DNA of 64,000 nt. Source: an uncultured Negativibacillus sp. (GTDB lineage: Bacteria; Bacillota; Clostridia; Oscillospirales; Ruminococcaceae). Every line of letters begins with the position of its first letter. Position 1 is the first letter of the stretch. Below, one piece after another: positions 1-64,000 of the stretch. The stretch spans positions 1 to 64,000 of the forward strand of contig NZ_CALXIN010000003.1 of assembly GCF_944388365.1 (NCBI RefSeq). Direction: 5' to 3'. Under the pieces are notes generated by a model. That model was not told the DNA's origin and did no database searches. It worked only from the letters and a program-made list of their open reading frames with translations. Both the position numbers and the translations under genes were made by a program.

Positions 1-108
1 CGTAATTACAACACAAAGAAAAACAAGAAAAACGATCCTGACAGACTTGAGATGAACAAATACTGCAAGTTCTGCCGGAAACACACACTTCACAAAGAAA
101 CCAAGTAG
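1..108 (+). CDS. rpmG: 50S ribosomal protein L33, C-terminal part (start outside window)
   Basis: Frame 1 is open from the first base to a TAG at 106-108 and gives 35 residues. They include the L33 signature: a basic stretch, then [15 protein letters not shown], with the second CxxC pair of the zinc-ribbon type of L33. L33 is a small protein of the large ribosomal subunit. The order rpmG-secE-nusG-rplK-rplA is the standard one in Firmicutes and supports the call. Only the 5' end is missing because the window begins inside the gene. Confidence 0.93.
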
Positions 109-128
109 GCGAAAGGCGGGCTGTTTAA

Positions 129-347
129 ATGGCTGATGAAAAGAAACCAGGCTTGCTGAAACGTATCGCCTCGAAGCTTTCCCGTTTTATCAAAGACACA
201 AAGGGTGAAATGAAGAAGATTGTCTGGCCGAGCAAAAAGACCGTTGTCAACAACACCGGTGTTGTTATTCTCGTCCTGGCAGCATTCAGCATCTGTATTG
301 GAATTGTCGACTTCGTATTCAATGCAGTTGTCGGTTTGTTCCACTAG
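129..347 (+). CDS. secE: Preprotein translocase subunit SecE
   Basis: SecE is the small clamp subunit of the SecYEG protein-conducting channel in the cytoplasmic membrane. The 72-residue product has a basic, amphipathic N-terminal half (KSxGEMKKIVWPSKK-like segment, residues 30-45, typical of SecE) followed by one membrane segment at about residues 46-68 (VVILVLAAFSICIGIVDFVF). This one-membrane-span form is usual in Gram-positive bacteria. The gene lies 20 bases after rpmG and 45 before nusG, so the three are probably co-transcribed. Confidence 0.95.
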   Translation: MADEKKPGLLKRIASKLSRFIKDTKGEMKKIVWPSKKTVVNNTGVVILVLAAFSICIGIVDFVFNAVVGLFH

Positions 348-392
348 TCGAAAGCTTACAAGAACATCTACACCAGCGGAGGGATTTACACT

Positions 393-914
393 ATGGCTGA
401 AACTCCAAAATGGTATGTGGTGCACACCTATTCCGGTTACGAGAACAAGGTAGCATCGGATATCGAAAATGCGGTGGAAAACCGTAAGCTGCACGATTTG
501 ATCGCCGGCGTCATGGTTCCTACCGAAAAGGTTGTTGAGATCAAAGACAACAAAAAGCGTGAAGTGGAGCGCAAGATTTTTCCAGGCTATGTGCTTGTCA
601 ACATGATCATGACAGATGATTCCTGGTATGTTGTCCGCAACATTCGTGGAGTGACCGGCTTTGTCGGACCTGGTTCCAAACCGGTTCCGCTGTCTGACGA
701 AGAGGTAGCTGCCCTTGGTGTGGAGAAAAAACAGGTTGAAGTCAACTTTGAAGTTGGCGACTCTGTTAAGATCATTGACGGTTACCTTGACGGCTTCATC
801 GGTGTTGTGGAAGAACTGGACACCGAGCGCAACATGGTCAAGGTGGTCGTTTCCATGTTTGGAAGAGAGACGCCCGTAGAGCTTGAACTGGATCAGGTAG
901 AGACAATAGAATAA
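393..914 (+). CDS. nusG: Transcription termination/antitermination factor NusG
   Basis: NusG binds RNA polymerase, modulates pausing and couples transcription to Rho or the ribosome. The 173-residue product begins with the NGN domain (WYVVHTYSGYENKVA, residues 7-21; FPGYVLVNM near residue 64; RGVTGFVG near residue 88) and ends with a KOW domain (GDSVKIIDGYLDGFIGVVEE, from about residue 121). Length and both domains are normal for the family. The ATG follows a GCGGAGGG ribosome binding site. It lies between secE and the rplK leader. Confidence 0.97.
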   Translation: MAETPKWYVVHTYSGYENKVASDIENAVENRKLHDLIAGVMVPTEKVVEIKDNKKREVERKIFPGYVLVNMIMTDDSWYVVRNIRGVTGFVGPGSKPVPLSDEEVAALGVEKKQVEVNFEVGDSVKIIDGYLDGFIGVVEELDTERNMVKVVVSMFGRETPVELELDQVETIE

Positions 915-980
915 ATATCGTCTTTATGAGGTGACTTAAAACCATAACCCGTTTTAGGTCGTGCCCGAAAGGGTTTGTTC

Positions 981-1009
981 TGCTGTTTTTGCACTGGGTA
1001 AAAACAGCA
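981..1009 (+). other. Strong hairpin between nusG and rplK
   Basis: TGCTGTTTTT (981-990) is the exact complement of AAAAACAGCA (1000-1009), giving a 10-bp stem with a 9-base loop. No run of T follows, so it does not look like a complete intrinsic terminator. It sits directly before the L1-type leader and may be a processing or attenuation hairpin; that role is an inference. Confidence 0.6.
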
Positions 1010-1011
1010 CA

Positions 1012-1052
1012 GTGGGAGGGACAAAAATTTTTACTCTGTCCCGACTGACCAC
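1012..1052 (+). promoter_or_regulatory. Putative ribosomal protein L1 autoregulatory leader of rplK-rplA
   Basis: The 5' leader can form GTGG (1012-1015) paired with CCAC (1049-1052) and GGGAC (1018-1022) paired with GTCCC (1038-1042). The two helices are separated by an asymmetric internal loop with GA on one side and GACTGA on the other. This two-helix, unequal-loop shape resembles the L1-binding site of 23S rRNA and of L11-L1 operon leaders, where L1 represses its own synthesis. The match is by eye to the general pattern. rplA, which encodes L1, is the second gene downstream. Confidence 0.6.
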
Positions 1053-1076
1053 ATTTTATGGAGGTGCAATTTACTA

Positions 1077-1502
1077 ATGGCTCAGAAAGTTACCGGCTTC
1101 ATTAAGCTGCAGATTCCTGCCGGAAAAGCGACTCCGGCACCACCGGTTGGCCCAGCTCTTGGTCAGCATGGTGTAAACATCATGGCATTCACCAAAGAAT
1201 TCAACGAGAGAACCAAAAATGATGCAGGTCTGATCATTCCAGTTGTAATCACTGTTTACGCTGACAGATCCTTCACTTTTGTTACCAAGACCCCTCCGGC
1301 TGCTGTACTCATCAAGAAAGAGTGCAATATCCAGTCCGGTTCCGGCGTTCCAAACAAAACCAAAGTTGCAAAAATCACAAAAGCACAGTTGCAGAAAATC
1401 GCTGAGATGAAAATGCCAGACCTCAATGCTGCAAGCCTGGATGCTGCTATCAGCATGATCGCAGGTTCTGCTCGCGCAATGGGCGTCGAGGTAGTTGACT
1501 AG
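1077..1502 (+). CDS. rplK: 50S ribosomal protein L11
   Basis: L11 sits at the GTPase-associated centre of the large subunit. The 141-residue product has the expected N-terminal domain ([29 protein letters not shown], residues 10-40) and the C-terminal RNA-binding domain ([26 protein letters not shown], residues 112-137). The length is exactly normal. The ATG follows GGAGGTGC at 1060-1067. It forms a two-gene unit with rplA, ending at the terminator at 2285-2316. Confidence 0.98.
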
Positions 1503-1564
1503 TACTCCCCGGGTGGGAGGAGATTTCCGCATTTACCACTCAGGATAAGGAGGAGTAATTTAAA

Positions 1565-2254
1565 ATGAAACACGGAAAGAAATATCAGGACAGCACCAAA
1601 CTGGTTGATACTGCTGCTCTGTACGATACCACCGAAGCAATCGAAAACTGCCTGAAAACCGCAAAGGCAAAATTTGACGAGACCGTAGAAATCCACGTAA
1701 GACTGGGTGTTGACTCCCGTCATGCTGAACAGCAGGTTCGTGGCGCAGTTGTACTGCCAAACGGAACCGGTAAATCTGTTCGCGTACTGGTATTCTGCAA
1801 AGGCGACAAAGTTGACGCAGCTCTGGCTGCTGGCGCTGACTACGCTGGTGCTGAAGAGTACATGCAGAAAATCCAGGGCGGCTGGATGGAATTTGACGTT
1901 GTCATCGCAAGCCCTGACATGATGGGCGTTGTTGGCCGTCTGGGTAAAGTTCTCGGTCCAAGAGGCTTGATGCCATCTCCAAAAGCCGGCACTGTAACCC
2001 CTGACGTTGTAAAAGCTGTTCAGGAAGCAAAAGCTGGTAAGATCGAGTACCGTCTGGACAAGACCAACATCATCCACTGCCCAATCGGCAAAGCTTCCTT
2101 CGGCGTTGAGAAACTCCAGGAAAACTTTGAGACCCTGATGGGTGCCATCGTAAAAGCAAAACCAGCAGCAGCAAAAGGTCAGTACGTTAAATCCTGCGTT
2201 CTGGCTACCACCATGGGCCCTGGCGTAAAAGTTAACCCAGCTAAGTTCTGCTAA
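1565..2254 (+). CDS. rplA: 50S ribosomal protein L1
   Basis: L1 forms the mobile stalk next to the E site and usually represses its own operon. The 229-residue product shows the conserved hallmarks: KHGKKYQD at the N terminus, the central [21 protein letters not shown] (about residues 122-142) and the C-terminal [10 protein letters not shown]. The length is typical. Translation begins at an ATG behind AAGGAGGAG. rplJ and rplL do not follow; transcription appears to stop at a strong terminator instead. Confidence 0.98.
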
Positions 2255-2284
2255 TCGGCTTTTGGCTGAAGATAGAGAATAATA

Positions 2285-2316
2285 AAACCCCTTCCGCAAT
2301 GCGGGAGGGGTTTTTT
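2285..2316 (+). terminator. Rho-independent terminator of the rpmG-rplA operon
   Basis: AAACCCCTTCCGC (2285-2297) pairs with GCGGGAGGGGTTT (2301-2313) around an AAT loop, and a run of six T follows. It lies 30 bases after the rplA stop. Confidence 0.93.
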
Positions 2317-2369
2317 GCGTGCTGGTTTCTGTGGCATGACGAAAAATAATTCGTTTTGCAATGTATCCC

Positions 2370-2396
2370 CGAAAAGTTCCCAGTGGGAAGTTTTCG
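2370..2396. repeat. Palindrome of the CCCAGTGGG type
   Basis: The 27 bases from 2370 form a near-perfect palindrome: CGAAAA, G, TTCCCA then GT then GGGAA, G, TTTTCG. A related palindrome with the same CCCA/TGGG core lies at 2521-2547. No gene overlaps it. Confidence 0.6.
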
Positions 2397-2520
2397 GCAG
2401 TAGAAGCCTCTAGCTGGATACAATATCACGCTTTGGTTTCAGCTAATACATTCGCTCATTGGAGCAGGAAAGTTTCAATCGAGCGAAACAAATAATTTTG
2501 GCTCAATAGCACAGACAGCA

Positions 2521-2547
2521 GAAAAATCTCCCACTGGGAGGTTTTTC
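2521..2547. repeat. Second palindrome of the CCCACTGGG type
   Basis: GAAAAA, then CTCCCA, C, TGGGAG, then TTTTTC form an almost perfect 27-base palindrome similar in layout to the one at 2370-2396, 150 bases upstream. Confidence 0.55.
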
Positions 2548-2572
2548 TGGCAAGTGCGCAACGCTTATCTGT

Positions 2573-2632
2573 CAAGGGGGCTTTTCTCTTACAAAAGCCC
2601 CCTCTGTTTCAATCCAAAATTTGGATTGAAAC
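2573..2632. repeat. Two adjacent perfect hairpins
   Basis: AGGGGGCTTTT pairs with AAAAGCCCCCT around a short loop (about 2574-2602). Immediately afterwards GTTTCAATCCAAA (2606-2618) pairs with TTTGGATTGAAAC (2620-2632) about a single central base. Both lie in a gene-free spacer and look like members of the window's dispersed palindrome set rather than terminators of a visible gene. Confidence 0.6.
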
Positions 2633-2648
2633 ATTCACCCGCAAAATG

Positions 2649-2748
2649 CGCCTGACGATAAAAGCTTTTCGCTCGTTGCGACGAGCGACTAAAGGCTCTG
2701 CCTTTAGAATCCGCGAGCTTTTTGAAAAAAGCTCGACCAAAAACTTTT
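2649..2748 (+). repeat. Dispersed intergenic repeat module A (CGCCTGACGATAAA)
   Basis: The module begins CGCCTGACGATAAA, continues with a TTTCGC hairpin, an AAAGGC-TCTG-CCTTT hairpin and a GAGCTTTTT-GAAAAAAGCTC hairpin, and ends in AAAACTTTT. The same order of parts is seen at 5712-5806 (same strand) and in part at 60480-60507 (opposite strand), with different loop bases but conserved pairing. No protein-coding content is supported here. Confidence 0.7.
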
Positions 2749-2780
2749 ATTCTTGCGCTAAAACTCCCCTAAGAGCCAAA

Positions 2781-2847
2781 CACTTTTCTTTTGGCCGGAC
2801 AAATATGGAACATATTTTGTCCTCTTTTCTATGCAAAGAAAAGGTAA
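2781..2847 (+). repeat. 66-bp palindromic element, copy 1
   Basis: The stretch starts CACTTTTCTTTTGG, contains GGACAAATATG paired with CATATTTTGTCC, and ends GCAAAGAAAAGGTAA. It is almost identical to 58583-58655; only a few bases differ. The outer arms (ACTTTTCTTT / AAAGAAAAGGT) and inner arms can both pair, giving a long hairpin. It has the size and structure of a non-autonomous palindromic repeat. Confidence 0.75.
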
Positions 2848-3052
2848 GCAAAAAGCACCGGCGAAATGCCGATGCTTTTTGCTTATACGGGAAAAAGACA
2901 ATATTAAGAAAATATCAAAAGAAAAGATGAACTGTTCATAGTGCAGACGGTTGCGGCCGACGCGTAGAAACTCCTGCCCCAATCGACAGGTTTATATGAA
3001 CAGCCTCAAGCTTGTGTGCAGCATGTGCACAACCAAAAATGAATGAATAGAA

Positions 3053-3179
3053 AAAGAAGTGTGAAAACTTATTACTTTTACAGTATAGTCAATTTCATGC
3101 TAAAAATCAACCTTTTTGTTTATCTTCTACGTTTGCAAGTGAAATTTTTGGATAGATAAATGATTTTTCACACTTCTTT
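3053..3179. repeat. 15-bp inverted repeat spaced by 97 bases, downstream of spoIIID
   Basis: AAAGAAGTGTGAAAA (3053-3067) is the exact complement of TTTTCACACTTCTTT (3165-3179). The right arm lies ten bases past the spoIIID stop codon. The AT-rich spacer contains no recognisable gene. It might mark the ends of a small element or form a long hairpin at the 3' end of the spoIIID transcript. Apart from the features listed separately, nothing else was recognised in 2850-3180. Confidence 0.5.
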
Positions 3180-3189
3180 TCTTTCATTT

Positions 3190-3501
3190 TTAGGAGTTTT
3201 CACGCTTTAATCTGTTAAAATTTCTGTTTATTTTTACATCCTGTTTTATCCGCCTGATATTCTCATATTTCTCTCTGGTCGCCATGCCTCCGCGGATGTG
3301 ACGTTCCTGTTTGTTCCGTTCCAGCACTTCCTTGACCTGCTGATACAGCGTCGGACTGAGCTGCTTCAGCCGCTGGGTCACATCTTTATGTACCGTACTT
3401 TTGGACACTCCAAACCGCTTTGCAGCCTGTCGGACGGTGGTGTCCTGTTCTATGATATACTGTGCCAGCTGGACGGCACGTTCTTCCGGTAAGCCCTTCA
3501 C
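3190..3501 (-). CDS. spoIIID: Sporulation transcription factor SpoIIID
   Basis: SpoIIID is a small DNA-binding protein that adjusts gene expression in the mother cell after sigma-E activation. The product (103 residues from the chosen GTG) shows the family core: ERAVQLAQYIIEQ, the helix-turn-helix TVRQAAKRFGVSKSTVHKDVTQRL, and the basic tail RHIRGGMATREKYE. The GTG at 3501 is preferred because GGGAGGGG lies at the right distance. An upstream in-frame GTG at 3516 would place that binding site inside the gene. The basic C-terminal tail is slightly longer than usual. The gene is monocistronic. Confidence 0.93.
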   Translation of the reverse strand: MKGLPEERAVQLAQYIIEQDTTVRQAAKRFGVSKSTVHKDVTQRLKQLSPTLYQQVKEVLERNKQERHIRGGMATREKYENIRRIKQDVKINRNFNRLKRENS

Positions 3502-3536
3502 GCTCTCCCCTCCCACAAATTTTGGTTTTCACCCCT

Positions 3537-3566
3537 ATTCTATGCGGGAAGGCGGAGCTTGTATCC
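3537..3566 (-). promoter_or_regulatory. Sigma-E-like promoter of spoIIID
   Basis: Read on the minus strand, GGATACAA (3566-3559) and CATAGAAT (3544-3537) are separated by 14 bases. The second box differs by one base from the sigma-E -10 consensus CATACAAT, and the first carries the ATA core of the -35 box. spoIIID belongs to the sigma-E regulon in Bacillus and Clostridium, so position and sequence agree. Expected start is about 3530. Confidence 0.55.
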
Positions 3567-3618
3567 ATTGTTTCGCAGGCTTTTCTGCGAAATAGTTTGT
3601 CTGCTTAAAGGTGCTTGC

Positions 3619-3647
3619 TTGCTTTTTATCTTCTGTTTGCTTATACT
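3619..3647 (+). promoter_or_regulatory. Probable promoter of the GNAT gene
   Basis: TTGCTT (3619-3624) and TATACT (3642-3647) are spaced by 17 bases, 27 bases before the ribosome binding site. The -35 box is weak. Confidence 0.45.
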
Positions 3648-3674
3648 GAAAAAAACACCAAAGGAGGAATTTCA

Positions 3675-4145
3675 ATGACCATTCTGGAAACTTCTTTAAC
3701 CGAAGATGTTGTTTCTCGATTGATCGAGCTGTCCCGCGACTGGGAGAACGAGGGCAGCTGCCACGGCTATCGTGCCAACACATCCGACGATCTGGAGGGT
3801 CGGCGCATCTTTCTGGCGATGGAAGATGGTCAAATTTGGGGCTATCTGTTTGGCAAGATGGAAACTGCCAATAAAACCAACTCGATCATCACTGAAGGAA
3901 CCCCTTTTTTTGAGTTGGAAGAACTGTACGTCCGTCCAGCTGTCCGCTCAAAAGGAATTGGTCGTAAGATGTTTTGTCATGTGGAAGAACTGCTGACACA
4001 GGAAGGCGTTCCATTTCTCTTTTTAAGCACTGCCACCAAAAATTGGAAAGCAATTCTGCATTTTTATCTGGATGAACTTGACATGGAATTCTGGAATGCC
4101 CGCCTGTTTAAGCGGCTGAACCTCCGTAACGATCATTTGCTGTAA
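3675..4145 (+). CDS. GNAT-family N-acetyltransferase
   Basis: GNAT enzymes transfer an acetyl group from acetyl-CoA to an amine; the substrate here is unknown. The 156-residue product has the acetyl-CoA-binding segment FELEELYVRPAVRSKGIGRKMFCHVEEL (about residues 76-103), where R-S-K-G-I-G-R-K is the pyrophosphate-binding loop of motif A. The last helix region (LHFYLDELDMEFW) carries the usual tyrosine. The ATG at 3675 is chosen because AAGGAGG precedes it; the frame is open 20 codons further upstream without a binding site. It is monocistronic, between a promoter and a strong terminator. Confidence 0.85.
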   Translation: MTILETSLTEDVVSRLIELSRDWENEGSCHGYRANTSDDLEGRRIFLAMEDGQIWGYLFGKMETANKTNSIITEGTPFFELEELYVRPAVRSKGIGRKMFCHVEELLTQEGVPFLFLSTATKNWKAILHFYLDELDMEFWNARLFKRLNLRNDHLL

Positions 4146-4148
4146 ACG

Positions 4149-4188
4149 ACAAAAACCCCGCCGCAGTTTTCTGCGGCGGGGTTTTTGT
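4149..4188 (+). terminator. Terminator after the GNAT gene
   Basis: ACAAAAACCCCGCCGCAG and its exact complement flank a TTTT loop, followed by a T-rich end. The A and T flanks make it usable from both strands, so it may also end the minus-strand phosphotransferase gene at 4223. Confidence 0.93.
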
Positions 4189-4222
4189 GTAAGAGTGACG
4201 TATTTATGCTACAATGAATGGC

Positions 4223-4975
4223 TTATTGATATTCTACAACGTCGATCCAGCGCATCAGGAATTCCTTTTCGGTTTCCTTCTTCTTGGTCAGTTGAGCAGC
4301 AGCGACGATCGGCAGCCAGCGGTTAACATACTGGCGTGCAATGTCTGCCTTGGTGCAGAACAGCTTCATGTACAGATCTGCTTTCTTCTGATCCTCCAGT
4401 GCAAACAGCAGATAGGTCATGGCAGCATCTGCGGAGGCATTTCCCTGTGCAGCGTGTGCCCAGTCGATGACCCACAGCTTGCCTTCGTTGTCCACGATGA
4501 CGTTGGTCGGGTTAAAGTCGCCGTGACAGAGCTTGTTGTGCTTTGGCATACTCTGCAGGCGGGTTGCCAGCTCATAGCGGGTAGTTGCATCCACCTCTTT
4601 GAGTGAATTGATCTGATCCATCAGTTTATGACGCAGCGTCTTGATGGTAGGGACGCGCTGTTTGTGGACTTCCAGCTGCAAGTCGACGAACAGTTCCATG
4701 TATTCCTGCATTTTATCTGGATGTTCCAGCATCAGCTCGGCAAGGGTTTTGCCCTCGACCTTGCTGCGCACCAGACACCAGCCTTCGTCGGTCGAGCAAA
4801 CCGACATCAGGGACGGCACGTTCAGCGTGGTATTTTCCTCCACCAGAGCTTCGTTGCGCGCCTCGTTGAGGACATCGGACTTTTTATACTGACTGTCAAA
4901 CACTTTCATGACCTGGGTATCGGTCGCATATAGGGTTTTGTGCGGCCGTGTAAAGATGATATTCTTTTCTGACAT
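4223..4975 (-). CDS. Aminoglycoside/choline kinase-like phosphotransferase
   Basis: The 250-residue product belongs to the APH/choline kinase superfamily, ATP-dependent kinases of small hydroxyl compounds. The catalytic loop HGDFNPTNVIVDNEG (Brenner motif HxDxxxxN, about residues 163-177) and the metal-binding LWVIDWAHA are intact. A lysine in VMKVFDSQYKK is the likely ATP-binding residue. The start at 4975 is fixed by AAGGAGGG ten bases upstream. The frame stays open for 41 more codons, but those codons run into a repeat and have no binding site. The substrate cannot be told from sequence; drug resistance should not be assumed. Confidence 0.85.
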   Translation of the reverse strand: MSEKNIIFTRPHKTLYATDTQVMKVFDSQYKKSDVLNEARNEALVEENTTLNVPSLMSVCSTDEGWCLVRSKVEGKTLAELMLEHPDKMQEYMELFVDLQLEVHKQRVPTIKTLRHKLMDQINSLKEVDATTRYELATRLQSMPKHNKLCHGDFNPTNVIVDNEGKLWVIDWAHAAQGNASADAAMTYLLFALEDQKKADLYMKLFCTKADIARQYVNRWLPIVAAAQLTKKKETEKEFLMRWIDVVEYQ

Positions 4976-5010
4976 CTTGATGGGTTCCCTCCTTAATATG
5001 GTTGTCTGCC

Positions 5011-5550
5011 CGTCTTTGCGCCGTAGGCAAACAAAAGTTTTTGGTTGAGCTTTTTTCAAAAAGCTCATAGGGGTACGGGGGCAACGCCCCTGTGACATTT
5101 CAACAATATAAAATAAAAATCGTTAGAGGCAGGGTGCCGTTTCGGTGCTGTGGTGCGAGAGCACCGTTTCCCAAAGGGAAACTTTATTTGTTTTCGCCTG
5201 TCTTTGCGCCGTAACCAAATACTTTTCTTTTAGCAAAGAAAAGGTGGTAGGGGTTGTGACATTCCAACAATATAAAACAAAAATCGTTAGTGGCAGGGTG
5301 CCGTTTCGGTGCTGTGGTGCGTGAGCACCGTTTCCCAAAGGGAAACTTTGTTTGTTTTCGCCTGTCTTTGCGCCGTAGGCGAACAGAAGTTTTTGGTTGA
5401 GCTTTTTTCAAAAAGCTCATAGGGGTACGGGGGCAACGCCCCTGTGATATTTCAACAATATAAAATAAAAATCGTTAGGGGCTGAGTGCCGTTTCGGTGC
5501 TGTGGTGCGTGAGCACCGTTTCCCAAAGGGAAACTTTATTTGTTTTCGCC
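5011..5550. repeat. Three tandem ~164-188-bp intergenic repeat units
   Basis: Units are 5011-5198, 5199-5362 and 5363-5550. Each starts with GTCTTTGCGCCGTA and ends with GTTTCCCAAAGGGAAAC, ACTTT, then TTGTTTTCGCC. Units 1 and 3 carry a GAGCTTTTTTCAAAAAGCTC hairpin and a GGGGGCAACGCCCC hairpin. In unit 2 this part is replaced by ACTTTTCTTTTAGCAAAGAAAAGGT, a short form of the palindromic element at 2781. All three share AACAATATAAAA, AAAATCGTTAG and GGTGC/GCACC hairpins. A further partial start (5828-5850) lies before adhE. No coding sense is supported. Confidence 0.85.
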
Positions 5551-5585
5551 CGACTTTGCACCATACAAGCCAGAGCAAGTTTCTA

Positions 5586-5690
5586 CCGTCAAAAATCATC
5601 CACCGGATAATTTTTGAGGAAAGTTTATACTCTTAATTGGTTTTCGAGAACCTTTTCTCTTGCAGAAAAGGAGATTGAAAACTTTTCTCA
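5586..5690 (-). repeat. Dispersed repeat module C (AAAATTATCC), reverse copy
   Basis: On the minus strand this reads GTTTTCAATCTCCTTTTC, TGCAAGAGAAAAGG, TTCTCGAAAACCAAT and then CCTCAAAAATTATCC with ATCATTTTTGACGG. Direct-orientation copies lie at 60537-60640 and 63660-63758. It contains the hairpin CCTTTTCTGCAAGAGAAAAGG. Confidence 0.75.
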
Positions 5691-5711
5691 ATCCCGAGCT
5701 CTCCCAATGAG

Positions 5712-5806
5712 CGCCTGACGATAAAGGTGTTTCGCACTCTGCGGAGTGCGACCAAAGGCGTTGCCTCTGGACACCACCACCTTTTGAAAAAGGTGGACGA
5801 AAACTT
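5712..5806 (+). repeat. Dispersed repeat module A, copy 2
   Basis: CGCCTGACGATAAAGG is followed by a GCACTCTGCGGAGTGC hairpin, an AAAGGC-GTT-GCCTCT segment, CCACCTTTT-GAAAAAGGTGG, and AAAACTTTT. The order of parts matches 2649-2748 while the stem sequences have changed together, so pairing is kept. Confidence 0.7.
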
Positions 5807-5868
5807 TTGTTCTGTCCTCCCGCTACCCGTCTTTACGCCGTAGGCGAACAGCGTGCAGGCTCAGCCTG

Positions 5869-8490
5869 CTATTTTCCGTAGTACGCTTTGAGGTACATCT
5901 CTTTAATCTCGCTCATCAGCGGGTATCTTGGGTTTGCACCGGTACACTGATCGTCGAAGGCGTCCTCAACCATGCGGTCCAGAGTTTCCAGGAAGTATTT
6001 CTCATCGACGCCGTACTCCTGAATGCTCTTCTTGATGCCGACTCTTGCCTTCAGATCTTCGATCTTCTGAATGAACAGCTCCAATGTCTCCTTATCGTCC
6101 TTGCCGCAGACACCGCAGAAGTGTGCACATTCTGCATAGCGGGAAAGGGTATGTGGATACTGATACTGGGAGAAGGTTCCCATCTTGACCGGAACTTCCT
6201 CTGCGTTGAATCTCAGCACATAGGAGATCATCAGTGCGTTAGCAACGCCGTGCGGCAGGTGATGATATGCGCCCAGCTTATGTGCCATCGAGTGGCAGAC
6301 ACCCAGGAAAGCGTTTGCAAATGCCATACCTGCCATACAGGAAGCATCCGCCATCTTTTCGCGGGCATACGGGTCATTTGCGCCGTTTTCGTAAGCGCTT
6401 GGCAGATATTCAAAGATGCTCTTCATCGCTTTGAGCGCCAGACCATCGGTGTAATCGGTCGCCATGATAGAAGCATACGCTTCCAGTGCATGGGTCAGTG
6501 CGTCGATACCGGAAGCACTGGTCAGGCCCTTTGGCTGGGTCATCATGTTGTCTGCGTCGATGATCGCCATATTGGGCAGCAGCTCATAGTCTGCCAGCGG
6601 ATATTTGGTGCCGTCGCGGTCATCGGTGATAACAGCAAACGGAGTAACCTCGGAGCCGGTACCGGAGGAGGTTGGGATGGCGACAAAGTATGCCTTTTCG
6701 CCCATCTTCGGGAAGGTGTAAACTCTCTTGCGGATGTCCATGAAGCGCATCGCCAGATCCAGGAAGTTGACCTCTGGATGCTCATACATCACCCACATGA
6801 TCTTGCCGGCATCCATTGCGGAACCGCCGCCCAGTGCGATGATGCAATCCGGTTCGAAGGCGCGCATTGCATGTGCGCCAGCTTCTGCGCAGGAGAGGTT
6901 CGGGTCAGGAGCAACCTCATAGAAGCAGGTGTGCTGGATGCCCATTTGGTCGAGTTTTTCCTCGATCGGTTTGACATAACCATTCTTATACAGGAAGGAG
7001 TCGGTGACGATGAAGCATTTCTTCTTGCCCATCACGGTTCCCAGCTCATCGAGTGCAACCGGCATACAGCCCTTCTTCAGATATACCTTCTGCGGTGCTC
7101 TGAACCACAGCATATTCTCTCTCCTCTCGGCAACGGTCTTGATGTTCAGCAGATGTTTGACGCCCACGTTTTCGGAAACCGAGTTTCCTCCCCAGGAACC
7201 ACAGCCGAGGGTCAGGGATGGGGTCAGTTTGAAGTTGTACAGATCGCCGATACCGCCGTGGGAGGATGGTGTATTGATTAAGATACGGCAGGCCTTCATC
7301 GCTTCTGCATGCTTCATGATCTTTTCTTTCTGTGCCGGATGCACATACAGCGCCGCTGTATGACCATAGCCGCCGTCTGCAACCAGACGTTCTGCCTTGG
7401 CGATCGCCTCGTCAAAGTCCTTAGCGCGGTACATTGCCAGCACCGGAGAAAGCTTCTCATGTGCAAATTCCTCGGAGATATCCACCGATTCAACCTCACC
7501 AATCAGGATCTTGGTCTTTTCCGGAACGTTGACGCCTGCCATCTGAGCGATGGTGTTTGCGGTCTGACCGACGATCTTGGCGTTGAGTGCGCCGTTAATC
7601 ATGATGGTGTGGCGAACTTTGTCCAGCTCATCGCCCTTGAGGAAGTAGCAGCCGCGGTATTCAAATTCCTTCTTCACTGCGTCGTAGATGTCGCCGACAA
7701 CGGTGACCGACTGCTCGGAAGCGCAGATCATGCCGTTATCGAAGGTTTTGGAGTGGATGATCGAGTTGACCGCCATCTTGATGTCAGCGGTGTCGTCGAT
7801 GATGACCGGTGTGTTGCCTGCACCGACGCCCAGTGCCGGCTTGCCGGAGGAATATGCCGCCTTGACCATGCCAGGACCACCGGTTGCCAGGATGGTGTCC
7901 GATTCCTTCATGACCTCGTTGGTCAGCTCCAGACTTGGAACGTCGATCCAGCTGATGATGTTTTCCGGTGCGCCTGCTGCAACTGCTGCCTCATAGACAA
8001 CCTTTGCCGCTGCAATGGTGGAAGCCTTTGCTCTTGGATGTGGGCTGATGATGATGGCGTTGCGGGTCTTTAAGCAGATCAGCGTCTTAAAGATGGCAGT
8101 CGAGGTCGGGTTGGTGGTCGGGATGACCGCTGCAATCAGACCGATTGGCTCGGCAATCTTTTTGATGCCGTACGCCGCATCCTCTTCGATGACGCCGCAG
8201 GTCTTGGTATCGCGGTAAGCATTGTAGATGTACTCAGCCGCATAGTGGTTTTTGATGACCTTGTCTTCTACGACGCCCATGCCGGTTTCTTCCACAGCCA
8301 TCTTTGCCAGCGGGATTCTTGCCTTGTTGGCTGCCATTGCCGCTGCAAAAAAGATTTTGTCCACCTGTTCCTGTGTGTAGGTGGCAAAGATTTCCTGTGC
8401 CTTGCGCATCTCTTTCATGCGTGCCTGGAGCGCTTCAACGTTGTCAATGATCGTCGCTTCTGGTGCCACTGCATTTGTCTTGGTTGCCAT
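5869..8490 (-). CDS. adhE: Bifunctional acetaldehyde-CoA/alcohol dehydrogenase AdhE
   Basis: AdhE reduces acetyl-CoA to acetaldehyde and then to ethanol, using two NADH and regenerating NAD+ in fermentation. The 873-residue product is a fusion of normal length. The N-terminal aldehyde dehydrogenase domain (about 1-440) has the catalytic cysteine in NGMICASEQSV (near residue 254). The C-terminal iron-dependent alcohol dehydrogenase domain (about 460-873) has GGGSAMDAGK for NADH and the iron ligands in DALTHALEAY and GVCHSMAHKLGAYHHLPHG. AGGAGGAAAACGAG precedes the ATG. It has its own promoter and Rex-like boxes and is probably monocistronic. Confidence 0.97.
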   Translation of the reverse strand: MATKTNAVAPEATIIDNVEALQARMKEMRKAQEIFATYTQEQVDKIFFAAAMAANKARIPLAKMAVEETGMGVVEDKVIKNHYAAEYIYNAYRDTKTCGVIEEDAAYGIKKIAEPIGLIAAVIPTTNPTSTAIFKTLICLKTRNAIIISPHPRAKASTIAAAKVVYEAAVAAGAPENIISWIDVPSLELTNEVMKESDTILATGGPGMVKAAYSSGKPALGVGAGNTPVIIDDTADIKMAVNSIIHSKTFDNGMICASEQSVTVVGDIYDAVKKEFEYRGCYFLKGDELDKVRHTIMINGALNAKIVGQTANTIAQMAGVNVPEKTKILIGEVESVDISEEFAHEKLSPVLAMYRAKDFDEAIAKAERLVADGGYGHTAALYVHPAQKEKIMKHAEAMKACRILINTPSSHGGIGDLYNFKLTPSLTLGCGSWGGNSVSENVGVKHLLNIKTVAERRENMLWFRAPQKVYLKKGCMPVALDELGTVMGKKKCFIVTDSFLYKNGYVKPIEEKLDQMGIQHTCFYEVAPDPNLSCAEAGAHAMRAFEPDCIIALGGGSAMDAGKIMWVMYEHPEVNFLDLAMRFMDIRKRVYTFPKMGEKAYFVAIPTSSGTGSEVTPFAVITDDRDGTKYPLADYELLPNMAIIDADNMMTQPKGLTSASGIDALTHALEAYASIMATDYTDGLALKAMKSIFEYLPSAYENGANDPYAREKMADASCMAGMAFANAFLGVCHSMAHKLGAYHHLPHGVANALMISYVLRFNAEEVPVKMGTFSQYQYPHTLSRYAECAHFCGVCGKDDKETLELFIQKIEDLKARVGIKKSIQEYGVDEKYFLETLDRMVEDAFDDQCTGANPRYPLMSEIKEMYLKAYYGK

Positions 8491-8537
8491 CTCGTTTTCC
8501 TCCTGTTTCTGACTGATCTATCTTTGGATATGTTAAT

Positions 8538-8569
8538 TTGTTATTTAATTAACGTTATTTATTTAACAA
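8538..8569 (-). promoter_or_regulatory. Two overlapping Rex-type operators at the adhE start site
   Basis: TTGTTA-N6-TAACGT (8538-8555) and ACGTTA-N6-TAACAA (8552-8569) each match five-sixths or more of the Rex consensus TTGTTA-N6-TAACAA, and they share four bases. Rex is an NADH-sensing repressor of fermentation genes in Gram-positive bacteria, and adhE is a classic target. The boxes cover the predicted transcription start and early leader, a placement suited to repression. Binding by Rex is inferred. Confidence 0.65.
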
Positions 8570-8574
8570 TATCA

Positions 8575-8603
8575 ATTATAGTATGTAAAGGACAAATAGT
8601 CAA
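8575..8603 (-). promoter_or_regulatory. Sigma-A promoter of adhE
   Basis: On the minus strand TTGACT (8603-8598) and a perfect TATAAT (8580-8575) are spaced by 17 bases. The start would fall near 8568, inside the operator pair. The rest of the gene-free stretch 8604-8786 is AT-rich and shows no other recognised feature. Confidence 0.82.
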
Positions 8604-8786
8604 ATACTTTTTTCGAAATTTCCCCGAATTTATTGCAGAAAAATCAGATATTCTAAGCTAATATTTTAGCTATTTTAAATAAATCCATTGTAAAACGTGA
8701 AAAATCCGCCGCTTTTATATCGAGAATCTCTATTGGAAGTGATCGCCTTTTCATCGGATACTTGATGAGAAATTTCTCGACGGCAT

Positions 8787-8827
8787 AGAAAAAGACCTGC
8801 ACGGTAAAACCGTACAGGTCTTTTTTA
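8787..8827 (-). terminator. Terminator of the pilus operon
   Basis: AAAAAGACCTGCACGGT and CCGTACAGGTCTTTTTT pair around a short A-rich loop. On the minus strand it begins within the last codons of the second sortase gene and ends in a T run. Confidence 0.9.
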
Positions 8828-9658
8828 TCTTTGGTGTTTCTTTTGGTATCTTGCCCTGATTTGTGTTCCCACTGCTATCAGCACAAGCAGCAGCCATACG
8901 GCTGTGCTTGCCCAGAAGATCAGCTGTCTGCGTTGGGTCTGGCTGGAAACCTTCGGAGCGTCGGACGGTTCGTCCGACTGTTCTGCTGTGGAAACAGCGG
9001 CTGTCTGCTCCTGTGTCTCCTCCGCCTCCACACGCTGGCCGCGCACCAACAGGCGGTGGCTGTTAACTCCATAGGGCACGCAGGTGATCAGCGTCACCAT
9101 GTCCTTGCCTTCTTCGATTTGCAGTGCATCGGTCTGCCACGGCTCTACCGTCAGAATCTGATCTGCCTGATAGCAAAGCTCCTCTCCCATCACATACAGA
9201 GAAAAGCGGTCGCCGATTTCCAGCTGTTCCAGCTCGGTGAACATCAGCTGGGAGGCAAGGCCGCTGTGGCCGGCAAGCACCGCATGGGTGCTCTCGCCGC
9301 CCACCGGAAGGGAGCTTCCGCTCAGATGACCGATGCCCTTGCGCAGAATCTGCTCGGTGGTTCCTTCGTAGATGGGCAGATAGACGTCGATCTTTTCGAT
9401 CTCCACATAGCCCAGCAAGCCTTCCTCTCCACCGGAAGGCTGCTGACTGGAGAAGGCATCCTCCAGCGCAGACTGCTCTGTGCTGAGCTGCTGGTTGTAT
9501 TGCTGCGCCTGCTGCCGCTGGCTGTCCTGCTGGGTGCTCTCCATCTCCTGCTGATAGGCTTCAAACTGTGCGCGATACTCCCGCTGGGAATACAGCGACG
9601 AAAGATACGGATAGTTGAGCAGCCCAAGTCCCACCAGAACGATCAGCAAAAATATCAC
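8825..9658 (-). CDS. Class C (pilus) sortase, second copy
   Basis: Class C sortases are membrane transpeptidases that polymerise pilins. The 277-residue product has an N-terminal membrane segment (IFLLIVLVGLGLLNYPYL), a catalytic domain with His in VLAGHSGL, Cys in LITCVPYG and Arg in HRLLVRG, and a second C-terminal membrane segment (IFWASTAVWLLLVLIAVG). The start is taken as the GTG whose bases overlap the TGA of the preceding sortase gene (GTGA), behind AAGGAGGA. The lid segment has DAF where class C enzymes often have DPF or DPW. A Q-rich stretch at about residues 40-65 is unusual. Confidence 0.88.
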   Translation of the reverse strand: MIFLLIVLVGLGLLNYPYLSSLYSQREYRAQFEAYQQEMESTQQDSQRQQAQQYNQQLSTEQSALEDAFSSQQPSGGEEGLLGYVEIEKIDVYLPIYEGTTEQILRKGIGHLSGSSLPVGGESTHAVLAGHSGLASQLMFTELEQLEIGDRFSLYVMGEELCYQADQILTVEPWQTDALQIEEGKDMVTLITCVPYGVNSHRLLVRGQRVEAEETQEQTAAVSTAEQSDEPSDAPKVSSQTQRRQLIFWASTAVWLLLVLIAVGTQIRARYQKKHQR

Positions 9659-10485
9659 CTTTCGGATAGGTCCTTCCTCCTTCTGCGCCGGTGCGATACC
9701 ACGCCGGCAATGGCGGCTGCTCCTCCCAATGCCACAAATCCCAGCAGCACCATGCGGTATTCCAGCAGCCATCGGCTGTGGGTCTGCTCTGTGCCGGCGG
9801 TTTGCACCGTCTCCTCGGTGCGCTGTCCGCGCACCAGCAGGCGGTGGCTGTTGATGCCGTACGGCGTGCAGGTCATCAGCGTGACCAGATCCTCTCCGTC
9901 CTGAATGTACAGTGCATCCAGCTCCTGCGGCTCCGCCACCAGAATCTGATCCACCCGATAACAGAGCGTCCGGTCAAGGACCTTCAGATAAAACAGGTCG
10001 CCGATCTCCATCTGCTCCAAATCGCTGAACAGCCGTTTTCCTGGAAGTCCGGCGTGAGCGGAAAGCACGCAGTGGGTGCTCTCTCCGCCGGTGGGCAGCG
10101 AGCTTGCCTTGAGGTGACCCACGCCCTCCTGAAGCACCGCTTCCTCGGTGCCATGAAAGATCGGCAGCGACAATTCCAGCTTTGGAATCTCCAAAATTCC
10201 CATTTGGCCGTCGCCCAGTGGGTTGAGCTGCTGCTCATAGCTTTCCGGCTCCGACTGCTGCTCTGTGGCAAAAGGGTCGGTCACCCGCTCGCTTCCCTGA
10301 TGCAGGAGGCGGTTGTACGCAACCGCCTCCTGCCATTCTTCTTCCAGCTGTGAGGTAGAAACCTCTCCCTGCACATACTGCACCTGATTCTGATACAGCC
10401 ATTGGCTGACAAACGGATAGACTGCAAGCCCTGTGCCCAGCACAATCGCCAGCACTGCCAGCAGACTGGTCCATCTTCTTTTCAC
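9655..10485 (-). CDS. Class C (pilus) sortase, first copy
   Basis: The 276-residue product has an N-terminal membrane segment (LLAVLAIVLGTGLAVYPFV), the lid motif DPF in ERVTDPFATEQ, catalytic His in LSAHAGLPG, Cys in LMTCTPYG, Arg in HRLLVRGQR, and a C-terminal membrane segment before a basic tail (SHRRRRRKDLSER). The GTG at 10485 follows AGGAGGAAGATT. In-frame codons extend upstream only into the pilin gene and are rejected. It is clearly a paralogue of its neighbour; two class C sortases commonly divide the work of shaft polymerisation and tip or base attachment. Confidence 0.9.
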   Translation of the reverse strand: MKRRWTSLLAVLAIVLGTGLAVYPFVSQWLYQNQVQYVQGEVSTSQLEEEWQEAVAYNRLLHQGSERVTDPFATEQQSEPESYEQQLNPLGDGQMGILEIPKLELSLPIFHGTEEAVLQEGVGHLKASSLPTGGESTHCVLSAHAGLPGKRLFSDLEQMEIGDLFYLKVLDRTLCYRVDQILVAEPQELDALYIQDGEDLVTLMTCTPYGINSHRLLVRGQRTEETVQTAGTEQTHSRWLLEYRMVLLGFVALGGAAAIAGVVSHRRRRRKDLSER

Positions 10486-10504
10486 AATCTTCCTCCTCGG
10501 TCCA

Positions 10505-12253
10505 TCAGCTGCGGCCTTTTCTGCGGGAAAGGACCAGATAGACGACTCCGACCACAATCACCAGCAGACCGCCGGCGGTAAACATCCAGCTTTCCATGCT
10601 GCCGGTGTTCGGAATGTACATCGTTCTCGGGTTGACGACGCTGAGCTTGATCAGGTCGTCCTCAATCGAGGCACTGCCCATCTGTCCGTCCACCAATGTT
10701 CTGGTCACATCCAGACGTCCGGTATACTCCCCGTTGACCTGCTCGCCGCACAGCGTGATGCAGATGTCCTCGTCGGGCAGTGCATAGCCGTCCGCCGTCT
10801 GGATTTCTCTCAAGTAATAGGTGTCCTCCGCCAGGCCATAGAGGGTGAATCTTCCGCCCGCATCGACGCTCAGACGGTTGGAGGCGGCATCTGCGCTGAC
10901 GATGTAGCTGCCGTCCTCCTGCTGCTCGAGCAGCACCGGCTGTTTGTCCTCGCCGCGGTACAGCTCAAAGACGACGCTGCCATTTGCAGGAGTGTTCTGG
11001 TCGCCCAGATACTTCTGCAGCCGGACGCCGAAGCTGTAGCTGTGCACCACATCCCAGCGGTTCGTTTCTTTCCATCTGTCCGGCGGGTCATCCGGCGGAT
11101 TGGTTGGCGGGTTGGTCGGCGGATTGTCTGGAGGGTCCACCTCGCTGTCGTAGTTCATCCGCGCACTGTTGGTCGCATCTGCTTCGGTGACCAGCGCGGT
11201 ATACTCCACATACAGCTCCTGCCCTCTCAGCGCTTCCACTTTTTGGAGGCCCTGCTGGGTAAATTGCAGCAGCACTCTGGTGCCGCCCACCGCATCCTTC
11301 TGATCCTGCGGCAGGTCTGTGGAAAGCAGATTCTCCTTGATCGTCAGCTGGTAGTCCGCGCCCTCCTGATAGGTCTGTCCGCGGATGTCAGTCACGCTGA
11401 GGATGCGCTTAAATTCCAAACCCTTGGTCAGCACGTCCTCCACCGAAAAGGCGGTCAGTGTTTCATATTCGCCCATCACCGGTGGATTGATGGTCAGCTT
11501 AAACTGAAGCACATCGCCAGGACTTGCAGTAGCGCTGCTCTGCTGGGTGCCGTCGCTTCCGATGACCTTTTTGTCCAGCTTTTCATACACCAGACCGCTT
11601 TTGGCCGAGATGGTGACGTTGGTCTGCCAGTCTCCGCTTTTTCCCTGCGGCAGCGGGAAAATCAACGGGCTCTGCGGCTCCACGATGTTGATGGCATCGC
11701 CGTTGATGTCCTTGGCGTCGTCGATGTTGGACTGTACCAGCAGGTACAGTCCGAAGTCCAGTGCCGCCGTCGCTTTGCCGTCCTTACCGGTAATCATCTT
11801 TTCGCCGGTGATGCCTGAAAGAGTGACGTTGGTTTTCCCTTCCAGCGCTTCATTGATGCTCTGCTGTGCGCCGGCATTGGTGTAAAAAAAGTAGTTAGAG
11901 TCGCTGCCGTCGGCAAAACCTGCAATACCCAGTGTATTGGCAACACTCTCCAGGATGCCGTAGCCGGTTTGCCATTCTTTGCTGCCGGTCTGGATGTTAA
12001 ACAGGTCGCCGATCCTGTAGGCGGTATACTCCACGCCGATGACCGGCTTGGGTTCCTGCCCGCTGATGTTGTTGATCATCTGCTCCACCGTCAGATTGGC
12101 GGTGGTGGTGCCAAGATCGTAGTCATACGCGGTGACTCTGGTCGCTGTCCAGCCGTCCGCTCCGACCGGAGCGGACAGACACCCTGCGATGAGCAGGACC
12201 GTCAGCAGCAGCGCGGTCAGCGAAAAACAACCCTTCGATCTGATTTTTTTCAT
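10505..12253 (-). CDS. LPXTG-type backbone pilin with isopeptide domains
   Basis: The 582-residue product starts with a signal peptide (MKKIRSKG, then LTALLLTVLLIAGC). A pilin-motif-like segment WQTNVTISAK lies near residue 222. It fits WxxxVxVxPK except for Ala in place of Pro, and its lysine is the likely linkage site for sortase polymerisation. An E-box-like YYLREIQTADGYALP occurs near residue 490. A proline spacer of repeated NPPT/DPPD lies near residues 375-392. The C terminus is IPNTG, a hydrophobic segment and RRKGRS, a standard sorting signal. ATG follows AAAGGAGCG. It lies between the giant adhesin and the sortases, as in SpaA-type operons. Confidence 0.88.
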   Translation of the reverse strand: MKKIRSKGCFSLTALLLTVLLIAGCLSAPVGADGWTATRVTAYDYDLGTTTANLTVEQMINNISGQEPKPVIGVEYTAYRIGDLFNIQTGSKEWQTGYGILESVANTLGIAGFADGSDSNYFFYTNAGAQQSINEALEGKTNVTLSGITGEKMITGKDGKATAALDFGLYLLVQSNIDDAKDINGDAINIVEPQSPLIFPLPQGKSGDWQTNVTISAKSGLVYEKLDKKVIGSDGTQQSSATASPGDVLQFKLTINPPVMGEYETLTAFSVEDVLTKGLEFKRILSVTDIRGQTYQEGADYQLTIKENLLSTDLPQDQKDAVGGTRVLLQFTQQGLQKVEALRGQELYVEYTALVTEADATNSARMNYDSEVDPPDNPPTNPPTNPPDDPPDRWKETNRWDVVHSYSFGVRLQKYLGDQNTPANGSVVFELYRGEDKQPVLLEQQEDGSYIVSADAASNRLSVDAGGRFTLYGLAEDTYYLREIQTADGYALPDEDICITLCGEQVNGEYTGRLDVTRTLVDGQMGSASIEDDLIKLSVVNPRTMYIPNTGSMESWMFTAGGLLVIVVGVVYLVLSRRKGRS

Positions 12254-12286
12254 CTTGATTCGCTCCTTTGCTCGGAAATGTCTGTC

Positions 12287-15200
12287 CTAGCGGTCAGAAT
12301 GTCGTTTGTTGTGTTTTCTGCGTTTTCTGCCTGCCAGATACCATACGCCTGCACAGGCTGCGCCTGCGCCCGCTACACCTGGCCAGAAGAAGCCTCCTGC
12401 ACCGGTGTTGATGGTCTGGAAGTACTGGTTGTTGTGGACGGTGTAGGTCACCTCGCTGGCAAGATAGCCGCCGGTGACTTTCCAGTATAGGTCTGCCGGT
12501 TTCTCGGTTGTCAATGCTTCAAAAGAAACTGCAATCGGCTCGGTCAGGCGGTTATAACCATCCGGCGTGCTGACTTCCACAATCTGATAGTTGATCTGTG
12601 TGCCGTTCTCATCGGTCAGCAGCAGGTGGGTGTAGGTCAGCTTGCCGTCCGCATCGGTGGTCTGCTGTACTTGGAATGTCGCTGCCTTGCAGACGGTGTC
12701 ATCGATGTCTTTCCAGTTTCCGGCGGTGTCCTTGTACTGCAATTCAAAGACGACGCCCTCCAGTGCCTTGCCGTTGCCATCCATCTTCTCGATGTTTACC
12801 TTACCCATCGGGAGGTTCTTGACGGTAAACTTCTTGTCGGTGGAAGCCGAGTCAATCGTTTCTGGAGAGACGATTCCAAACAGATTGTCCTTCATCGACT
12901 TTTCGACAGTTTCCTCCACCCTGTACTCGTACAGAGTCGTGCCATCTGCGCGCGGCAGGTTCTTCCAGGTGGCGGTCCAGGCAGCCGATGCATAGCAGGT
13001 GTCGTTTTCAGTACCCGCTTCGCCGTTCAGTGTCACTTTTGCAGAAGTGTCGCCGTCATACTTAAATTCTGTCCATTCACCATCTTTGGGCCGCTGATAG
13101 AGGGTCAGGGTGACCGTCTTGTCTTTGCTTGGCGCACTTGGTTTCCACTGTTTCTCGGCGGTCAGGGTCATGTGGGTGCGCTTGTTGGTGACGGTTGTAC
13201 CGCTGTTATCCTGATAGGAGACGGTGTAGTCGTTGCCAAACTTTCCACCAGCGTCAAGGATATCGTCATCATTAACCGTCGGTCCTGTCCAGCCCTCTTT
13301 CAGCTCGCGGGCACGATAGGTGTAGGTGACAACCTTGTCGTTCTCGATGCCGTTGGTCGGCAGACCGGTCAGCTCCGCTTTCCACAGGTTCGTTGATGAC
13401 AGCTTCACAACAAGTGGATTGCTGCCATCTGTGACAATCTTCCACTCGTACACGGTTCGGCTGCCATCCGATGAGGTTTCGTTTACCTCGCGCTGGATGA
13501 CCAGATGCACCTCCTTCGGCAGGCCGTCGGTCAATTTTTTGCCGGTTTCATCGGTCCAGCGCTTCTCCACATTCAGTTCCTGCGTCTGAAGCCGGTTGTG
13601 CAGTGCAATTTTCAGCGTTGTGCCGCTTTCTGCCGAAACTGCTGTCACATTCTGCGGTGTGAACAGGCCGCCCAAAACATCTGTGCCTTTGATTTCATGT
13701 TTCAGGGTCTGACCATTCACTGTCACATCATACTCCTGTGTCAATCCACCGGCTGTTATCTTTGTCTCAGCAACGGCATAATAGAGTGTTGTTCCGGCTT
13801 GATTTACCCTTGGCAAATCTGCAAAGGTTACCGCTTTGGTGCCGCCGATGGTGGTTTCCAAAGTCGGGGTAAAGTCGTAATTCGTGCCGAACCACTTCGT
13901 CCAAGGCTCTTTAAAACTGCCATCATCATTTTTGAAATACTGTGATGCAGGCTGCAATTTTTCATCGCCTTCTGCCACATACAGCTCGCCGGTGATGGTG
14001 ATTTTATCCAGACCCAGGTAGTCGTCGGTCAGCTTGGTACCGTTCTGATCCTGCCATTCCTTGGAGAAATTCAGGTTAATTTTCAGCGAGTTGGTCAGAT
14101 CATCCATCTTGTAGGTGTTGCCATTTTCCGACCAGCTGCCGTTGGCAGAGGCAGATTTTGGATAATAGTAATAGCCATCTAATCCATCTGTGTCCTCCTT
14201 GACGACATATTTCCACTCCATGCCGTTAGGAGCGAACTTTTCCAGACCAGTGATGGTGTAGGTCCATTCTTTTGCTGTGGCATCCGTACCGTCACTTGGT
14301 TCCCATTTCCATTCCCATTTTGAACCGTCGAGATTATGCTCAGGAACAGCTATAGGATCCTTTTCTGTGCCAATTCCGTTATTCTCTCCTCCTGACTGTG
14401 CAGGTGCCCAGCGCCACAGTGTCAGCGTTTTCTGGAAATCCTCCAGTTTCGGCCGCAGTTCCAGTGCATCATTCTGGTCTTCCCAAACCTTGGTGCCGGT
14501 CAGCTTGATGTTCTCCGGCTCGTATTTGTCGCCGAAGGTGGCGGAAACATCGAGGTTTGCCGCGGTTGCATCATTTACGTTTTTGGTCGGATACAGCTCG
14601 TTGTCATACTTCAGGTAGCCATCTTCCATTACGCCCTGCGAAGGAGCTTCAAAGATAGTCCCAAAGTCTTCTACTTTGACATCTCCGCCTTTCACAGCGG
14701 ACTGGTAGTTGAGGTAGCCGACTACCTTTTCGCGGACAAAGTACCGATACTCATAGCCGTTTGGCTGGTAGATCGGCAGGTTTTCAAAGGTAAAGGTATC
14801 TTCGCTGTCCAGTACAAATGTCGTTGCATCAGGATCAGCAGCAGCTTCAGCAGCTTCAGCATCTGTTTCTACCTCCGCTGCGCTCCAGGTCAGCTCGACT
14901 GGTTCAAAGCCGGCGTCCTCATAATAGTTTTTGCCGTCGGTGGTGTATTCGCGCACAAGCTCGATGGTGACAGCCGGATAAGCCTTCCAGTTTTTGCCGA
15001 CCTGCAGCAGCTTTTTGACCTTGAGTGCGCCCAGCGTTGGATTATACTCATTCTTAATCTGGTAGCCGCTGCTCTCAATCTTGCTGAATATCTGATCCTT
15101 GCTGACAGTCTCATCCTTAAACTCGATCTCTTCGGTCAGGGTGTAGCTGTACTGCTGGCCATTATCATCATATTTTGGGATTTCCTCTCGTTGTTCAGCA

Positions 15201-18200
15201 GGAGGGGCACCAATAGCAGTCTTGCTACCATCCTTGTTCAGCTTCCATTCGCCGGTTTTATCAAACGTAAAGTTTGTTTTAAGCGCACTGGTCCAATCTC
15301 CGGTATTGATGGTGATGCTGGCGATTTCACCGCCCGGAGATGTGCCGTCTAGTTGTCCATCATTACCCAGCACGCCATCGCAGGTGATGGTGAAGGTAAC
15401 GGTCGGCAGATTCTCCGGTTTCCACAGCGACGGCAGATTGTCCCACAGTTTGACGCCGGAAATCTCTGCCGGAGCCTCGATGCGGTTGGTGAAGGTTCCA
15501 CCTTCCAGCACCGCTTCTTCGTTTTCGCCGTCCACAACTACTGTCCGTTTCCAATCCTTATCTTCGATCTGTGTTGTATCATCTCCTTCTATCGTTCCAG
15601 TCTCCGTGACATAGCTCAGCTCGACCGGAACATAGTCAAAGTTTGCACCGTCCGCCGCCATGCGTTCGGTGGCATAGTAGAAGATTTCCCGACCTTTGTC
15701 ATCATACTTTGGCAGCTCCTTAAAGAGACAGCTCCATTTATATTCTGTCCACTCGCTACCTTGGAACTCGGTCCAAACGCGGTCGTGGTATGGTTCGACA
15801 ACCTCCAATTTGTCGGTATCGTTGTCCAGACGGTACAGGGTCAGATAGATATCCGGACGCATGTCAAGAATCCGATAGACATAGTGGTCCTTCCACGTTT
15901 TGTGGAAGCTGACATCCTTGGTGCCAGACAGCTTGTTGGTGACCTTCATTTCCTGACTGTCGGTGTCGTCACCATCATCATCATTGTGATTGGACTGATA
16001 TTTTCCCGCTTCCACCGAACTGCTGCATTCCTTGAGCAGTTCGATCAGCTCGGCGTCGGCAGATTCTTCCTCCAACTTCTTAATCAGCTCATCTTTCTTC
16101 TTAATACAATCATTGTAACTGATGTTTTCCGGCAGATTGCCTGTGCCCTTGTACCACATTTCCTTGATGGTGTAGTGGGCCACCTCGCCTAAAGTATTGT
16201 ACTTTGGCAGGTTGCAGAAGTAATAGTCCTGCGTATTGTTCTCTGTGCCCAAAATCAGCGGCAGGATTGCTTTACTTTCCTTTCCGGCATTGTTTTGAAT
16301 CTGAACCTTCTCTTCACCGCCCAGTGTGACAGTATTCTCTTCATAATCAATGTCATATTCTCCACTGTCGACATAGCTCTGATCCTGTTCGGCAAACTCC
16401 AGCACCAGCACCGGTGTGATGTTGGCTTTTTCCAGTGCTTTTTGCAGTTCTCCGCCGTCCTGCCAGATCTTGGTGGCGGTGATGTCTATGCTGCCCAGTC
16501 GACGGTTGGTGACGACATAGACATCTTCGTTCGCGATGTTTCCTTGATCGCCGTTCTTCAATATCGAGTAGGTGATCTCATAATCGTGGTGCTTGGCCAA
16601 AACCTTGTTGGTTTCACCGACATAGTTGGCTCCATCCTGCTTGACAGCTCCGCCTGTGATCTGGGTATCACCCATCTGGGTCTCGAGGACATAGACGTTG
16701 TTCACATTATAGTTGGTTATACCGCCATTCTGCAGATCCTCGTCGCTGAAATAGAGATAGTCCATGCCGACGCCGTTTGCCTCGAGCGTCAGCGTGCCCA
16801 GTTCAACATCGTTTTTACCATCTACATAGTAGTAGGCGGTGATGGTGACATCCTCGCGGTGGTACAGGTCGCTGTCGTCGATCCAGCGCTTTCTAATCAG
16901 GATGCGGTACCCTGTACCGATTGGAGGCGGGTTGCTGACCGAACCCTCATAGTCGCCGGTGACAGGGTCGCGGGTGATGTCATAGCCAGCGACATATTTA
17001 TTTCCATTTTTTTCTTGCTCGAAGATAAAGTATTCCAGCTGATAACCGCCCTCGTCATAGCGCGGCAAGCCTTCGATATGGACCGGCCAGTGGGCAGCAT
17101 CCTCCCCGATTTGATCTTTCGACAAAGCGCCCAGCTCCTGAACGGTGACGTTGTATGTCTCCTGTCCGATTGTGACCCTCTCTGTTGTTTCAGGGTCATC
17201 TTTTGTACCATCCAGGGTTACCTCAAACAGTTCCTTGTTCTGGCCGTCTCTGCCGCGGGAATACAGCTTAAAGGTGACGCCACCGTTTTGGATAACATTT
17301 TGTAACTGATCTTCCGTCCAGCCATTCTGCCAGATCTTGGTGAAATCATAGTTGATGGTATCCTTGACCTTGTTAACGATGGCTGCATTTCCTTTCTGAA
17401 TCTCTTCCTCGGTCGGTTGAATCGACTCAAAGAGAACCGTCTGCCCATTCTCTTTTTCCCACTCGATGATGGGCTTTCCATCCTTATCCTTTGTCATCAA
17501 GTTTTTCTTATCTGGGTCGGTTGACAGATAGACCTTTGCCTCCATAAACTTGTATTCCAGTTCCTTGCCATGCTCGTTATAGGTCGGCACCGACATGCTG
17601 GCGCTCTGCTGGAGATTTTCTGCCGTAAAGCCCTCCATCTTCAGCACCTTGCCCTCTACGATGTCCCACGGGATCTCATCCGTCGAACCCTTCAGGCGGG
17701 AATACAGCTGCAATTCGACCACAAAGTCGGACAGCTCACTCTGGAACGAGGAAGCCTCCCAGCGCTTGGTGGCAGAAATCGTTCTGCTGGCGGTGATGCG
17801 GTTGGTCAGCGTGCCGTTTTCGTAGATATAGATGTTGCCGTTCTCTCTGGTTTCGCCCGATGGCAGAGGGTCAGGCGTAACTTTTCCATCGTCGCCTACT
17901 GTGCCAAATACCTGCTCATAGTCGGAACTTCCCTCTTTTTCGATAATTTCCTTGCAGACATAGATGTACTCATATCCCTCTGGGCCGTATTTGTCCAGCT
18001 GGGTACTAAAGTCGATGACTTGAGTATCTTTGTCAGTATCCAGCTTTACCGTCAGAATTTGTCCATCTGCACCACGAACCGGCGAGGCCTGATCCCAGGT
18101 TTCTTTTCCAGGGCGGTAGCGCCAAAGTTCAAAGCGGCCTGTTGGACGTTTACCCTTATCATCCATATCCAGCCAGACTTTGTTTGCCTTATAGGTGGTA

Positions 18201-21200
18201 TTTCCCTGCAGTGTCAGCACCATGGTATCGCCATGGAACACCTTATCGTTGTTGACGCCCTGTGTTTTGTACTCGACGGTCAGCCAGTCGCCTTCATCAC
18301 CGATGCCAGTTGCCGGCAGATTTATTTTGCTGACGTCGACTTTTTCGTCATTGTATTGAACTGCATACTGCACCCTGTCACCGTTGACCGTATAGGTGCC
18401 AAGGCCGGTAATTTTGACGATATAGTTGCCATTGTCATCCTTATCTACATTACAATCAATCGAGGAATCATTCTGCAAAAGCTTTGCAAGATTGATGGTA
18501 CCCGTTCCGTCCTGAACATTTTTTGCCGCATAGTACAGGGTAAAATTCTTCACGATCAGATCTTTTATCGTGCCGGTGTCAGGATCGCCTTTCGCGCCGT
18601 TTCGCAGATCCACGGTAAAGGAGAACGGTTCTTCCAACAGGTAGTACCATTTTCCCTTTTTCGATTCAGCCTGCCCGTTCCACCAGGTGTAGTTGGGTAT
18701 ATCTTCCTCCGGCACATACTTCCAGACGACCTGTCTGCTGTTGTTTTCGTTACCGCCATAGTGGATGGAGGTTGGAAGGTTTGCTGTGGCCTTCCAGTGA
18801 TTTCCACTTTCTGTTATCGTGATCAGGTTATCTATATTGTCTAACCCTACCTGCCCCATATTTTCGGCAGTCAATTCGATGTAGTCCTTGTCGGTCACAT
18901 CTTCCTTGTTCTGTCCTTTGTCCAGAATACAGAACGCCAGCTTCATCCCTTCTTTATAGTTCGCTGTTGAAGGACGCTTGAAAGTATCATCCTTATCAAT
19001 CCAGTAGATGTCCTGGGTCTGATCGACTCTTTCAGCGATCGCGACGTCCTTTTTCTTTTCCTCCAAGAAGTCTTTCAGCGGATAGGTGCTTTCCTTTTTG
19101 GCAAGCTCTTCGGCTGGCTCACCTGCCGATGTCACCGTTACCGAGGAGGTCAGTGTTTTCGGCGGATTGTTTTGGGTATCATCGGTCAGCGTGACCGTCA
19201 CTGTGCGGGTCCAGGGTTTATCTTTTTCGATCTTAACCGGATTATCCGTGGTACCCCAGGTCAGTGTTTTTGCATCAGTGTCCCATGTTTTACCCGATTC
19301 ATCTTTGACAGTCGGCGCAACCTCGGTGTTCGTTTTTGCTGGTGCCTGCATAGTGATGATGACGTTGGCATCCGAGCCATCCTCCGCGGTATTCTCCACC
19401 GTAATCTGATAGGTCACCTGCAGTTTGCCCTTGTCACTAAAGGTCGGCTGGCCCGACAGCTTATACGTTACACTCACTGCTGAATCTGCTGTCGGCACCG
19501 GATCACCCTCATCAGGTGCTGCTCCCAGCGACAAAGGAGTGGCTGCCGATGCCGAGCGGGTGAGTTCTTCCCCTGTCTGGGAAATCGCTTTAAAACTGGT
19601 GGCAACGCCGATCTCGCCCTCGGCAAATTCATCCAGCACCTTTAATGCCGAACCGTGCAGCACAAACTGAAGGTCAGGTGCAGCAAGCTCCCGACCTTGA
19701 TTTTCTGCGTCGGTTATTGTTTTTGTGTAGGTGATGGTCAGAGCAGAGCCATTCACCACAGCAGAGATGTTCTCTGCTGTGGCTGACACGTTACCGGTAA
19801 CGTCCAAATTGTCGATGGTGACCACCGGCACCTCGCCGATGAGCACCTGATTGCCGACCACCTGTGCATTCCCCGTTGGGTACTGCAATCCCTGCGGCAG
19901 TGTAAATGACTGCTCCAGCGTCCATTCTCTGGTATAGATGGTACCGGTCTGCGCATCGTTTTCCGACTGGATGGTCACATGGTAGGAAAAATCCTTGTCG
20001 ATGATGCGCTCTTTGGGTGGTTCTTCAGAGGGATTCTTTTCCTTTGGCAGCGAGTCGGACTGCCCGTTATTTTTATAAAGCGTTCTGTCGGCCTGCTGAA
20101 CCATTCCCATCTGATACAGCACCGATGACATCGCAAATACCTTGCTCACCGTTCTTGGCTGTGTTTCAAACAGGTCGCTGCGTTTCGGCTGACCATCATC
20201 CGGTTCTGCCGGACCTTCGACCAGACTGAGTTCGCCCCACGAGAACGGCTGCACTGCAAAGGTCAGTGTTCCGCCGCTGATTTGATGAATCACCTGTGGA
20301 GGAGTTGTGTTTTCCGGCTGTTCTGTTGGCTCGCCGTCCTGCTGCTGACCTGCCGGATCATCGTCCTGCTGCTGATCTGCTGGATCATCGTCCTGCTGCT
20401 GACCTGCCGGATCATCGTCCTGCTGCTGACCTGCCGGATCATCGTCCTGCTGCTGACCTGCCGGATCGCCGTCCTGCTGCTGACCTGCTGGATCGTCATC
20501 CTGCTGCTGACCTGCTGGCTCGCCGTCCTGTGGCTGATCTGCTGGCTCGCCGTTATTGCCCTGCGGTTCCAGTTCGGTCGATGGACGAGCGACAAATTCT
20601 TTGACAATCTGTACTCCCTGCAGTTCCACTGTTCCTTCGCTCTGGGATTCCTGCTGCAGAGCTTCGCCCTCGGTCTGGAACTGTTCCTGCTGTTGGGCGT
20701 TTGAAAGTTCTTCTTTGCCAGCTTCACTTTCGCCGGTTTCGCTACCAGCTTCGCTGCCATCGGTTTCATTGCCGCCAGTTTCGTTTCCGCCGACTTCGCT
20801 GCCATCGGTTTCGCCGCCGGTTTCGCCGCCTTCTGGTACTTCAATGTCGCCGGTTTCTCCGTCGCCTGGTACTTCGATGTCGCCGGTTTCTCCGTCGCCT
20901 GGTACTTCGCTGCCACCGGTTTCATTGCCGCCAGTTTCACCGTCGCCGGTTTCGTTGCCGCCAGTTTCGCCGTCACCGGTTTCGCCGTCGCCTGGTACCT
21001 CACCTTCGCCGGTTTCTCCGTCGCCTGGTACCTCACCTTCGCCGGTTTCGCCGTCGCCTGGTACCTCACCTTCGCCTGGTGCCTCACCTTCGCCGGTTTC
21101 GCCGCCTTCTGGTACCTCACCTTCGCCTGGCACTTCGACGTCACCATCAGTTGGAGGCAGTGTTTCCTCCGGCGTTTCAGGAGCAACCGGTTCCACAGGC

Positions 21201-21754
21201 TGTTCTGTCTGCAGCCAGGTTTCGTTGACTGTAATATCCTGTTCGGTTACCGGAATGGATATTTCCTCGTTGTAACCGTTTTGATAGAGCAGATTCAGTG
21301 GCTGATTGACCAGGGCCTGACCTGCGCTCAGTGAAAATTGCAGAATGGTACTGCTGCCATCCTCATAAAGTTCCACTGGTACAGAAATGCCCATCGTGTC
21401 CATCCACTGCACGCCCTCTGGCTGTGCCTGATTGATCGCCTGCAGCGCATGCTGCGGCAGTCTCACCGCAATCTGTGTGTCTATCGTTTCCGGAACATTG
21501 ACATTCATATAGAATGTTCCCGTTTCCCCCATCTGCACCGTGCTTTTTTCTGCTTCCGGTGCAAAGCTCAAGGTAACCCCTGCTACCTCCTGAGGGATCT
21601 GTTGATTCTGTCCATCATCAGACACCGTTTGTTCCTGCTGAGCAGAGAAGATATCTCCTCCCCACGCGAAAACGATGTCTGGCAGATTTGTCAGTGCGAT
21701 TACCAGCACAAGTAACAAAGCAACTGCTCTTTTAGAAAAGAAACTTTGCTTCAT
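12287..21754 (-). CDS. Giant Cna-B repeat surface adhesin / pilus tip protein
   Basis: The 3155-residue secreted protein has a signal peptide (about 1-30, ending VFA). A Gly/Glu/Pro/Thr-rich repeat follows (about 206-345; units such as EVPGDGETG), then about eight 9-residue QQQDDDPAG repeats (about 402-478). A beta-rich region with DUF11-like parts spans about 500-1180. Some thirteen Cna-B-like domains start near residues 1187, 1321, 1468, 1620, 1758, 1946, 2098, 2243, 2416, 2561, 2726, 2865 and 2985. Most begin with the K-x-W type strand (TKIWQDGG, TKVWEDQN, EKRWTDET) whose lysine forms an isopeptide bond. The end (QTINTGAGG, hydrophobic segment, RKRRKHNKR) is a variant sorting signal without proline. 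It is the first gene of the pilus operon. Confidence 0.9.
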   Translation of the reverse strand: MKQSFFSKRAVALLLVLVIALTNLPDIVFAWGGDIFSAQQEQTVSDDGQNQQIPQEVAGVTLSFAPEAEKSTVQMGETGTFYMNVNVPETIDTQIAVRLPQHALQAINQAQPEGVQWMDTMGISVPVELYEDGSSTILQFSLSAGQALVNQPLNLLYQNGYNEEISIPVTEQDITVNETWLQTEQPVEPVAPETPEETLPPTDGDVEVPGEGEVPEGGETGEGEAPGEGEVPGDGETGEGEVPGDGETGEGEVPGDGETGDGETGGNETGDGETGGNETGGSEVPGDGETGDIEVPGDGETGDIEVPEGGETGGETDGSEVGGNETGGNETDGSEAGSETGESEAGKEELSNAQQQEQFQTEGEALQQESQSEGTVELQGVQIVKEFVARPSTELEPQGNNGEPADQPQDGEPAGQQQDDDPAGQQQDGDPAGQQQDDDPAGQQQDDDPAGQQQDDDPADQQQDDDPAGQQQDGEPTEQPENTTPPQVIHQISGGTLTFAVQPFSWGELSLVEGPAEPDDGQPKRSDLFETQPRTVSKVFAMSSVLYQMGMVQQADRTLYKNNGQSDSLPKEKNPSEEPPKERIIDKDFSYHVTIQSENDAQTGTIYTREWTLEQSFTLPQGLQYPTGNAQVVGNQVLIGEVPVVTIDNLDVTGNVSATAENISAVVNGSALTITYTKTITDAENQGRELAAPDLQFVLHGSALKVLDEFAEGEIGVATSFKAISQTGEELTRSASAATPLSLGAAPDEGDPVPTADSAVSVTYKLSGQPTFSDKGKLQVTYQITVENTAEDGSDANVIITMQAPAKTNTEVAPTVKDESGKTWDTDAKTLTWGTTDNPVKIEKDKPWTRTVTVTLTDDTQNNPPKTLTSSVTVTSAGEPAEELAKKESTYPLKDFLEEKKKDVAIAERVDQTQDIYWIDKDDTFKRPSTANYKEGMKLAFCILDKGQNKEDVTDKDYIELTAENMGQVGLDNIDNLITITESGNHWKATANLPTSIHYGGNENNSRQVVWKYVPEEDIPNYTWWNGQAESKKGKWYYLLEEPFSFTVDLRNGAKGDPDTGTIKDLIVKNFTLYYAAKNVQDGTGTINLAKLLQNDSSIDCNVDKDDNGNYIVKITGLGTYTVNGDRVQYAVQYNDEKVDVSKINLPATGIGDEGDWLTVEYKTQGVNNDKVFHGDTMVLTLQGNTTYKANKVWLDMDDKGKRPTGRFELWRYRPGKETWDQASPVRGADGQILTVKLDTDKDTQVIDFSTQLDKYGPEGYEYIYVCKEIIEKEGSSDYEQVFGTVGDDGKVTPDPLPSGETRENGNIYIYENGTLTNRITASRTISATKRWEASSFQSELSDFVVELQLYSRLKGSTDEIPWDIVEGKVLKMEGFTAENLQQSASMSVPTYNEHGKELEYKFMEAKVYLSTDPDKKNLMTKDKDGKPIIEWEKENGQTVLFESIQPTEEEIQKGNAAIVNKVKDTINYDFTKIWQNGWTEDQLQNVIQNGGVTFKLYSRGRDGQNKELFEVTLDGTKDDPETTERVTIGQETYNVTVQELGALSKDQIGEDAAHWPVHIEGLPRYDEGGYQLEYFIFEQEKNGNKYVAGYDITRDPVTGDYEGSVSNPPPIGTGYRILIRKRWIDDSDLYHREDVTITAYYYVDGKNDVELGTLTLEANGVGMDYLYFSDEDLQNGGITNYNVNNVYVLETQMGDTQITGGAVKQDGANYVGETNKVLAKHHDYEITYSILKNGDQGNIANEDVYVVTNRRLGSIDITATKIWQDGGELQKALEKANITPVLVLEFAEQDQSYVDSGEYDIDYEENTVTLGGEEKVQIQNNAGKESKAILPLILGTENNTQDYYFCNLPKYNTLGEVAHYTIKEMWYKGTGNLPENISYNDCIKKKDELIKKLEEESADAELIELLKECSSSVEAGKYQSNHNDDDGDDTDSQEMKVTNKLSGTKDVSFHKTWKDHYVYRILDMRPDIYLTLYRLDNDTDKLEVVEPYHDRVWTEFQGSEWTEYKWSCLFKELPKYDDKGREIFYYATERMAADGANFDYVPVELSYVTETGTIEGDDTTQIEDKDWKRTVVVDGENEEAVLEGGTFTNRIEAPAEISGVKLWDNLPSLWKPENLPTVTFTITCDGVLGNDGQLDGTSPGGEIASITINTGDWTSALKTNFTFDKTGEWKLNKDGSKTAIGAPPAEQREEIPKYDDNGQQYSYTLTEEIEFKDETVSKDQIFSKIESSGYQIKNEYNPTLGALKVKKLLQVGKNWKAYPAVTIELVREYTTDGKNYYEDAGFEPVELTWSAAEVETDAEAAEAAADPDATTFVLDSEDTFTFENLPIYQPNGYEYRYFVREKVVGYLNYQSAVKGGDVKVEDFGTIFEAPSQGVMEDGYLKYDNELYPTKNVNDATAANLDVSATFGDKYEPENIKLTGTKVWEDQNDALELRPKLEDFQKTLTLWRWAPAQSGGENNGIGTEKDPIAVPEHNLDGSKWEWKWEPSDGTDATAKEWTYTITGLEKFAPNGMEWKYVVKEDTDGLDGYYYYPKSASANGSWSENGNTYKMDDLTNSLKINLNFSKEWQDQNGTKLTDDYLGLDKITITGELYVAEGDEKLQPASQYFKNDDGSFKEPWTKWFGTNYDFTPTLETTIGGTKAVTFADLPRVNQAGTTLYYAVAETKITAGGLTQEYDVTVNGQTLKHEIKGTDVLGGLFTPQNVTAVSAESGTTLKIALHNRLQTQELNVEKRWTDETGKKLTDGLPKEVHLVIQREVNETSSDGSRTVYEWKIVTDGSNPLVVKLSSTNLWKAELTGLPTNGIENDKVVTYTYRARELKEGWTGPTVNDDDILDAGGKFGNDYTVSYQDNSGTTVTNKRTHMTLTAEKQWKPSAPSKDKTVTLTLYQRPKDGEWTEFKYDGDTSAKVTLNGEAGTENDTCYASAAWTATWKNLPRADGTTLYEYRVEETVEKSMKDNLFGIVSPETIDSASTDKKFTVKNLPMGKVNIEKMDGNGKALEGVVFELQYKDTAGNWKDIDDTVCKAATFQVQQTTDADGKLTYTHLLLTDENGTQINYQIVEVSTPDGYNRLTEPIAVSFEALTTEKPADLYWKVTGGYLASEVTYTVHNNQYFQTINTGAGGFFWPGVAGAGAACAGVWYLAGRKRRKHNKRHSDR
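20323..20551 (-). repeat. 27-bp tandem repeat inside the giant adhesin gene
   Basis: About eight consecutive 27-base units encode QQQDDDPAG with D/G exchanges at one position. The stretch codes for a hydrophilic linker and is a likely site of length change by slippage. Confidence 0.85.
20720..21139 (-). repeat. Imperfect Gly/Glu/Thr/Pro-coding repeats in the giant adhesin gene
   Basis: Imperfect units encode EVPGDGETG, GETGGNETG and related strings over about 140 residues. They probably form an extended stalk between the N-terminal region and the folded domains. Confidence 0.8.
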
Positions 21755-21875
21755 CTTCGTTCCCCTTCCTCTTCACTTTCTCGTCATCTCCAATACTTTT
21801 TCCAACAAATTGTTTGCATATAACAAACATGCTATTTGTGAACCTGATGGACAGTCTTAGAATTCACAAATATTT

Positions 21876-21890
21876 CGCTTTGATTATACC
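21876..21890 (-). promoter_or_regulatory. Extended -10 promoter candidate for the pilus operon
   Basis: On the minus strand TGGTATAAT contains a perfect -10 (21888-21883) preceded by TGn. No good -35 is seen at the proper spacing. It would give a leader of about 120 bases before the ATG. The divergent spacer 21755-22129 otherwise holds only AT-rich sequence and the MATE promoter. Confidence 0.5.
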
Positions 21891-22057
21891 ATATTTATAC
21901 GTTATTTGAAAAGATGTTTCAACTATGTTGTATATTTCGTCATTATTTGATAATTATTAAACATTCCGTGTTATTATTTTATATTATCTTCATTTATTTT
22001 TTACATCAATTTAGCGTTAGTGATGATTTTGGTCTATCGTTTTTATACAAAATATCG

Positions 22058-22086
22058 TTGTGTCGAATCTTAGTTCGTGCTATAAT
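22058..22086 (+). promoter_or_regulatory. Promoter of the MATE exporter gene
   Basis: TTGTGT (22058-22063) and TATAAT (22081-22086) are spaced by 17 bases, and TGC directly precedes the -10 as an extended element. Confidence 0.7.
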
Positions 22087-22129
22087 GGAAGTTAATTTAA
22101 TTTGCGTATAACGGAAGGAGAGTTTTTCG

Positions 22130-23521
22130 ATGCAACCATCAAACAGTAAAACCGTCCTGTTTGAACAGACTGCCATCCCGAAAGCTGTTGCACAGCTTGC
22201 CGTTCCGACCATCCTCAGCTCGCTGGTCATGGTCATCTACAACCTTGCCGACACCTACTTTGTCGGCATGCTCAACGACCCTGTCCAGAATGCAGCGGTC
22301 ACACTGGCTGCGCCGGTGCTGCTTGCCTTTAACGCCATCAACAACCTGTTCGGTGTCGGCAGCTCCAGCATGATGAGCCGTGCGCTGGGACGAAAAGACT
22401 ATGAAACCGTATCCAACAGCTCCGCCTTTGGCTTTTACTGCGCACTGGGCTGCGGCGCCATCTTCTCCCTGTGCTGCACCGTCTTTCGCCAGCCGCTGCT
22501 GAGCCTGCTGGGTGCAGACAGCACCACCATCGACGCCACCGCCTCCTATATGCTGTGGACCGTCACCTGCGGTGCAGTGCCTGCCATCCTCAATGTCGTC
22601 ATGGCTTATCTGGTCCGCTCGGAAGGTTCGGCCATACACGCCAGCATCGGCACCATGAGCGGCTGTCTGCTCAACATCGTCCTCGACCCGATCTTTATCC
22701 TGCCATGGGGACTCAACATGGGAGCCGGCGGCGCGGGACTTGCCACCTTTATCTCCAACTGTGTCGCCTGCCTGTATTTCTTTGTGCTGCTGGCTATCAA
22801 ACGCGGACGCACCTTTGTCTGCATCAACCCCAAGAAATTCACCCTCAAAAAGGAGATTGTCCGCGGCGTGTGCGCGGTCGGCATCCCGGCCTCGATTCAG
22901 AACCTGCTCAACGTCACCGGCATGACCCTGCTCAACAACTTCACTTCCGCTTACGGCGCAGATGCCGTCGCTGCCATGGGTATCTGTCAGAAGATCTACA
23001 TGGTTCCGATGTACGTTTCCCAGGGACTTTCCCAGGGCATTATGCCGCTGATCAGCTATAACTACTCCAGCGGCAACATCCGCCGTATGAAACAGACGGT
23101 CAGCTTTTCGCGCAAGGCTGCGCTCACCATCATCATCTCGGTGGCGCTGCTCTTCGAGCTGTTCCCAGCCACCTTTGTTTCGCTGTTCATGCAGAACGAG
23201 ACGATCATCGCCTATGGTACCCACTTCCTGCGCGGCTTCTCGCTGGGACTGCCCTTCCTGTCGCTGGATTTTCTGGCAGTTGGTATCTTTCAGGCGGTCG
23301 GCATGGGACGCGAATCGCTGCTGTTTGCCATCCTGCGCAAAATCGTGCTGGAAATCCCTGCCCTGTGCATCCTCAACTGGCTGTTCCCTCTGTACGGTCT
23401 GACCTATGCCCAGTTTACCGCTGAGGTGATTCTGGCCATCGCTGCACTGATTGTAACAGCCCGCCTGTTCCGCCGTCTGGAACGCGAACATTCCGTCCCG
23501 ACTCAGAGCACAGAAGAATAA
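22130..23521 (+). CDS. MATE-family multidrug/cation exporter
   Basis: MATE proteins export drugs or metabolites in exchange for Na+ or H+. The 463-residue product has the expected twelve-membrane-segment layout. It begins with the family signature region AVAQLAVPTILSSLVMVIYNLADTYFVGML (residues 17-46) and has the pseudo-repeat VCAVGIPASIQNLLNVTGMTLLNN near residue 246. It most resembles the MepA/DinF-like branch. ATG follows AAGGAGAG. It is monocistronic with its own promoter and terminator and diverges from the pilus operon. The substrate is not evident. Confidence 0.9.
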   Translation: MQPSNSKTVLFEQTAIPKAVAQLAVPTILSSLVMVIYNLADTYFVGMLNDPVQNAAVTLAAPVLLAFNAINNLFGVGSSSMMSRALGRKDYETVSNSSAFGFYCALGCGAIFSLCCTVFRQPLLSLLGADSTTIDATASYMLWTVTCGAVPAILNVVMAYLVRSEGSAIHASIGTMSGCLLNIVLDPIFILPWGLNMGAGGAGLATFISNCVACLYFFVLLAIKRGRTFVCINPKKFTLKKEIVRGVCAVGIPASIQNLLNVTGMTLLNNFTSAYGADAVAAMGICQKIYMVPMYVSQGLSQGIMPLISYNYSSGNIRRMKQTVSFSRKAALTIIISVALLFELFPATFVSLFMQNETIIAYGTHFLRGFSLGLPFLSLDFLAVGIFQAVGMGRESLLFAILRKIVLEIPALCILNWLFPLYGLTYAQFTAEVILAIAALIVTARLFRRLEREHSVPTQSTEE

Positions 23522-23532
23522 TTCTGTTAAGC

Positions 23533-23574
23533 AAAAAGGATGTCCTTTCTATTGGAAAGGACATCCTTTTTTAT
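23533..23574 (+). terminator. Terminator of the MATE exporter gene
   Basis: AAAAAGGATGTCCTTTC and GAAAGGACATCCTTTTTT pair around TATTG, with a T run at the end. Confidence 0.93.
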
Positions 23575-23614
23575 TTTGCTATTTTCCGTTTGATCTCTGT
23601 ATCTCATGGGCTTG

Positions 23615-24056
23615 TACAGAGAATCCGTCTATTCTTTCTCCTCCAAAGGTGCGTAAATCGACATCACCTGTTCTGCGACACGCACGCCATCGTGGATGGT
23701 GGAATCCACCATCCCAACGGCGAAATGCTACCTTCCCGACGGAGTGTTACTTTCTTTCCTCCAAAGGTGCGTAGATCGACATCACCTGTTCTGCGACTCG
23801 TACGCCATCGTGGATGGTGGAATCCACCATCCCAACGGCGGAATACTGCCTTCCCAACGGCGTGCAGAAAATTTGCCTATTCCTTCTCCTCCAAAGGCGC
23901 GTAAATCGACATCACCTATTCTGCAACTCCTACGACGTCGAGGACGGCGATAGCGTGCGGAGAATCCGCCTACTTCTTCTCCTCCAAAGGTGCGTAGATC
24001 GACATCACCTGTTCTGCGACTCGCACGATGTCGAGGACGGCGTGCAGAAAATCCGT
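23615..24056 (-). repeat. Four degenerate tandem copies of the 3' end of the adjacent flavoprotein gene
   Basis: The core CTCCAAAGG(T/C)GCGTA(A/G)ATCG, continuing through ACATCACCT, occurs at 23641, 23759, 23889 and 23982, and again at 24069 inside the gene. Spacing is 118, 130, 93 and 87 bases. On the minus strand each copy encodes V-x-E-x-V-M-S-I-Y-A-P-L-E-E-(K/R)-(K/E) and then a stop, the same as the true C terminus. Copies 1 and 2 also share GTGGATGGTGGAATCCACC and TCCCAACGGCG. This fills the gap between the MATE terminator and the flavoprotein gene; no start codon or binding site is seen. Confidence 0.85.
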
Positions 24057-25703
24057 CTATTCTTTCTCCTCCAAAGGTGCGTAGATCGACATCACCTGCT
24101 CTGCGACACGCACGCCGTCCACGGCAGCGCTCACAATGCCGCCCGCATAGCCGGCGCCTTCTCCACAGGGGTACAGTCCGCTCAGACCCAGCGCCTGTAA
24201 CGTGTCAGGATTGCGGGTGATGCGCACCGGCGAGGAAGTTCTCGTTTCGATGCCGGTAATGACCGCATCCGCATCGGCAAAACCAGGCAGCTTGCGGTTA
24301 AATCGGTGCATTCCCTGCTCGAGCATGGTGTTGATTTGCTCAGGGAAGGCGCTGCGCAGGTTTGCCTCCTTGACACCGCACGAAAAGCTCGGCGTGGTCG
24401 AAGCCATCGAAAGGTCAGGGCTGCTCTGTTCCAGAAAGCTCTTGACCGACTGGGCAGGAGCGCGGTAATCGCTTCCACCCAGGCAGAATGCCTTGTGCTC
24501 CAGCTGACGCTGGAAGGCGATGCCGTCGAGCACGCCGCTGCCATAGTCGGCGGTATCCACCGACACCACCAGCGCCGCATTGGCATTCTGGGCATCGCGG
24601 GCATACTCGCTCATGCCGTTGGTAACGACGGTGTTTTCCTCCGACGAGGACGCCACCACAAAGCCTCCCGGGCACATACAGAAGGTATAGACGCCTCTGC
24701 CCTGTTCATTGCGCCAGGACAGCTGATATTCTCCTTTTGGCAAAGAGGGATGACCTGCACTTTTTCCGTACAGTCCGTAGTCGATCACCTTCTGGGACTG
24801 TTCGATGCGCACACCCACCGAAAACGGCTTTGGCTCCAGCACCACCTGCTTTTGGCACAGCATCTCAAAGGTGTCGCGCGCACTGTGGCCCACCGCAAAG
24901 ATGACCGCCTCGGCAGGGATCTCTCCCTGCTCCGTTTTGACCGCCTGCACACGGCCATCTTTAAGCACAACATCCTCCACCTTGGTCAAAAAGTGGACCT
25001 GTCCGCCCAGACGGATGATCTCCTCGCGGATGTTTTTGACCACTCCTCTCAGCAGATCGGTGCCCACATGCGGTTTCTGGCGGTAACGAATCTCCTGTGG
25101 TGCGCCGTGGCGGATCATCTCCTCCAAAATAAAGCTGCATCGGGAATCGCTGATGCGGGTGGTCAGCTTGCCGTCCGAAAAGGTGCCGGCGCCGCCTTCT
25201 CCAAACTGCACATTGGTGGCGGTGTCGAGCCGGCGCTCCTTCCAGAAGCCTTCCACTGCCTGCACACGGCGATCTACATCGGCGCCGCGCTCCAGAATGA
25301 TCGGACGGTATCCCATCCGCGCCAGAGCCAGACCCGCAAACATTCCCGCCGGACCAAATCCGACGATGACCGGCGGACGCTGCATCGGCTGGCTTCCACA
25401 GGAAAATTGCAGCGGGACACTGTGCTGAATCTTGATCTGCTCTGCATTGCGTCCATGGACACGGGACAAAACCTCCCGCTCCTTGCACGCCAGTTCCTTT
25501 TCATCGGCATTAAGCTCGAATCCCACCGAGCTGACCAGCAGGATATTGTCCTGGTGACGGGCATCCACGCTGGTTTTGACCAGATAGGCACAGGCGATTT
25601 CCTCCCTGCGAAGGTGTGCCATCTTTCGCGCCGCTTCCAATATCTTTTCTCTGTCCGATGAGTCCTTCAGCGATGTTTTTACCTGTGAAACGATAATCGC
25701 CAT
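24057..25703 (-). CDS. FAD-dependent dehydrogenase of the COG2509 type
   Basis: The 548-residue product is a large flavoprotein of unknown reaction. A short N-terminal domain (residues 1-95) precedes the FAD-binding loop PPVIVGFGPAGMFAGLALARMGYRPIILERG (about 109-139). GEGGAGTFSDGKLTTR and CMCPGGFVVASSS follow. The C-terminal FAD segment is GLYPCGEGAGYAGGIVSAAVDGVRVAEQV. Members of this family often sit with cdaA, ybbR and glmM in Clostridia, as the first two do here. Only an 80-base gap with one hairpin separates it from cdaR. Its last 16 codons are the source of the tandem copies beyond its stop. Confidence 0.85.
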   Translation of the reverse strand: MAIIVSQVKTSLKDSSDREKILEAARKMAHLRREEIACAYLVKTSVDARHQDNILLVSSVGFELNADEKELACKEREVLSRVHGRNAEQIKIQHSVPLQFSCGSQPMQRPPVIVGFGPAGMFAGLALARMGYRPIILERGADVDRRVQAVEGFWKERRLDTATNVQFGEGGAGTFSDGKLTTRISDSRCSFILEEMIRHGAPQEIRYRQKPHVGTDLLRGVVKNIREEIIRLGGQVHFLTKVEDVVLKDGRVQAVKTEQGEIPAEAVIFAVGHSARDTFEMLCQKQVVLEPKPFSVGVRIEQSQKVIDYGLYGKSAGHPSLPKGEYQLSWRNEQGRGVYTFCMCPGGFVVASSSEENTVVTNGMSEYARDAQNANAALVVSVDTADYGSGVLDGIAFQRQLEHKAFCLGGSDYRAPAQSVKSFLEQSSPDLSMASTTPSFSCGVKEANLRSAFPEQINTMLEQGMHRFNRKLPGFADADAVITGIETRTSSPVRITRNPDTLQALGLSGLYPCGEGAGYAGGIVSAAVDGVRVAEQVMSIYAPLEEKE

Positions 25704-25735
25704 ATCAAACCGCCTTTCTGTTCTCTCACAACAAC

Positions 25736-25760
25736 GGGAGACTGCACTGTGCAGTCTCCC
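25736..25760. other. Perfect 12-bp hairpin between cdaR and the flavoprotein gene
   Basis: GGGAGACTGCAC pairs with GTGCAGTCTCCC about a single base. No T run follows on either strand, so it is more likely a transcript-processing or partial-attenuation hairpin than a full terminator. Confidence 0.6.
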
Positions 25761-25784
25761 GCCTGTATCCTCTGTTCACTTTTC

Positions 25785-27080
25785 TCAGGATTGATTCTCG
25801 GTCGCCTCGTCCTGCTGACCGGTGACGTTGTTTTCCTCGATCAGCACGATCGCCTTATAATCGCCGACCGCCCAGACCAGACCTTTCTTCGGTACCGAGA
25901 TGGTGACAGGCAGTTCCACCTGTCCCGATGTGATGCTCGAGCTTGCCTGCAAGTCCACTGTTGCCACAATGTCTCCCGCTACCAGGCTCTCCACAATCTC
26001 CTGCGGGCCCACGATCTCCACGTTGGTGATCTCCTGGGTCGTCGCCTGTGCCTCATAGTTGAGCGGTACATTCTGTACCACAATATTGCTGACATTAAAG
26101 CTCTTTTTGATCATGCCCTCGGAATTAAACTGAACCAGCACATTCTGGATGTTCTGGGTGTTGACAAATCCGGTCGGGAGTTTTACCTCAAACGATTCGG
26201 TCTTGTTCAGATCCAGACTCTTGATGTCGATCTGACCCAGCGGAATCGAGGCGTAGTTGTCGATAGCCTCTGGCGGACCTGCTACCTCGATCTCCTCGTT
26301 GGAGATGGTGAAGTCCAGTTCATCGACTGGGAAACCGTCCGGAACGTTAATAAAGTCCAGCGTTACCGGTACAACCTTCTTCTTGAGGATCGGGATGGTG
26401 ACACGCGCCTCGGTCACATCGCTGACCACATACTTCAGATCCAGCTCGTTGCCGTCAGCATCGAGGAATTTGAGCGGCAGCGTCTCGGTGTAGCTGCTGG
26501 TCAGTTCCTGGTCAATATCCTTTTCCACTACGCACTGGCTGATGCGGGCAATATCCTCGGCAGGACCGGTGATTGCCACGCTGCTCGGGCTGACACTGAC
26601 ATCGCGGATCAGATAGTTGTCGGCCGGTGCACTGTAACCGGAGAGTTTTGCTTTGATCTCCAGTGTCTTCGTCTGGAGGCTGTCAAATTTAATCTGGATG
26701 CTCGACGGAGAAATTTCCTCGATGGTGATGTCCTTGCTGCCGTCCACCACCTCTCCTTTGAGCTCTATGGTGTGCATTCCCGCGGTGGTTACCTTGGAAA
26801 TGTCAGGGTATACGCGGATATCGTCGGCGGTCAGATTGCCGATGTCATAGATGACACCTTCCACCCGCACCGACACCTTTGGCTGTTCGCTGGAGATGGT
26901 GCTCAGTCCCAGCTTGCCGATGGATTCGTCGACCTCTTCCATGTCGATGGAAACGCCCGAGATGGTCTTGCCCTTGGTATCATTGCTGTCCAGCGCCACA
27001 AACAGCCAGGCAAAAAAAGCCATCACCACCGACAACACAACCAGAAAGGTTTTGTTGTCAAAAATAGATTCTTTTTTCAT
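25785..27080 (-). CDS. cdaR: CdaA regulatory protein CdaR (YbbR domains)
   Basis: CdaR is an extracytoplasmic partner that modulates the c-di-AMP synthase CdaA. The 431-residue product has one N-terminal membrane segment (FLVVLSVVMAFFAWLFVAL, residues 12-30) followed by repeated YbbR beta domains. These are visible as recurring V-x-x-G-P-x-E-x-I stretches (VAITGPAEDIARI, EVAGPPEAIDNY, VEIVGPQEIVESL). The length fits a protein with four repeats. It starts 41 bases after cdaA on the same strand, the normal arrangement. Confidence 0.9.
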   Translation of the reverse strand: MKKESIFDNKTFLVVLSVVMAFFAWLFVALDSNDTKGKTISGVSIDMEEVDESIGKLGLSTISSEQPKVSVRVEGVIYDIGNLTADDIRVYPDISKVTTAGMHTIELKGEVVDGSKDITIEEISPSSIQIKFDSLQTKTLEIKAKLSGYSAPADNYLIRDVSVSPSSVAITGPAEDIARISQCVVEKDIDQELTSSYTETLPLKFLDADGNELDLKYVVSDVTEARVTIPILKKKVVPVTLDFINVPDGFPVDELDFTISNEEIEVAGPPEAIDNYASIPLGQIDIKSLDLNKTESFEVKLPTGFVNTQNIQNVLVQFNSEGMIKKSFNVSNIVVQNVPLNYEAQATTQEITNVEIVGPQEIVESLVAGDIVATVDLQASSSITSGQVELPVTISVPKKGLVWAVGDYKAIVLIEENNVTGQQDEATENQS

Positions 27081-27121
27081 CCGAAGGTCCTCCTTTTCCT
27101 GTCAATCTCTGCGCGGTGAGC

Positions 27122-27991
27122 CTACTTTTTCACCTTGCGCAGCAGCGCCTTGACGCTGTTTTGTTTTTGCTGTTCTCCCTCGTGGGAGTGGAGGATCTCA
27201 TGCCGCAGACGCTGCTCCAGCTGCGGGATGGTAAAGTTTCGTTCGATGACGCCGCCCTGTGCCACCGAGATGGTGCCGGTTTCCTCCGAAACCACCACAA
27301 CAACAGCGTCCGAGTTTTCGCTCATACCCAATGCTGCGCGGTGACGGGTGCCCATCTCCTTGCTGATGGTGTAGTTCTGGCTCAGCGGCAAAAAGCAGCC
27401 CGACGCACAGATGCGTCCATCGCGGATAATCATGGCGCCGTCGTGCAGCGGCGAATTGACAAAGAACAGGTTGCCGATCAGCTCGTTGCTCGGCGTTGCA
27501 TCCACCACCGTTCCGGTCTTGATGATCTCTCCGAGCTTGGTTTCCCGCTCGAATACGATCAGCGCACCGGTCTTTGTTTTGGACAGATATTCACAGGCAT
27601 TTGCAATGGTGGTGATGCTCTCGTTCCAGACGCCCGCCAGCTGGCTGTCCTTCTCCTGGGAGGACTGGAAGATGTTGAGCCGGTTAAACTTGGTCTGTGC
27701 CACATGCTCGAGCATCCGGCGCAGCTCCGGCTGAAAGACGATGACCAGCGCCAATACACCGGTCGCCACCAGGTTCTGCATGATGAACCTGACCGTCTTC
27801 ATGTTCAGATTATACGCCACAAAGTAGAGCAGCAGCAGCAAAATCAAACCCTTTGCCAGCTGCATCGCCCTGGTTTCGCGGATCAATTTGATGACCTGAT
27901 AGATCAAAATTGCAACGATTACAATATCTACAATATCCCATACACCGATCGCCCTGATCGTACCGATGATTTGGTTCCATTCACTTACCAT
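27122..27991 (-). CDS. cdaA: Diadenylate cyclase CdaA
   Basis: CdaA makes cyclic di-AMP from two ATP and is essential for osmotic and wall balance in many Firmicutes. The product has three membrane segments in its first 90 residues and then a DAC domain with the catalytic DGA (NSPLHDGAMII) and RHR (MGTRHRAALG) motifs. The start at 27991 (MVSEWNQ, 289 residues) is chosen because GAGG precedes it. Two ATG codons at 28000 and 27997, and a TTG at 28033, are also in frame. glmM, usually the third gene, is not in the window. Confidence 0.93.
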   Translation of the reverse strand: MVSEWNQIIGTIRAIGVWDIVDIVIVAILIYQVIKLIRETRAMQLAKGLILLLLLYFVAYNLNMKTVRFIMQNLVATGVLALVIVFQPELRRMLEHVAQTKFNRLNIFQSSQEKDSQLAGVWNESITTIANACEYLSKTKTGALIVFERETKLGEIIKTGTVVDATPSNELIGNLFFVNSPLHDGAMIIRDGRICASGCFLPLSQNYTISKEMGTRHRAALGMSENSDAVVVVVSEETGTISVAQGGVIERNFTIPQLEQRLRHEILHSHEGEQQKQNSVKALLRKVKK

Positions 27992-28122
27992 TCTCATCAT
28001 CCTCTTTGTTGTCTTTTGATTCTCAGCTTCCAATCTCTGCCGGCGGACACATTCACAGCCTGTCCGCGCAACATCCAGCGCCGCAAATCGGCGCTGCTTT
28101 TCTCACATGCTTTATTGATTTT

Positions 28123-28151
28123 ATTGTAACATATTTATAAATATAATCCAA
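28123..28151 (-). promoter_or_regulatory. Promoter candidate for the cdaA operon
   Basis: On the minus strand TTGGAT (28151-28146) and TACAAT (28128-28123) are spaced by 17 bases, and TGT precedes the -10. A GC-rich hairpin (CAGCGCCG / CGGCGCTG, 28078-28098) lies in the leader. Confidence 0.5.
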
Positions 28152-28171
28152 CAGCCGCTACAAATTTTTTT

Positions 28172-29317
28172 CTATCGGCGGATGCGGGCAATTTTTTCCG
28201 ATACCTTGCAGACGGTTCGCACCTCGTCCATGCTATTAAAAGCACCCAGACTCATGCGCACCGTACCTTCGCGGTCGGTGCCCATCTTGCGATGTGCCAG
28301 CGCTGCACAGTGAAAACCTGCGCGGACAGCGATATGATGTTGATTGAGCAGCTCTGCTGCGCGCTCAGGATTCAGTCCCACATAATTCATCGCAACCACC
28401 GGCAGATTTCTGCCCAGCTGCGGCGGATTGGAGTAGAGCACCACGCCTCGGATGGAACGCAGCCCATGGTACAGTGCGCTGCACAGCTGCATCTCGTGGC
28501 GGTAAAGGCGTTCCGGTGTGTTTTTCAGCACAAAATCGACGCCCGCGCCCAGTCCGATGATGCCGCTGGTGTTGATCGTTCCGCTCTCCAGCCGGTCGGG
28601 CAGAAAGTCGGGCATCTCCGGCTCCATCGACAGACTGCCGGTACCTCCCTGACACAGCGACTGCGGCAGCAGGGAATTGTTGACGATCAGTACACCGGTT
28701 CCCGCCGGACCATACAGTCCCTTGTGACCTGGCATGCACAGATAGTCGATGTGCATCCGCGACAGGTCGATGGTGAGCAGTCCTGCCGTCTGGGCGGCAT
28801 CCACCACCATCAGCAGACCGCGGCGGTGTGCCATCGCGCCGATTTTCTCCACCGGCAGCCGAAAGCCAAAGACGTTGCTGGCATGGGTGCAGGCGATCAT
28901 GCGAGTATTGGGACGGATGAGCCGCTCAAAGTTGAGCACCGTCTGCTCGTCGCTTGCTGTCACTGCCGCGACATCGTAGGTAATCAGTCCGGCACGCCTA
29001 AGCGCCTCCGCCACACGGTAGACCGCGTTGTGCTCCAAATCCGAGATGATCAGGTGATCTCCTGGACGCAGCATTCCTTTGATGGCGATGTTGACCGACT
29101 CGGTGCAGTTTTTGGTAAAGACAATCTGCTCGGACTGACAGCAAAACAGCGTTGCCAGCTTTTCACGGCATTCATAGATTTTCTGTGCGGTCTGCATCGA
29201 CAGATCATGACCGCTTCGTCCAGGATTTGCGCCGTAGCGCACCAAGGCTTCCCGCACCGCCTGTACAACTGCCGGCGGCTTTGGAAAGGTGGTGGCGGCA
29301 TTATCAAAATAAATCAT
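28172..29317 (-). CDS. Cysteine desulfurase-like class V aminotransferase
   Basis: The 381-residue PLP enzyme begins MIYFDNAATTFPKP, as NifS/CsdA-like desulfurases do. HASNVFG, VDAAQTAG and the PLP-lysine segment MPGHKGLYGPAGTGVL are intact. A cysteine in AGFHCAALAHRKMGT takes the place of the mobile catalytic loop. It matches the family sometimes called the EF2568-type class V aminotransferase, presumed to mobilise sulfur or selenium from cysteine or selenocysteine. The ATG at 29317 overlaps the stop of the DUF3343 gene (ATGA) and follows AGGGAGGG, so the two are translationally coupled. Confidence 0.87.
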   Translation of the reverse strand: MIYFDNAATTFPKPPAVVQAVREALVRYGANPGRSGHDLSMQTAQKIYECREKLATLFCCQSEQIVFTKNCTESVNIAIKGMLRPGDHLIISDLEHNAVYRVAEALRRAGLITYDVAAVTASDEQTVLNFERLIRPNTRMIACTHASNVFGFRLPVEKIGAMAHRRGLLMVVDAAQTAGLLTIDLSRMHIDYLCMPGHKGLYGPAGTGVLIVNNSLLPQSLCQGGTGSLSMEPEMPDFLPDRLESGTINTSGIIGLGAGVDFVLKNTPERLYRHEMQLCSALYHGLRSIRGVVLYSNPPQLGRNLPVVAMNYVGLNPERAAELLNQHHIAVRAGFHCAALAHRKMGTDREGTVRMSLGAFNSMDEVRTVCKVSEKIARIRR

Positions 29318-29550
29318 CGTCCGGTCCCTCCCTGCGGCAGCTGTTTGATCCTGATGCCGTTTTGTTCCAGCAGCCGGCGGGCCTTTTCGGCGTCTCCGCG
29401 CACTGTCAGCTGATATCCACAGCCGCTGGTTCTCTGGTGGTCGCGGCCTGCCCAGGCCATGATTCCACACTGCTGCAGCAGCTTCTGTCCTTTCAGCGCA
29501 TAGGTCAGCGAGGTGACCGGTATTTCTGTATATTCAATGGTTTGACTCAT
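29314..29550 (-). CDS. DUF3343 putative sulfur/selenium carrier protein
   Basis: The 78-residue product fits the DUF3343 family of small proteins proposed as Se/S carriers. The pattern is a predicted beta-alpha start (YALKGQKLLQQCGI), a TSGCGYQLTV segment with the conserved cysteine-glycine pair, and a final helix AEKARRLLEQNGI. The ATG follows AAGGAGGATCGCT. Its stop overlaps the start of the desulfurase-like gene. A desulfurase plus a small cysteine carrier suggests a sulfur- or selenium-transfer pair; the family link is recognised, the function is not proven. Confidence 0.8.
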   Translation of the reverse strand: MSQTIEYTEIPVTSLTYALKGQKLLQQCGIMAWAGRDHQRTSGCGYQLTVRGDAEKARRLLEQNGIRIKQLPQGGTGR

Positions 29551-29615
29551 AGCGATCCTCCTTCAGATGGGTCTTTCCCCATCTTATGCAGAATCGCCGC
29601 AGATTGACCTTCTGT

Positions 29616-30794
29616 CTATCTTTGCAGGATGCACACGCTGTGCGCGCTCATGCCCTCACCGCTGCCGGTAAAGCCCAGCTTTTCCTCGGTGGTGGCCTTG
29701 ACGTTAACCTGTCCCTGTGTGATTTCACAGGCCGCCGCTATATTTGCGCACATCTGCGGAATGTAGTCCTTGAGTTTTGGCCGCTGTGCAATCACCGTCG
29801 CGTCGATGTTGACAATGCGATAGCCCTCCTTTTTGAGCAGCGCCACCACATGGCGCAGCAGTGCGATACTGTCTGCTCCGGCATAGGCAGGGTCGGTGTC
29901 TGGAAAATGCTTTCCAATGTCTCCCATCGCTGCTGCGCCCAGCAGTGCATCCATCACGGCATGTACCAGCACATCCGCATCCGAATGTCCCAGCAGACCC
30001 AGCTCCCACGGGATGTCCACTCCACCCAGAATCAATTTTCTTCCACGGGTCAGCCGGTGAACATCATATCCATGTCCTGCGCGGATCTCCATCTTTGTTT
30101 CCTCCTTCTCTCCGGCGATGGCCCGTGCAACGGCAACATCCTCCGGCGTCGTGATCTTGATATTCTGATAGCTTCCTTCCGACAGCCATACCTTCTGACC
30201 GATGTGCTCCACCAGCTGGCAGTCGTCGGTAAAATCCAGTCCCTCCTGCTGTGCCTGCGCCGCCGCTCTGCGGTACAGTTCGAGCGAGAAGATCTGCGGC
30301 GTCTGGGTCAGATACAGCGTGCTGCGGTCGGGCGTCTGTGCAATCGAGCCGTCGGGCGCCGCTACCTTGATGGTGTCCTTGGTGCGCACCGCCGCCGTCG
30401 CCGCTCCATGCTCTATCGCCGCCTGCAGGCAGCGTTCCACCAGCGCCTTATCCGCAAAGGGACGGGCGCCGTCGTGAATTGCAACGTATTCCACCTTGTC
30501 CGACAGCTTTTCCACTCCTGCCAGCACCGACTGCTGGCGGGTCGCTCCTCCTGCCGTCAGCACAAACGGCGGCAGCTGATACTGCTGCCTCCATCCCTCA
30601 ATCTGCGCAAACATCTCCGGACGCGCCACCACCACAATCTCGCGGATCTGCTCCAGTGCATCCATCGCCAGAATCGAGCGCACCAGCACCGGTATCCCGC
30701 CGATGCACAGTCCCTGTTTGTCGATGCCCTGCATCCGCTGCGCCATTCCTCCGGCGGCAATCACTGCGCCGGCATAACCCCCATTTTCTCCCAT
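29616..30794 (-). CDS. ispDF: Bifunctional IspD/IspF enzyme of the MEP isoprenoid pathway
   Basis: The fusion catalyses two non-consecutive MEP steps: CDP-ME formation (IspD) and MEcPP formation (IspF). Residues 1-230 are IspD ([39 protein letters not shown]). Residues 236-392 are IspF ([38 protein letters not shown], with metal ligands D and H). The linker ([13 protein letters not shown]) coincides with an AAGGAGG site eight bases before an in-frame ATG at 30092. A separate 158-residue IspF could therefore also be made. ATG at 30794 follows GGGAGGT. It lies 65 bases before the DUF3343 gene. Confidence 0.95.
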
Positions 30795-30850
30795 TCGATG
30801 TGACCTCCCTGTTTTGTCCGCCTCTCTATGGTGGCAGAACTTCGTTTATT

Positions 30851-30879
30851 TTTATAGCAATAAATGTAAAAATTATAAA
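30851..30879 (-). promoter_or_regulatory. Promoter candidate for ispDF
   Basis: On the minus strand TTTATA (30879-30874) and TATAAA (30856-30851) are spaced by 17 bases; TGC precedes the -10. Confidence 0.5.
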
Positions 30880-30894
30880 AATTCTGACAATTAC

Positions 30895-30923
30895 AAAATC
30901 AGACCTCGGCGACGCCGAGGTCT
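30895..30923 (-). terminator. Terminator of rodA
   Basis: AGACCTCGGCG and CGCCGAGGTCT form an 11-bp stem; on the minus strand ATTTTGT follows. Confidence 0.8.
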
Positions 30924-30934
30924 GTCGATTCCAA

Positions 30935-32074
30935 CTATCCAAACAGCAAATCCTTGCCGCTGTGCATATGGACGCTGAGCACCACGCCGATGGCAAGGTA
31001 GAGCGTACCGGTGGAGGTACCTCCCGCCGACAAAAACGGCAGCGTAACGCCGATAACCGGCAGCAGCTTCAAACACATGCCGATGTTGATGATGATCTGG
31101 ATGCCGATGAGCGCAAAGACACCCACACAGATATATTTGCCCATCTCATCACAGGCATGCAGTCCGTTGTACAGGATTCGGATGCAGATGAACGCCAGCA
31201 CCGCCAGCACTGCGATGCAGCCGATAAAGCCGACCGTCTCCCCGATATAAGTAAAGATAAAGTCGTTGTAGACCTCCGGCACATAGCGGAATTGTCCGGT
31301 CTCCATAAAGATACCGTTTCCCCACAAGCCGCCGTTTCCGATGGCGATCAGTCCTCTGTCCTGCTGCCAGGTGATCGCTTCGCTGACCATCTCCGGATTG
31401 ATGATTGCCAGAATTCTGCTTTTTTTGTCGTCATCCAGCAAAAAGTTCCATGCCACCAGCGCCGCCGGCGGAATGACTGCCAGCACCGGCACGATGTATT
31501 TCCACGACAGTCCCGCCGCAAACAGCATGCTTGCAAAGATGACCGCCATGACCAGCGCGGTACCGTCGTCGCCCTGCAGGTGGATGATCGCACAGGGAAT
31601 GGCTCCGTGGATACACAATGCCAGCAGCTGCTTTGGATGGTTTAGCTTTTCGCGCACCGTCGACAGATGGTAGGCAAAGCTGATAATAAACGAAATTTTC
31701 AAAAGCTCGGACGGCTGAAAGCTGATCGAGGTGAACGGGATGGGCAGCCATGCCTTGTCGTCGACCCAGTCCACACGCTGTACGCCAAACGGAAAAACCA
31801 GCAGCGCCAGTCCATAGCACAATGCACTGTGCCACTTCCACATCCGTGCCATCGTGTGATAGTCAATTTTGGAGAGGACCACCGCCGCAGCGATGCCGCA
31901 CAGCATCATCGCCGGCTGCACCAGCACGGTATTGAGTCGTCCGATCTCCCCATTTTTATATAAGCTGTAAATCAATAGCGTGCTGAATCCCGACAGCGAG
32001 ATGCAGCAGACCATCAGCATCCAGTCGGTGTCCCGAATATACCTGCCGATGGCAGAAAAAAAAGATTTTACCAT
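30935..32074 (-). CDS. rodA: SEDS-family peptidoglycan polymerase RodA
   Basis: RodA polymerises lipid II into glycan chains during cylindrical wall growth, together with a class B penicillin-binding protein. The 379-residue product has about ten membrane segments. Diagnostic SEDS motifs are WLPIPFTSISFQPSELLKISFIIS (about residues 109-132), DDGTALVMAVIF with the catalytic aspartate, and the C-terminal LPVIGVTLPFLSAGGTS. The ATG at 32074 is chosen over a TTG two codons upstream because of its distance to AAAGG. It has its own promoter and terminator; no mreBCD or pbp gene is adjacent. Confidence 0.93.
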   Translation of the reverse strand: MVKSFFSAIGRYIRDTDWMLMVCCISLSGFSTLLIYSLYKNGEIGRLNTVLVQPAMMLCGIAAAVVLSKIDYHTMARMWKWHSALCYGLALLVFPFGVQRVDWVDDKAWLPIPFTSISFQPSELLKISFIISFAYHLSTVREKLNHPKQLLALCIHGAIPCAIIHLQGDDGTALVMAVIFASMLFAAGLSWKYIVPVLAVIPPAALVAWNFLLDDDKKSRILAIINPEMVSEAITWQQDRGLIAIGNGGLWGNGIFMETGQFRYVPEVYNDFIFTYIGETVGFIGCIAVLAVLAFICIRILYNGLHACDEMGKYICVGVFALIGIQIIINIGMCLKLLPVIGVTLPFLSAGGTSTGTLYLAIGVVLSVHMHSGKDLLFG

Positions 32075-32149
32075 AGCCAAAAGCCTTTCTTCAAAACGTG
32101 TTGCGTGTCCTTCTTTTTCCCAGAAAGCATCCGATTTTGTGACTTCCCT

Positions 32150-32178
32150 ATTATATTATGAATCGACCCATCTTTCAA
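32150..32178 (-). promoter_or_regulatory. Sigma-A promoter of rodA
   Basis: On the minus strand TTGAAA (32178-32173) and TATAAT (32155-32150) are spaced by 17 bases. Confidence 0.82.
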
Positions 32179-32239
32179 CCGGAAATAGATGAATATTGCC
32201 GCAGATTTTTTCTTCCCTCTTTTCCCCTTCCAAAAAGTA

Positions 32240-32435
32240 TGGTATACTGAAGTCACCAATTGTATGTAACAGTCTGATTCGATGCGCTGACATATACTTG
32301 CGGCAGTGCAGCCGGTTTTTCTTTGCCGGCCGCAGGGATGACTTCGGACATCATTCCTGCCCTTTGTGCCCGATGACAGAAAGGTGCGCTGAAGGAACAC
32401 TCATTCTTACTTTATTTCTTGAAGGAGGAATTACC
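32240..32435 (+). promoter_or_regulatory. Extended -10 promoter and long structured leader of fhs
   Basis: TGGTATACT (32240-32248) is an extended -10 box without a good -35. The leader to the ATG is about 180 bases and can form a GCCGG-CCGGC hairpin near 32310-32330 and a GGGATGA-TCATTCC hairpin near 32335-32357. No conserved core of the ZTP or THF riboswitches was recognised, though the former often precedes fhs. Confidence 0.5.
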
Positions 32436-34103
32436 ATGCTTACAGACATCGAAATCGCCCAGCAGTGCAAGATGAAACCAATCGTTGAGGTCGCTGCTCA
32501 GCTTGGCATCCAGCCGGAGGAGCTGGAACCATACGGACACTACAAAGCAAAACTTTCTGACCACCTGGCAAAACGTCTGGAAAACAAACCGGATGGCAAA
32601 CTCATCCTGGTGACTGCCATCAACCCGACTCCTGCCGGTGAAGGCAAAACCACCACTACCGTCGGTCTTGGTCAGGCGATGACCAAAATCGGCAAAAATG
32701 CCATCATCGCTCTGCGTGAGCCATCCCTCGGTCCGGTATTCGGCATCAAGGGCGGCGCTGCCGGCGGCGGCTATGCTCAGGTCGTTCCGATGGAGGACAT
32801 CAACCTCCACTTCACCGGCGACATGCACGCCATCACCGCCGCAAACAACCTGCTCTGCGCTATTCTGGACAACCATCTCCAGCAGGGCAACCAGCTGAAC
32901 ATCGACCCTCGCCGCGTTCTCTTCAAACGCTGCATGGACATGAACGACCGTGCTCTGCGCTTTGTCAACGTCGGTCTTGGCGGCAAGGCAAACGGCGTTC
33001 CGCGTGAGGACGGCTTCCAGATCACCGTTGCCAGCGAAGTTATGGCAATCCTGTGCCTGGCTTCCGACCTGATGGACCTCAAAGAGCGTCTGGGCAACAT
33101 CCTGGTTGCTTACACTTACGATAACCGTCCGGTCTATGCAAAGGACCTGCAGGTCAACGGCTCGATGGCAGTTCTTCTGAAAGACGCCATCAAACCAAAC
33201 CTGGTACAGACACTGGAAAACACTCCGGCTCTGATGCACGGCGGCCCATTTGCAAACATCGCTCACGGCTGCAACTCGGTCAGAGCAACCAAACTGGCAC
33301 TGAAACTGGCTGACTACACCATCACCGAGGCAGGCTTCGGCTCCGACCTGGGCGCTGAGAAGTTCCTGGACATCAAGTGCCGCTACGCCGGTCTTGCTCC
33401 ATCTGCCATCGTTGTTGTTGCTACTCTGCGCGCACTCAAATATAACGGCGGCGTTCCAAAGGCAGAAACCTCCAAGCCAAATGTAGAAGCAGTCAAAGCC
33501 GGTCTGTGCAACCTGGCTGCTCACGTTGAAAACATGAAGAAATTCGGTGTTCCGGTCGTTGTTGCCATCAACCACTTCCTGACCGACTCGGACGAAGAGG
33601 TCGAGGTTCTGGAAAACTACTGCCGCGAAAACGACGTAGAATTTGCACTGTCCGACGTCTTTGCAAAAGGCGGCGAAGGCGGTATCGAACTGGCCGAGAA
33701 GGTCGTCAAAGCCTGCGAAAAACCTGCAAACTTTGCTCCGATCTACGACGTCAACCTGCCGATCAAGGAGAAGATCGAAACCATCGCCAAGACCATCTAC
33801 GGTGCAGACGGTGTTGTTTACTCCTCCGAGGCAAACAAGGCCATCGCTGAAATCGAGAAACTGGGCAAGGACAAACTGCCGATCTGTATGGCAAAGACCC
33901 AGTACTCCCTCTCGGACGATGCTACCAAGCTGGGACGTCCAACCGGATTCAAGATCAATATCCGCGATGTTAAACTCTCTGCCGGTGCAGGCTTCATTGT
34001 TGCACTCTCCGGCACCATCATGACCATGCCTGGTCTGGGCAAGGAGCCGGCTGCTTACCGCATCGACATCGATGCCGACGGCCACATCCAGGGATTGTTC
34101 TAA
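32436..34103 (+). CDS. fhs: Formate-tetrahydrofolate ligase
   Basis: Fhs makes 10-formyl-THF from formate, THF and ATP for purine synthesis and one-carbon flow. The 555-residue product has the expected length and the ATP-binding loop [18 protein letters not shown] (about residues 65-82). [19 protein letters not shown] follows, then TGDMHAI and GGVPKAE further along. AAGGAGGAATTACC fixes the ATG at 32436; an open frame of 80 codons upstream is leader RNA. Codon use is strongly biased, as expected for an abundant enzyme. It ends at a strong terminator. Confidence 0.97.
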
Positions 34104-34188
34104 ACATCCTGCTCCGAATATTTTCCACCTGATGCACAAGCCTCTGTGGAAAATTGTTCCGGCAAAAACATTCACCCAAAACCTTATT

Positions 34189-34238
34189 AAAAACCGCGCC
34201 ATCCTCCCTTGTTTTGGGAGGGTGCGCGCCGGTTTTTC
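34189..34238 (+). terminator. Terminator of fhs
   Basis: AAAAACCG-CGC-CATCCTCCC pairs with GGGAGGG-GCGCG-CCGGTTTTT in one long hairpin with small bulges, ending in five T. Confidence 0.85.
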
Positions 34239-34267
34239 CATTTTACTGAAAAAGGAAGGCTGACCCC

Positions 34268-34687
34268 TTGAAACGTTATCTAAGTCACAGCACAGAACAA
34301 ACAGAACAGATTGCCGCCGAATTTGCGTCGACCTTGAAAAGCGGCGATGTCATCGCCTACCGCGGACCCATGGGCGCAGGCAAAACCGCCTTTACCCGCG
34401 GATTGTGCCGCGGTCTGGGGCTGTCCGACCACGTTTCCAGCCCAACCTTTGCTTTGGTGCATCAATATGGAAACGGGGACCGTGCCCTGTATCACTTCGA
34501 TATGTACCGTGTGGAAACCTTTGACGATCTGTATTCCACCGGATTTTTTGACTACCTCGACTACGGCGGCATCATGGCCATCGAGTGGAGCGAAAACATC
34601 GAAGCTGTCCTGCCGGACAACGCCATCACTGTGGAGATCCGCAAGGTGGACACAGATCCGGACGCACGTGAGATCCTGATTTTTTAA
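34268..34687 (+). CDS. tsaE: tRNA t6A biosynthesis ATPase TsaE
   Basis: TsaE assists the TsaB-TsaD complex in making N6-threonylcarbamoyladenosine in tRNA. The 139-residue product has the Walker A loop YRGPMGAGKTAFTRGLCRGLG (about residues 31-51), the conserved SSPTFALVHQY and HFDMYRVE, and the typical IEWSENIE. The start is a TTG behind AAAGGAAGG. tsaB follows 22 bases later. tsaD and rimI, often next, are absent here. Confidence 0.94.
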   Translation: MKRYLSHSTEQTEQIAAEFASTLKSGDVIAYRGPMGAGKTAFTRGLCRGLGLSDHVSSPTFALVHQYGNGDRALYHFDMYRVETFDDLYSTGFFDYLDYGGIMAIEWSENIEAVLPDNAITVEIRKVDTDPDAREILIF

Positions 34688-34709
34688 CGATGGAAAGGGG
34701 ATTGTTCCT

Positions 34710-35438
34710 TTGATTATCTTTGCTATGGACACTTCGGCAGCCGCAGCCAGCTGCGCACTGCTCGAAGATGACCGTCCTGTCGCCCAGTTTTATACCGACG
34801 CCCATCTGACCCACAGCCAGACCATCATGCCGATGGTCGAGGCGATGTTTGCCTGCAGCAAGACCTCGGTCGGTGATGTCGACCTGTTTGCCGTTTCCAC
34901 CGGCCCCGGATCGTTTACCGGCCTGCGCATCGGTGTCGCTGCCGTCAAAGGCATGGCACAGGCATTAAACAAACCCTGTGTGTCGGTATCGGCGCTGGAG
35001 GGACTTGCCTTTAACCTGTCCGACCGTCAGGGACTGATCTGTCCGGCGCTGGATGCACGCTGCGGTCAGGTCTACACTACCCTGTTCGATGCAGACAACG
35101 GCATGCACCGCCTGCACGAGGACGCGGCACTGATGGCGGAGGACCTGTGTCACCTGCTGGCAAAACAGCCGGAGGAAAAAACCATCACGGTGCTGGGCGA
35201 CGGTGCACAGCTGGTGCTCAGCACCATGCATCGGCTCTATCCTGAGCGCACCCTGCAGCTGCCTGGCAGCCATCTGCTGCTCCAGCATGCCTACGGTGTG
35301 GGACTGGCTGCCCTGTGCGGCCTGCGGGAAAATCGGATGCAGACCGTCGAACCGCAGCAGCTGGTGCCGGTCTATCTCAAGCTGCCGCAGGCCCAGCGGG
35401 AATTGCAGCTCAAACGCAAGCAGCAACAGGAAAAATAA
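34710..35438 (+). CDS. tsaB: tRNA t6A biosynthesis protein TsaB
   Basis: TsaB is a non-catalytic partner of TsaD in t6A synthesis. The 242-residue product has an actin-like fold start (IIFAMDTSAAAASCALLE), the conserved THSQTIMPMVEAM and STGPGSFTGLRIGVAAVKGMAQAL (about residues 63-86), and ALDARCGQVYTTLF. The start is a TTG nine bases after AAAGGGG. It is in one operon with tsaE. The Q/K-rich tail (LQLKRKQQQEK) is longer than in the shortest members. Confidence 0.94.
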   Translation: MIIFAMDTSAAAASCALLEDDRPVAQFYTDAHLTHSQTIMPMVEAMFACSKTSVGDVDLFAVSTGPGSFTGLRIGVAAVKGMAQALNKPCVSVSALEGLAFNLSDRQGLICPALDARCGQVYTTLFDADNGMHRLHEDAALMAEDLCHLLAKQPEEKTITVLGDGAQLVLSTMHRLYPERTLQLPGSHLLLQHAYGVGLAALCGLRENRMQTVEPQQLVPVYLKLPQAQRELQLKRKQQQEK

Positions 35439-35481
35439 GAGAGATTGACGATTCATTGATTATTCGAGGAGGTTTTTTACC

Positions 35482-35928
35482 ATGCTGGTTATTGGAAGCG
35501 ATCACGGCGGTTTCCTGCTCAAACAGGAGATCAACAAACATCTGAAGGAACGCGGCGTTGAATTTGTCGACGTCGGCTGCTACGACGAAAACTCGGTGGA
35601 CTATCCAGACATCGCCAAAGCTGCCTGCGACAAGATCGTCAGCGGCGAGTGCGAGATGGGCATTCTCATCTGCGGCACCGGCATCGGCATCTCGATGGCT
35701 GCAAACAAGGTCAAAGGCATCCGCGCTGCCTGCTGCTCCGACTGCTTCAGCGCTAAATTCACCCGTCTGCACAACGATGCCAACGTTCTGTGCTTCGGCG
35801 GCAGAGTGGTTGGCCCTGGCCTTGCCTGCATGATGGTCGACGCTTTTCTGGATGCACAGTTTGAAGGCGGACGCCACCAGAGAAGAGTGGACAAGATCCT
35901 GGCACTGGAAGAAAATTTCGGCAAATAA
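35482..35928 (+). CDS. rpiB: Ribose-5-phosphate isomerase B
   Basis: RpiB interconverts ribose-5-phosphate and ribulose-5-phosphate in the pentose phosphate pathway. The 148-residue product begins LVIGSDHGGFLLKQEI and has the catalytic-cysteine segment GILICGTGIGISMAANKVKGIRAA (about residues 61-84), followed by LHNDANVLCFGGRVVGPGLA. The length is typical of the RpiB/LacAB family. GAGGAGG precedes the ATG. It lies 43 bases after tsaB. Confidence 0.94.
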   Translation: MLVIGSDHGGFLLKQEINKHLKERGVEFVDVGCYDENSVDYPDIAKAACDKIVSGECEMGILICGTGIGISMAANKVKGIRAACCSDCFSAKFTRLHNDANVLCFGGRVVGPGLACMMVDAFLDAQFEGGRHQRRVDKILALEENFGK

Positions 35929-36130
35929 ATGAATTTTTATAAGAGATTTCAGTAAATTGCCGATTTTTTGATGCAAACTAAAAAAAACTTGCAAAAAATA
36001 TTTTCTTCCAGCCGCATTTGTTGTAAAATAAGTTTGTAGTTTTTTTAAGGCAAGACTGATGAAAAGAATGCCGCGTGCATGATTTTCATCATCCCATATT
36101 CCATTTTGAACATGAAAGGATTCGATCATT

Positions 36131-36757
36131 ATGACTCCTATGATTCTTGACCATCCACTGATTCAGCACAAAATTTCCCTGCTGCGCAACAAAAACACCG
36201 GTTCCAAAGAGTTCCGTGAGCTGGTCAGCGAGGTTTCCATGCTGATGTGCTACGAAGCAACCCGCGATCTGCCACTCAAAGAGGTTGAGGTGGAAACCCC
36301 TATTTCCATCGCAAAAACCAAAGTCATCGCTGGCAGAAAACTCGCTTTCGTTCCGATCCTGCGTGCAGGTATCGGCATGCTCGACGGTGTACTGTCGATG
36401 GTTCCTGCTGCTAAGGTTGGCCACATCGGTCTGTACCGCGATCCACAGACTCTGCAGCCAGTCAGATACTACTGCAAACTGCCATCCGACATCAATGAGC
36501 GTGAAGTAATCGTGCTCGATCCAATGCTGGCAACCGGCGGTTCTGCTGTTGAGGCAATCAACATGCTCAAAGAGAGCGGCGCTACCAACATCAAATACAT
36601 GTGCATCATCGCTGCACCAGAAGGTCTGAATGCACTGACCGACGCACATCCTGATGTTCAGGTTTACTGCGCAGCCAAAGACGAAAAGCTCAACGATGAA
36701 AAATACATCGTTCCTGGTCTGGGCGACTGCGGCGACCGTATCTTCGGCACCAAGTAA
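36131..36757 (+). CDS. upp: Uracil phosphoribosyltransferase
   Basis: Upp salvages uracil with PRPP to give UMP. The 208-residue product has the family order: [26 protein letters not shown] at the start, [20 protein letters not shown] near residue 76, the PRPP loop [18 protein letters not shown] (about residues 126-143), and [16 protein letters not shown] at the end. The 200-base spacer from rpiB is AT-rich and probably holds its own promoter, though no convincing pair of boxes was found. It ends at two terminators. Confidence 0.97.
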
Positions 36758-36768
36758 TTTTGCTGCAA

Positions 36769-36803
36769 CAAAAAGCTCCTCTGAAAACAGAGGAGCTTTT
36801 TTT
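36769..36803 (+). terminator. Terminator of upp
   Basis: AAAAGCTCCTCTG pairs with CAGAGGAGCTTTT about AAAA, then more T. Confidence 0.92.
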
Positions 36804-36809
36804 CTGCGC

Positions 36810-36843
36810 AAAAAAGGGACCGGAAGCTTCCGGTCCCTTTTTT
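36810..36843. terminator. Bidirectional terminator between upp and valS
   Basis: AAAAAAGGGACCGGAAG and its exact complement form a perfect palindrome with A/T flanks, so it can end valS on the minus strand and back up the upp terminator on the plus strand. Confidence 0.9.
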
Positions 36844-36861
36844 ATGATAAATCAATCCCGA

Positions 36862-39483
36862 TTACTTTTCAAATGCAGCAAGGCTGGATTCGATCTTTGC
36901 AAGCAGCTCCTGTGCCTTTGCCAGTTTTGCCTTCTGGTCGTTGATAACCTTTTCCGGCGCCTTGGAAACAAAGCCAGGGTTGTTGAGCTTGCCGCTGAGG
37001 AAAGCAATGTCCTTTTCACAGGCCTGTTTTTCCTTGGTCAGTCTTGCAATTTCCTTGTCGCGGTCTACCAGCTGAGACAGCGGCATAAAGATTTTTGCGC
37101 TGTCGGTGATGACCTGTACGCAGGACTGTGCGTCTTCCGGTGCACCCAGAACGATCTGGTCTGCCCATGCAAGTCTGGTCAGGAAGGCGGTGGACTTCAG
37201 GAAGATCTCCTCCGAAGCTGTCTCGATGTAGAGCGTTGCCTTCTTGCTCGGCGGTACGTTCATCTCAGAGCGGCGGGCACGAACTGCCTTGATGGCGTCC
37301 ATTACCTTTTCAAACTCTTTTTCCTCTGCGGAGAAGTTGAGCTCCTCGCAGTATACCGGCCAAGCAGAAACCATGATGCTCTCGCCTTCATGCGGCAGAG
37401 CCTGCCAGATTTCCTCGGTGATGAATGGCATGAACGGATGCAGCAGCTTGAGGGTGTTGGTCATGACATAAACCAGTACCTTTCTTGCGGTATCGGCTTC
37501 CTGACCATCTTCCCACAGTCTGGATTTTGCAAGCTCTACATACCAGTCGCAGAATACATCCCAGATGAAGTCGTACAGCTTGCTGACAGCGATGCCCAGC
37601 TCGAATTTTTCGAGGTTGTCGGTGACTTCCTGAACCAATTTGTTATATTTGGTGAGCACCCATTTGTCCTCAACTGCCAGTTCCTTTGGCAGCTCCAGAC
37701 TCATGTTCTCATCCTTGAGGTTCATCATGACAAAGCGGGATGCGTTCCAGATCTTGTTTGCAAAGTTACGGCTTGCGATTACCTTTTCATCGCTGAAACG
37801 CATATCGTTGCCTGGGGTGTTGCCGGTTGCCAGAGTGAAACGCAGAGCATCTGCGCCGTACTGGTCGATGATTTCCAGCGGGTCGATACCGTTGCCCAGC
37901 GATTTGGACATCTTTCTGCCCTGTGCGTCACGAACCAGACCGTGGAACAGAACGGTGTTGAATGGGATATCGCCCATGTGTTCCAGACCGGAGAAGATCA
38001 TTCTTGCTACCCAGAAGAAGATGATGTCGTAGCCGGTTACCAGTGTGCTGGTTGGATAGAAGTATTTGAGCTCCTCGGTGTTGTTTGGCCAGCCCAGAGT
38101 GGAGAATGGCCACAGAGCGGAGCTGAACCAGGTATCCAGGGTGTCCTCATCCTGATGCAGATGGGTGCTGCCGCACTTCGGACATTTTTCCGGTGCATCC
38201 TTTGCAACGATAACCTCGCCGCAATCTTCACAGTAGTAAGCCGGAATACGATGACCCCACCACAGCTGACGGGAGATACACCAGTCTTTGATGTTTTCCA
38301 TCCAGTTGAAATAGGTCTTGTTCATACGCTCTGGAATCAGTTTGATTCGGCCGTCGCGGACAACGTCGATGGCAGGTTTTGCCAGCGGCTCCATCTTGAC
38401 AAACCACTGTTTGGATACCATCGGTTCAACGGTGGTTCCGCAGCGGTAGCAGGTGCCGACGTTGTGTGCATGGTCCTCGATCTTAACGAGGAAGCCCTGT
38501 TCCTCCAGGTCTTTGACGATGGCTTTTCTTGCCTCATAGCGGTCCATGCCGGCATATTTGCCGCAGTCTGCGGTCATGGTAGCGTCGTCGTTCATCACCT
38601 TGATGATCGGCAGGTTGTGTCTGCGTCCAACCTCATAGTCGTTCGGGTCGTGTGCCGGAGTGATCTTAACAACGCCGGTACCGAATTCCATATCAACATA
38701 GTCGTCGCCGACAATCGGAATTTCTCTGTTAACCAGTGGGAGGGTCAGGGTCTTGCCGATCAGATTCTGATAGCGCTCATCCTTTGGATTAACTGCAACA
38801 GCGGTATCACCCAGCATGGTTTCCGGACGGGTGGTCGCCAGAATCACTTCGCCGCTGCCATCGGTCAGCGGGTAGCGCAGGTGCCAGAAGTGACCTGCCT
38901 GCTCCTCATATTCAACCTCTGCATCCGAGATGGAGGTCATGCAGTGCGGACACCAGTTGATGATGCGCTCGCCCTGATAGATGAGGCCCTTGTTGTAGAG
39001 GTTGACGAATACCTCTTTAACAGCCTCGGAGCAGCCGTCATCGAGGGTGAAACGCTCTCTGTCCCAGTCACAGGAGGAACCGAGCTTTTTGAGCTGCTCG
39101 ATGATTCTGCCGCCGTATTTGCGTTTCCATTCCCATGCGCGCTCGAGGAAGCCTTCACGACCCAGATCTTCCTTGGTCAGTCCCTCTTCCTTCATGGCGT
39201 TGACGATCTTCGCCTCGGTTGCGATCGAAGCATGGTCGGTACCTGGCAGCCAGAGGGTTTCATAACCCTGCATTCTGCGGAAACGGATGAGGATGTCCTG
39301 CAAGGTTTCGTCGAGTGCGTGGCCCATGTGCAGCTGACCGGTGATGTTCGGAGGTGGAATCACGATGGTGTATGGCTTTTTATCTGGATTTGGCTCTGCG
39401 TGAAAATATCCGCCGTCGAGCCAAAACTGATAGGTGCGATCTTCTACCTGTTTTGGATCATAAATTTTCGACAGTTCTCTCAT
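36862..39483 (-). CDS. valS: Valyl-tRNA synthetase
   Basis: ValS charges tRNA-Val. The 873-residue class I synthetase has the HIGH-type motif [17 protein letters not shown] (residues 38-54), an editing domain with [12 protein letters not shown], and a zinc-like knuckle [11 protein letters not shown] with [20 protein letters not shown] is near residue 520, and a C-terminal coiled-coil arm (residues 800-873, rich in K/E/A) completes it. Length and order are normal. Translation starts behind AAGGAG. Expression is controlled by the T-box leader upstream. Confidence 0.98.
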
Positions 39484-39555
39484 ATCGAAACTCCTTTCTG
39501 AAACTCAAATAGAATCAAAAAATCCGAAAAGAAGGATGTTGACGCTGTACCGGAA

Positions 39556-39854
39556 AATAAAAAACTCCTGTCCTTTGCATCTGCAAAGGACAGGAGTAAC
39601 TTTCCTGCGGTACCACCTTTGTTGGCAGAAAGCTCTGCCCACTCTGTGCACGTCCAACGAACGCGCCGAACCGGTAACGGGGTTCAATCGTGATGGTCTA
39701 CTGAGAAAAACAGCGGACTGTTTTTCCGTTTGGCATCCTCTCAAAGGCTACTTTGTCGATTCCGCTTTCTACCGGCTTCTCAGCTTCCGCCGGCTCTCTG
39801 GGAGTGCGCTGATCGTTTTACTTCCTTTTCATCGATTTTTCGTTCTTCTGGATT
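39556..39854 (-). promoter_or_regulatory. T-box riboswitch controlling valS
   Basis: On the minus strand the T-box core GGTGGTACCGCAGG lies at 39617-39604. A strong terminator follows (ACTCCTGTCCTTTGCA / TGCAAAGGACAGGAGT, 39597-39564) with a T run. Stem I features such as AGAGAGCCGG and GAAGCTGAGAA lie near 39780-39810. A GTA triplet at 39751-39749 in AAAGTAGCC is the likely specifier codon, matching valine. Uncharged tRNA-Val should favour the antiterminator. Confidence 0.93.
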
Positions 39855-39860
39855 ATTCTT

Positions 39861-39889
39861 AATCTATCATGATTTATCCGCTTTGTCAA
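39861..39889 (-). promoter_or_regulatory. Promoter of the valS leader
   Basis: On the minus strand a perfect TTGACA (39889-39884) is 17 bases from TAGATT (39866-39861), which has an upstream TGA. The start falls near 39854, just before stem I of the T-box. Confidence 0.75.
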
Positions 39890-39972
39890 CTTTTTTTCGC
39901 ACCAATTTGCAGGAGGATAAATCAGCTTTGTCCGCCCATACTAAGCCTGTGAAGTTTTCGGAGGTGGTTTTT

Positions 39973-41055
39973 GTGCAGCAAGCCAAGATGATTCGATTTA
40001 TTCTGTGGACGGTGTTTGGGCTGTGTGCGTTTGGGTGGGCATTTGCCGGACTGCATTTTATTCTGCCGGCGACGCTGCCCTTCTGGCTGGGACTTCTCAT
40101 CGCGGCGGCACTGCGTCCGCTGACGCTGTTTTTCTCCCAAAAGATGCGGATTCGCCGGCGCAGCGCCGCCGTCTTTGCCACCGTCCTGTTTTATACGCTG
40201 CTGGTGGTGCTGCTTTGGGCAGTGGGCCTGGTGATCTGGGGACAGCTGTGTTCCCTGACTGCTTCCCTGCCGGATCTTTATAAAACCGCCTTCCTTCCGG
40301 CGCTGGCACGCTTCTTTGAGTGGCTCTCCCGATTTTTGTCCCGCTTTGTGCCCGATCTTGCCGATACGGTGCAGCTGTGGATGCAGAGCCTTGCCAGCGC
40401 TGCCGCCAAGCTCAGCACCAGCCTGTCCTCGGCGCTGCTTTCCTTCTGCACCGACCTTGCTGCGGCGCTGCCGATGGTGCTGATCACCGTGCTGGTCACC
40501 ATCTTCTGCTCCGCCTTTATCTCGCTGGATTATCCACGGGTGATGGCTGCGCTGCACAGCCTGATTCCTGCCCGCTTCTGTCCGCTTGCCGATCAGCTGA
40601 AAAGCTTTGCCGCCACCACGCTGCTGCGGCTGCTGCGCGCCTACCTTCTGCTTTTGCTCATCACCTTTTTGGAGCTGTGCGCCGGACTATGGCTGCTCGG
40701 AGTGAGCGGCTTTGTGTCCATCGCAGCGATCATCGCTCTGCTGGACATCCTGCCTGTGCTTGGCACCGGCACGGCGCTGATTCCCTGGGCAGTGATTTCT
40801 CTGCTGGGACAAAACGGCGGGCGCGCGCTGGGACTGTTTGTGCTGTATCTGCTCATCACCGGCGCCCGCAGCCTGCTCGAACCAAAGCTGGTCGGCCAGC
40901 AGCTCGGCCTGCCGCCGCTGGTGAGCCTTGTCTCGGTCTATGCGGGACTTCGGCTGTTCGGCGTGCTGGGAGCCGTGTTGATGCCCTGTCTGGTGCTGGC
41001 TGCCCGCTTTCTCTGGCAGCGGCGAAAAACCATCTTCCCTTCTCAGCCGTCCTGA
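39973..41055 (+). CDS. AI-2E/YtvI-type integral membrane protein
   Basis: The 360-residue product belongs to the AI-2E/PerM superfamily and most resembles the sporulation membrane protein YtvI. It has about eight membrane segments, with paired segments at the start (FILWTVFGLCAFGWAF, FWLGLLIAAALRPLTL) and a soluble stretch at about 75-150. The conserved C-terminal core ALLDILPVLGTGTALIPWAVISLL is followed by EPKLVGQQLGLPPLVSLVSVYAGLRLFGVLGAVLMP. A GTG behind GGAGGT is chosen; the open frame upstream overlaps the valS leader. The transported compound is unknown. Confidence 0.85.
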   Translation: MQQAKMIRFILWTVFGLCAFGWAFAGLHFILPATLPFWLGLLIAAALRPLTLFFSQKMRIRRRSAAVFATVLFYTLLVVLLWAVGLVIWGQLCSLTASLPDLYKTAFLPALARFFEWLSRFLSRFVPDLADTVQLWMQSLASAAAKLSTSLSSALLSFCTDLAAALPMVLITVLVTIFCSAFISLDYPRVMAALHSLIPARFCPLADQLKSFAATTLLRLLRAYLLLLLITFLELCAGLWLLGVSGFVSIAAIIALLDILPVLGTGTALIPWAVISLLGQNGGRALGLFVLYLLITGARSLLEPKLVGQQLGLPPLVSLVSVYAGLRLFGVLGAVLMPCLVLAARFLWQRRKTIFPSQPS

Positions 41056-41068
41056 GTGTTGTGGACAG

Positions 41069-41105
41069 CAAAACGCCAGCCGTTTAAAAAACGGCTGGCG
41101 TTTTT
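41069..41105. terminator. Bidirectional terminator between the YtvI-like and nhaC genes
   Basis: AAAACGCCAGCCGTTT and AAACGGCTGGCGTTTTT pair around a short loop; A and T flanks serve both converging genes. Confidence 0.92.
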
Positions 41106-41108
41106 GTT

Positions 41109-42662
41109 TTATCGTTTGACTTCTTTTCTGACTGCCATACGGTGCAGAGCAACAGTGACTGCCACCAACAGCAGCACCGCCGTTCCCAGCGAAAGCAGCA
41201 GGTTTGCATTGGTAAAGCCTGCGACCAGATAGCCCACAAAGCTGCATCCGGCCACCAGAAGCGCATACGGCATCTGGGTGGATACATGTGCCAGATGATT
41301 GCAGCCTGCACCGGTGGAGGAGAGGATGGTGGTGTCCGAAATCGGCGAACAGTGGTCGCCAAAAACCGAGCCTGCCAGCGTCGCTGCCAGTGCTACTACC
41401 AACAGCTGAGGCGCTGCACTTGCGCAGATCTCCACCACAATCGGGATCAAAATGCCGAAGGTTCCCCATGCTGTTCCGGTCGAGAAGGACAAAAATGCCG
41501 CTACGGCAAAGATCACCGCCGGAATAATCTCAATCGGGAAGTTGCTTGCCAGCACGACCGTCTTGACATACTCGCCGGTATTAAGCACATCCGAACAGAT
41601 GGCGCCCAGCGTCCATGCCAGCACCAGAATGATGTTTGCCGAAGCCATCGATTTGACGCCCTCGGTGATGCTGCCCATAAAGTCCTTAAAGGAGAGCAGC
41701 TTGCGCGGAACAAACAGCAGAAATGCGACGACCAGCGCACCAAAGCCGCCCATCACCAGCGAGGCGGAGGAATCGCAGTTGCCAAATGCCTGCTGCAAGG
41801 TGGTCACATCCGCCTGGGTAAAATAGCCGCCGGTGTAGAGCATCGCCAGAATCGAAAAGACGATCAACGCTGCCACCGGAATCACCAGATCGTATACGCG
41901 GCCCTTTCCGCCGGAAACCTGCATCTCCTCCTGGGTGGTATCCATTCCCAGATCGCCGGTGGTTTTTGCGCGGTACTGCGCTTTTTCCATCGGTCCAAAG
42001 TCGAGGTTCAGCACTGCCAGACCGACCACCATCACCAGCGACAGCAGCGCATAGAAGTTAAACGGGATGGTCGCCACAAAGGCTGCCAGGTCGCTTTCAA
42101 ACTGTCCGGTGACCGAAAGGCTGGAGCCGATTGCCGCTGCCCAGGAGGACACCGGCGCGATGATGCAGATCGGTGCTGCTGTCGCGTCGATCAGATATGC
42201 CAGCTTTTCGCGGGATACTCCGTATTTGTCGGTGACCGGCTTCATAACGGTGCCGACGGTCAGACAGTTAAAATAGTCGTCGATGAAGATCAGCGCGCCC
42301 AATGCACTGGTTGCAAGCTGCGCTGCCCGCGGCGAACGCAGCTTGTTTGCTGCCCAAACGCCGTATGCCTTGGAGCCGCCCGCCTTGGTAACCACCACGA
42401 CCAGCGCACCCAACAGCGACAGGAACAGCAGAATATTAAACTTGGAGACCGAGCCGCCGGTCCCTCCCATCGTAGAAAATGCCGTTTCAATCGTCTTTGC
42501 TCCCACCATCAAAAAGCCCTGATGGGTGAGCGCCGCATAAATTAAAGAGCCGGAAAGGATGCCCAGCATCAGCGAGGAGATAACCTCCTTGGTCACAAAT
42601 GCCAGCACAATCGCAATCACCGGCGGAAGAATGGACAGCCAGCCTGCCTGGATTGCCTCCAT
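41109..42662 (-). CDS. Na+/H+ antiporter, NhaC family
   Basis: NhaC-type carriers exchange Na+ or organic ions for protons. The 517-residue product has about twelve membrane segments. It starts AGWLSILPPVIAIVLAFVTKEVISSLMLGILSG. ALIFIDDYFNCLTVGTVMKPVTDKY (near residue 115) and FGDHCSPISDTTILSSTGAGC (near residue 433) are hallmarks of the family. The ATG at 42662 follows AAGGAGGTAG; 20 upstream in-frame codons are rejected. It has an independent promoter. The substrate could also be lysine, malate-lactate or another anion as in relatives. Confidence 0.88.
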   Translation of the reverse strand: MEAIQAGWLSILPPVIAIVLAFVTKEVISSLMLGILSGSLIYAALTHQGFLMVGAKTIETAFSTMGGTGGSVSKFNILLFLSLLGALVVVVTKAGGSKAYGVWAANKLRSPRAAQLATSALGALIFIDDYFNCLTVGTVMKPVTDKYGVSREKLAYLIDATAAPICIIAPVSSWAAAIGSSLSVTGQFESDLAAFVATIPFNFYALLSLVMVVGLAVLNLDFGPMEKAQYRAKTTGDLGMDTTQEEMQVSGGKGRVYDLVIPVAALIVFSILAMLYTGGYFTQADVTTLQQAFGNCDSSASLVMGGFGALVVAFLLFVPRKLLSFKDFMGSITEGVKSMASANIILVLAWTLGAICSDVLNTGEYVKTVVLASNFPIEIIPAVIFAVAAFLSFSTGTAWGTFGILIPIVVEICASAAPQLLVVALAATLAGSVFGDHCSPISDTTILSSTGAGCNHLAHVSTQMPYALLVAGCSFVGYLVAGFTNANLLLSLGTAVLLLVAVTVALHRMAVRKEVKR

Positions 42663-42773
42663 AAAACTACCTCCTTCGGAAAATGTACCCGCACTTTTCT
42701 GCAATTCTAAAAAGTCGGACACTGCACAACCATATATTTTTGAGAAAGATCATCTTCCCAAACAAGCTATGAG

Positions 42774-42802
42774 ATTATAGCATAGTGTGCAATATGAATC
42801 AA
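42774..42802 (-). promoter_or_regulatory. Promoter of the nhaC-type gene
   Basis: On the minus strand TTGATT (42802-42797) and TATAAT (42779-42774) are spaced by 17 bases; TGC precedes the -10. Confidence 0.8.
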
Positions 42803-42904
42803 GGAAGAGTTTGTATTTTATTCATAACTTTGCAGTCTTGTCCATTACCTGTCCATTAAATTATGCAAAAATTCTGTTTTTTTATGAAATATCACCCATC
42901 CGCC

Positions 42905-43930
42905 CTAGAAGGTTCCCTGTACTCCTTCGCTGCGGATGGCACTGTCAAGTTCGGCATCCGGCTGCAGCAGCATTTCCTCGGACTGGTACTGATAGATGTC
43001 GCCCAAAAGGGCAAAGTATTTTTCCAGATTCACGCGGTAGACCTGTACGCCCAGCTCCTGCAGCTGTTCCATCTGCTGGTCGCGCTGCTGCTGTGCCAAT
43101 GTGCTGCAGTAGCCGCACGCCATCACTGCCGCCTGCTCGACCGCTGCCTGCTGCTTTTCATCCAGCGACTCCATCACGTCCTGTCCGATCAGCAGATACA
43201 CCGTCTCCAGTTTGTGCGCACTGGTAAACACCACCAGCTCCTGAGCCTGCTTCTGGCCCTGCTGCACCGTTTCGATTACCTGGGAGAGGCTTGCCTGTGC
43301 AATTTCTGCACCACCATCCAGCAGCAGCTGGAAGGGATTGTCGCTCACAATCTCCCGCGCACCGATCTCCTCCTGAAGCTGATCGGAGAAGTACGACGTT
43401 TTCACTGCCAGCGGATAGCGCTTGCGAAAATCGGTCAGATCCACCTGCGCATCGGCAGCCAGATCCTCATAGCCGCACACCGTCGCCATCTGCACCTCCA
43501 TCGGGTAGACAGCAGAAAGCAGCTCATTGAGCCGCTTTTTGGTGCGCTCTGCATTGAGGGCGCTAAATTGATAATCCTCATGTTTAAAGTAGAAGGGAAG
43601 GTTGAGCGTCTCCAGCTCCGGCACCGAGGAGACCAGTTCCTCGTTGGAAACAAAGGCAAACTCCGCCTCGGAGGACTCCAGAATCGTTTCCACCTGCTGA
43701 CTTTCGCTCAGGCTGATTTCCAGCTCTCCGTCCGAATAGAAGGCGGCACGGTTGATAAATTCCTCCGCCGCCGAACGCACACAGTCCGGTGCATCCGAGG
43801 AGATCAGCATGGTCATTTGGGTCAGCTCCTTCTGCGGCTGCTGGCCTTTGTCCGGCTGGCTGCATCCTGTCAGGAGGAACAGTCCGCACACGGCTGCCGC
43901 GATCACCCGAATCGCTGTGATTAACTTCAT
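42905..43930 (-). CDS. DctP-like (TRAP-type) solute-binding lipoprotein
   Basis: The 341-residue product has a lipoprotein signal (AAAVCGLFLLTGCSQ, lipid-bearing cysteine at residue 23). The body resembles TRAP-type DctP binding proteins: EISLSESQQVETILESSEAEFAFVS, LNLPFYFKHEDYQF and LETVYLLIGQDVMESLDEKQQAAVEQAA. No DctQ or DctM membrane partner is nearby. It is instead the third gene after an MBOAT acyltransferase and a DHHW protein with a 16-base gap. A role with those enzymes at the cell surface is possible but unproven; it could also serve a transporter encoded elsewhere. Confidence 0.75.
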   Translation of the reverse strand: MKLITAIRVIAAAVCGLFLLTGCSQPDKGQQPQKELTQMTMLISSDAPDCVRSAAEEFINRAAFYSDGELEISLSESQQVETILESSEAEFAFVSNEELVSSVPELETLNLPFYFKHEDYQFSALNAERTKKRLNELLSAVYPMEVQMATVCGYEDLAADAQVDLTDFRKRYPLAVKTSYFSDQLQEEIGAREIVSDNPFQLLLDGGAEIAQASLSQVIETVQQGQKQAQELVVFTSAHKLETVYLLIGQDVMESLDEKQQAAVEQAAVMACGYCSTLAQQQRDQQMEQLQELGVQVYRVNLEKYFALLGDIYQYQSEEMLLQPDAELDSAIRSEGVQGTF

Positions 43931-43946
43931 GGTGTTCCTCCCTTTC

Positions 43947-45515
43947 TCAGGATCTCTTGAGTCCTGTGTGTTTTTCCGGCGGCTCTGTCTGAGGTGTCTC
44001 TTCCTCTTCCTCCGTGGAAGAAGGTTCCTCCACAGGCTGCGGAACGGTCTGTGGTTGCTCCGTCTGCTGCTCTATCGGCTGGGTTTCTTCCGGCTGCTGC
44101 GCCGGCTGTTCGGTCTGCACCGGAGGTACATACGGCGTGTAGGTCTGGTTCTTGATGGATTCCAGCTCGTCGATGCGCACGCCGGTGTTGACCGCAAAGA
44201 TGTTGTTTAAAAACAGCAGATCGGTGATGCCGTTTTCCTTGATAAAATCCTCGACACCCAGCTCAAAATAACGCTGATCGACGATATAAACATCATCATA
44301 GTGGGAAACCAGAAACGGTGCAAACGCATTTCCGTAGGATTCCTTGACCAGCATGATTTTGCGGCCGGTGTGGTTGTCGGTCTGGATGTGGGTCAGCGGG
44401 AAATCGCCGTGCAAAAAGACACTGTAGGTGTTCTGTCCACCCGTCGCATAGCTTGCAAAGATGGTGCTTTCCACCGGTGTATAGGGCGCACCCTTCAGAT
44501 AGCGCCAGGTCGTTGTTTCGGTCGGCGGAACAAAATATTCCACAAAATCAGGGGGTGCTGCCAGCTGCGCATCCTGTGTCTGGTTATAAAACGTGCCTAC
44601 AAATCCGTCGATCTGATGGCGTTCCATCTCGTCAAGCGCCACCGGCTCAAGACCTGCCGTCTTGCAGAAGGCGATATACGCCGCATAAGCGCCGCGCACC
44701 GTCCAGTGGTGGTCGGTACGGAAGTAGAGGTAATCCTCCTTCTGCTTCTCGATCTCGCTGTACGCGTCCACCGGCTTGACCTTTTCGGACAGCTGGGAGT
44801 TAACAAATTCGATGTTCTCCTTTTCGCTGGAAGCAATGCCCTCATATTTTTCGGGCAGATAAAACTCAATCGAGGTCGGCGCAATCAGGCTGTATACCTG
44901 CACGCCGTCCAGATCCTCGGCATAGGAGCTGATTACCTGCGCATAGCGTTTGGACATCTTTTCGCTGGCGCCGAAGATCTGCATTCCCATATTGCGGTAC
45001 AAAAACAGATTGCCCGCCTGCTCGCCGCCGGTGCCCTCGCCAGTCAGACCGTTGCCTGGTGCATTGGGGTCCTCATAGGCTTCATAGTCGATGGACGGTG
45101 TCTGTGTCTGCTCATTTGAGGTTGGCGGCGTGGTTTCCTGCTCCGGTGTTGTCGGTGTCGGGTCCGGTGTCACTGGTTGGGCGGAGGTCGTCTGCTGGGA
45201 GGTGTTTCCCTGATGGATGCGCACATCATCGGGATGGTAGCCTCGCACACTTTCCAGTCGGGATGCCACCGAAACCAGTTGTTCCCTCTGTGGGAAGGTA
45301 TCCGCATAATAGGCGTCAAACGCCTTGGCAAACTGTCCCGAAAACCAGCTTTGCAGCGTCAGCTCCGGCTTCTCTGCCAGCTCACGCTTTTCGATCTCGG
45401 ACACGGTCGGCTTTGGCAGCACCAGCGCCAGGATACCGACTCCCACCAACAACAGCAGCGTCACACAGATGTTGATGAGATGCAGCTGATCGGTGCTTCG
45501 TTTCTTGTTGTCCAC
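43947..45515 (-). CDS. DHHW-family extracytoplasmic protein (AlgX/AlgJ-like partner of MBOAT)
   Basis: The 522-residue product has one N-terminal membrane segment (LINICVTLLLLVGVGILALVL) and an outer SGNH/AlgX-like domain with the signature YFRTDHHWTVRGAYAAYIAFCK (near residue 265). MLVKESYGNAFAPFLVSHYDDVYIVD (near residue 385) carries the expected serine-type nucleophile segment. A T/P/E-rich insertion (about 103-165) and a long P/Q/E/T-rich tail (about 462-522) are unusual. Such proteins accept an acyl group from an MBOAT partner and pass it to a polysaccharide. The gene lies 42 bases after the MBOAT gene. Confidence 0.85.
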   Translation of the reverse strand: MDNKKRSTDQLHLINICVTLLLLVGVGILALVLPKPTVSEIEKRELAEKPELTLQSWFSGQFAKAFDAYYADTFPQREQLVSVASRLESVRGYHPDDVRIHQGNTSQQTTSAQPVTPDPTPTTPEQETTPPTSNEQTQTPSIDYEAYEDPNAPGNGLTGEGTGGEQAGNLFLYRNMGMQIFGASEKMSKRYAQVISSYAEDLDGVQVYSLIAPTSIEFYLPEKYEGIASSEKENIEFVNSQLSEKVKPVDAYSEIEKQKEDYLYFRTDHHWTVRGAYAAYIAFCKTAGLEPVALDEMERHQIDGFVGTFYNQTQDAQLAAPPDFVEYFVPPTETTTWRYLKGAPYTPVESTIFASYATGGQNTYSVFLHGDFPLTHIQTDNHTGRKIMLVKESYGNAFAPFLVSHYDDVYIVDQRYFELGVEDFIKENGITDLLFLNNIFAVNTGVRIDELESIKNQTYTPYVPPVQTEQPAQQPEETQPIEQQTEQPQTVPQPVEEPSSTEEEEETPQTEPPEKHTGLKRS

Positions 45516-45557
45516 CCTGTCTTTTCTCCTTTCCCAATTCTGCCCGATTTTTTCTGC

Positions 45558-46976
45558 TTAAAACCGAAAGTATAAAAACGGATTGTAGCTGTCTCCCACC
45601 AGCATCGCTGTGCAGACAAACAGCAGTGTTACATTCATCAGCGCACACAGCACTACCGTCGCTGCCTGTGCTGCTTCTCCCTGATGAGCCTGTACCTTTT
45701 GTTTGAGCCACTGGGTCAATGGCAGACAGAACAGCAGCGCTGCCAGCAGCCAGTACAGATTGTTTGCAAAGGTGATGCTCAGCTGTGGGTCGATCAGCGG
45801 ACGGCCTGACAATCCAAACATCACCCGAAAATAATCGCCTAGTCGTCCCAGATCGGTGGTATAAAAGATGGTCCAGCCGATCAGCGTCAAAAACAGCAGA
45901 TAGGCCCGCGACAGCACCGACGGCAGCCGCTCCAGAATCTTGAGCAAACCGAGCTTTTCGATCATCAGCAATCCCCCGTAGAAGACACCCCACAGGATAA
46001 AATTCCAGCTGGCACCGTGCCACAGTCCGGTCAAGAACCAAACCACCGCGATGTTTAACAGCTGGTGCCGGCGGTTGCCGCCCAGCGGGATATAGACATA
46101 ATCGCGGAAAAAGCTGCTCAGCGAAATATGCCATCTGCGCCAGAACTCGGTGACCGACTTGGAGATATAGGGATAGTTAAAGTTCATCCGATAGTGGAAT
46201 CCGAACATCCGACCCAGACCGATCGCCATATCCGAATAGGCCGAGAAGTCATAGTAAATTTGCAGCGCGTACAGCAGCACTCCAAACCAGGCGCCTGCCA
46301 CCGACAGCTGGTCGAGCGGCGCATCCAGATACTGCGTCACCAGCTTGCCGGCTACGTTTGCCACCAGCACTTTTTTGCCCAATCCGACACAGAAGCGGGT
46401 GATTCCCTCGCTCATATCGCGGGCAGTGGTGCGGCGGTTTTCGATTTCGGCGGCAACGTCGCTGTATCGCACAATCGGACCTGCCACCAGCTGGTGATAG
46501 CTGGACAGGTACATCAGGTACTTGTAATACTGCTTCTGTGCGGCAACCTGTCCGCGGTAGACATCCACCACATAGCTGATGGTCTGGAAGGTATAAAACG
46601 AGATGCCGATGGGCAGCGCAATCTGCGGCACCGGCAGCGACAGTCCGGTCAATAGGTTCATATTTTCGACCACAAAGCCGCTGTATTTAAAGACGCCCAG
46701 CATTCCAAGGTCAAACACCAGCGAGGCTGCCAGCGCCACCTTTGCGCGGAAATTGTTTCCGCTCCGCTTAAAATACTCGATGCACCGCGCCCACAGGTAG
46801 TCCAAAAAGGCGGTAATCATCAGCAAAAACACCCAGACCGGTTCGCCCCAGGCATAGAAGAACAGCGAAAACAACAGCAGCACCACGTTGCGCCAGGTTT
46901 TATTCTTAGATACAAAGTATAAAATCAAATTGAGCGGCAAAAACAGATAAATAAAAAATAAATTTGAAAAGACCAT
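45558..46976 (-). CDS. MBOAT-family membrane O-acyltransferase (AlgI/DltB-like)
   Basis: The 472-residue integral membrane enzyme begins MVFSNLFFIYLFLPLNLILYF, like AlgI and PatA-type proteins. It contains the conserved PIGISFYTFQTISYVVDVYRG, NFNYPYISKSVTEFWRRWHISLSSFFRDYVYIPLGG and the catalytic histidine in WFLTGLWHGASWNFILWG (near residue 318). It moves acetyl groups across the membrane for O-acetylation of an exopolymer. ATG at 46976 follows GGAGAG. It leads an operon with the DHHW and DctP-like genes. The acceptor polymer is unknown; no glycan-synthesis genes are adjacent. Confidence 0.93.
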   Translation of the reverse strand: MVFSNLFFIYLFLPLNLILYFVSKNKTWRNVVLLLFSLFFYAWGEPVWVFLLMITAFLDYLWARCIEYFKRSGNNFRAKVALAASLVFDLGMLGVFKYSGFVVENMNLLTGLSLPVPQIALPIGISFYTFQTISYVVDVYRGQVAAQKQYYKYLMYLSSYHQLVAGPIVRYSDVAAEIENRRTTARDMSEGITRFCVGLGKKVLVANVAGKLVTQYLDAPLDQLSVAGAWFGVLLYALQIYYDFSAYSDMAIGLGRMFGFHYRMNFNYPYISKSVTEFWRRWHISLSSFFRDYVYIPLGGNRRHQLLNIAVVWFLTGLWHGASWNFILWGVFYGGLLMIEKLGLLKILERLPSVLSRAYLLFLTLIGWTIFYTTDLGRLGDYFRVMFGLSGRPLIDPQLSITFANNLYWLLAALLFCLPLTQWLKQKVQAHQGEAAQAATVVLCALMNVTLLFVCTAMLVGDSYNPFLYFRF

Positions 46977-47020
46977 CTTTCCACACTCTCCAACGTCGTC
47001 CAACGATTTTTACATTCTCC

Positions 47021-47049
47021 ATTATATAACAGATTCCAGGGGATGAAAA
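47021..47049 (-). promoter_or_regulatory. Promoter candidate of the MBOAT operon
   Basis: On the minus strand TTTTCA (47049-47044) and TATAAT (47026-47021) are spaced by 17 bases. Confidence 0.55.
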
Positions 47050-47180
47050 GGCATTTTTTCCATCTGTCGTGTAAAATATTTCCCCTTGTGATTCTCTGGT
47101 GTTCCTGTTGAAAAGCAAAGCCATTTTCCCCGCGAAATTGCCACCTTTTACAAAGTATTGTCAAAAAAATCCCCCTTATA

Positions 47181-47209
47181 TTGAGTTTGTGCATCATTTG
47201 GGGTAAAAT
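47181..47209 (+). promoter_or_regulatory. Promoter of the CofE-like gene
   Basis: TTGAGT (47181-47186) and TAAAAT (47204-47209) are spaced by 17 bases, 75 bases before the ATG. The divergent spacer 46977-47283 shows nothing else. Confidence 0.6.
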
Positions 47210-47283
47210 AAAGGTATTCTAAACGGGCATGTTCTGCCTGTTTTTTCAAAAAGGATTTTCATCCCGAAAGGATTGTGAAACAG

Positions 47284-47991
47284 ATGAGCGAAGAAAACTA
47301 CATCGTAAACGAAGGAAAAAACGAAATTATCGAGGTGGACGGCGTCAAATACCAGCGTCTTGCCATCCGCACCCATGTTATCACCGATCAAGATGATGTA
47401 TGCGACGTCATCGAAAAATATGCAAAACCATACGCCAAACCGGACGACATCGTGTTCATGACCGAGAAAGCCGTTGCCTGCACCCAGAAGCGTGCGATCC
47501 CGATGAAGGACATCCATCCGCGTCCGCTGGCAAAATTCCTGTGCAAATTTGTACTCAAAACCCCATACGGCATCGGTCTGGGCATTCCTGAAACAATGGA
47601 GATGGCACTGCAGGAGTGCGGTACTCCGCGCATCCTGTTTGCAGCTGCGGTATCTGCAGTAGGCAAGCTGTTCCACAAACGCGGCTGGTTCTACAAGATT
47701 GCCGGCTACAAGGCTCGCTCCATCGACGGCCCATGCGACTACACCCTGCCGCCATACAACCACTATGTTGTACTCGGCCCTGCTGATCCAGATGAAACCG
47801 CACAGAAGATGTCCCAGCGTCTGGGCGGCATCAAGGTTGCCATCACCGACATCAACGACCTGGAAGGCCAGATCCTGGGCATCTCCCACAGCTCGATGGA
47901 CCGCGACCTGCTGGTCAAAATCCTCAAGGACAACCCGCTCGGTCAGTCGCTGGAACAGACCCCGATCGGCATTATCCGAGTTGTCAAATAG
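47284..47991 (+). CDS. CofE-like (F420-0:gamma-glutamyl ligase family) protein
   Basis: The 235-residue product matches the CofE/FbiB ligase family: YQRLAIRTHVIT, DIVFMTEKAVACTQKR, the Gly-rich KTPYGIGLGIPETMEMAL, and GPADPDETAQKMSQRLGGIKVAITDINDLEG with its acidic metal-binding residues. CofE adds glutamate to coenzyme F420, but no other F420 gene is present here and most Clostridia lack F420. It may glutamylate folate or another acid; that is an inference. ATG at 47284 is chosen over a GTG three codons upstream that sits too close to AAAGGA. Monocistronic, with bidirectional terminator. Confidence 0.82.
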   Translation: MSEENYIVNEGKNEIIEVDGVKYQRLAIRTHVITDQDDVCDVIEKYAKPYAKPDDIVFMTEKAVACTQKRAIPMKDIHPRPLAKFLCKFVLKTPYGIGLGIPETMEMALQECGTPRILFAAAVSAVGKLFHKRGWFYKIAGYKARSIDGPCDYTLPPYNHYVVLGPADPDETAQKMSQRLGGIKVAITDINDLEGQILGISHSSMDRDLLVKILKDNPLGQSLEQTPIGIIRVVK

Positions 47992-48023
47992 GATAAAGGG
48001 TAAAAAATATAACTATTTGCTAA

Positions 48024-48057
48024 AAAATCCGAACAGAGAAAACTCTGTTCGGATTTT
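48024..48057. terminator. Bidirectional terminator after the CofE-like gene
   Basis: AAAATCCGAACAGAG (48024-48038) pairs with CTCTGTTCGGATTTT (48043-48057) around AAAA. It can also end the minus-strand pdp transcript. Confidence 0.9.
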
Positions 48058-48058
48058 C

Positions 48059-48610
48059 TTATAGCTTCTTTGAATGGAATTGTTGACGGTTCAACAGACG
48101 AAGCAGACGCGGGCGATTATAACGTTGAAGGATAATAAAACTGCTGTCCACCAGCGCCGCTGCCAGCGAAGTCAGCAGAAACACTCCAAAAGCACCCCAA
48201 TATTTTGACCAGCAGACTGGTACAAAGGATAGAGGAAGTATCAGCTCATGTACTAGCTCAGATATGCAGGTAGCCTGCACCACTTCCGAAAGTGAATTGT
48301 CCATTGAAAACTGCTTGGGATTATAGGTGGGCATCCGTTCTTTCCAGCAGCGCACACGCAAAAATTGGTAAAAAGGTGTTTCCCATCTTTTTTGAGCAAA
48401 CCATCGGTTTTGAGGATTCATCGGCTGTTTAATCATCCGGCTCACCAATTCTCCGACCACCAGCCGCATTGAAAAGTGGTAGCAGACAGTAGCTGATGTA
48501 ATCGCCAGGCTTAAAACCCATGACCAGCACCAACGCCAGTACACCACCATCAGAATTAACGCAGCCAATGCAGAAAATAGAGCCGTCAAATACATTGTCT
48601 TTCGCATCAT
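48059..48610 (-). CDS. CrtO-like (glycosyl-diaponeurosporenoate acyltransferase-type) membrane protein
   Basis: The 183-residue product has two membrane segments near the N terminus (about 6-45) and one or two near the C terminus. The central block NRWFAQKRWETPFYQFLRVRCWKERMPTYNPKQF (about residues 67-100) resembles the staphyloxanthin-pathway CrtO family. It is followed by an acidic/histidine pair in ISELVHELILPLSF. No carotenoid genes are near, so the true acyl acceptor is unknown. ATG overlaps the stop of the upstream phosphorylase gene (ATGA), implying coupled translation. Confidence 0.6.
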   Translation of the reverse strand: MMRKTMYLTALFSALAALILMVVYWRWCWSWVLSLAITSATVCYHFSMRLVVGELVSRMIKQPMNPQNRWFAQKRWETPFYQFLRVRCWKERMPTYNPKQFSMDNSLSEVVQATCISELVHELILPLSFVPVCWSKYWGAFGVFLLTSLAAALVDSSFIILQRYNRPRLLRLLNRQQFHSKKL

Positions 48611-49944
48611 TTGCCTTCCTGCATTTGTTGTCTTTCTACGCCCTCCGCCGTCACTCTTGCCAGAATCAGTCTGGATGGCTTCGGCGGCTGGTTTGACCAG
48701 CTCAGCGCCGCCAGATAACGTTCGGTTGCCTCCGCCACCTTTTCCTCCCGATGGGTGTACAGCTGTGCGATGACCTCGCCGCGCTGCACCTGTGCGCCTG
48801 TCTTTTTGACAAAGCGGATGCCTGCCGCCGGATCGATGCTGTCCTCTTTCTTCTCGCGGCCTGCACCAAGCATCCCTGCCACTGCACCGATCTCCTCGGT
48901 TTGCATCGCGGCAAGATAGCCGTCCTGCGGCGCCAGCACAGCAAAAGCCGGCGCTGTCGGGAACTTGGACGGTTCCTGTACATAGGACAGATCTCCGCCC
49001 TGCCGCTGCACCATCCGACAGAAGGTTTCATAGGCGCTGCCGTCCGCAATCGAACGCTTGGCATCTGCAAGGCAGTCCTTCAGCGTTCCTTTGCCTGCCA
49101 GATACAGCATGTTGCCTGCCAGATGGATGCACAGCTCGGTCAGGTCCTGCGGACCTTTGCCGCGCAGTGTCTGGATGGCCTCCACCACTTCGATGGCATT
49201 GCCTGCCGTATCGCCCAGCGGTGTGTTCATATCGGTGATGAGAGCGACGGTTCTTCGTCCGGCCTGTTCACCGATGCCGACCATCGTCTGCGCCAGTGCG
49301 ACCGAATCCTCCACCGTCTTCATAAATGCGCCGCTGCCGGTCTTGACATCCAACAGGATGGCGTCAGCACCGGCGGCAATTTTTTTGCTCATGATGCTCG
49401 ATGCAATCAGCGGCAGACTGTCCACCGTGGCGGTCACATCGCGCAGCGCATAGATTTTTTTGTCGGCGGCAGCCAGTGCGCCGCTCTGACCGATCAGCGA
49501 GATGCCGATCTCATTGACGATCGAGAAAAACTCCTCCCGATCCAGCGCAGTCTGATAGCCTGGGATGGATTCGAGCTTATCCACCGTACCGCCGGTGAAC
49601 CCAAGCCCGCGGCCGGACATCTTCGCCACAGGGATCCCACAGGCGGCAGCCATCGGAGCCGCAATCAAAGTGGTTTTATCGCCGACGCCGCCGGTAGAAT
49701 GTTTATCCACCTTCACTCCATGGATGGCAGACAGGTCGGACATTTCGCCGGAGTGTGCCATCGATAAGGTCATCGCGGTAGTTTCCTGCAGATTCATCCC
49801 CTGAAAGCAGACCGCCATCAAAAAGGCGGACATCTGATAATCGGGGATTTCTCCCGCCGTAAATCCCTGTACCATCCAGTCAATTTCCTGTGCAGTCAGC
49901 GGATGACCAAGTTTTTTCTTTTCAATCAGGTCATACATTCTCAT
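48607..49944 (-). CDS. pdp: Pyrimidine-nucleoside phosphorylase
   Basis: The enzyme splits uridine, deoxyuridine or thymidine with phosphate to base and (deoxy)ribose-1-phosphate. The 445-residue product has the signature SGRGLGFTGGTVDKLESIPGY (about residues 109-129), the phosphate-binding KHSTGGVGDKTTL (about 81-93), LDVKTGSGAFMKT and a normal C-terminal domain. Start: MRMYDLIEKKKLG, behind GGGAGG; 36 further codons upstream are rejected because they run into a repeat. It probably shares a transcript with xpt, giving a base-salvage unit. Confidence 0.93.
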   Translation of the reverse strand: MRMYDLIEKKKLGHPLTAQEIDWMVQGFTAGEIPDYQMSAFLMAVCFQGMNLQETTAMTLSMAHSGEMSDLSAIHGVKVDKHSTGGVGDKTTLIAAPMAAACGIPVAKMSGRGLGFTGGTVDKLESIPGYQTALDREEFFSIVNEIGISLIGQSGALAAADKKIYALRDVTATVDSLPLIASSIMSKKIAAGADAILLDVKTGSGAFMKTVEDSVALAQTMVGIGEQAGRRTVALITDMNTPLGDTAGNAIEVVEAIQTLRGKGPQDLTELCIHLAGNMLYLAGKGTLKDCLADAKRSIADGSAYETFCRMVQRQGGDLSYVQEPSKFPTAPAFAVLAPQDGYLAAMQTEEIGAVAGMLGAGREKKEDSIDPAAGIRFVKKTGAQVQRGEVIAQLYTHREEKVAEATERYLAALSWSNQPPKPSRLILARVTAEGVERQQMQEGK

Positions 49945-49977
49945 ACCAAATATCCTCCCCTCTTGCGGCGATCTTAT

Positions 49978-50213
49978 TTTGTTGTCGGGCAGCTTAACGA
50001 GCGAAGCGACCTGCGCGAGAACGGAGCTTTCGACTTCCCTCTCAACCGACAACGCGAACTGCGTGCAGGTTCAACCTGCCAAAAACTTTATTTTGTGTTG
50101 GCGGGCAGCTTAACGAGCAAAGCGACCTGCGCGAGAACGGAACTTTCGACTTCCCTCTCAACCGACAACGCGAACTGTGTGCCGACTGAGCAAGCTCAGT
50201 CAACTCAACCTGC
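49978..50213. repeat. Two tandem ~115-bp repeats between xpt and pdp
   Basis: Both units contain GGGCAGCTTAACGAGC, AAGCGACCTGCGCGAG, AACGGA, CTTTCGACTTCCCTCTC and AACCGACAACGCGAACTG with very few differences (first unit from about 49978, second from about 50093). The junction carries AAAAACTTTATTTTGTG, TTGGCGGGCAG, module D, also found at 59041-59072 and inverted at 60418-60446. Confidence 0.8.
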
Positions 50214-50792
50214 TTATTTATCTCTAAACACAACGTGACCATCCTCAAAACGGTCGATAATTGCCAGCGACTCCAGATGAATTCCGCGCTCCCGCAGCAT
50301 CTGGCCGCCCTCCTGGAAGCCTTTTTCAATGACAATACCACATCCGACCGTCTCGGCACCCGACTGCGCTACAATATCCAGCAGTCCCATCATCGCCTGA
50401 CCCTTTGCCAGAAAATCGTCGATAATCAGCACGCGGTCGCCTGGGTTGAGGTACTTCTTAGAAACCTGCACATCAAAAGTGGTGCCGCGGGTGAAAGAGG
50501 TTACCTGCGAGGTATATAACTCTCCGTCCAGATTTTTGGACTTGCTCTTCTTCGCAAAAACGACCGGCGCATAATCAAAGTGCTGTGCAACCACGACCGC
50601 AATACCGATGCCCGATGCCTCGATGGTCAAAATCTTGTTGACGCCCTGACCATCAAAACGGCGGCGAAACTCCTTTCCGATCTCATCCAGCAGACGAATA
50701 TCCATCTGATGATTCAAAAAGCTGTCCACCTTCAGCACATTGCCCTCTTTTACGTTGCCATCCTTCAAGATTCTTTGTTTCAATAATTCCAT
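50214..50792 (-). CDS. xpt: Xanthine phosphoribosyltransferase
   Basis: Xpt salvages xanthine with PRPP to XMP. The 192-residue product has the Xpt features: [31 protein letters not shown] at the start, [17 protein letters not shown] (near residue 54), [10 protein letters not shown], and the PRPP loop [17 protein letters not shown] (about residues 120-136). The length is exactly typical. AAGGGAGAG precedes the ATG. A sigma-A promoter lies 90 bases upstream. No purine riboswitch is visible, although xpt genes often have one. Confidence 0.96.
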
Positions 50793-50881
50793 ACTGCTCT
50801 CCCTTTTCTATTCCGTGGCTGATTTGAGGCTTCCCCCTGCCTTATCAAAATCGGCACACCTGTTCTCTTTTCTTTCCTATC

Positions 50882-50910
50882 ATTTTATCAATCTATCGGC
50901 ATCACGTCAA
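50882..50910 (-). promoter_or_regulatory. Sigma-A promoter of xpt
   Basis: On the minus strand TTGACG (50910-50905) and TAAAAT (50887-50882) are spaced by 17 bases. Confidence 0.75.
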
Positions 50911-50923
50911 CGAAAAAAAGTAC

Positions 50924-50959
50924 AAAAAAGGGCATACTTCTTGTAAAGATGCCCTTTTT
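50924..50959 (-). terminator. Terminator of the yitT-family gene
   Basis: AAAAAAGGGCAT and ATGCCCTTTTT pair around 13 bases; on the minus strand the T run follows the stem. Confidence 0.8.
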
Positions 50960-51002
50960 CATTCCATTTACTTTTCGCAATCCTCTGCAATGGTTATAGA
51001 GA

Positions 51003-51863
51003 TTAGTTACCGCCGCGGAAGCCTTTTCCGATGATTTCGCTGGTGTTGCTGATCAAAACAAAGGCATGCGGATCGGTCTGCTTGATAACCTCCTGCAGCT
51101 TCACACCCTGCTTTTTGCTCTGGGCCGTCAGGATAACCGTCTTGTCGGTATGTTTAAACAGACCTTCCGCATTATAGATGGTGGCGCCGCGGTGCAGCGT
51201 ATTGGTGATATAATCGTAAATTGCTTCCGGCTTGTCGGTAATGATGGTGAAGGACTTGTAGGTGTTCATGTCCTCCAGGAAGAAGTCAACGGCAAAGGAG
51301 CGGATAATCAGACCAACCATCGAGAACAGACCGGTTGTTGGACCAAAGGCAACAAAGGTCATGATGGTGATAAAAAAGTCGACGATCAATAATGCCTTGC
51401 CGATATGACATTTAAAATACTTTTTGACGATCATGGCAATAATATCGGTACCGCCGGTGGAGGAACCAATATTAAACAGCATTGCCGAACCCCAGGCCGG
51501 CAAAAAGACGCCCAACAAAAGCTCCATAAACGGCTGATCGGTCAGCGGCTGTGTCATCGGCCACAGAACCTCCATCACCTTCAGCACCGCCGAAAAAGCG
51601 ATGGTAACATAAAACGTCTTAAATCCAAAGCCTTTTCCCAGCAGCAGCAAACCAACGACCAACAGCGCAATATTGATGACCGAAACGATGGTTCCGTTGC
51701 TCAGATTCGGATAATAATGGGTCAAAACGACCGACAGACCGGTGACACCACCGGTTGAGAAATTATTTGGAAACTTGAAAAAATAGGTACCTGCTGCGGT
51801 AATAATTGTACCTGCATTCAAGATGATAAAATCCTTCAGCCACTGCTTTGTTTTCTCCTGCAT
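51003..51863 (-). CDS. YitT-family membrane protein (DUF161 + DUF2179)
   Basis: The 286-residue product has five or six membrane segments in residues 10-185 (FIILNAGTIITAAGTYFF, GTIVSVINIALLVVGLLLLG, LLGVFLPAWGSAMLFNIGSSTGGTDIIAMIV). A soluble DUF2179 domain follows (about 200-286; YITNTLHRGATIYNAEGLF, FVLISNTSEIIGKGF). The family is very common in Firmicutes in several copies, but its transport role is not established. It is monocistronic, with a sigma-A promoter set inside an inverted repeat and a terminator. Confidence 0.9.
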   Translation of the reverse strand: MQEKTKQWLKDFIILNAGTIITAAGTYFFKFPNNFSTGGVTGLSVVLTHYYPNLSNGTIVSVINIALLVVGLLLLGKGFGFKTFYVTIAFSAVLKVMEVLWPMTQPLTDQPFMELLLGVFLPAWGSAMLFNIGSSTGGTDIIAMIVKKYFKCHIGKALLIVDFFITIMTFVAFGPTTGLFSMVGLIIRSFAVDFFLEDMNTYKSFTIITDKPEAIYDYITNTLHRGATIYNAEGLFKHTDKTVILTAQSKKQGVKLQEVIKQTDPHAFVLISNTSEIIGKGFRGGN

Positions 51864-51890
51864 ACTCTCATCACCTTTATAAAATAATAA

Positions 51891-51933
51891 AATCGGGATT
51901 TCCCACGCTCAAATTATAGAAACTATCCCGATT
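51891..51933. promoter_or_regulatory. Inverted repeat around the yitT -10 region
   Basis: AATCGGGAT (51891-51899) and ATCCCGATT (51925-51933) are exact complements spaced by 25 bases. They flank the -10 box and start site of the yitT-family promoter, so they could serve as an operator or, less likely, an RNA stem. Confidence 0.45.
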
Positions 51934-51941
51934 GTTTTCAA
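51913..51941 (-). promoter_or_regulatory. Sigma-A promoter of the yitT-family gene
   Basis: On the minus strand TTGAAA (51941-51936) and TATAAT (51918-51913) are spaced by 17 bases. Confidence 0.82.
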
Positions 51942-52087
51942 GTGAAAAACACTATTTTTTCATCTCTGAATAAAATCTTGTCATCCTCTCTAAATTAAAG
52001 TGCGAAAATGGAGAAAACACCATCAAATTAGACAGAGAATGCGTTCCGTTTTTTAGCACTCTGCCCATCATTTTAAAAAAGCGCAAA

Positions 52088-52115
52088 GAAAAGGCACCCT
52101 ATTGGGCGCCTTTTC
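52088..52115 (-). terminator. Terminator of the alanine/Na+ symporter gene
   Basis: GAAAAGGCACCC and GGGCGCCTTTTC pair around TATT; on the minus strand TTTTCTTT follows. Confidence 0.85.
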
Positions 52116-52150
52116 CTCAGATAGACATGTATCGTGAATTTTCAGGTTTC

Positions 52151-53539
52151 TTATTTAACTTTTGCAGGTTTCTGGTTTTTCCAGTCATCATACAGGTCTT
52201 TTGCAACGTTGGACAGAGCCCACAGACCGAGTACGTTCGGGATTACCATCAAGCTGTTGAACAGGTCGGAGAGGTTCCAAACCAGGTCAACTTTCAGAGC
52301 AGAACCGATAACGATAAATACAACAACCAGTGCTGCATAAACCTTTGTAGCTTTTGCTCCGAACAGATATCTTACGTTCTTCTCACCGAAGAAGTACCAG
52401 CCAATGATGGTGGAGAAAGCGAAGAAGAACATACAGATTGCGATAAAGATAGCGCCGAAGGAACCAAATCCGGATACGAATGCAGCCTGAGTCAGCTCAG
52501 CAGCGGTCAGAGGCTGATTTACTTCATGCAGCTGACCAGTACACATAACAGCAAAAGCAGTCAGGTTCAGGATGATGATAGTATCGATAAATACAGAGCA
52601 GATTGCAACCAGACCCTGATCGCAAGGATGTTTAACTTTTGCAACAGCGTGTGCATGTGGAGTAGAACCCATACCAGCTTCGTTGGAGAACAGACCACGA
52701 GCAACACCGTACTGGATTGCTTTAGCAACACCAACACCAGCAAAACCGCCAAGAGCAGCTTCTGGATTGAATGCACCAACAAAAATCATTCTAAATACGT
52801 TTGGAATCTCGCCAGCATGCATGATAATCAGAATCAAAGCGCCCAGAATGTAGAAAGCAGCCATGATTGGAACGAGTTTCTCTGTAACGGATGCGATACG
52901 GCCAATACCACCAAGGAAGATGAAGCCAGCAAGAACTGCTACAGCAACACCTACATAAACTGGGTTGATGCCGAATGCGCCTTTAAATGCAGCACTAATC
53001 GAGTTTGCCTGTACCATATTGCCGAAGAAGCCCAGCGCCAGAGTAATCAGAATTGCGAAGATTGCAGCCAGAACTTTACCAAATGTGCCTTTGTAAGCAG
53101 CACGGATGTAGTAAACAGGACCACCGGTAACCTCGCCGGAATCGTCAACTGTCTTATATTTCTGTGCCAGAGATGCCTCAACGAAGATGGTTGCCATACC
53201 GAAGATAGCGGAAACCCACATCCAGAAGATAGCGCCAGGGCCACCCATTACCATTGCGGTAGCAGCACCTGCCAGGTTACCTGTACCTACCTGAGCAGCA
53301 ATCGCTGTTGTCAGGGACTGGAACGAAGACATACCGTCTTTGCCAGCCTTTTCACCGTTCAGATTGATGTTACCAAATACTGCTTTTAACGAACGACCGA
53401 ACTGGACAAACTGAACACCACGAAGTTTGATAGTAAACCAGATACCGGTACCTACCAGCAGCACTACCAGGACTTTACCGGACAGGACACCCTGTAAGGC
53501 TACTACAACTTGGTTTAATTGATCCATAAAAGCTTCCAT
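52151..53539 (-). CDS. Alanine/glycine:Na+ symporter (AGCS family)
   Basis: AGCS carriers import alanine or glycine with sodium. The 462-residue product has about eleven membrane segments. Hallmarks are the AAQVGTGNLAGAATAMVMGGPGAIFWMWVSAIFGM block (about residues 61-95), ISAAFKGAFG, and GVARGLFSNEAGMGSTPHAHAVAKVKHP (about 282-309), all intact. AGGAGGAAAAATGT precedes the ATG. It is monocistronic with a strong promoter and terminator. Alanine rather than glycine as substrate is the usual call and not proven here. Confidence 0.94.
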   Translation of the reverse strand: MEAFMDQLNQVVVALQGVLSGKVLVVLLVGTGIWFTIKLRGVQFVQFGRSLKAVFGNINLNGEKAGKDGMSSFQSLTTAIAAQVGTGNLAGAATAMVMGGPGAIFWMWVSAIFGMATIFVEASLAQKYKTVDDSGEVTGGPVYYIRAAYKGTFGKVLAAIFAILITLALGFFGNMVQANSISAAFKGAFGINPVYVGVAVAVLAGFIFLGGIGRIASVTEKLVPIMAAFYILGALILIIMHAGEIPNVFRMIFVGAFNPEAALGGFAGVGVAKAIQYGVARGLFSNEAGMGSTPHAHAVAKVKHPCDQGLVAICSVFIDTIIILNLTAFAVMCTGQLHEVNQPLTAAELTQAAFVSGFGSFGAIFIAICMFFFAFSTIIGWYFFGEKNVRYLFGAKATKVYAALVVVFIVIGSALKVDLVWNLSDLFNSLMVIPNVLGLWALSNVAKDLYDDWKNQKPAKVK

Positions 53540-53589
53540 ACATTTTTCCTCCTCAACATTTAAATTGTTGGTGATTGCTTGGTGATTTC

Positions 53590-53618
53590 ATTATAACTTA
53601 ATTTTACATATTTGTCCA
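53590..53618 (-). promoter_or_regulatory. Sigma-A promoter of the AGCS symporter gene
   Basis: On the minus strand TGGACA (53618-53613) and TATAAT (53595-53590) are spaced by 17 bases. Confidence 0.82.
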
Positions 53619-53921
53619 TAGAATATTAATAACTTGCTTCAATTTTGTTCATATTGCGCACGCAACAATGTTAGAATCTAAACTAATCACAATGTTTTTA
53701 TCCTTTAGAGATAAATTATCGTCAAAAATTGAACAATATGCCCACAAAAATCATGGGCAGAAGCAATTCTAAAAGCTATTTCACCCTCTTTCATCGTGAT
53801 TATGCACAAGAAGCTTTTTATTTGTCGTTTCCGTTTGTACGTTTATGTCACTACTTGTTCTTTCACAGAAAGACAATCTTCCTTCTTTTTCGCCGACAAC
53901 CCGCGACTTTTCTCTCCAAAA
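53619..53921. other. Gene-free AT-rich spacer
   Basis: No ribosome binding site with a plausible gene, no strong hairpin and no member of the dispersed repeat families was seen in this stretch between the symporter promoter and the next terminator. Confidence 0.5.
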
Positions 53922-53954
53922 CAAAAAGAGCGCACAGGGCGCTCTTTTTGTTTT
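53922..53954 (-). terminator. Terminator of the flavodoxin-like operon
   Basis: AAAACAAAAAGAGCGC and GCGCTCTTTTTGTTTT pair around a short loop directly after the flavodoxin-like gene stop; symmetrical flanks allow both strands. Confidence 0.88.
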
Positions 53955-54508
53955 TAGTCTTTTCGGTTGAGAAAATCTGCCAGCTGTTTTACTTCCTTCA
54001 CCGTTTCCTCAGACTCCATCGCATGGCAGGTATCGGTGATAAAACAGCAGACCGGATCAAAGATTTCCTTTGCATTCATCTGCCGCAGCAGCACCGCCGA
54101 GGTGTTCATCGGCGAGGTGGCTGTTCCCTTGCCGCCGCCGACCAGCAGCATTCCTCCGCGCTTTGGTTTTTGCAGCAGGCGCTGATGACGATAATTGCGC
54201 GATGCCCAGTACATCTGCAGGCGGCTGAGCACGCTCAGCACCGGACCGGTGATCTCGCAGAAATAGACCGGCGAAGCGATGACAACGTTGTCACACTCCC
54301 GCAGATAGACGTCAATCTCATCCCATCCATCCTTGACGCAGCAGCCCTCGTGCTCCCAACAGTACCGGCAGTCGCAGCAGGCATGGATGCCGCAGGTGTG
54401 GGCATCCACTACCCGATACTCTCCCTCCAGCTGGCGGGTCAGCTCGTTGATCAGCGCATAGGTATCGCCGTTTTTTCGAGCAGATCCATTAAAAATCAAT
54501 GTTTTCAT
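53954..54508 (-). CDS. Flavodoxin-fold NAD(P)H-dependent oxidoreductase with cysteine cluster
   Basis: The 184-residue product belongs to the NADPH-dependent FMN reductase/flavodoxin family. MKTLIFNGSARKNGDTYALINEL is the FMN phosphate loop, followed by a four-cysteine stretch CGIHACCDCRYCWEHEGC (about residues 39-56) that could hold an iron-sulfur cluster, as in related iron-sulfur flavoproteins. IASPVYFCEITGPVLSVLSRL is the usual second flavin contact. ATG at 54508 follows GAAGAGGA; eight upstream codons are rejected. It may be co-transcribed with the two small membrane-protein genes upstream. Confidence 0.87.
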   Translation of the reverse strand: MKTLIFNGSARKNGDTYALINELTRQLEGEYRVVDAHTCGIHACCDCRYCWEHEGCCVKDGWDEIDVYLRECDNVVIASPVYFCEITGPVLSVLSRLQMYWASRNYRHQRLLQKPKRGGMLLVGGGKGTATSPMNTSAVLLRQMNAKEIFDPVCCFITDTCHAMESEETVKEVKQLADFLNRKD

Positions 54509-54550
54509 CTTGCATCCTCTTCCCTCTATCAAAATAGGGGACCTTCCCCT

Positions 54551-54973
54551 TTATCCATGCCAGTCGGCTAAAATTGCCTTGGCTACATCTGCAAAAAAGG
54601 CGCCGCAGTCACCGCGCGGGCGGTAATATTTTCCGTCTTTATAGATGGTGTCCTCGTCAGCACCGACGACAATGGTGCTGCCGTCCTCCATCTGATAGGT
54701 GATGACAGCTTCCGGCATGGTTTCCTCCTCCACATTGCCCCAATAGCGCAGACCGCCAGCCAATGCTGCCGCCAGCGAAAGATCCTCCTGCGAGACCTCC
54801 ACGCTCTCTCCTGCAATCTCCACCGTAGCCGCTACCAGCTTTTCTTCATCCGGCATTCCCCAAATGGGAAAACCGTACACCAGTGTGCGCGCGATAAACA
54901 CTCCCAGCAGACAGCCGATAAAGATTCCAACCCATTTTTTGACGCCGCCTTTTCCCTGATTTTCATATCTCAT
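54551..54973 (-). CDS. Small single-pass membrane protein, paralogue 1
   Basis: I do not recognise the family. The 140-residue product has one membrane segment near the N terminus (WVGIFIGCLLGVFIARTLVYG, about residues 14-34), the motif FPIWGMPDEEKLVAATVEIAG, and an outer domain. The C-terminal half (PEAVITYQMEDGSTIVVGADEDTIYKDGKYYRP) is nearly the same as in the next gene upstream. An R/K-rich start precedes the membrane segment, so the domain is likely outside. AAGGAGAG precedes the ATG. Overlap or short gaps on both sides suggest one operon with its paralogue and the flavodoxin-like gene. Confidence 0.8.
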   Translation of the reverse strand: MRYENQGKGGVKKWVGIFIGCLLGVFIARTLVYGFPIWGMPDEEKLVAATVEIAGESVEVSQEDLSLAAALAGGLRYWGNVEEETMPEAVITYQMEDGSTIVVGADEDTIYKDGKYYRPRGDCGAFFADVAKAILADWHG

Positions 54974-54998
54974 TTTTGCTCTCTCCTTGTTTTACCTT

Positions 54999-55418
54999 TT
55001 ATGAAAAAAAGATGCCCTCTACCACATTGTAGAACAGTTCTCCATTGTTTCCCTTTGGTGCATAAAATGTTCCATCCTTGTAAATGGTATCTGCATCTGC
55101 ACCCACGACGATGGTGCTGCCGTCCTTCATCTGATAGGTGATGGTCGCCTCGGGAACCGTCTGGTCCGCTTCTCCAAACCAGCACTTGAGCCCGCCGGCA
55201 AGGTCTGCCGCAATCTGCATATCCTCCGGCTGCACCTCACAGCTCTTGTCTCCCAGCGTCACCTGTGCTGATATAATGTCATCCACCTTGGGCATTCCTC
55301 TGACCGGCACACCGTACAGCAGCAAAAAGCAGATTGCCGTCAGCAAAACGATGCCGACCATGCCGCCCATCAGCTGCAAGATCAGGTTTCTTGCCCCATT
55401 TTGATTTGGATTGTACAT
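54999..55418 (-). CDS. Small single-pass membrane protein, paralogue 2
   Basis: I do not recognise the family. The 139-residue product (start MYNPNQNG, behind GGAGG) has one membrane segment (LMGGMVGIVLLTAICFLLLYG). It then has VPVRGMPKVDDIISAQVTLGD, EVQPEDMQIAADLAGGLKCWFGE and PEATITYQMKDGSTIVVGADADTIYKDGTFYAP. The last part differs from paralogue 1 at only a few positions and both genes stand in tandem 25 bases apart, so they arose by duplication. An open frame of 27 codons upstream is rejected because the binding site lies inside it. A perfect minus-strand TATAAT lies at 55461-55456. Confidence 0.8.
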   Translation of the reverse strand: MYNPNQNGARNLILQLMGGMVGIVLLTAICFLLLYGVPVRGMPKVDDIISAQVTLGDKSCEVQPEDMQIAADLAGGLKCWFGEADQTVPEATITYQMKDGSTIVVGADADTIYKDGTFYAPKGNNGELFYNVVEGIFFS

Positions 55419-55686
55419 AATTTCCTCCATTGCGTTTGATTTTTCCTGTCCTACTATTATACATCTTTTTGTCACCGACGCAAACAGGAAAGAAAGCACA
55501 AAGAGTTTGACAAAAATTGAGCAAACTGCTTTGTGCTTTCTCTTTTAATCCATCATTCTCGCAGATTCCTCAGCCTGTTGAAGCACCGTTTCGCCACTTC
55601 TTACCAAAGCGTGCATCAGAAAATTTTATCTGCAAAACGACAAAGTGCCAACAAGTACAGTCCTTCTGCACTTGGAATCTTATACC

Positions 55687-56370
55687 TTATTTTTCTGCCT
55701 TGATAACGGCAACCATCATTGTTGGAAAATCCGGCAGAATGGATGTCAGCCCCATTTCCAGCTCTTTGAGTCCTGCGCTGTGAATTTCCTGCCGAAAAGT
55801 ATCAAAGCTCACGACGCGGCAGGAGGTTCCTGCAAGCATCATTTCTCTTCCCGTTTGCCCGTGGGTTCTGCGCTGTAAGGTAAATGCCTCCTCGGGATTG
55901 GAGCAGACCTCCATCTTTCCATCTCCCATCGTTCCAATCAAAGCTATCCCGTTTTCTTTTAGGTGTTCGCCGATGAACTGATAGAATTTGCTTCTGTCCT
56001 CCTCCAGCACAAACATGTGCAGAACTGCCACCGCATAGATAAAATCAAATTTCTGCTCTAACCTTTCGTTCAGGCAGTCCAGCGTGCAGAAGTTTTCCCG
56101 AAAGTCAGAATATTTTTCCCTGCAATAAGCAATCGCCTCCCCTGAAAGATCGGTCGCCAGCAGGTGATAGCCCTCTTTTAACAGGTAAGCTGCATCTCTT
56201 CCTTCGCCACAGCCGATTTCCAGCATTTGAGCCTGTTTTGTGATCCCGTATTTTTGGATGACCTGTCCTACAATTTCGGATGGAGAATCGGACGACCACT
56301 GGAGCCCTTCCTCATGCACCTGCCGATAGCGTTCCTCATAGGCTTCATAATACCTTCTTTTTTGCTCCAT
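55687..56370 (-). CDS. Class I SAM-dependent methyltransferase
   Basis: The 227-residue product has the SAM-binding motif I MLEIGCGEGRDAAYLLKEGYHLLATDLSGEAIAYCREK (about residues 48-85), an acidic motif II, FDFIYAVAVLHMFV (motif IV/post region), and a C-terminal half of mixed alpha/beta type. It resembles the TehB/UbiE-like small-molecule methyltransferases. The substrate cannot be read from sequence. ATG follows GGGAGG. It is separate from the small membrane-protein genes by a 190-base spacer 55500-55686 in which no feature was recognised. Confidence 0.88.
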   Translation of the reverse strand: MEQKRRYYEAYEERYRQVHEEGLQWSSDSPSEIVGQVIQKYGITKQAQMLEIGCGEGRDAAYLLKEGYHLLATDLSGEAIAYCREKYSDFRENFCTLDCLNERLEQKFDFIYAVAVLHMFVLEEDRSKFYQFIGEHLKENGIALIGTMGDGKMEVCSNPEEAFTLQRRTHGQTGREMMLAGTSCRVVSFDTFRQEIHSAGLKELEMGLTSILPDFPTMMVAVIKAEK

Positions 56371-56407
56371 CTTCCGTTCCTCCCATCCTGTTTTGGTCTT
56401 TCTAAGA

Positions 56408-56420
56408 ATTATTATAACAT
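56408..56420 (-). promoter_or_regulatory. Extended -10 promoter candidate for the methyltransferase
   Basis: On the minus strand TGTTATAAT holds a perfect -10 (56416-56411) with an upstream TGn; no good -35 is seen. Confidence 0.5.
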
Positions 56421-56454
56421 GGATGCCCGTTGTTTGTCTGCTGTTGCTCTCAAC

Positions 56455-56497
56455 ATAAAAAAACAGAGCCTCGTGGATTTTTCACAAGGCTCTGTCA
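56455..56497 (-). terminator. Terminator of the GGGtGRT operon
   Basis: ACAGAGCCTTGTG and ACGAGGCTCTGT pair with one wobble; on the minus strand seven T follow. Confidence 0.9.
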
Positions 56498-56521
56498 AAA
56501 CGGTGAAAAGTCTCACCGAAC

Positions 56522-57520
56522 TTATTTGTTTGCCTCTTCGACAGCAACTGCACATGCAACGGTAGCGCCTACCATTGGGTTGTTGCCCATGCCGATCAGA
56601 CCCATCATCTCAACGTGAGCCGGAACGGAGGAGGAACCTGCAAACTGTGCATCGGAGTGCATTCTGCCCATGGTGTCGGTCATACCGTAGGAAGCAGGAC
56701 CAGCAGCCATGTTATCCGGGTGCAGAGTACGGCCTGTGCCGCCGCCGGATGCAACCGAGAAGTATTTTACGCCGTTTTCAACGCACCATTTCTTGTAGGT
56801 ACCTGCAACCGGATGCTGGAAACGGGTCGGGTTGGTGGAGTTACCGGTGATGGAAACGTCAACCTTTTCCTTCTGCATAACAGCGACGCCTTCCTGAACG
56901 TCGTCGCAGCCGTAGCATCTTACGTTTGCCTTGTCGCCGTCCGAGAATGCAACCTCACGGACAACGCTCAGCTCGCCGGTGAAGTAGTCGTATTTGGTCT
57001 CAACATAGGTAAAGCCGTTGATTCTGGAGATGATGTAAGCAGCATCTTTGCCCAGACCGTTGAGGATAACGCGCAGAGGAGATTTTCTTGCTTTATTGGC
57101 GGTTCTTACGATACCGATAGCGCCTTCAGCAGCTGCGAAGGATTCGTGACCAGCCAGGAAGCAGAAGCAGTTTGTTTCCTCTCTGAGCAGCATTGCGCCC
57201 AGATTGCCGTGGCCAAGACCTACCTTGCGGTTTTCTGCAACCGAACCTGGAACGCAGAAAGCCTGCAGGCCGATACCGATTGCCTCTGCAGCATCAGCAG
57301 CTTTGGTGATATCCTTTTTCAGTGCGATTGCAGCGCCCAGGGTGTAAGCCCAGACTGCATTTTCAAATGCGATTGGCTGTACGCCTTTGACGATCGACTC
57401 AACGTCGATGCCCTTGGAGAGACAGAGATCTCTGGCTTCTTCCAGGGAGGTCATTCCATATTCTTTCAGAGCTGCCTCAATTTTAGGCATTCTTCTTTCC
57501 TGTCCTTCAAATTTAGCCAT
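56522..57520 (-). CDS. GGGtGRT family protein of unknown function
   Basis: The 332-residue product carries the eponymous SGGGTGRTLHPDNMAAGPASYG (near residue 265), plus GLGHGNLGAMLLREETNCFCFLAGHESFAAAEGAIGIVRTANKARKSPLRVILNGLGKDAAYIISRI (about residues 102-168, quoted here only by its start GLGHGNLG and end AAYIISRI). It lacks a recognised catalytic motif. It is regularly paired with a NifU-like scaffold in anaerobic Firmicutes, as here (21-base gap). A role in iron-sulfur or metal handling is inferred from the partner alone. ATG follows GGAGGGAACTACATC. Confidence 0.85.
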   Translation of the reverse strand: MAKFEGQERRMPKIEAALKEYGMTSLEEARDLCLSKGIDVESIVKGVQPIAFENAVWAYTLGAAIALKKDITKAADAAEAIGIGLQAFCVPGSVAENRKVGLGHGNLGAMLLREETNCFCFLAGHESFAAAEGAIGIVRTANKARKSPLRVILNGLGKDAAYIISRINGFTYVETKYDYFTGELSVVREVAFSDGDKANVRCYGCDDVQEGVAVMQKEKVDVSITGNSTNPTRFQHPVAGTYKKWCVENGVKYFSVASGGGTGRTLHPDNMAAGPASYGMTDTMGRMHSDAQFAGSSSVPAHVEMMGLIGMGNNPMVGATVACAVAVEEANK

Positions 57521-57541
57521 GATGTAGTTCCCTCCTATCTC

Positions 57542-58234
57542 TTATTCTTCACGAGGATCGATGTACTTCGGTGCGTTTTCATAGCGGCCGTAGGTACCGA
57601 TGTTCTTCTCGTATGCTTCTTTTGGATCCATGCCGTGGCGGATTGCTTCGAGCATCTTGCCTACGCGGACAAATTTATAACCGATTGCCTCGTTGTTTTC
57701 ATCCAGAGCAACCGACAGGATGTAGCCTTCTGCCAGCTCGAGGTAACGAACACCCTTTGCACCGGTGGAGAAGATGGTACCAACCTGGGAGCGCAGACCT
57801 TTGCCAAGATCCTCCAGGCTTGCGCCGATCGGCAGACCGTCCTCGGAGAATGCGGTCTGGGTTCTGCCGTATGCCAGCTGTTTGAAGATTTCACGCATTG
57901 CAACGTTGATTGCATCGCAGACAAGGTCGGTGTTGAGTGCTTCCAGTAAAGTTTTGCCTGGGAGGATCTCGCCAGCCATTGCAGCGGAGTGGGTCATACC
58001 GGAGCAGCCCAGTGTTTCCACCAGAGCCTCCTGAATGATACCGTCTTTAACGTTGAGTGTCAGTTTGCAGCAGCCCTGCTGCGGAGCGCACCAGCCAATG
58101 CCGTGGGACAGACCGGAGATATCAGAAATCTGATATGCCTTGACCCATTTTCCTTCTTCCGGAATCGGAGCCGGACCATGGTGTGGACCCTTTGCGATGG
58201 GGCACATTCTCTCTACTTCATGAGAATAATTCAT
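57542..58234 (-). CDS. NifU-like iron-sulfur scaffold protein, GGGtGRT partner
   Basis: The 230-residue product resembles NifU/IscU N-terminal scaffolds. Candidate cluster ligands are the cysteines in WCAPQQGCCKLTL (near residue 49) and ETLGCSGMTHSAAMAGEIL (near residue 75), and the body ends with GYILSVALDENNEAIGYKFVRVG. It is longer than IscU and lacks a clear third ligand in the standard spot, so function is uncertain. AAAGGAG precedes the ATG at 58234; 35 upstream codons are rejected because they cover the promoter. It leads the two-gene operon. Confidence 0.85.
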   Translation of the reverse strand: MNYSHEVERMCPIAKGPHHGPAPIPEEGKWVKAYQISDISGLSHGIGWCAPQQGCCKLTLNVKDGIIQEALVETLGCSGMTHSAAMAGEILPGKTLLEALNTDLVCDAINVAMREIFKQLAYGRTQTAFSEDGLPIGASLEDLGKGLRSQVGTIFSTGAKGVRYLELAEGYILSVALDENNEAIGYKFVRVGKMLEAIRHGMDPKEAYEKNIGTYGRYENAPKYIDPREE

Positions 58235-58291
58235 ATCGGTAACTCCTTTCAGATTATGGACTTCAAAAAATAAATGATCGTCTCTTGTCCT

Positions 58292-58320
58292 ATTATAAGA
58301 GGTATTGGAGAATTTAGCAA
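58292..58320 (-). promoter_or_regulatory. Sigma-A promoter of the NifU-like/GGGtGRT operon
   Basis: On the minus strand TTGCTA (58320-58315) and TATAAT (58297-58292) are spaced by 17 bases. Confidence 0.75.
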
Positions 58321-58582
58321 GAACTTTTTCGTTAAACATTTATCAAATCTGCATTTTTTTGCAGGATTTCAAATTTGAGCCTGCGAAAAAGCAAATTACT
58401 GGCGGATTTGCACTGTAAAAATCGGGACAGCTGCATCTTTGCAGGGTGGAAATTTGCTTTTGAGAGGTGGAAAAAGAGAAATTTTATGAGGCTGGTGAGA
58501 GGGACAAGCACTTTTCTTTTGGCAAAGATGGTAGGCAGGCGGAGCAGGCAGAAAGATTCTATTTTTGATGAAGCTGACCTGA

Positions 58583-58655
58583 GAGTCAAGCACTTTTCTT
58601 TTGGTCGGACAAATATGGAACATATTTTGTCCTCTTTTCTTAGCAAAGAAAAGGT
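58583..58655 (+). repeat. 66-bp palindromic element, copy 2
   Basis: AGCACTTTTCTTTTGG, then GGACAAATATG paired with CATATTTTGTCC, then GCAAAGAAAAGGTAA. Nearly identical to 2781-2847. A shorter fragment, AAGCACTTTTCTTTTGGC, lies 80 bases before at about 58508-58525. Confidence 0.75.
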
Positions 58656-58752
58656 AACAGCAGCTTCTCCAAAGTTCGGAGAATGGGCAATGCCCATTCT
58701 CATGCCCGCATCATAAAAAGAATGGTAATGCACAAAGCAGGTATGCGGGCCT

Positions 58753-58823
58753 CGAAAGCATCGAAACTGCTTTGCTGCCTCTATCGGTTTTATATAAATT
58801 ATTTTGATAAGTTGGGGCTACTC
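58753..58823 (+). repeat. 71-bp direct repeat, copy 1
   Basis: Starts CGAAAGCATCGAAACTGC, contains GCCTCTATCGG and ATAAATTATTTTGATAAG, and ends TTGGGGCTACTC. One base differs from the copy at 58914-58984. It holds no gene. Confidence 0.8.
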
Positions 58824-58913
58824 ACCCCAAGCCCTCGCAAAGTTTTGTGTTCAGACTTTTTAAATGCGGTCGAGGCGAACAAGAGCAATGCAAGCATTGC
58901 TCGCACTGACGTG

Positions 58914-58984
58914 CGAAAGCATCGAAACTGCTTTGCTGCCTCTATCGGTTTTATATAAATTATTTTGATAAGTTGGGGCTGCTC
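58914..58984 (+). repeat. 71-bp direct repeat, copy 2
   Basis: Same as 58753-58823 except one base near the right end. The 90 bases between copies contain two more short hairpins (AGCAATGCAAGCATTGCT). Confidence 0.8.
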
Positions 58985-58989
58985 GCCTA

Positions 58990-59072
58990 GGGCACATATA
59001 TGTGCCCTTAACCCCCGCAAACTTTTGTGTACAAAAGTTTGACAAAAAACTTTATTTTGCGTTGGCGGGCAG
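58990..59072. repeat. Palindromes and module D upstream of pepT
   Basis: GGGCACATATATGTGCCC (58990-59007) is a perfect 18-base palindrome. AAACTTTTGTG and ACAAAAGTTT form a second one near 59019-59040. Module D (ACTTTATTTTGCGTTGGCGG with flanks, 59041-59072) follows directly. Confidence 0.65.
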
Positions 59073-59091
59073 TCTACGGACAAAAGGCAAG

Positions 59092-59120
59092 TTGCCAATT
59101 ACTTTCGGGTGCGCTATAAT
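59092..59120 (+). promoter_or_regulatory. Sigma-A promoter of pepT
   Basis: TTGCCA (59092-59097) and TATAAT (59115-59120) are spaced by 17 bases; the -35 starts 20 bases after module D. Confidence 0.82.
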
Positions 59121-59192
59121 AAGGATGCATAACAGCAAGGGCTCCCCTTGCTTCCTGTATAAAATTTAACTGTTGAAACGGAGGAGATTTTC

Positions 59193-60413
59193 ATGAGAGC
59201 ATACGAAAGACTGCTTCATTATGTCAGCTTCGGTACTCAGTCGAACCATCAGTCCCAGACCATCCCTACCACCGAATGCCAGAAGGTCCTGGCTGCCGAC
59301 ATCGTCGAGGAGATGAAAAAGCTGGGCATCACCGACGCCTTCATGGATGACAAAGGCTACGTCTACGGCACCATTCCCGCTACTGCCGGCAAGGAGGACA
59401 AACCAACCATCGGCTTTATCGCACACATGGATACCGCAGAGGATGCCTCGGGCGACAACATCAAAGCCAAAGTCATCGACTATCAGGGCGGCGACATCCT
59501 GCTCAACGAAGAAAAACAGATCTACATGACCGTCAAGGAATATCCAAGCCTGAATAAATACGTCGGTCAGCACCTCATGGTCACCGACGGCACTACCCTG
59601 CTGGGCGCAGACGACAAAGCCGGTGTCGCTGAGATCATGACCATGGCAGAGACCCTCATCAACAATCCTTCCATCGAACACGGCAAGATCAAAATCGGCT
59701 TCACTCCTGACGAGGAAGTCGGCCGCGGTGCCAACTACTTCGATGTCGAAGGTTTCGGCGCAGACTTCGCTTACACCGTCGACGGCGGTGAGCTGGGCGA
59801 ACTGGAGTACGAAAACTTCAACGCTGGTTCCGCAAAGGTTGTCGTTCACGGTCTGAGCATCCACACCGGTTCCGCAAAAGACGCTATGCTCAATGCTTCG
59901 CTGCTGGCAATGGAATATCACCAGATGCTGCCGGTAGAACAGAACCCAAGATATACCCAGGGCTATGAGGGCTTCTTCCACCTGGGCAGCATCCAGGGCC
60001 ACGTTGAGGAAGCAGAGCTCGATTACATCATCCGTGACCACGACGCTGAAAAATATGAGAAGAAGAAACAGGTTATGCAGGACATCGCCGATTATCTCAA
60101 CAAAAAATACGGCGAAGGCACCTTTGAGCTGACCATCACCGAGTCTTACCGCAACATGAAGGAAAAGATCGAGCCACACATGCACCTGATCGACAACGCA
60201 AGAAAAGCGTTTGCACAGTGCGGCGTAGAAGCGCAGACCGTTCCGATCCGCGGCGGCACAGACGGCGCAAGACTGTCCTACATGGGTCTGCCATGTCCAA
60301 ACCTGTCCACCGGCGGACATAACTTCCACGGCAGATTCGAGTACATTCCAGTCGAAGCGATGGATAAGATGACCGAAACACTGGTCAACATCGTAAAGAT
60401 TTACGCTAAGTAA
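59193..60413 (+). CDS. pepT: Peptidase T (tripeptide aminopeptidase)
   Basis: PepT is a cytosolic dizinc aminopeptidase that releases the N-terminal residue of tripeptides. The 406-residue product has the M20 metal ligands in GFIAHMDTAEDASG (near residue 76), LLGADDKAGVAEIM (near residue 135), FTPDEEVGRGA (near residue 171), YTVDGGELGE, and NFHGRFEYI at the C-terminal end. A dimerisation domain lies between. Length is normal for PepT. CGGAGGAG precedes the ATG. It is monocistronic and bracketed by inverted copies of module D. Confidence 0.95.
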   Translation: MRAYERLLHYVSFGTQSNHQSQTIPTTECQKVLAADIVEEMKKLGITDAFMDDKGYVYGTIPATAGKEDKPTIGFIAHMDTAEDASGDNIKAKVIDYQGGDILLNEEKQIYMTVKEYPSLNKYVGQHLMVTDGTTLLGADDKAGVAEIMTMAETLINNPSIEHGKIKIGFTPDEEVGRGANYFDVEGFGADFAYTVDGGELGELEYENFNAGSAKVVVHGLSIHTGSAKDAMLNASLLAMEYHQMLPVEQNPRYTQGYEGFFHLGSIQGHVEEAELDYIIRDHDAEKYEKKKQVMQDIADYLNKKYGEGTFELTITESYRNMKEKIEPHMHLIDNARKAFAQCGVEAQTVPIRGGTDGARLSYMGLPCPNLSTGGHNFHGRFEYIPVEAMDKMTETLVNIVKIYAK

Positions 60414-60417
60414 GCAG

Positions 60418-60446
60418 CTGCCCGCCAACACAAAATAAAGTTTGTC
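60418..60446 (-). repeat. Module D, reverse copy directly after pepT
   Basis: CTGCCCGCCAACACAAAATA and the following AAGTTTGTC are the reverse complement of module D at 59041-59072 with one substitution and a three-base indel. It starts four bases after the pepT stop codon. Confidence 0.75.
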
Positions 60447-60479
60447 CAATCCAGAGTGAAACTCTGGTCGCCTTCCGCA

Positions 60480-60640
60480 GAAGGCGAAAAGCCTTTATCG
60501 TCAGGCGTATTTTGGAGAGCTCGGGATTGAAAACTTGTTTTCAATCGCTTTTTCTACAAGAGAAAAAGTTCTCGAAAACCAATTTGTTTTGCAATCTAAC
60601 ACTCAAAAATTATCCAGAGGATGATTTTTGACGGTAGAAA
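60480..60640. repeat. Modules A (reverse, partial) and C (direct) after pepT
   Basis: GGCGAAAAGCCTTTATCG with TCAGGCG (60484-60507) is the reverse of the module A start. GTTTTCAATCGC, CTTTTTCTACAAGAG, TTCTCGAAAACCAAT and CAAAAATTATCC (60537-60640) form module C. No gene is recognised in 60450-60940 apart from these and a CTTTCTTGTGTGAAGAAAG hairpin near 60750. Confidence 0.65.
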
Positions 60641-60939
60641 CCTGTTTTGCTTTTCATTTGCAGGATAGCTCCTGCGAGGGCTTTTGTTGCAGGAAAGTCC
60701 CTGCATGACTTATGTGGGCTTCCGCAGCCCGCACCCGCGGCAACTTTCTTGTGTGAAGAAAGTTGCACAAAGAGCACACCAAAAACCTCCTGGTTTTTGG
60801 ATTTCCAGCAAAGGGGGCAGGTATGCCCCCTTTTGAAACCCCTCTGTCTCGATAGAGACAGTGCTCAACGTAACCGCCTACTATCTTGGGTGGCACGGGA
60901 GAAACCTGACATCAACCCGCTTTTGGTGTAGAACGGTGT

Positions 60940-61172
60940 CGACGAAAGTACCTGCTGCCCTAGGTAGTAGGCAGGTGGCCTGGCAACCTCTTATTCACGG
61001 GGAAGTCAGGGGGAGAGAGCTTTGTACCAGCAAAGCTCCCGAGGGGATGTGCCCCTCAGAGGTGTTTCCAAAGAGGACACTTCCTCTTTGGCGCGCCTTT
61101 GGTTACATTCCTCGCGAAAGGAAAGTAACCCCGGGGTGCAGGGGCGGGAAGCCACCCTGCAAAAAGGGACGT
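60940..61172 (+). repeat. ~230-bp composite repeat E, direct copy
   Basis: From TCGACGAAAGTACCTGCTGC onward the stretch has GAGAGCTTTGTACC with AGCAAAGCTC, CCGAGGGGATGTGCCC, CCTTTGGTTAC, CGAAAGGAAAGTAACC and GGGGTGCAGGGGCGGG up to CACCCTGCAAAAAGG. The reverse copy is at 63800-64000. This copy carries an extra ~30 bases near 61055-61085 with an AAGAGG/CCTCTT hairpin. Short hairpins keep their pairing in both copies. Confidence 0.8.
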
Positions 61173-61305
61173 GCAGTGACTACCCTGCAAACCCGAAAGG
61201 CAAAACAAATCTATCAAAGAAAAAGAACATAATGTAACGAAGGACGCTCTGACAAAACGTCGGGCGTCCTTCTCTGTAACAACCTGTAGAAAGGGGATCA
61301 CATCC

Positions 61306-61785
61306 ATGGGTGTCCCAAAAACGAATGCCATGCGCATTCTGGAAAAAGAAAAAATTCCTTACGAGATGCACACCTACGACGCCTCGGACGGTCACATCGA
61401 CGGCGCAGCTGTCGCCCGAAAAGTGGGCATGGACCCTGCCAAAGTCTTTAAGACGCTGGTCACCAAAGGGCACAGCGGCAACTACTTTGTGTGCGTGCTG
61501 CCGGTGGAACATGAACTGAACCTCAAAAAGGCAGCCAAGGTGTTCGGCGAAAAGTCGCTGGAGATGATTCCCGTGGCGCAGATCAACGCCGTCACCGGCT
61601 ATATCCGCGGCGGATGCTCCCCAATCGGGATGAAAAAGCTGTACCGCACCGTATTTGACAGTTCTGCACAGGCGCAGGAAACGATGGTGGTCAGCGGCGG
61701 AAAGATCGGCTTTCAGATTGAAGCAAAGCCGGATGACCTGCTCAGAGCCTGCCACGGCGTGTATGCCGACATCATCGCAGAATAA
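61306..61785 (+). CDS. ybaK: Cys-tRNA(Pro)/YbaK-type deacylase
   Basis: YbaK-family enzymes hydrolyse mischarged aminoacyl-tRNA, chiefly Cys-tRNA-Pro. The 159-residue product has GVPKTNAMRILEKEKIPYEMHTYD at the start, AKVFKTLVTKG with the conserved lysine, NLKKAAKVFGEKSLEMIP, and GYIRGGCSPIGMKKLYRTVFD, the family's most conserved loop. Length is normal. AAGGGGATC precedes the ATG. A 9-bp hairpin (AAGGACGC / GCGTCCTT, about 61239-61272) stands in its leader. It lies head-on to glnS, both within the inverted repeats E. Confidence 0.93.
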   Translation: MGVPKTNAMRILEKEKIPYEMHTYDASDGHIDGAAVARKVGMDPAKVFKTLVTKGHSGNYFVCVLPVEHELNLKKAAKVFGEKSLEMIPVAQINAVTGYIRGGCSPIGMKKLYRTVFDSSAQAQETMVVSGGKIGFQIEAKPDDLLRACHGVYADIIAE

Positions 61786-61795
61786 CCATAAAACC

Positions 61796-61833
61796 AACAA
61801 GGTCCGACAGCAAATTGCTGTCGGACCTTGTTT
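61796..61833. terminator. Bidirectional terminator between ybaK and glnS
   Basis: AACAAGGTCCGACAGCA pairs with TGCTGTCGGACCTTGTT around AAT; T follows on the plus strand, and A-rich flanks serve the minus strand. Confidence 0.92.
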
Positions 61834-61841
61834 TATCATTT

Positions 61842-63524
61842 TTACTTTTTAGCTTCTTTTGCCCAGCTGTCTTTGAGTCCGACAATCTGGTTAAATACGC
61901 CTTCATTTCTGCTGTCCTTGCAGAAATAGCCGGTGCGGACAAACTGGAATTTGTCGCCCACCTTTGCCTCTGCAAGAGCCGGCTCCAGCTTGCAGCCGGT
62001 CAGCTCGGTCAGCGAGTTTGGATTGAGGTAATCTAGGTAGTTGGTGCCTTCCGGTACGTCGTTTACATTTTCCAATGTGAACAGGTAGTCGTACAGACGG
62101 ACGGTTGCATCAATCGCATATTTTGCAGATACCCAATGGATGGTACCTTTGATCTTTCTGCCGTCAACAGGGTTGCCGTTGCCGGTTTCCAGGTCAGCAG
62201 TGCAGTGCAGCTCGACGACATTGCCTTCGCTGTCCTTGATGACCTCGTTGCATTTAACGATGTAGGCGCCCATCAGACGAACCTCACCGTCCGGTTTCAT
62301 GCGGAAGAACTTCGGAGGTGGTACCTCTGCAAAGTCATCGGCGTCGATGTACAGCTCACGGGTGAATGGAACCTTTCTGACACCTGCTTCCTCATTCTTA
62401 GGAATGTTCGGCAGTTCAAAATATTCCTCTTTGTCCTCTGGGTAGTTGGTAATAACTACCTTGATTGGACGCAGAACCGCTACACGGCGCTGAGCGTTGG
62501 TGTTCAGCTCGTCGCGGATGCAGTGCTCCAGCAGACCGATGTCTACGATGCTGTAAGCCTTGGCGACGCCTGCCTTCTTGACAAACTCATTGATCGAGCT
62601 TGGAGTGTAGCCGCGGCGGCGCAGACCGCTCAGAGTAGGCATTCTTGGGTCATCCCAGCCGTCGACCTTCTTGGTTTCGACCAGCTCACGCAGGTAGCGT
62701 TTGCTCATGACGGTGTGGGTGACGTTCAGGCGGGCAAACTCGTACTGATGTGGTTTGTGCTCGAAACCGACGTTGTTGACAACCCAGTCGTACAGTGGAC
62801 GATGGTTTTCAAACTCGATGGAGCACAGCGAGTGGGTGATGCCTTCCAGCGCATCCTGAATCGGATGTGCAAAGTCGTACAGCGGATAGATGCACCACTT
62901 GTCGCCCTGACGGTGATGATGTGCATGGACGATGCGGTAGATAGCAGGGTCACGCATGTTCATGTTTGGAGATGCCATGTCGATCTTCGCGCGCAGAGTG
63001 TGGGTTCCGTCGGCAAATTCGCCGTTCTTCATGCGCTCGAACAGGTCGAGGTTTTCCTCCACGGAACGGTTGCGGTATGGGCTTTCCTTGCCAGGCTCGG
63101 TCAGGGTGCCGCGGTATTCGCGCATCTCGTCGGCGGTCAGGTCGTCGACGTATGCCTTGCCTTCCTTGATGAGTTTGACTGCAAACTCATAGCATTTGTC
63201 AAAGTAGTCGGAACCGTAGTAGATGCCGCCGGTCGGTTCCGCACCCAGCCAACGCAGGTCCTCCTCGATGGATTTGACGTACTCGTCGTCCTCGCGGACA
63301 GGGTTGGTATCGTCAAAGCGCAGGTTAAACAGACCGCCGTATTTCTGTGCGGTACCGGCATTGATCCAGATTGCCTTGGCAGAGCCGATGTGCAGGTAGC
63401 CGTTTGGTTCTGGTGGGAAACGGGTGTGAATCTTGGTTACACGACCTTCGGCGAGGTCTTCGTCAATAATATCATGGATAAAGTTGGACATATTTTCGGT
63501 GTCCAAAACTTTTTCGTCAGCCAT
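61842..63524 (-). CDS. glnS: Glutaminyl-tRNA synthetase
   Basis: GlnS charges tRNA-Gln directly with glutamine. The 560-residue class I enzyme has [19 protein letters not shown] (HIGH motif, about residues 37-55), DDTNPVRE, a KMSKS-type [12 protein letters not shown] (near residue 275) and a normal C-terminal anticodon-binding region ([20 protein letters not shown] and [23 protein letters not shown]). Length fits GlnS, not GltX. GAAAGGA precedes the ATG. Many Firmicutes lack glnS and use the amidation route; its presence in Clostridia is patchy. No T-box is seen in its leader. Confidence 0.96.
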
Positions 63525-63659
63525 TATGCTCAGTCCTTTCGGAAAATAATGTTTGTTTTAAAAAACAAAAGTTTTCGTCTAACGGAGCTTTGCTCGGTTG
63601 CCGCAGGCAATTTTGCCCAATCCTTCATGGGCAAAAAGAGCAAACTCCTGATTGAAAAC

Positions 63660-63758
63660 TTGTTTTCAATCTCCTTTTCTGCAAGAGAAAAGGGTTTCAA
63701 GAACCGATGGGTTCAATACACTATCCTCAAAAATTATCCGGTGGATGATTTTTGACGG
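63660..63758 (+). repeat. Module C, third copy, upstream of glnS
   Basis: GTTTTCAATCTCCTTTTC, TGCAAGAGAAAAGG and CCTCAAAAATTATCCGGTGG with ATGATTTTTGACGG, in the same orientation as 60537-60640. The stretch 63525-63659 holds the glnS leader and short hairpins; no clear promoter boxes were found. Confidence 0.7.
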
Positions 63759-63799
63759 CAGAGACCTGTTCTGGTTTTCATTTGCAGGAAAGTTCCTGC

Positions 63800-64000
63800 G
63801 AGAACCTTTTTGCAGGGTGGCTCCCCGCCCCTGCACCCCGGGGTTACTTTCCTTTCACGAGGAAAGTAACCAAAGGCGTGCCAAGGGCACATCCCCTCGG
63901 GAGCTTTGCTGTGCAAAGCTCTCTCCCCCTATCTGTTCCGATAGCGGGCAAATGCTAAGCCACCTACCTACCACTTCGGGCAGTAGGTACTTACATCGAT
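63800..64000 (-). repeat. ~230-bp composite repeat E, reverse copy (runs off the window)
   Basis: The reverse complement matches 60940-61172: TCGATGTAAGTACCTACTGC, GAGAGCTTTG with CAAAGCTC, CCGAGGGGATGTGCCC, GCCTTTGGTTAC, GAAAGGAAAGTAACCC, GGGGTGCAGGGGCGGG and CACCCTGCAAAAAGG. The element continues past the last base of the window. Confidence 0.8.

Follow-up and report, generated by a model that had tools for sequence, protein, structure and literature searches.

Two convergent genes, one for a COG2509-type FAD-dependent oxidoreductase (flavoprotein) and one for a MATE-family transporter, flank an array of short repeats in the window, by which we mean the whole stretch of 64,000 nucleotides analysed here (Table 1). 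The COG2509 label comes from an earlier note on this DNA, and as "COG2509-type" it is supported by the domain match and by the match to a solved structure. The protein carries an FAD-dependent protein C-terminal domain and is homologous to VP0956; it is related to structure 3nlc (E 3.9e-139), with an alignment that stops at query residue 542 of 548, and a Negativibacillus massiliensis record matches it at 77%. The strong hairpin on the transporter side of the array is likely to be the shared terminator of the flavoprotein and MATE genes. Except for its founding copy the array lies outside coding sequence, in the gap from the stop at 24057 to the hairpin end at 23571, and the open reading frames listed within that gap are mechanical and short.

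Table 1. Positions of the genes, repeat copies and hairpins at the locus (window coordinates)
Feature	Positions	Strand	Remarks
MATE-family transporter gene	22130-23521	+	Pfam MatE, E 6.2e-44; convergent with flavoprotein gene
Terminator-like hairpin	23533-23571		strong; I2, 17 of 17 paired; between array and MATE gene
Copy E	23629-23685	-	reads VRVAEQVMSIYAPLEEKE then stop; ends EEKE; 118 nt from D
21-nt palindrome	23694-23714		spacer before copy E; inverted repeat I1 and fold
Copy D	23747-23803	-	reads VRVAEQVMSIYAPLEERK then stop; ends EERK; 130 nt from C, other frame
21-nt palindrome	23812-23832		spacer before copy D; inverted repeat I1 and fold
Copy C	23877-23933	-	reads VGVAE, stop, VMSIYAPLEEKE, stop; decayed upstream of VMS; 93 nt from B, same frame
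Copy B	23970-24026	-	reads VRVAEQVMSIYAPLEEKK then stop; ends EEKK; 87 nt from A, same frame
Copy A	24057-24113	-	last 57 nt of flavoprotein gene; reads VRVAEQVMSIYAPLEEKE then stop
COG2509-type FAD-dependent oxidoreductase gene	24057-25703	-	ORF, 548 aa; Pfam FAD-depend_C PF21688, E 4.3e-73

Copies of the gene's 3' end

The earlier note had reported that the 3' end of the flavoprotein gene recurs behind the gene, and we found it there as described: four downstream copies which, with the gene's own end, make five. They are direct and head-to-tail, and so form a tandem array, with a spacing of 87-130 bases. A repeat finder placed the starts at 23612, 23730, 23860, 23953 and 24040 (spacings 118, 130, 93 and 87), and, over 90 nt, gave identities of 68-86% against the copy it took as reference. 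Tandem Repeats Finder returned two overlapping arrays, 23639-23864 (score 396) and 23857-24119 (score 340), and these scores put the array far beyond chance. Read in the frame of the gene, each of the five copies contains VMSIYAPLEE, two residues drawn from K, R and E and a stop, again as had been claimed; from A to E the dipeptides are KE, KK, KE, RK and KE. The further claim that each copy keeps its frame and stop holds from VMSIYAPLEE to the stop in all five, but copy C is interrupted just upstream, where a change of CAG to TAG has created an in-frame stop immediately before VMS. Copy C also has an R to G replacement, and the two lesions indicate that its decay has already begun. At the protein level B, D and E depart from the gene's own end at no more than the final two residues, and C additionally has its stop. 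Copy E is the nearest to A, with two differences in 57 nt, both synonymous. Copies A, B and C share one frame, 87 and 93 being multiples of 3, to which D and E do not belong; TAG is the stop codon that closes each of A, B and C, and the inner stop of C is TAG as well.

Read from the sequence, the repeat unit is about 85 bp long and is present five times. It starts near GCCGTGGAC in the gene, about 20-24 codons ahead of the stop, and ends near CTGCAC, about 15 bp past the stop. A 6-base insertion (two codons) lies between B and C, and units D and E carry a larger insertion that includes an inner repeat as well as the 21-nt palindrome. The spacers are 33-76 nt long; neighbouring spacers have words in common, and the pair preceding D and E is almost identical. 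We considered the spacers as longer homology to the gene, the protein reading before D and E somewhat resembling YAGGIVSAAVDG, and rejected this candidate, as local alignments of the spacers with the upstream gene sequence were no better than those with shuffles (P 0.26 for B, 0.41 for C, 0.24 for D and 0.93 for E).

Occurrence of the array and gene order

The array occurs once in its own assembly, where the next best match to its DNA is of 17 nt (E 0.3); with no copies elsewhere in that assembly, it is not a dispersed family of the MIRU, REP or MITE kind. Among six genomes of the genus four match the array DNA, and the three of these other than the array's own genome do so only at the true gene end. 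The gene itself was matched in 53 of 61 genomes, and the downstream comparison comprised 30 loci, the array's own and 29 from relatives. A direct downstream copy of the gene's last 120 nt was found at none of the 29 relatives' loci (four of them from congeners) within at most 1300 bases, the flanks compared being shorter at L030, L035 and L028 (711, 518 and 1276 bases, respectively). Five of the relatives' loci gave reverse-strand self matches only, which are hairpins. The gene's last two residues fall in a stretch that is variable in sequence and length across the 29 relatives.

In two congeners, G002 and G003, a terminator-like hairpin comes directly after the flavoprotein stop and is followed by rpoN in convergent orientation, and the MATE relatives are on contigs other than the flavoprotein gene's. 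The rpoN of the genome studied here is on another contig (C7), with its own terminator and other genes after it. Since the gene end faces rpoN in those congeners and MATE here, the array fills the gap at a synteny break. Relative to G002, the flavoprotein/rpoN/MATE order is broken at several places (window positions 22130-47426 against L061 and L063; L060), and therefore more than one rearrangement separates the two genomes.

Origin and possible roles of the array

We think it probable that this is a lineage-specific intergenic tandem-repeat array of the minisatellite type, whose unit happens to include a gene's 3' end. Tandem duplication, by replication slippage or unequal crossing-over, would have produced it, and small insertions would have been gained later, the largest of them with the palindrome in units D and E. 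The downstream copies would lie in the tail of the transcript, ahead of the shared terminator, where only the first copy would end the protein; they are most likely untranslated and without function. A passive array of this kind is supported by its single occurrence, the synteny break, the other arrays in the genome (see below), the unrelated spacers, the mosaic pattern and the decay of copy C. Against it stands an excess of differences at third codon positions, which neither one burst with neutral decay nor constrained turnover readily reproduces.

This excess was seen across the five copies, where 10 of 14 variable columns are third positions, 3 are first and 1 is second (Fisher p 0.001), and also without the living gene, in B-E (9 of 13, p 0.003) and in B-D (8 of 12, p 0.009). 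The last four codons are largely a purine run, so that differences there can also be read as slips; in the first 15 codons only, third positions account for 6 of 8 variable columns (p 0.011) and, among B-D, for 4 of 6 (p 0.085). Of 7308 accepted simulations of neutral decay after one burst, 0.2% reached 10 of 14 (P 0.002). Simulated turnover in which only the first copy was constrained reached it in 0 to 4.5% of samples, a range that comes from no samples at 0.02 events per mutation, 3 at 0.05 and 22-421 autocorrelated samples at other rates, and the mean third-position fraction was 0.33-0.41 compared with 0.71 observed. The chance that 12 random changes would spare VMSIYAPLEE and the stop is 0.00035, which overstates the case because the stretch was chosen for being intact. 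The earlier note had argued that random decay would have broken some of the copies; copy C is in fact broken, but first and second positions are avoided beyond neutral decay in what is a small, post hoc test. The third-position excess is a weak hint, faint, unproven and unexplained, that the copies stayed readable.

The shared stretches between copies also point to exchange. The longest exact runs lie in different parts of the unit (35 bases for A-B, 32 for A-D, 34 for A-E, 44 for B-D, 22 for B-C and 24 for D-E), and at six informative columns 8 of 15 site pairs are incompatible, a level that trees without exchange reached in 2% of 5000 uniform runs and in 5% of 5000 third-biased ones. Given the mosaic sharing and the incompatible site pairs, it is likely, but not proven, that exchange between copies has taken place. 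The suggestion that the copies are recent or kept by conversion holds up in part: the array is missing from the examined congeners, and mosaic copies are rare under a pure duplication tree.

Bacterial intergenic minisatellites and VNTR loci resemble the array in having head-to-tail copies of tens to about 100 bases, substitutions and small indels, and in being lineage-specific. However, the unit here takes in the 3' coding end and stop of a neighbouring gene. The MIRU sequences constitute a dispersed repeat family. MIRU tandem repeats in the senX3-regX3 gap of Mycobacterium tuberculosis have 77-bp and 53-bp units and differ in copies between strains; like the array, they are repeats of comparable length placed in tandem in the gap between two genes (PMC4213456). 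The array differs from MIRU in that its unit occurs once in its own assembly and is flanked by convergent genes instead of lying inside an operon. If the array is ordinary, it would illustrate how the 3' end of a gene can found a tandem array at the junction of a rearrangement, and it might serve for strain typing.

Silent-cassette systems such as pilS/pilE and vlsE keep partial gene copies beside an expressed gene, and the array likewise consists of partial copies adjoining an expressed gene. A silent store of tails would operate by recombination between the gene end and a copy, deleting what lies between and giving a new tail, with unfit copies purged and readable ones persisting. The exact runs that A shares with B, D and E would permit such exchange, and both the third-position excess and the mosaic pattern would fit it. 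However, copies B-E change only the last two residues, which are variable across relatives, and C would truncate the protein. Since the copies alter nothing else without loss, a reservoir of tails has little to offer. Copies B-E are not different, useful variants, and, unlike the cassette systems, the array has no useful protein variety, does not belong to a surface protein and carries no sign of directed exchange. Simulated turnover also gives too few third-position changes, and we regard a tail store as very unlikely. Equally doubtful is a coding-type constraint on untranslated copies through a tail-exchange device, in which copies become the gene end by deletion and are re-copied from the gene. 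Nevertheless, should further strains show the third-position bias as well, untranslated copies would, oddly, be under constraint of the coding type, and it would become possible to test whether a gene exchanges sequence with its own debris.

A series of site-specific integrations into the 3' end of the gene, in which every element brought a readable tail and later lost its interior, would account for the synonymous differences as well as the location. Such remnants are very unlikely, as the spacers contain no element, the array has no match in phage or plasmid records, its codon-degenerate core has none in viral contigs, and no integrase is present among the nine neighbouring genes scanned. 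An RNA feature, one of the purposes raised in the earlier note, was not supported by closer folding. A 3' untranslated region whose shape is maintained as a structured RNA or a terminator set might be expected from the fold of the whole region against shuffles (z -7.76, 20 shuffles), but taken piecewise only the palindrome-bearing stretches stand out (z -2.51 and -3.74), A-B (z +0.69) and B-C (z +0.78) being no more stable than their shuffled versions. A search of Rfam gave no match at gathering score, the seven matches listed being microRNA models with E 0.06-0.57, and a role in RNA shape is highly improbable. Nor was a reading of the array as a set of terminators supported; the second terminator-like hit, at 23957-23969 on the + strand, has a weak tail.

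Readthrough of TAG would join A, B and C, which lie in one frame with TAG stops between them, so that a suppressor would give a longer protein with repeated tails. The spacings in multiples of 3 and the uniform use of TAG would suit this, but D and E are out of frame, and the differences between the A-B and B-C spacers, compared by eye, show no third-position bias and include one two-codon insertion; readthrough is extremely improbable. The assembly is a draft of 169 contigs, and misassembly might be suspected for that reason. However, each copy has its own substitutions and spacers, which misassembly does not invent, and an artefact is most improbable, although the copy number may be understated.

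Other tandem arrays in the genome

A search for tandem arrays with a period of at least 50 gave 11 entries, about 8 of them distinct, in 862 kb of the array's own genome and one in 400 kb of G002. About 5 of the 8, judged by eye and counting the flavoprotein array, lie outside long open reading frames, and three are in coding sequence. With about eight arrays in the sampled part, this genome evidently makes such arrays, and the flavoprotein array is one that includes a gene's end. No second clear array of gene-end copies was found among 751 ORF-called genes (862,000 of 2,305,111 bases). The four entries of that scan are the flavoprotein gene, an opposite-strand mechanical ORF, a weak 39-nt match (L085) and an ORF that lies in repeat DNA at the edge of its contig (L101). 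The scan of G002 (361 genes, 400,000 bases) gave three entries, of which two cover 19-21 nt and the third, in L124, covers 57 nt at 81%.

Several further repeats were observed. An intergenic array elsewhere in the genome (L103:2683-3137) lies behind a 1185-codon ORF and has units of about 122 bp, each with a terminator-like hairpin. At L105:6747-6986, 57-bp coding repeats (DNGEAPLGSPENPIAEEPQ) occupy the extreme C-terminal end of a long ORF, a case in which the tail of a gene has multiplied without loss of frame. Within the window, an intergenic tandem array at 5089-5559 has a period of about 164 and 2.7 copies. Repeat words near it (2506-2731, 5586-5852, 60437-60643 and 63676-63767) also match the congener G002, which points to a dispersed repeat family shared across the genus. 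Finally, window positions 8825-21754 hold a pilus-type locus with two consecutive sortases, a SpaA-like pilin and a surface-type protein of 3155 aa that has long coding repeats near its N-terminal end.
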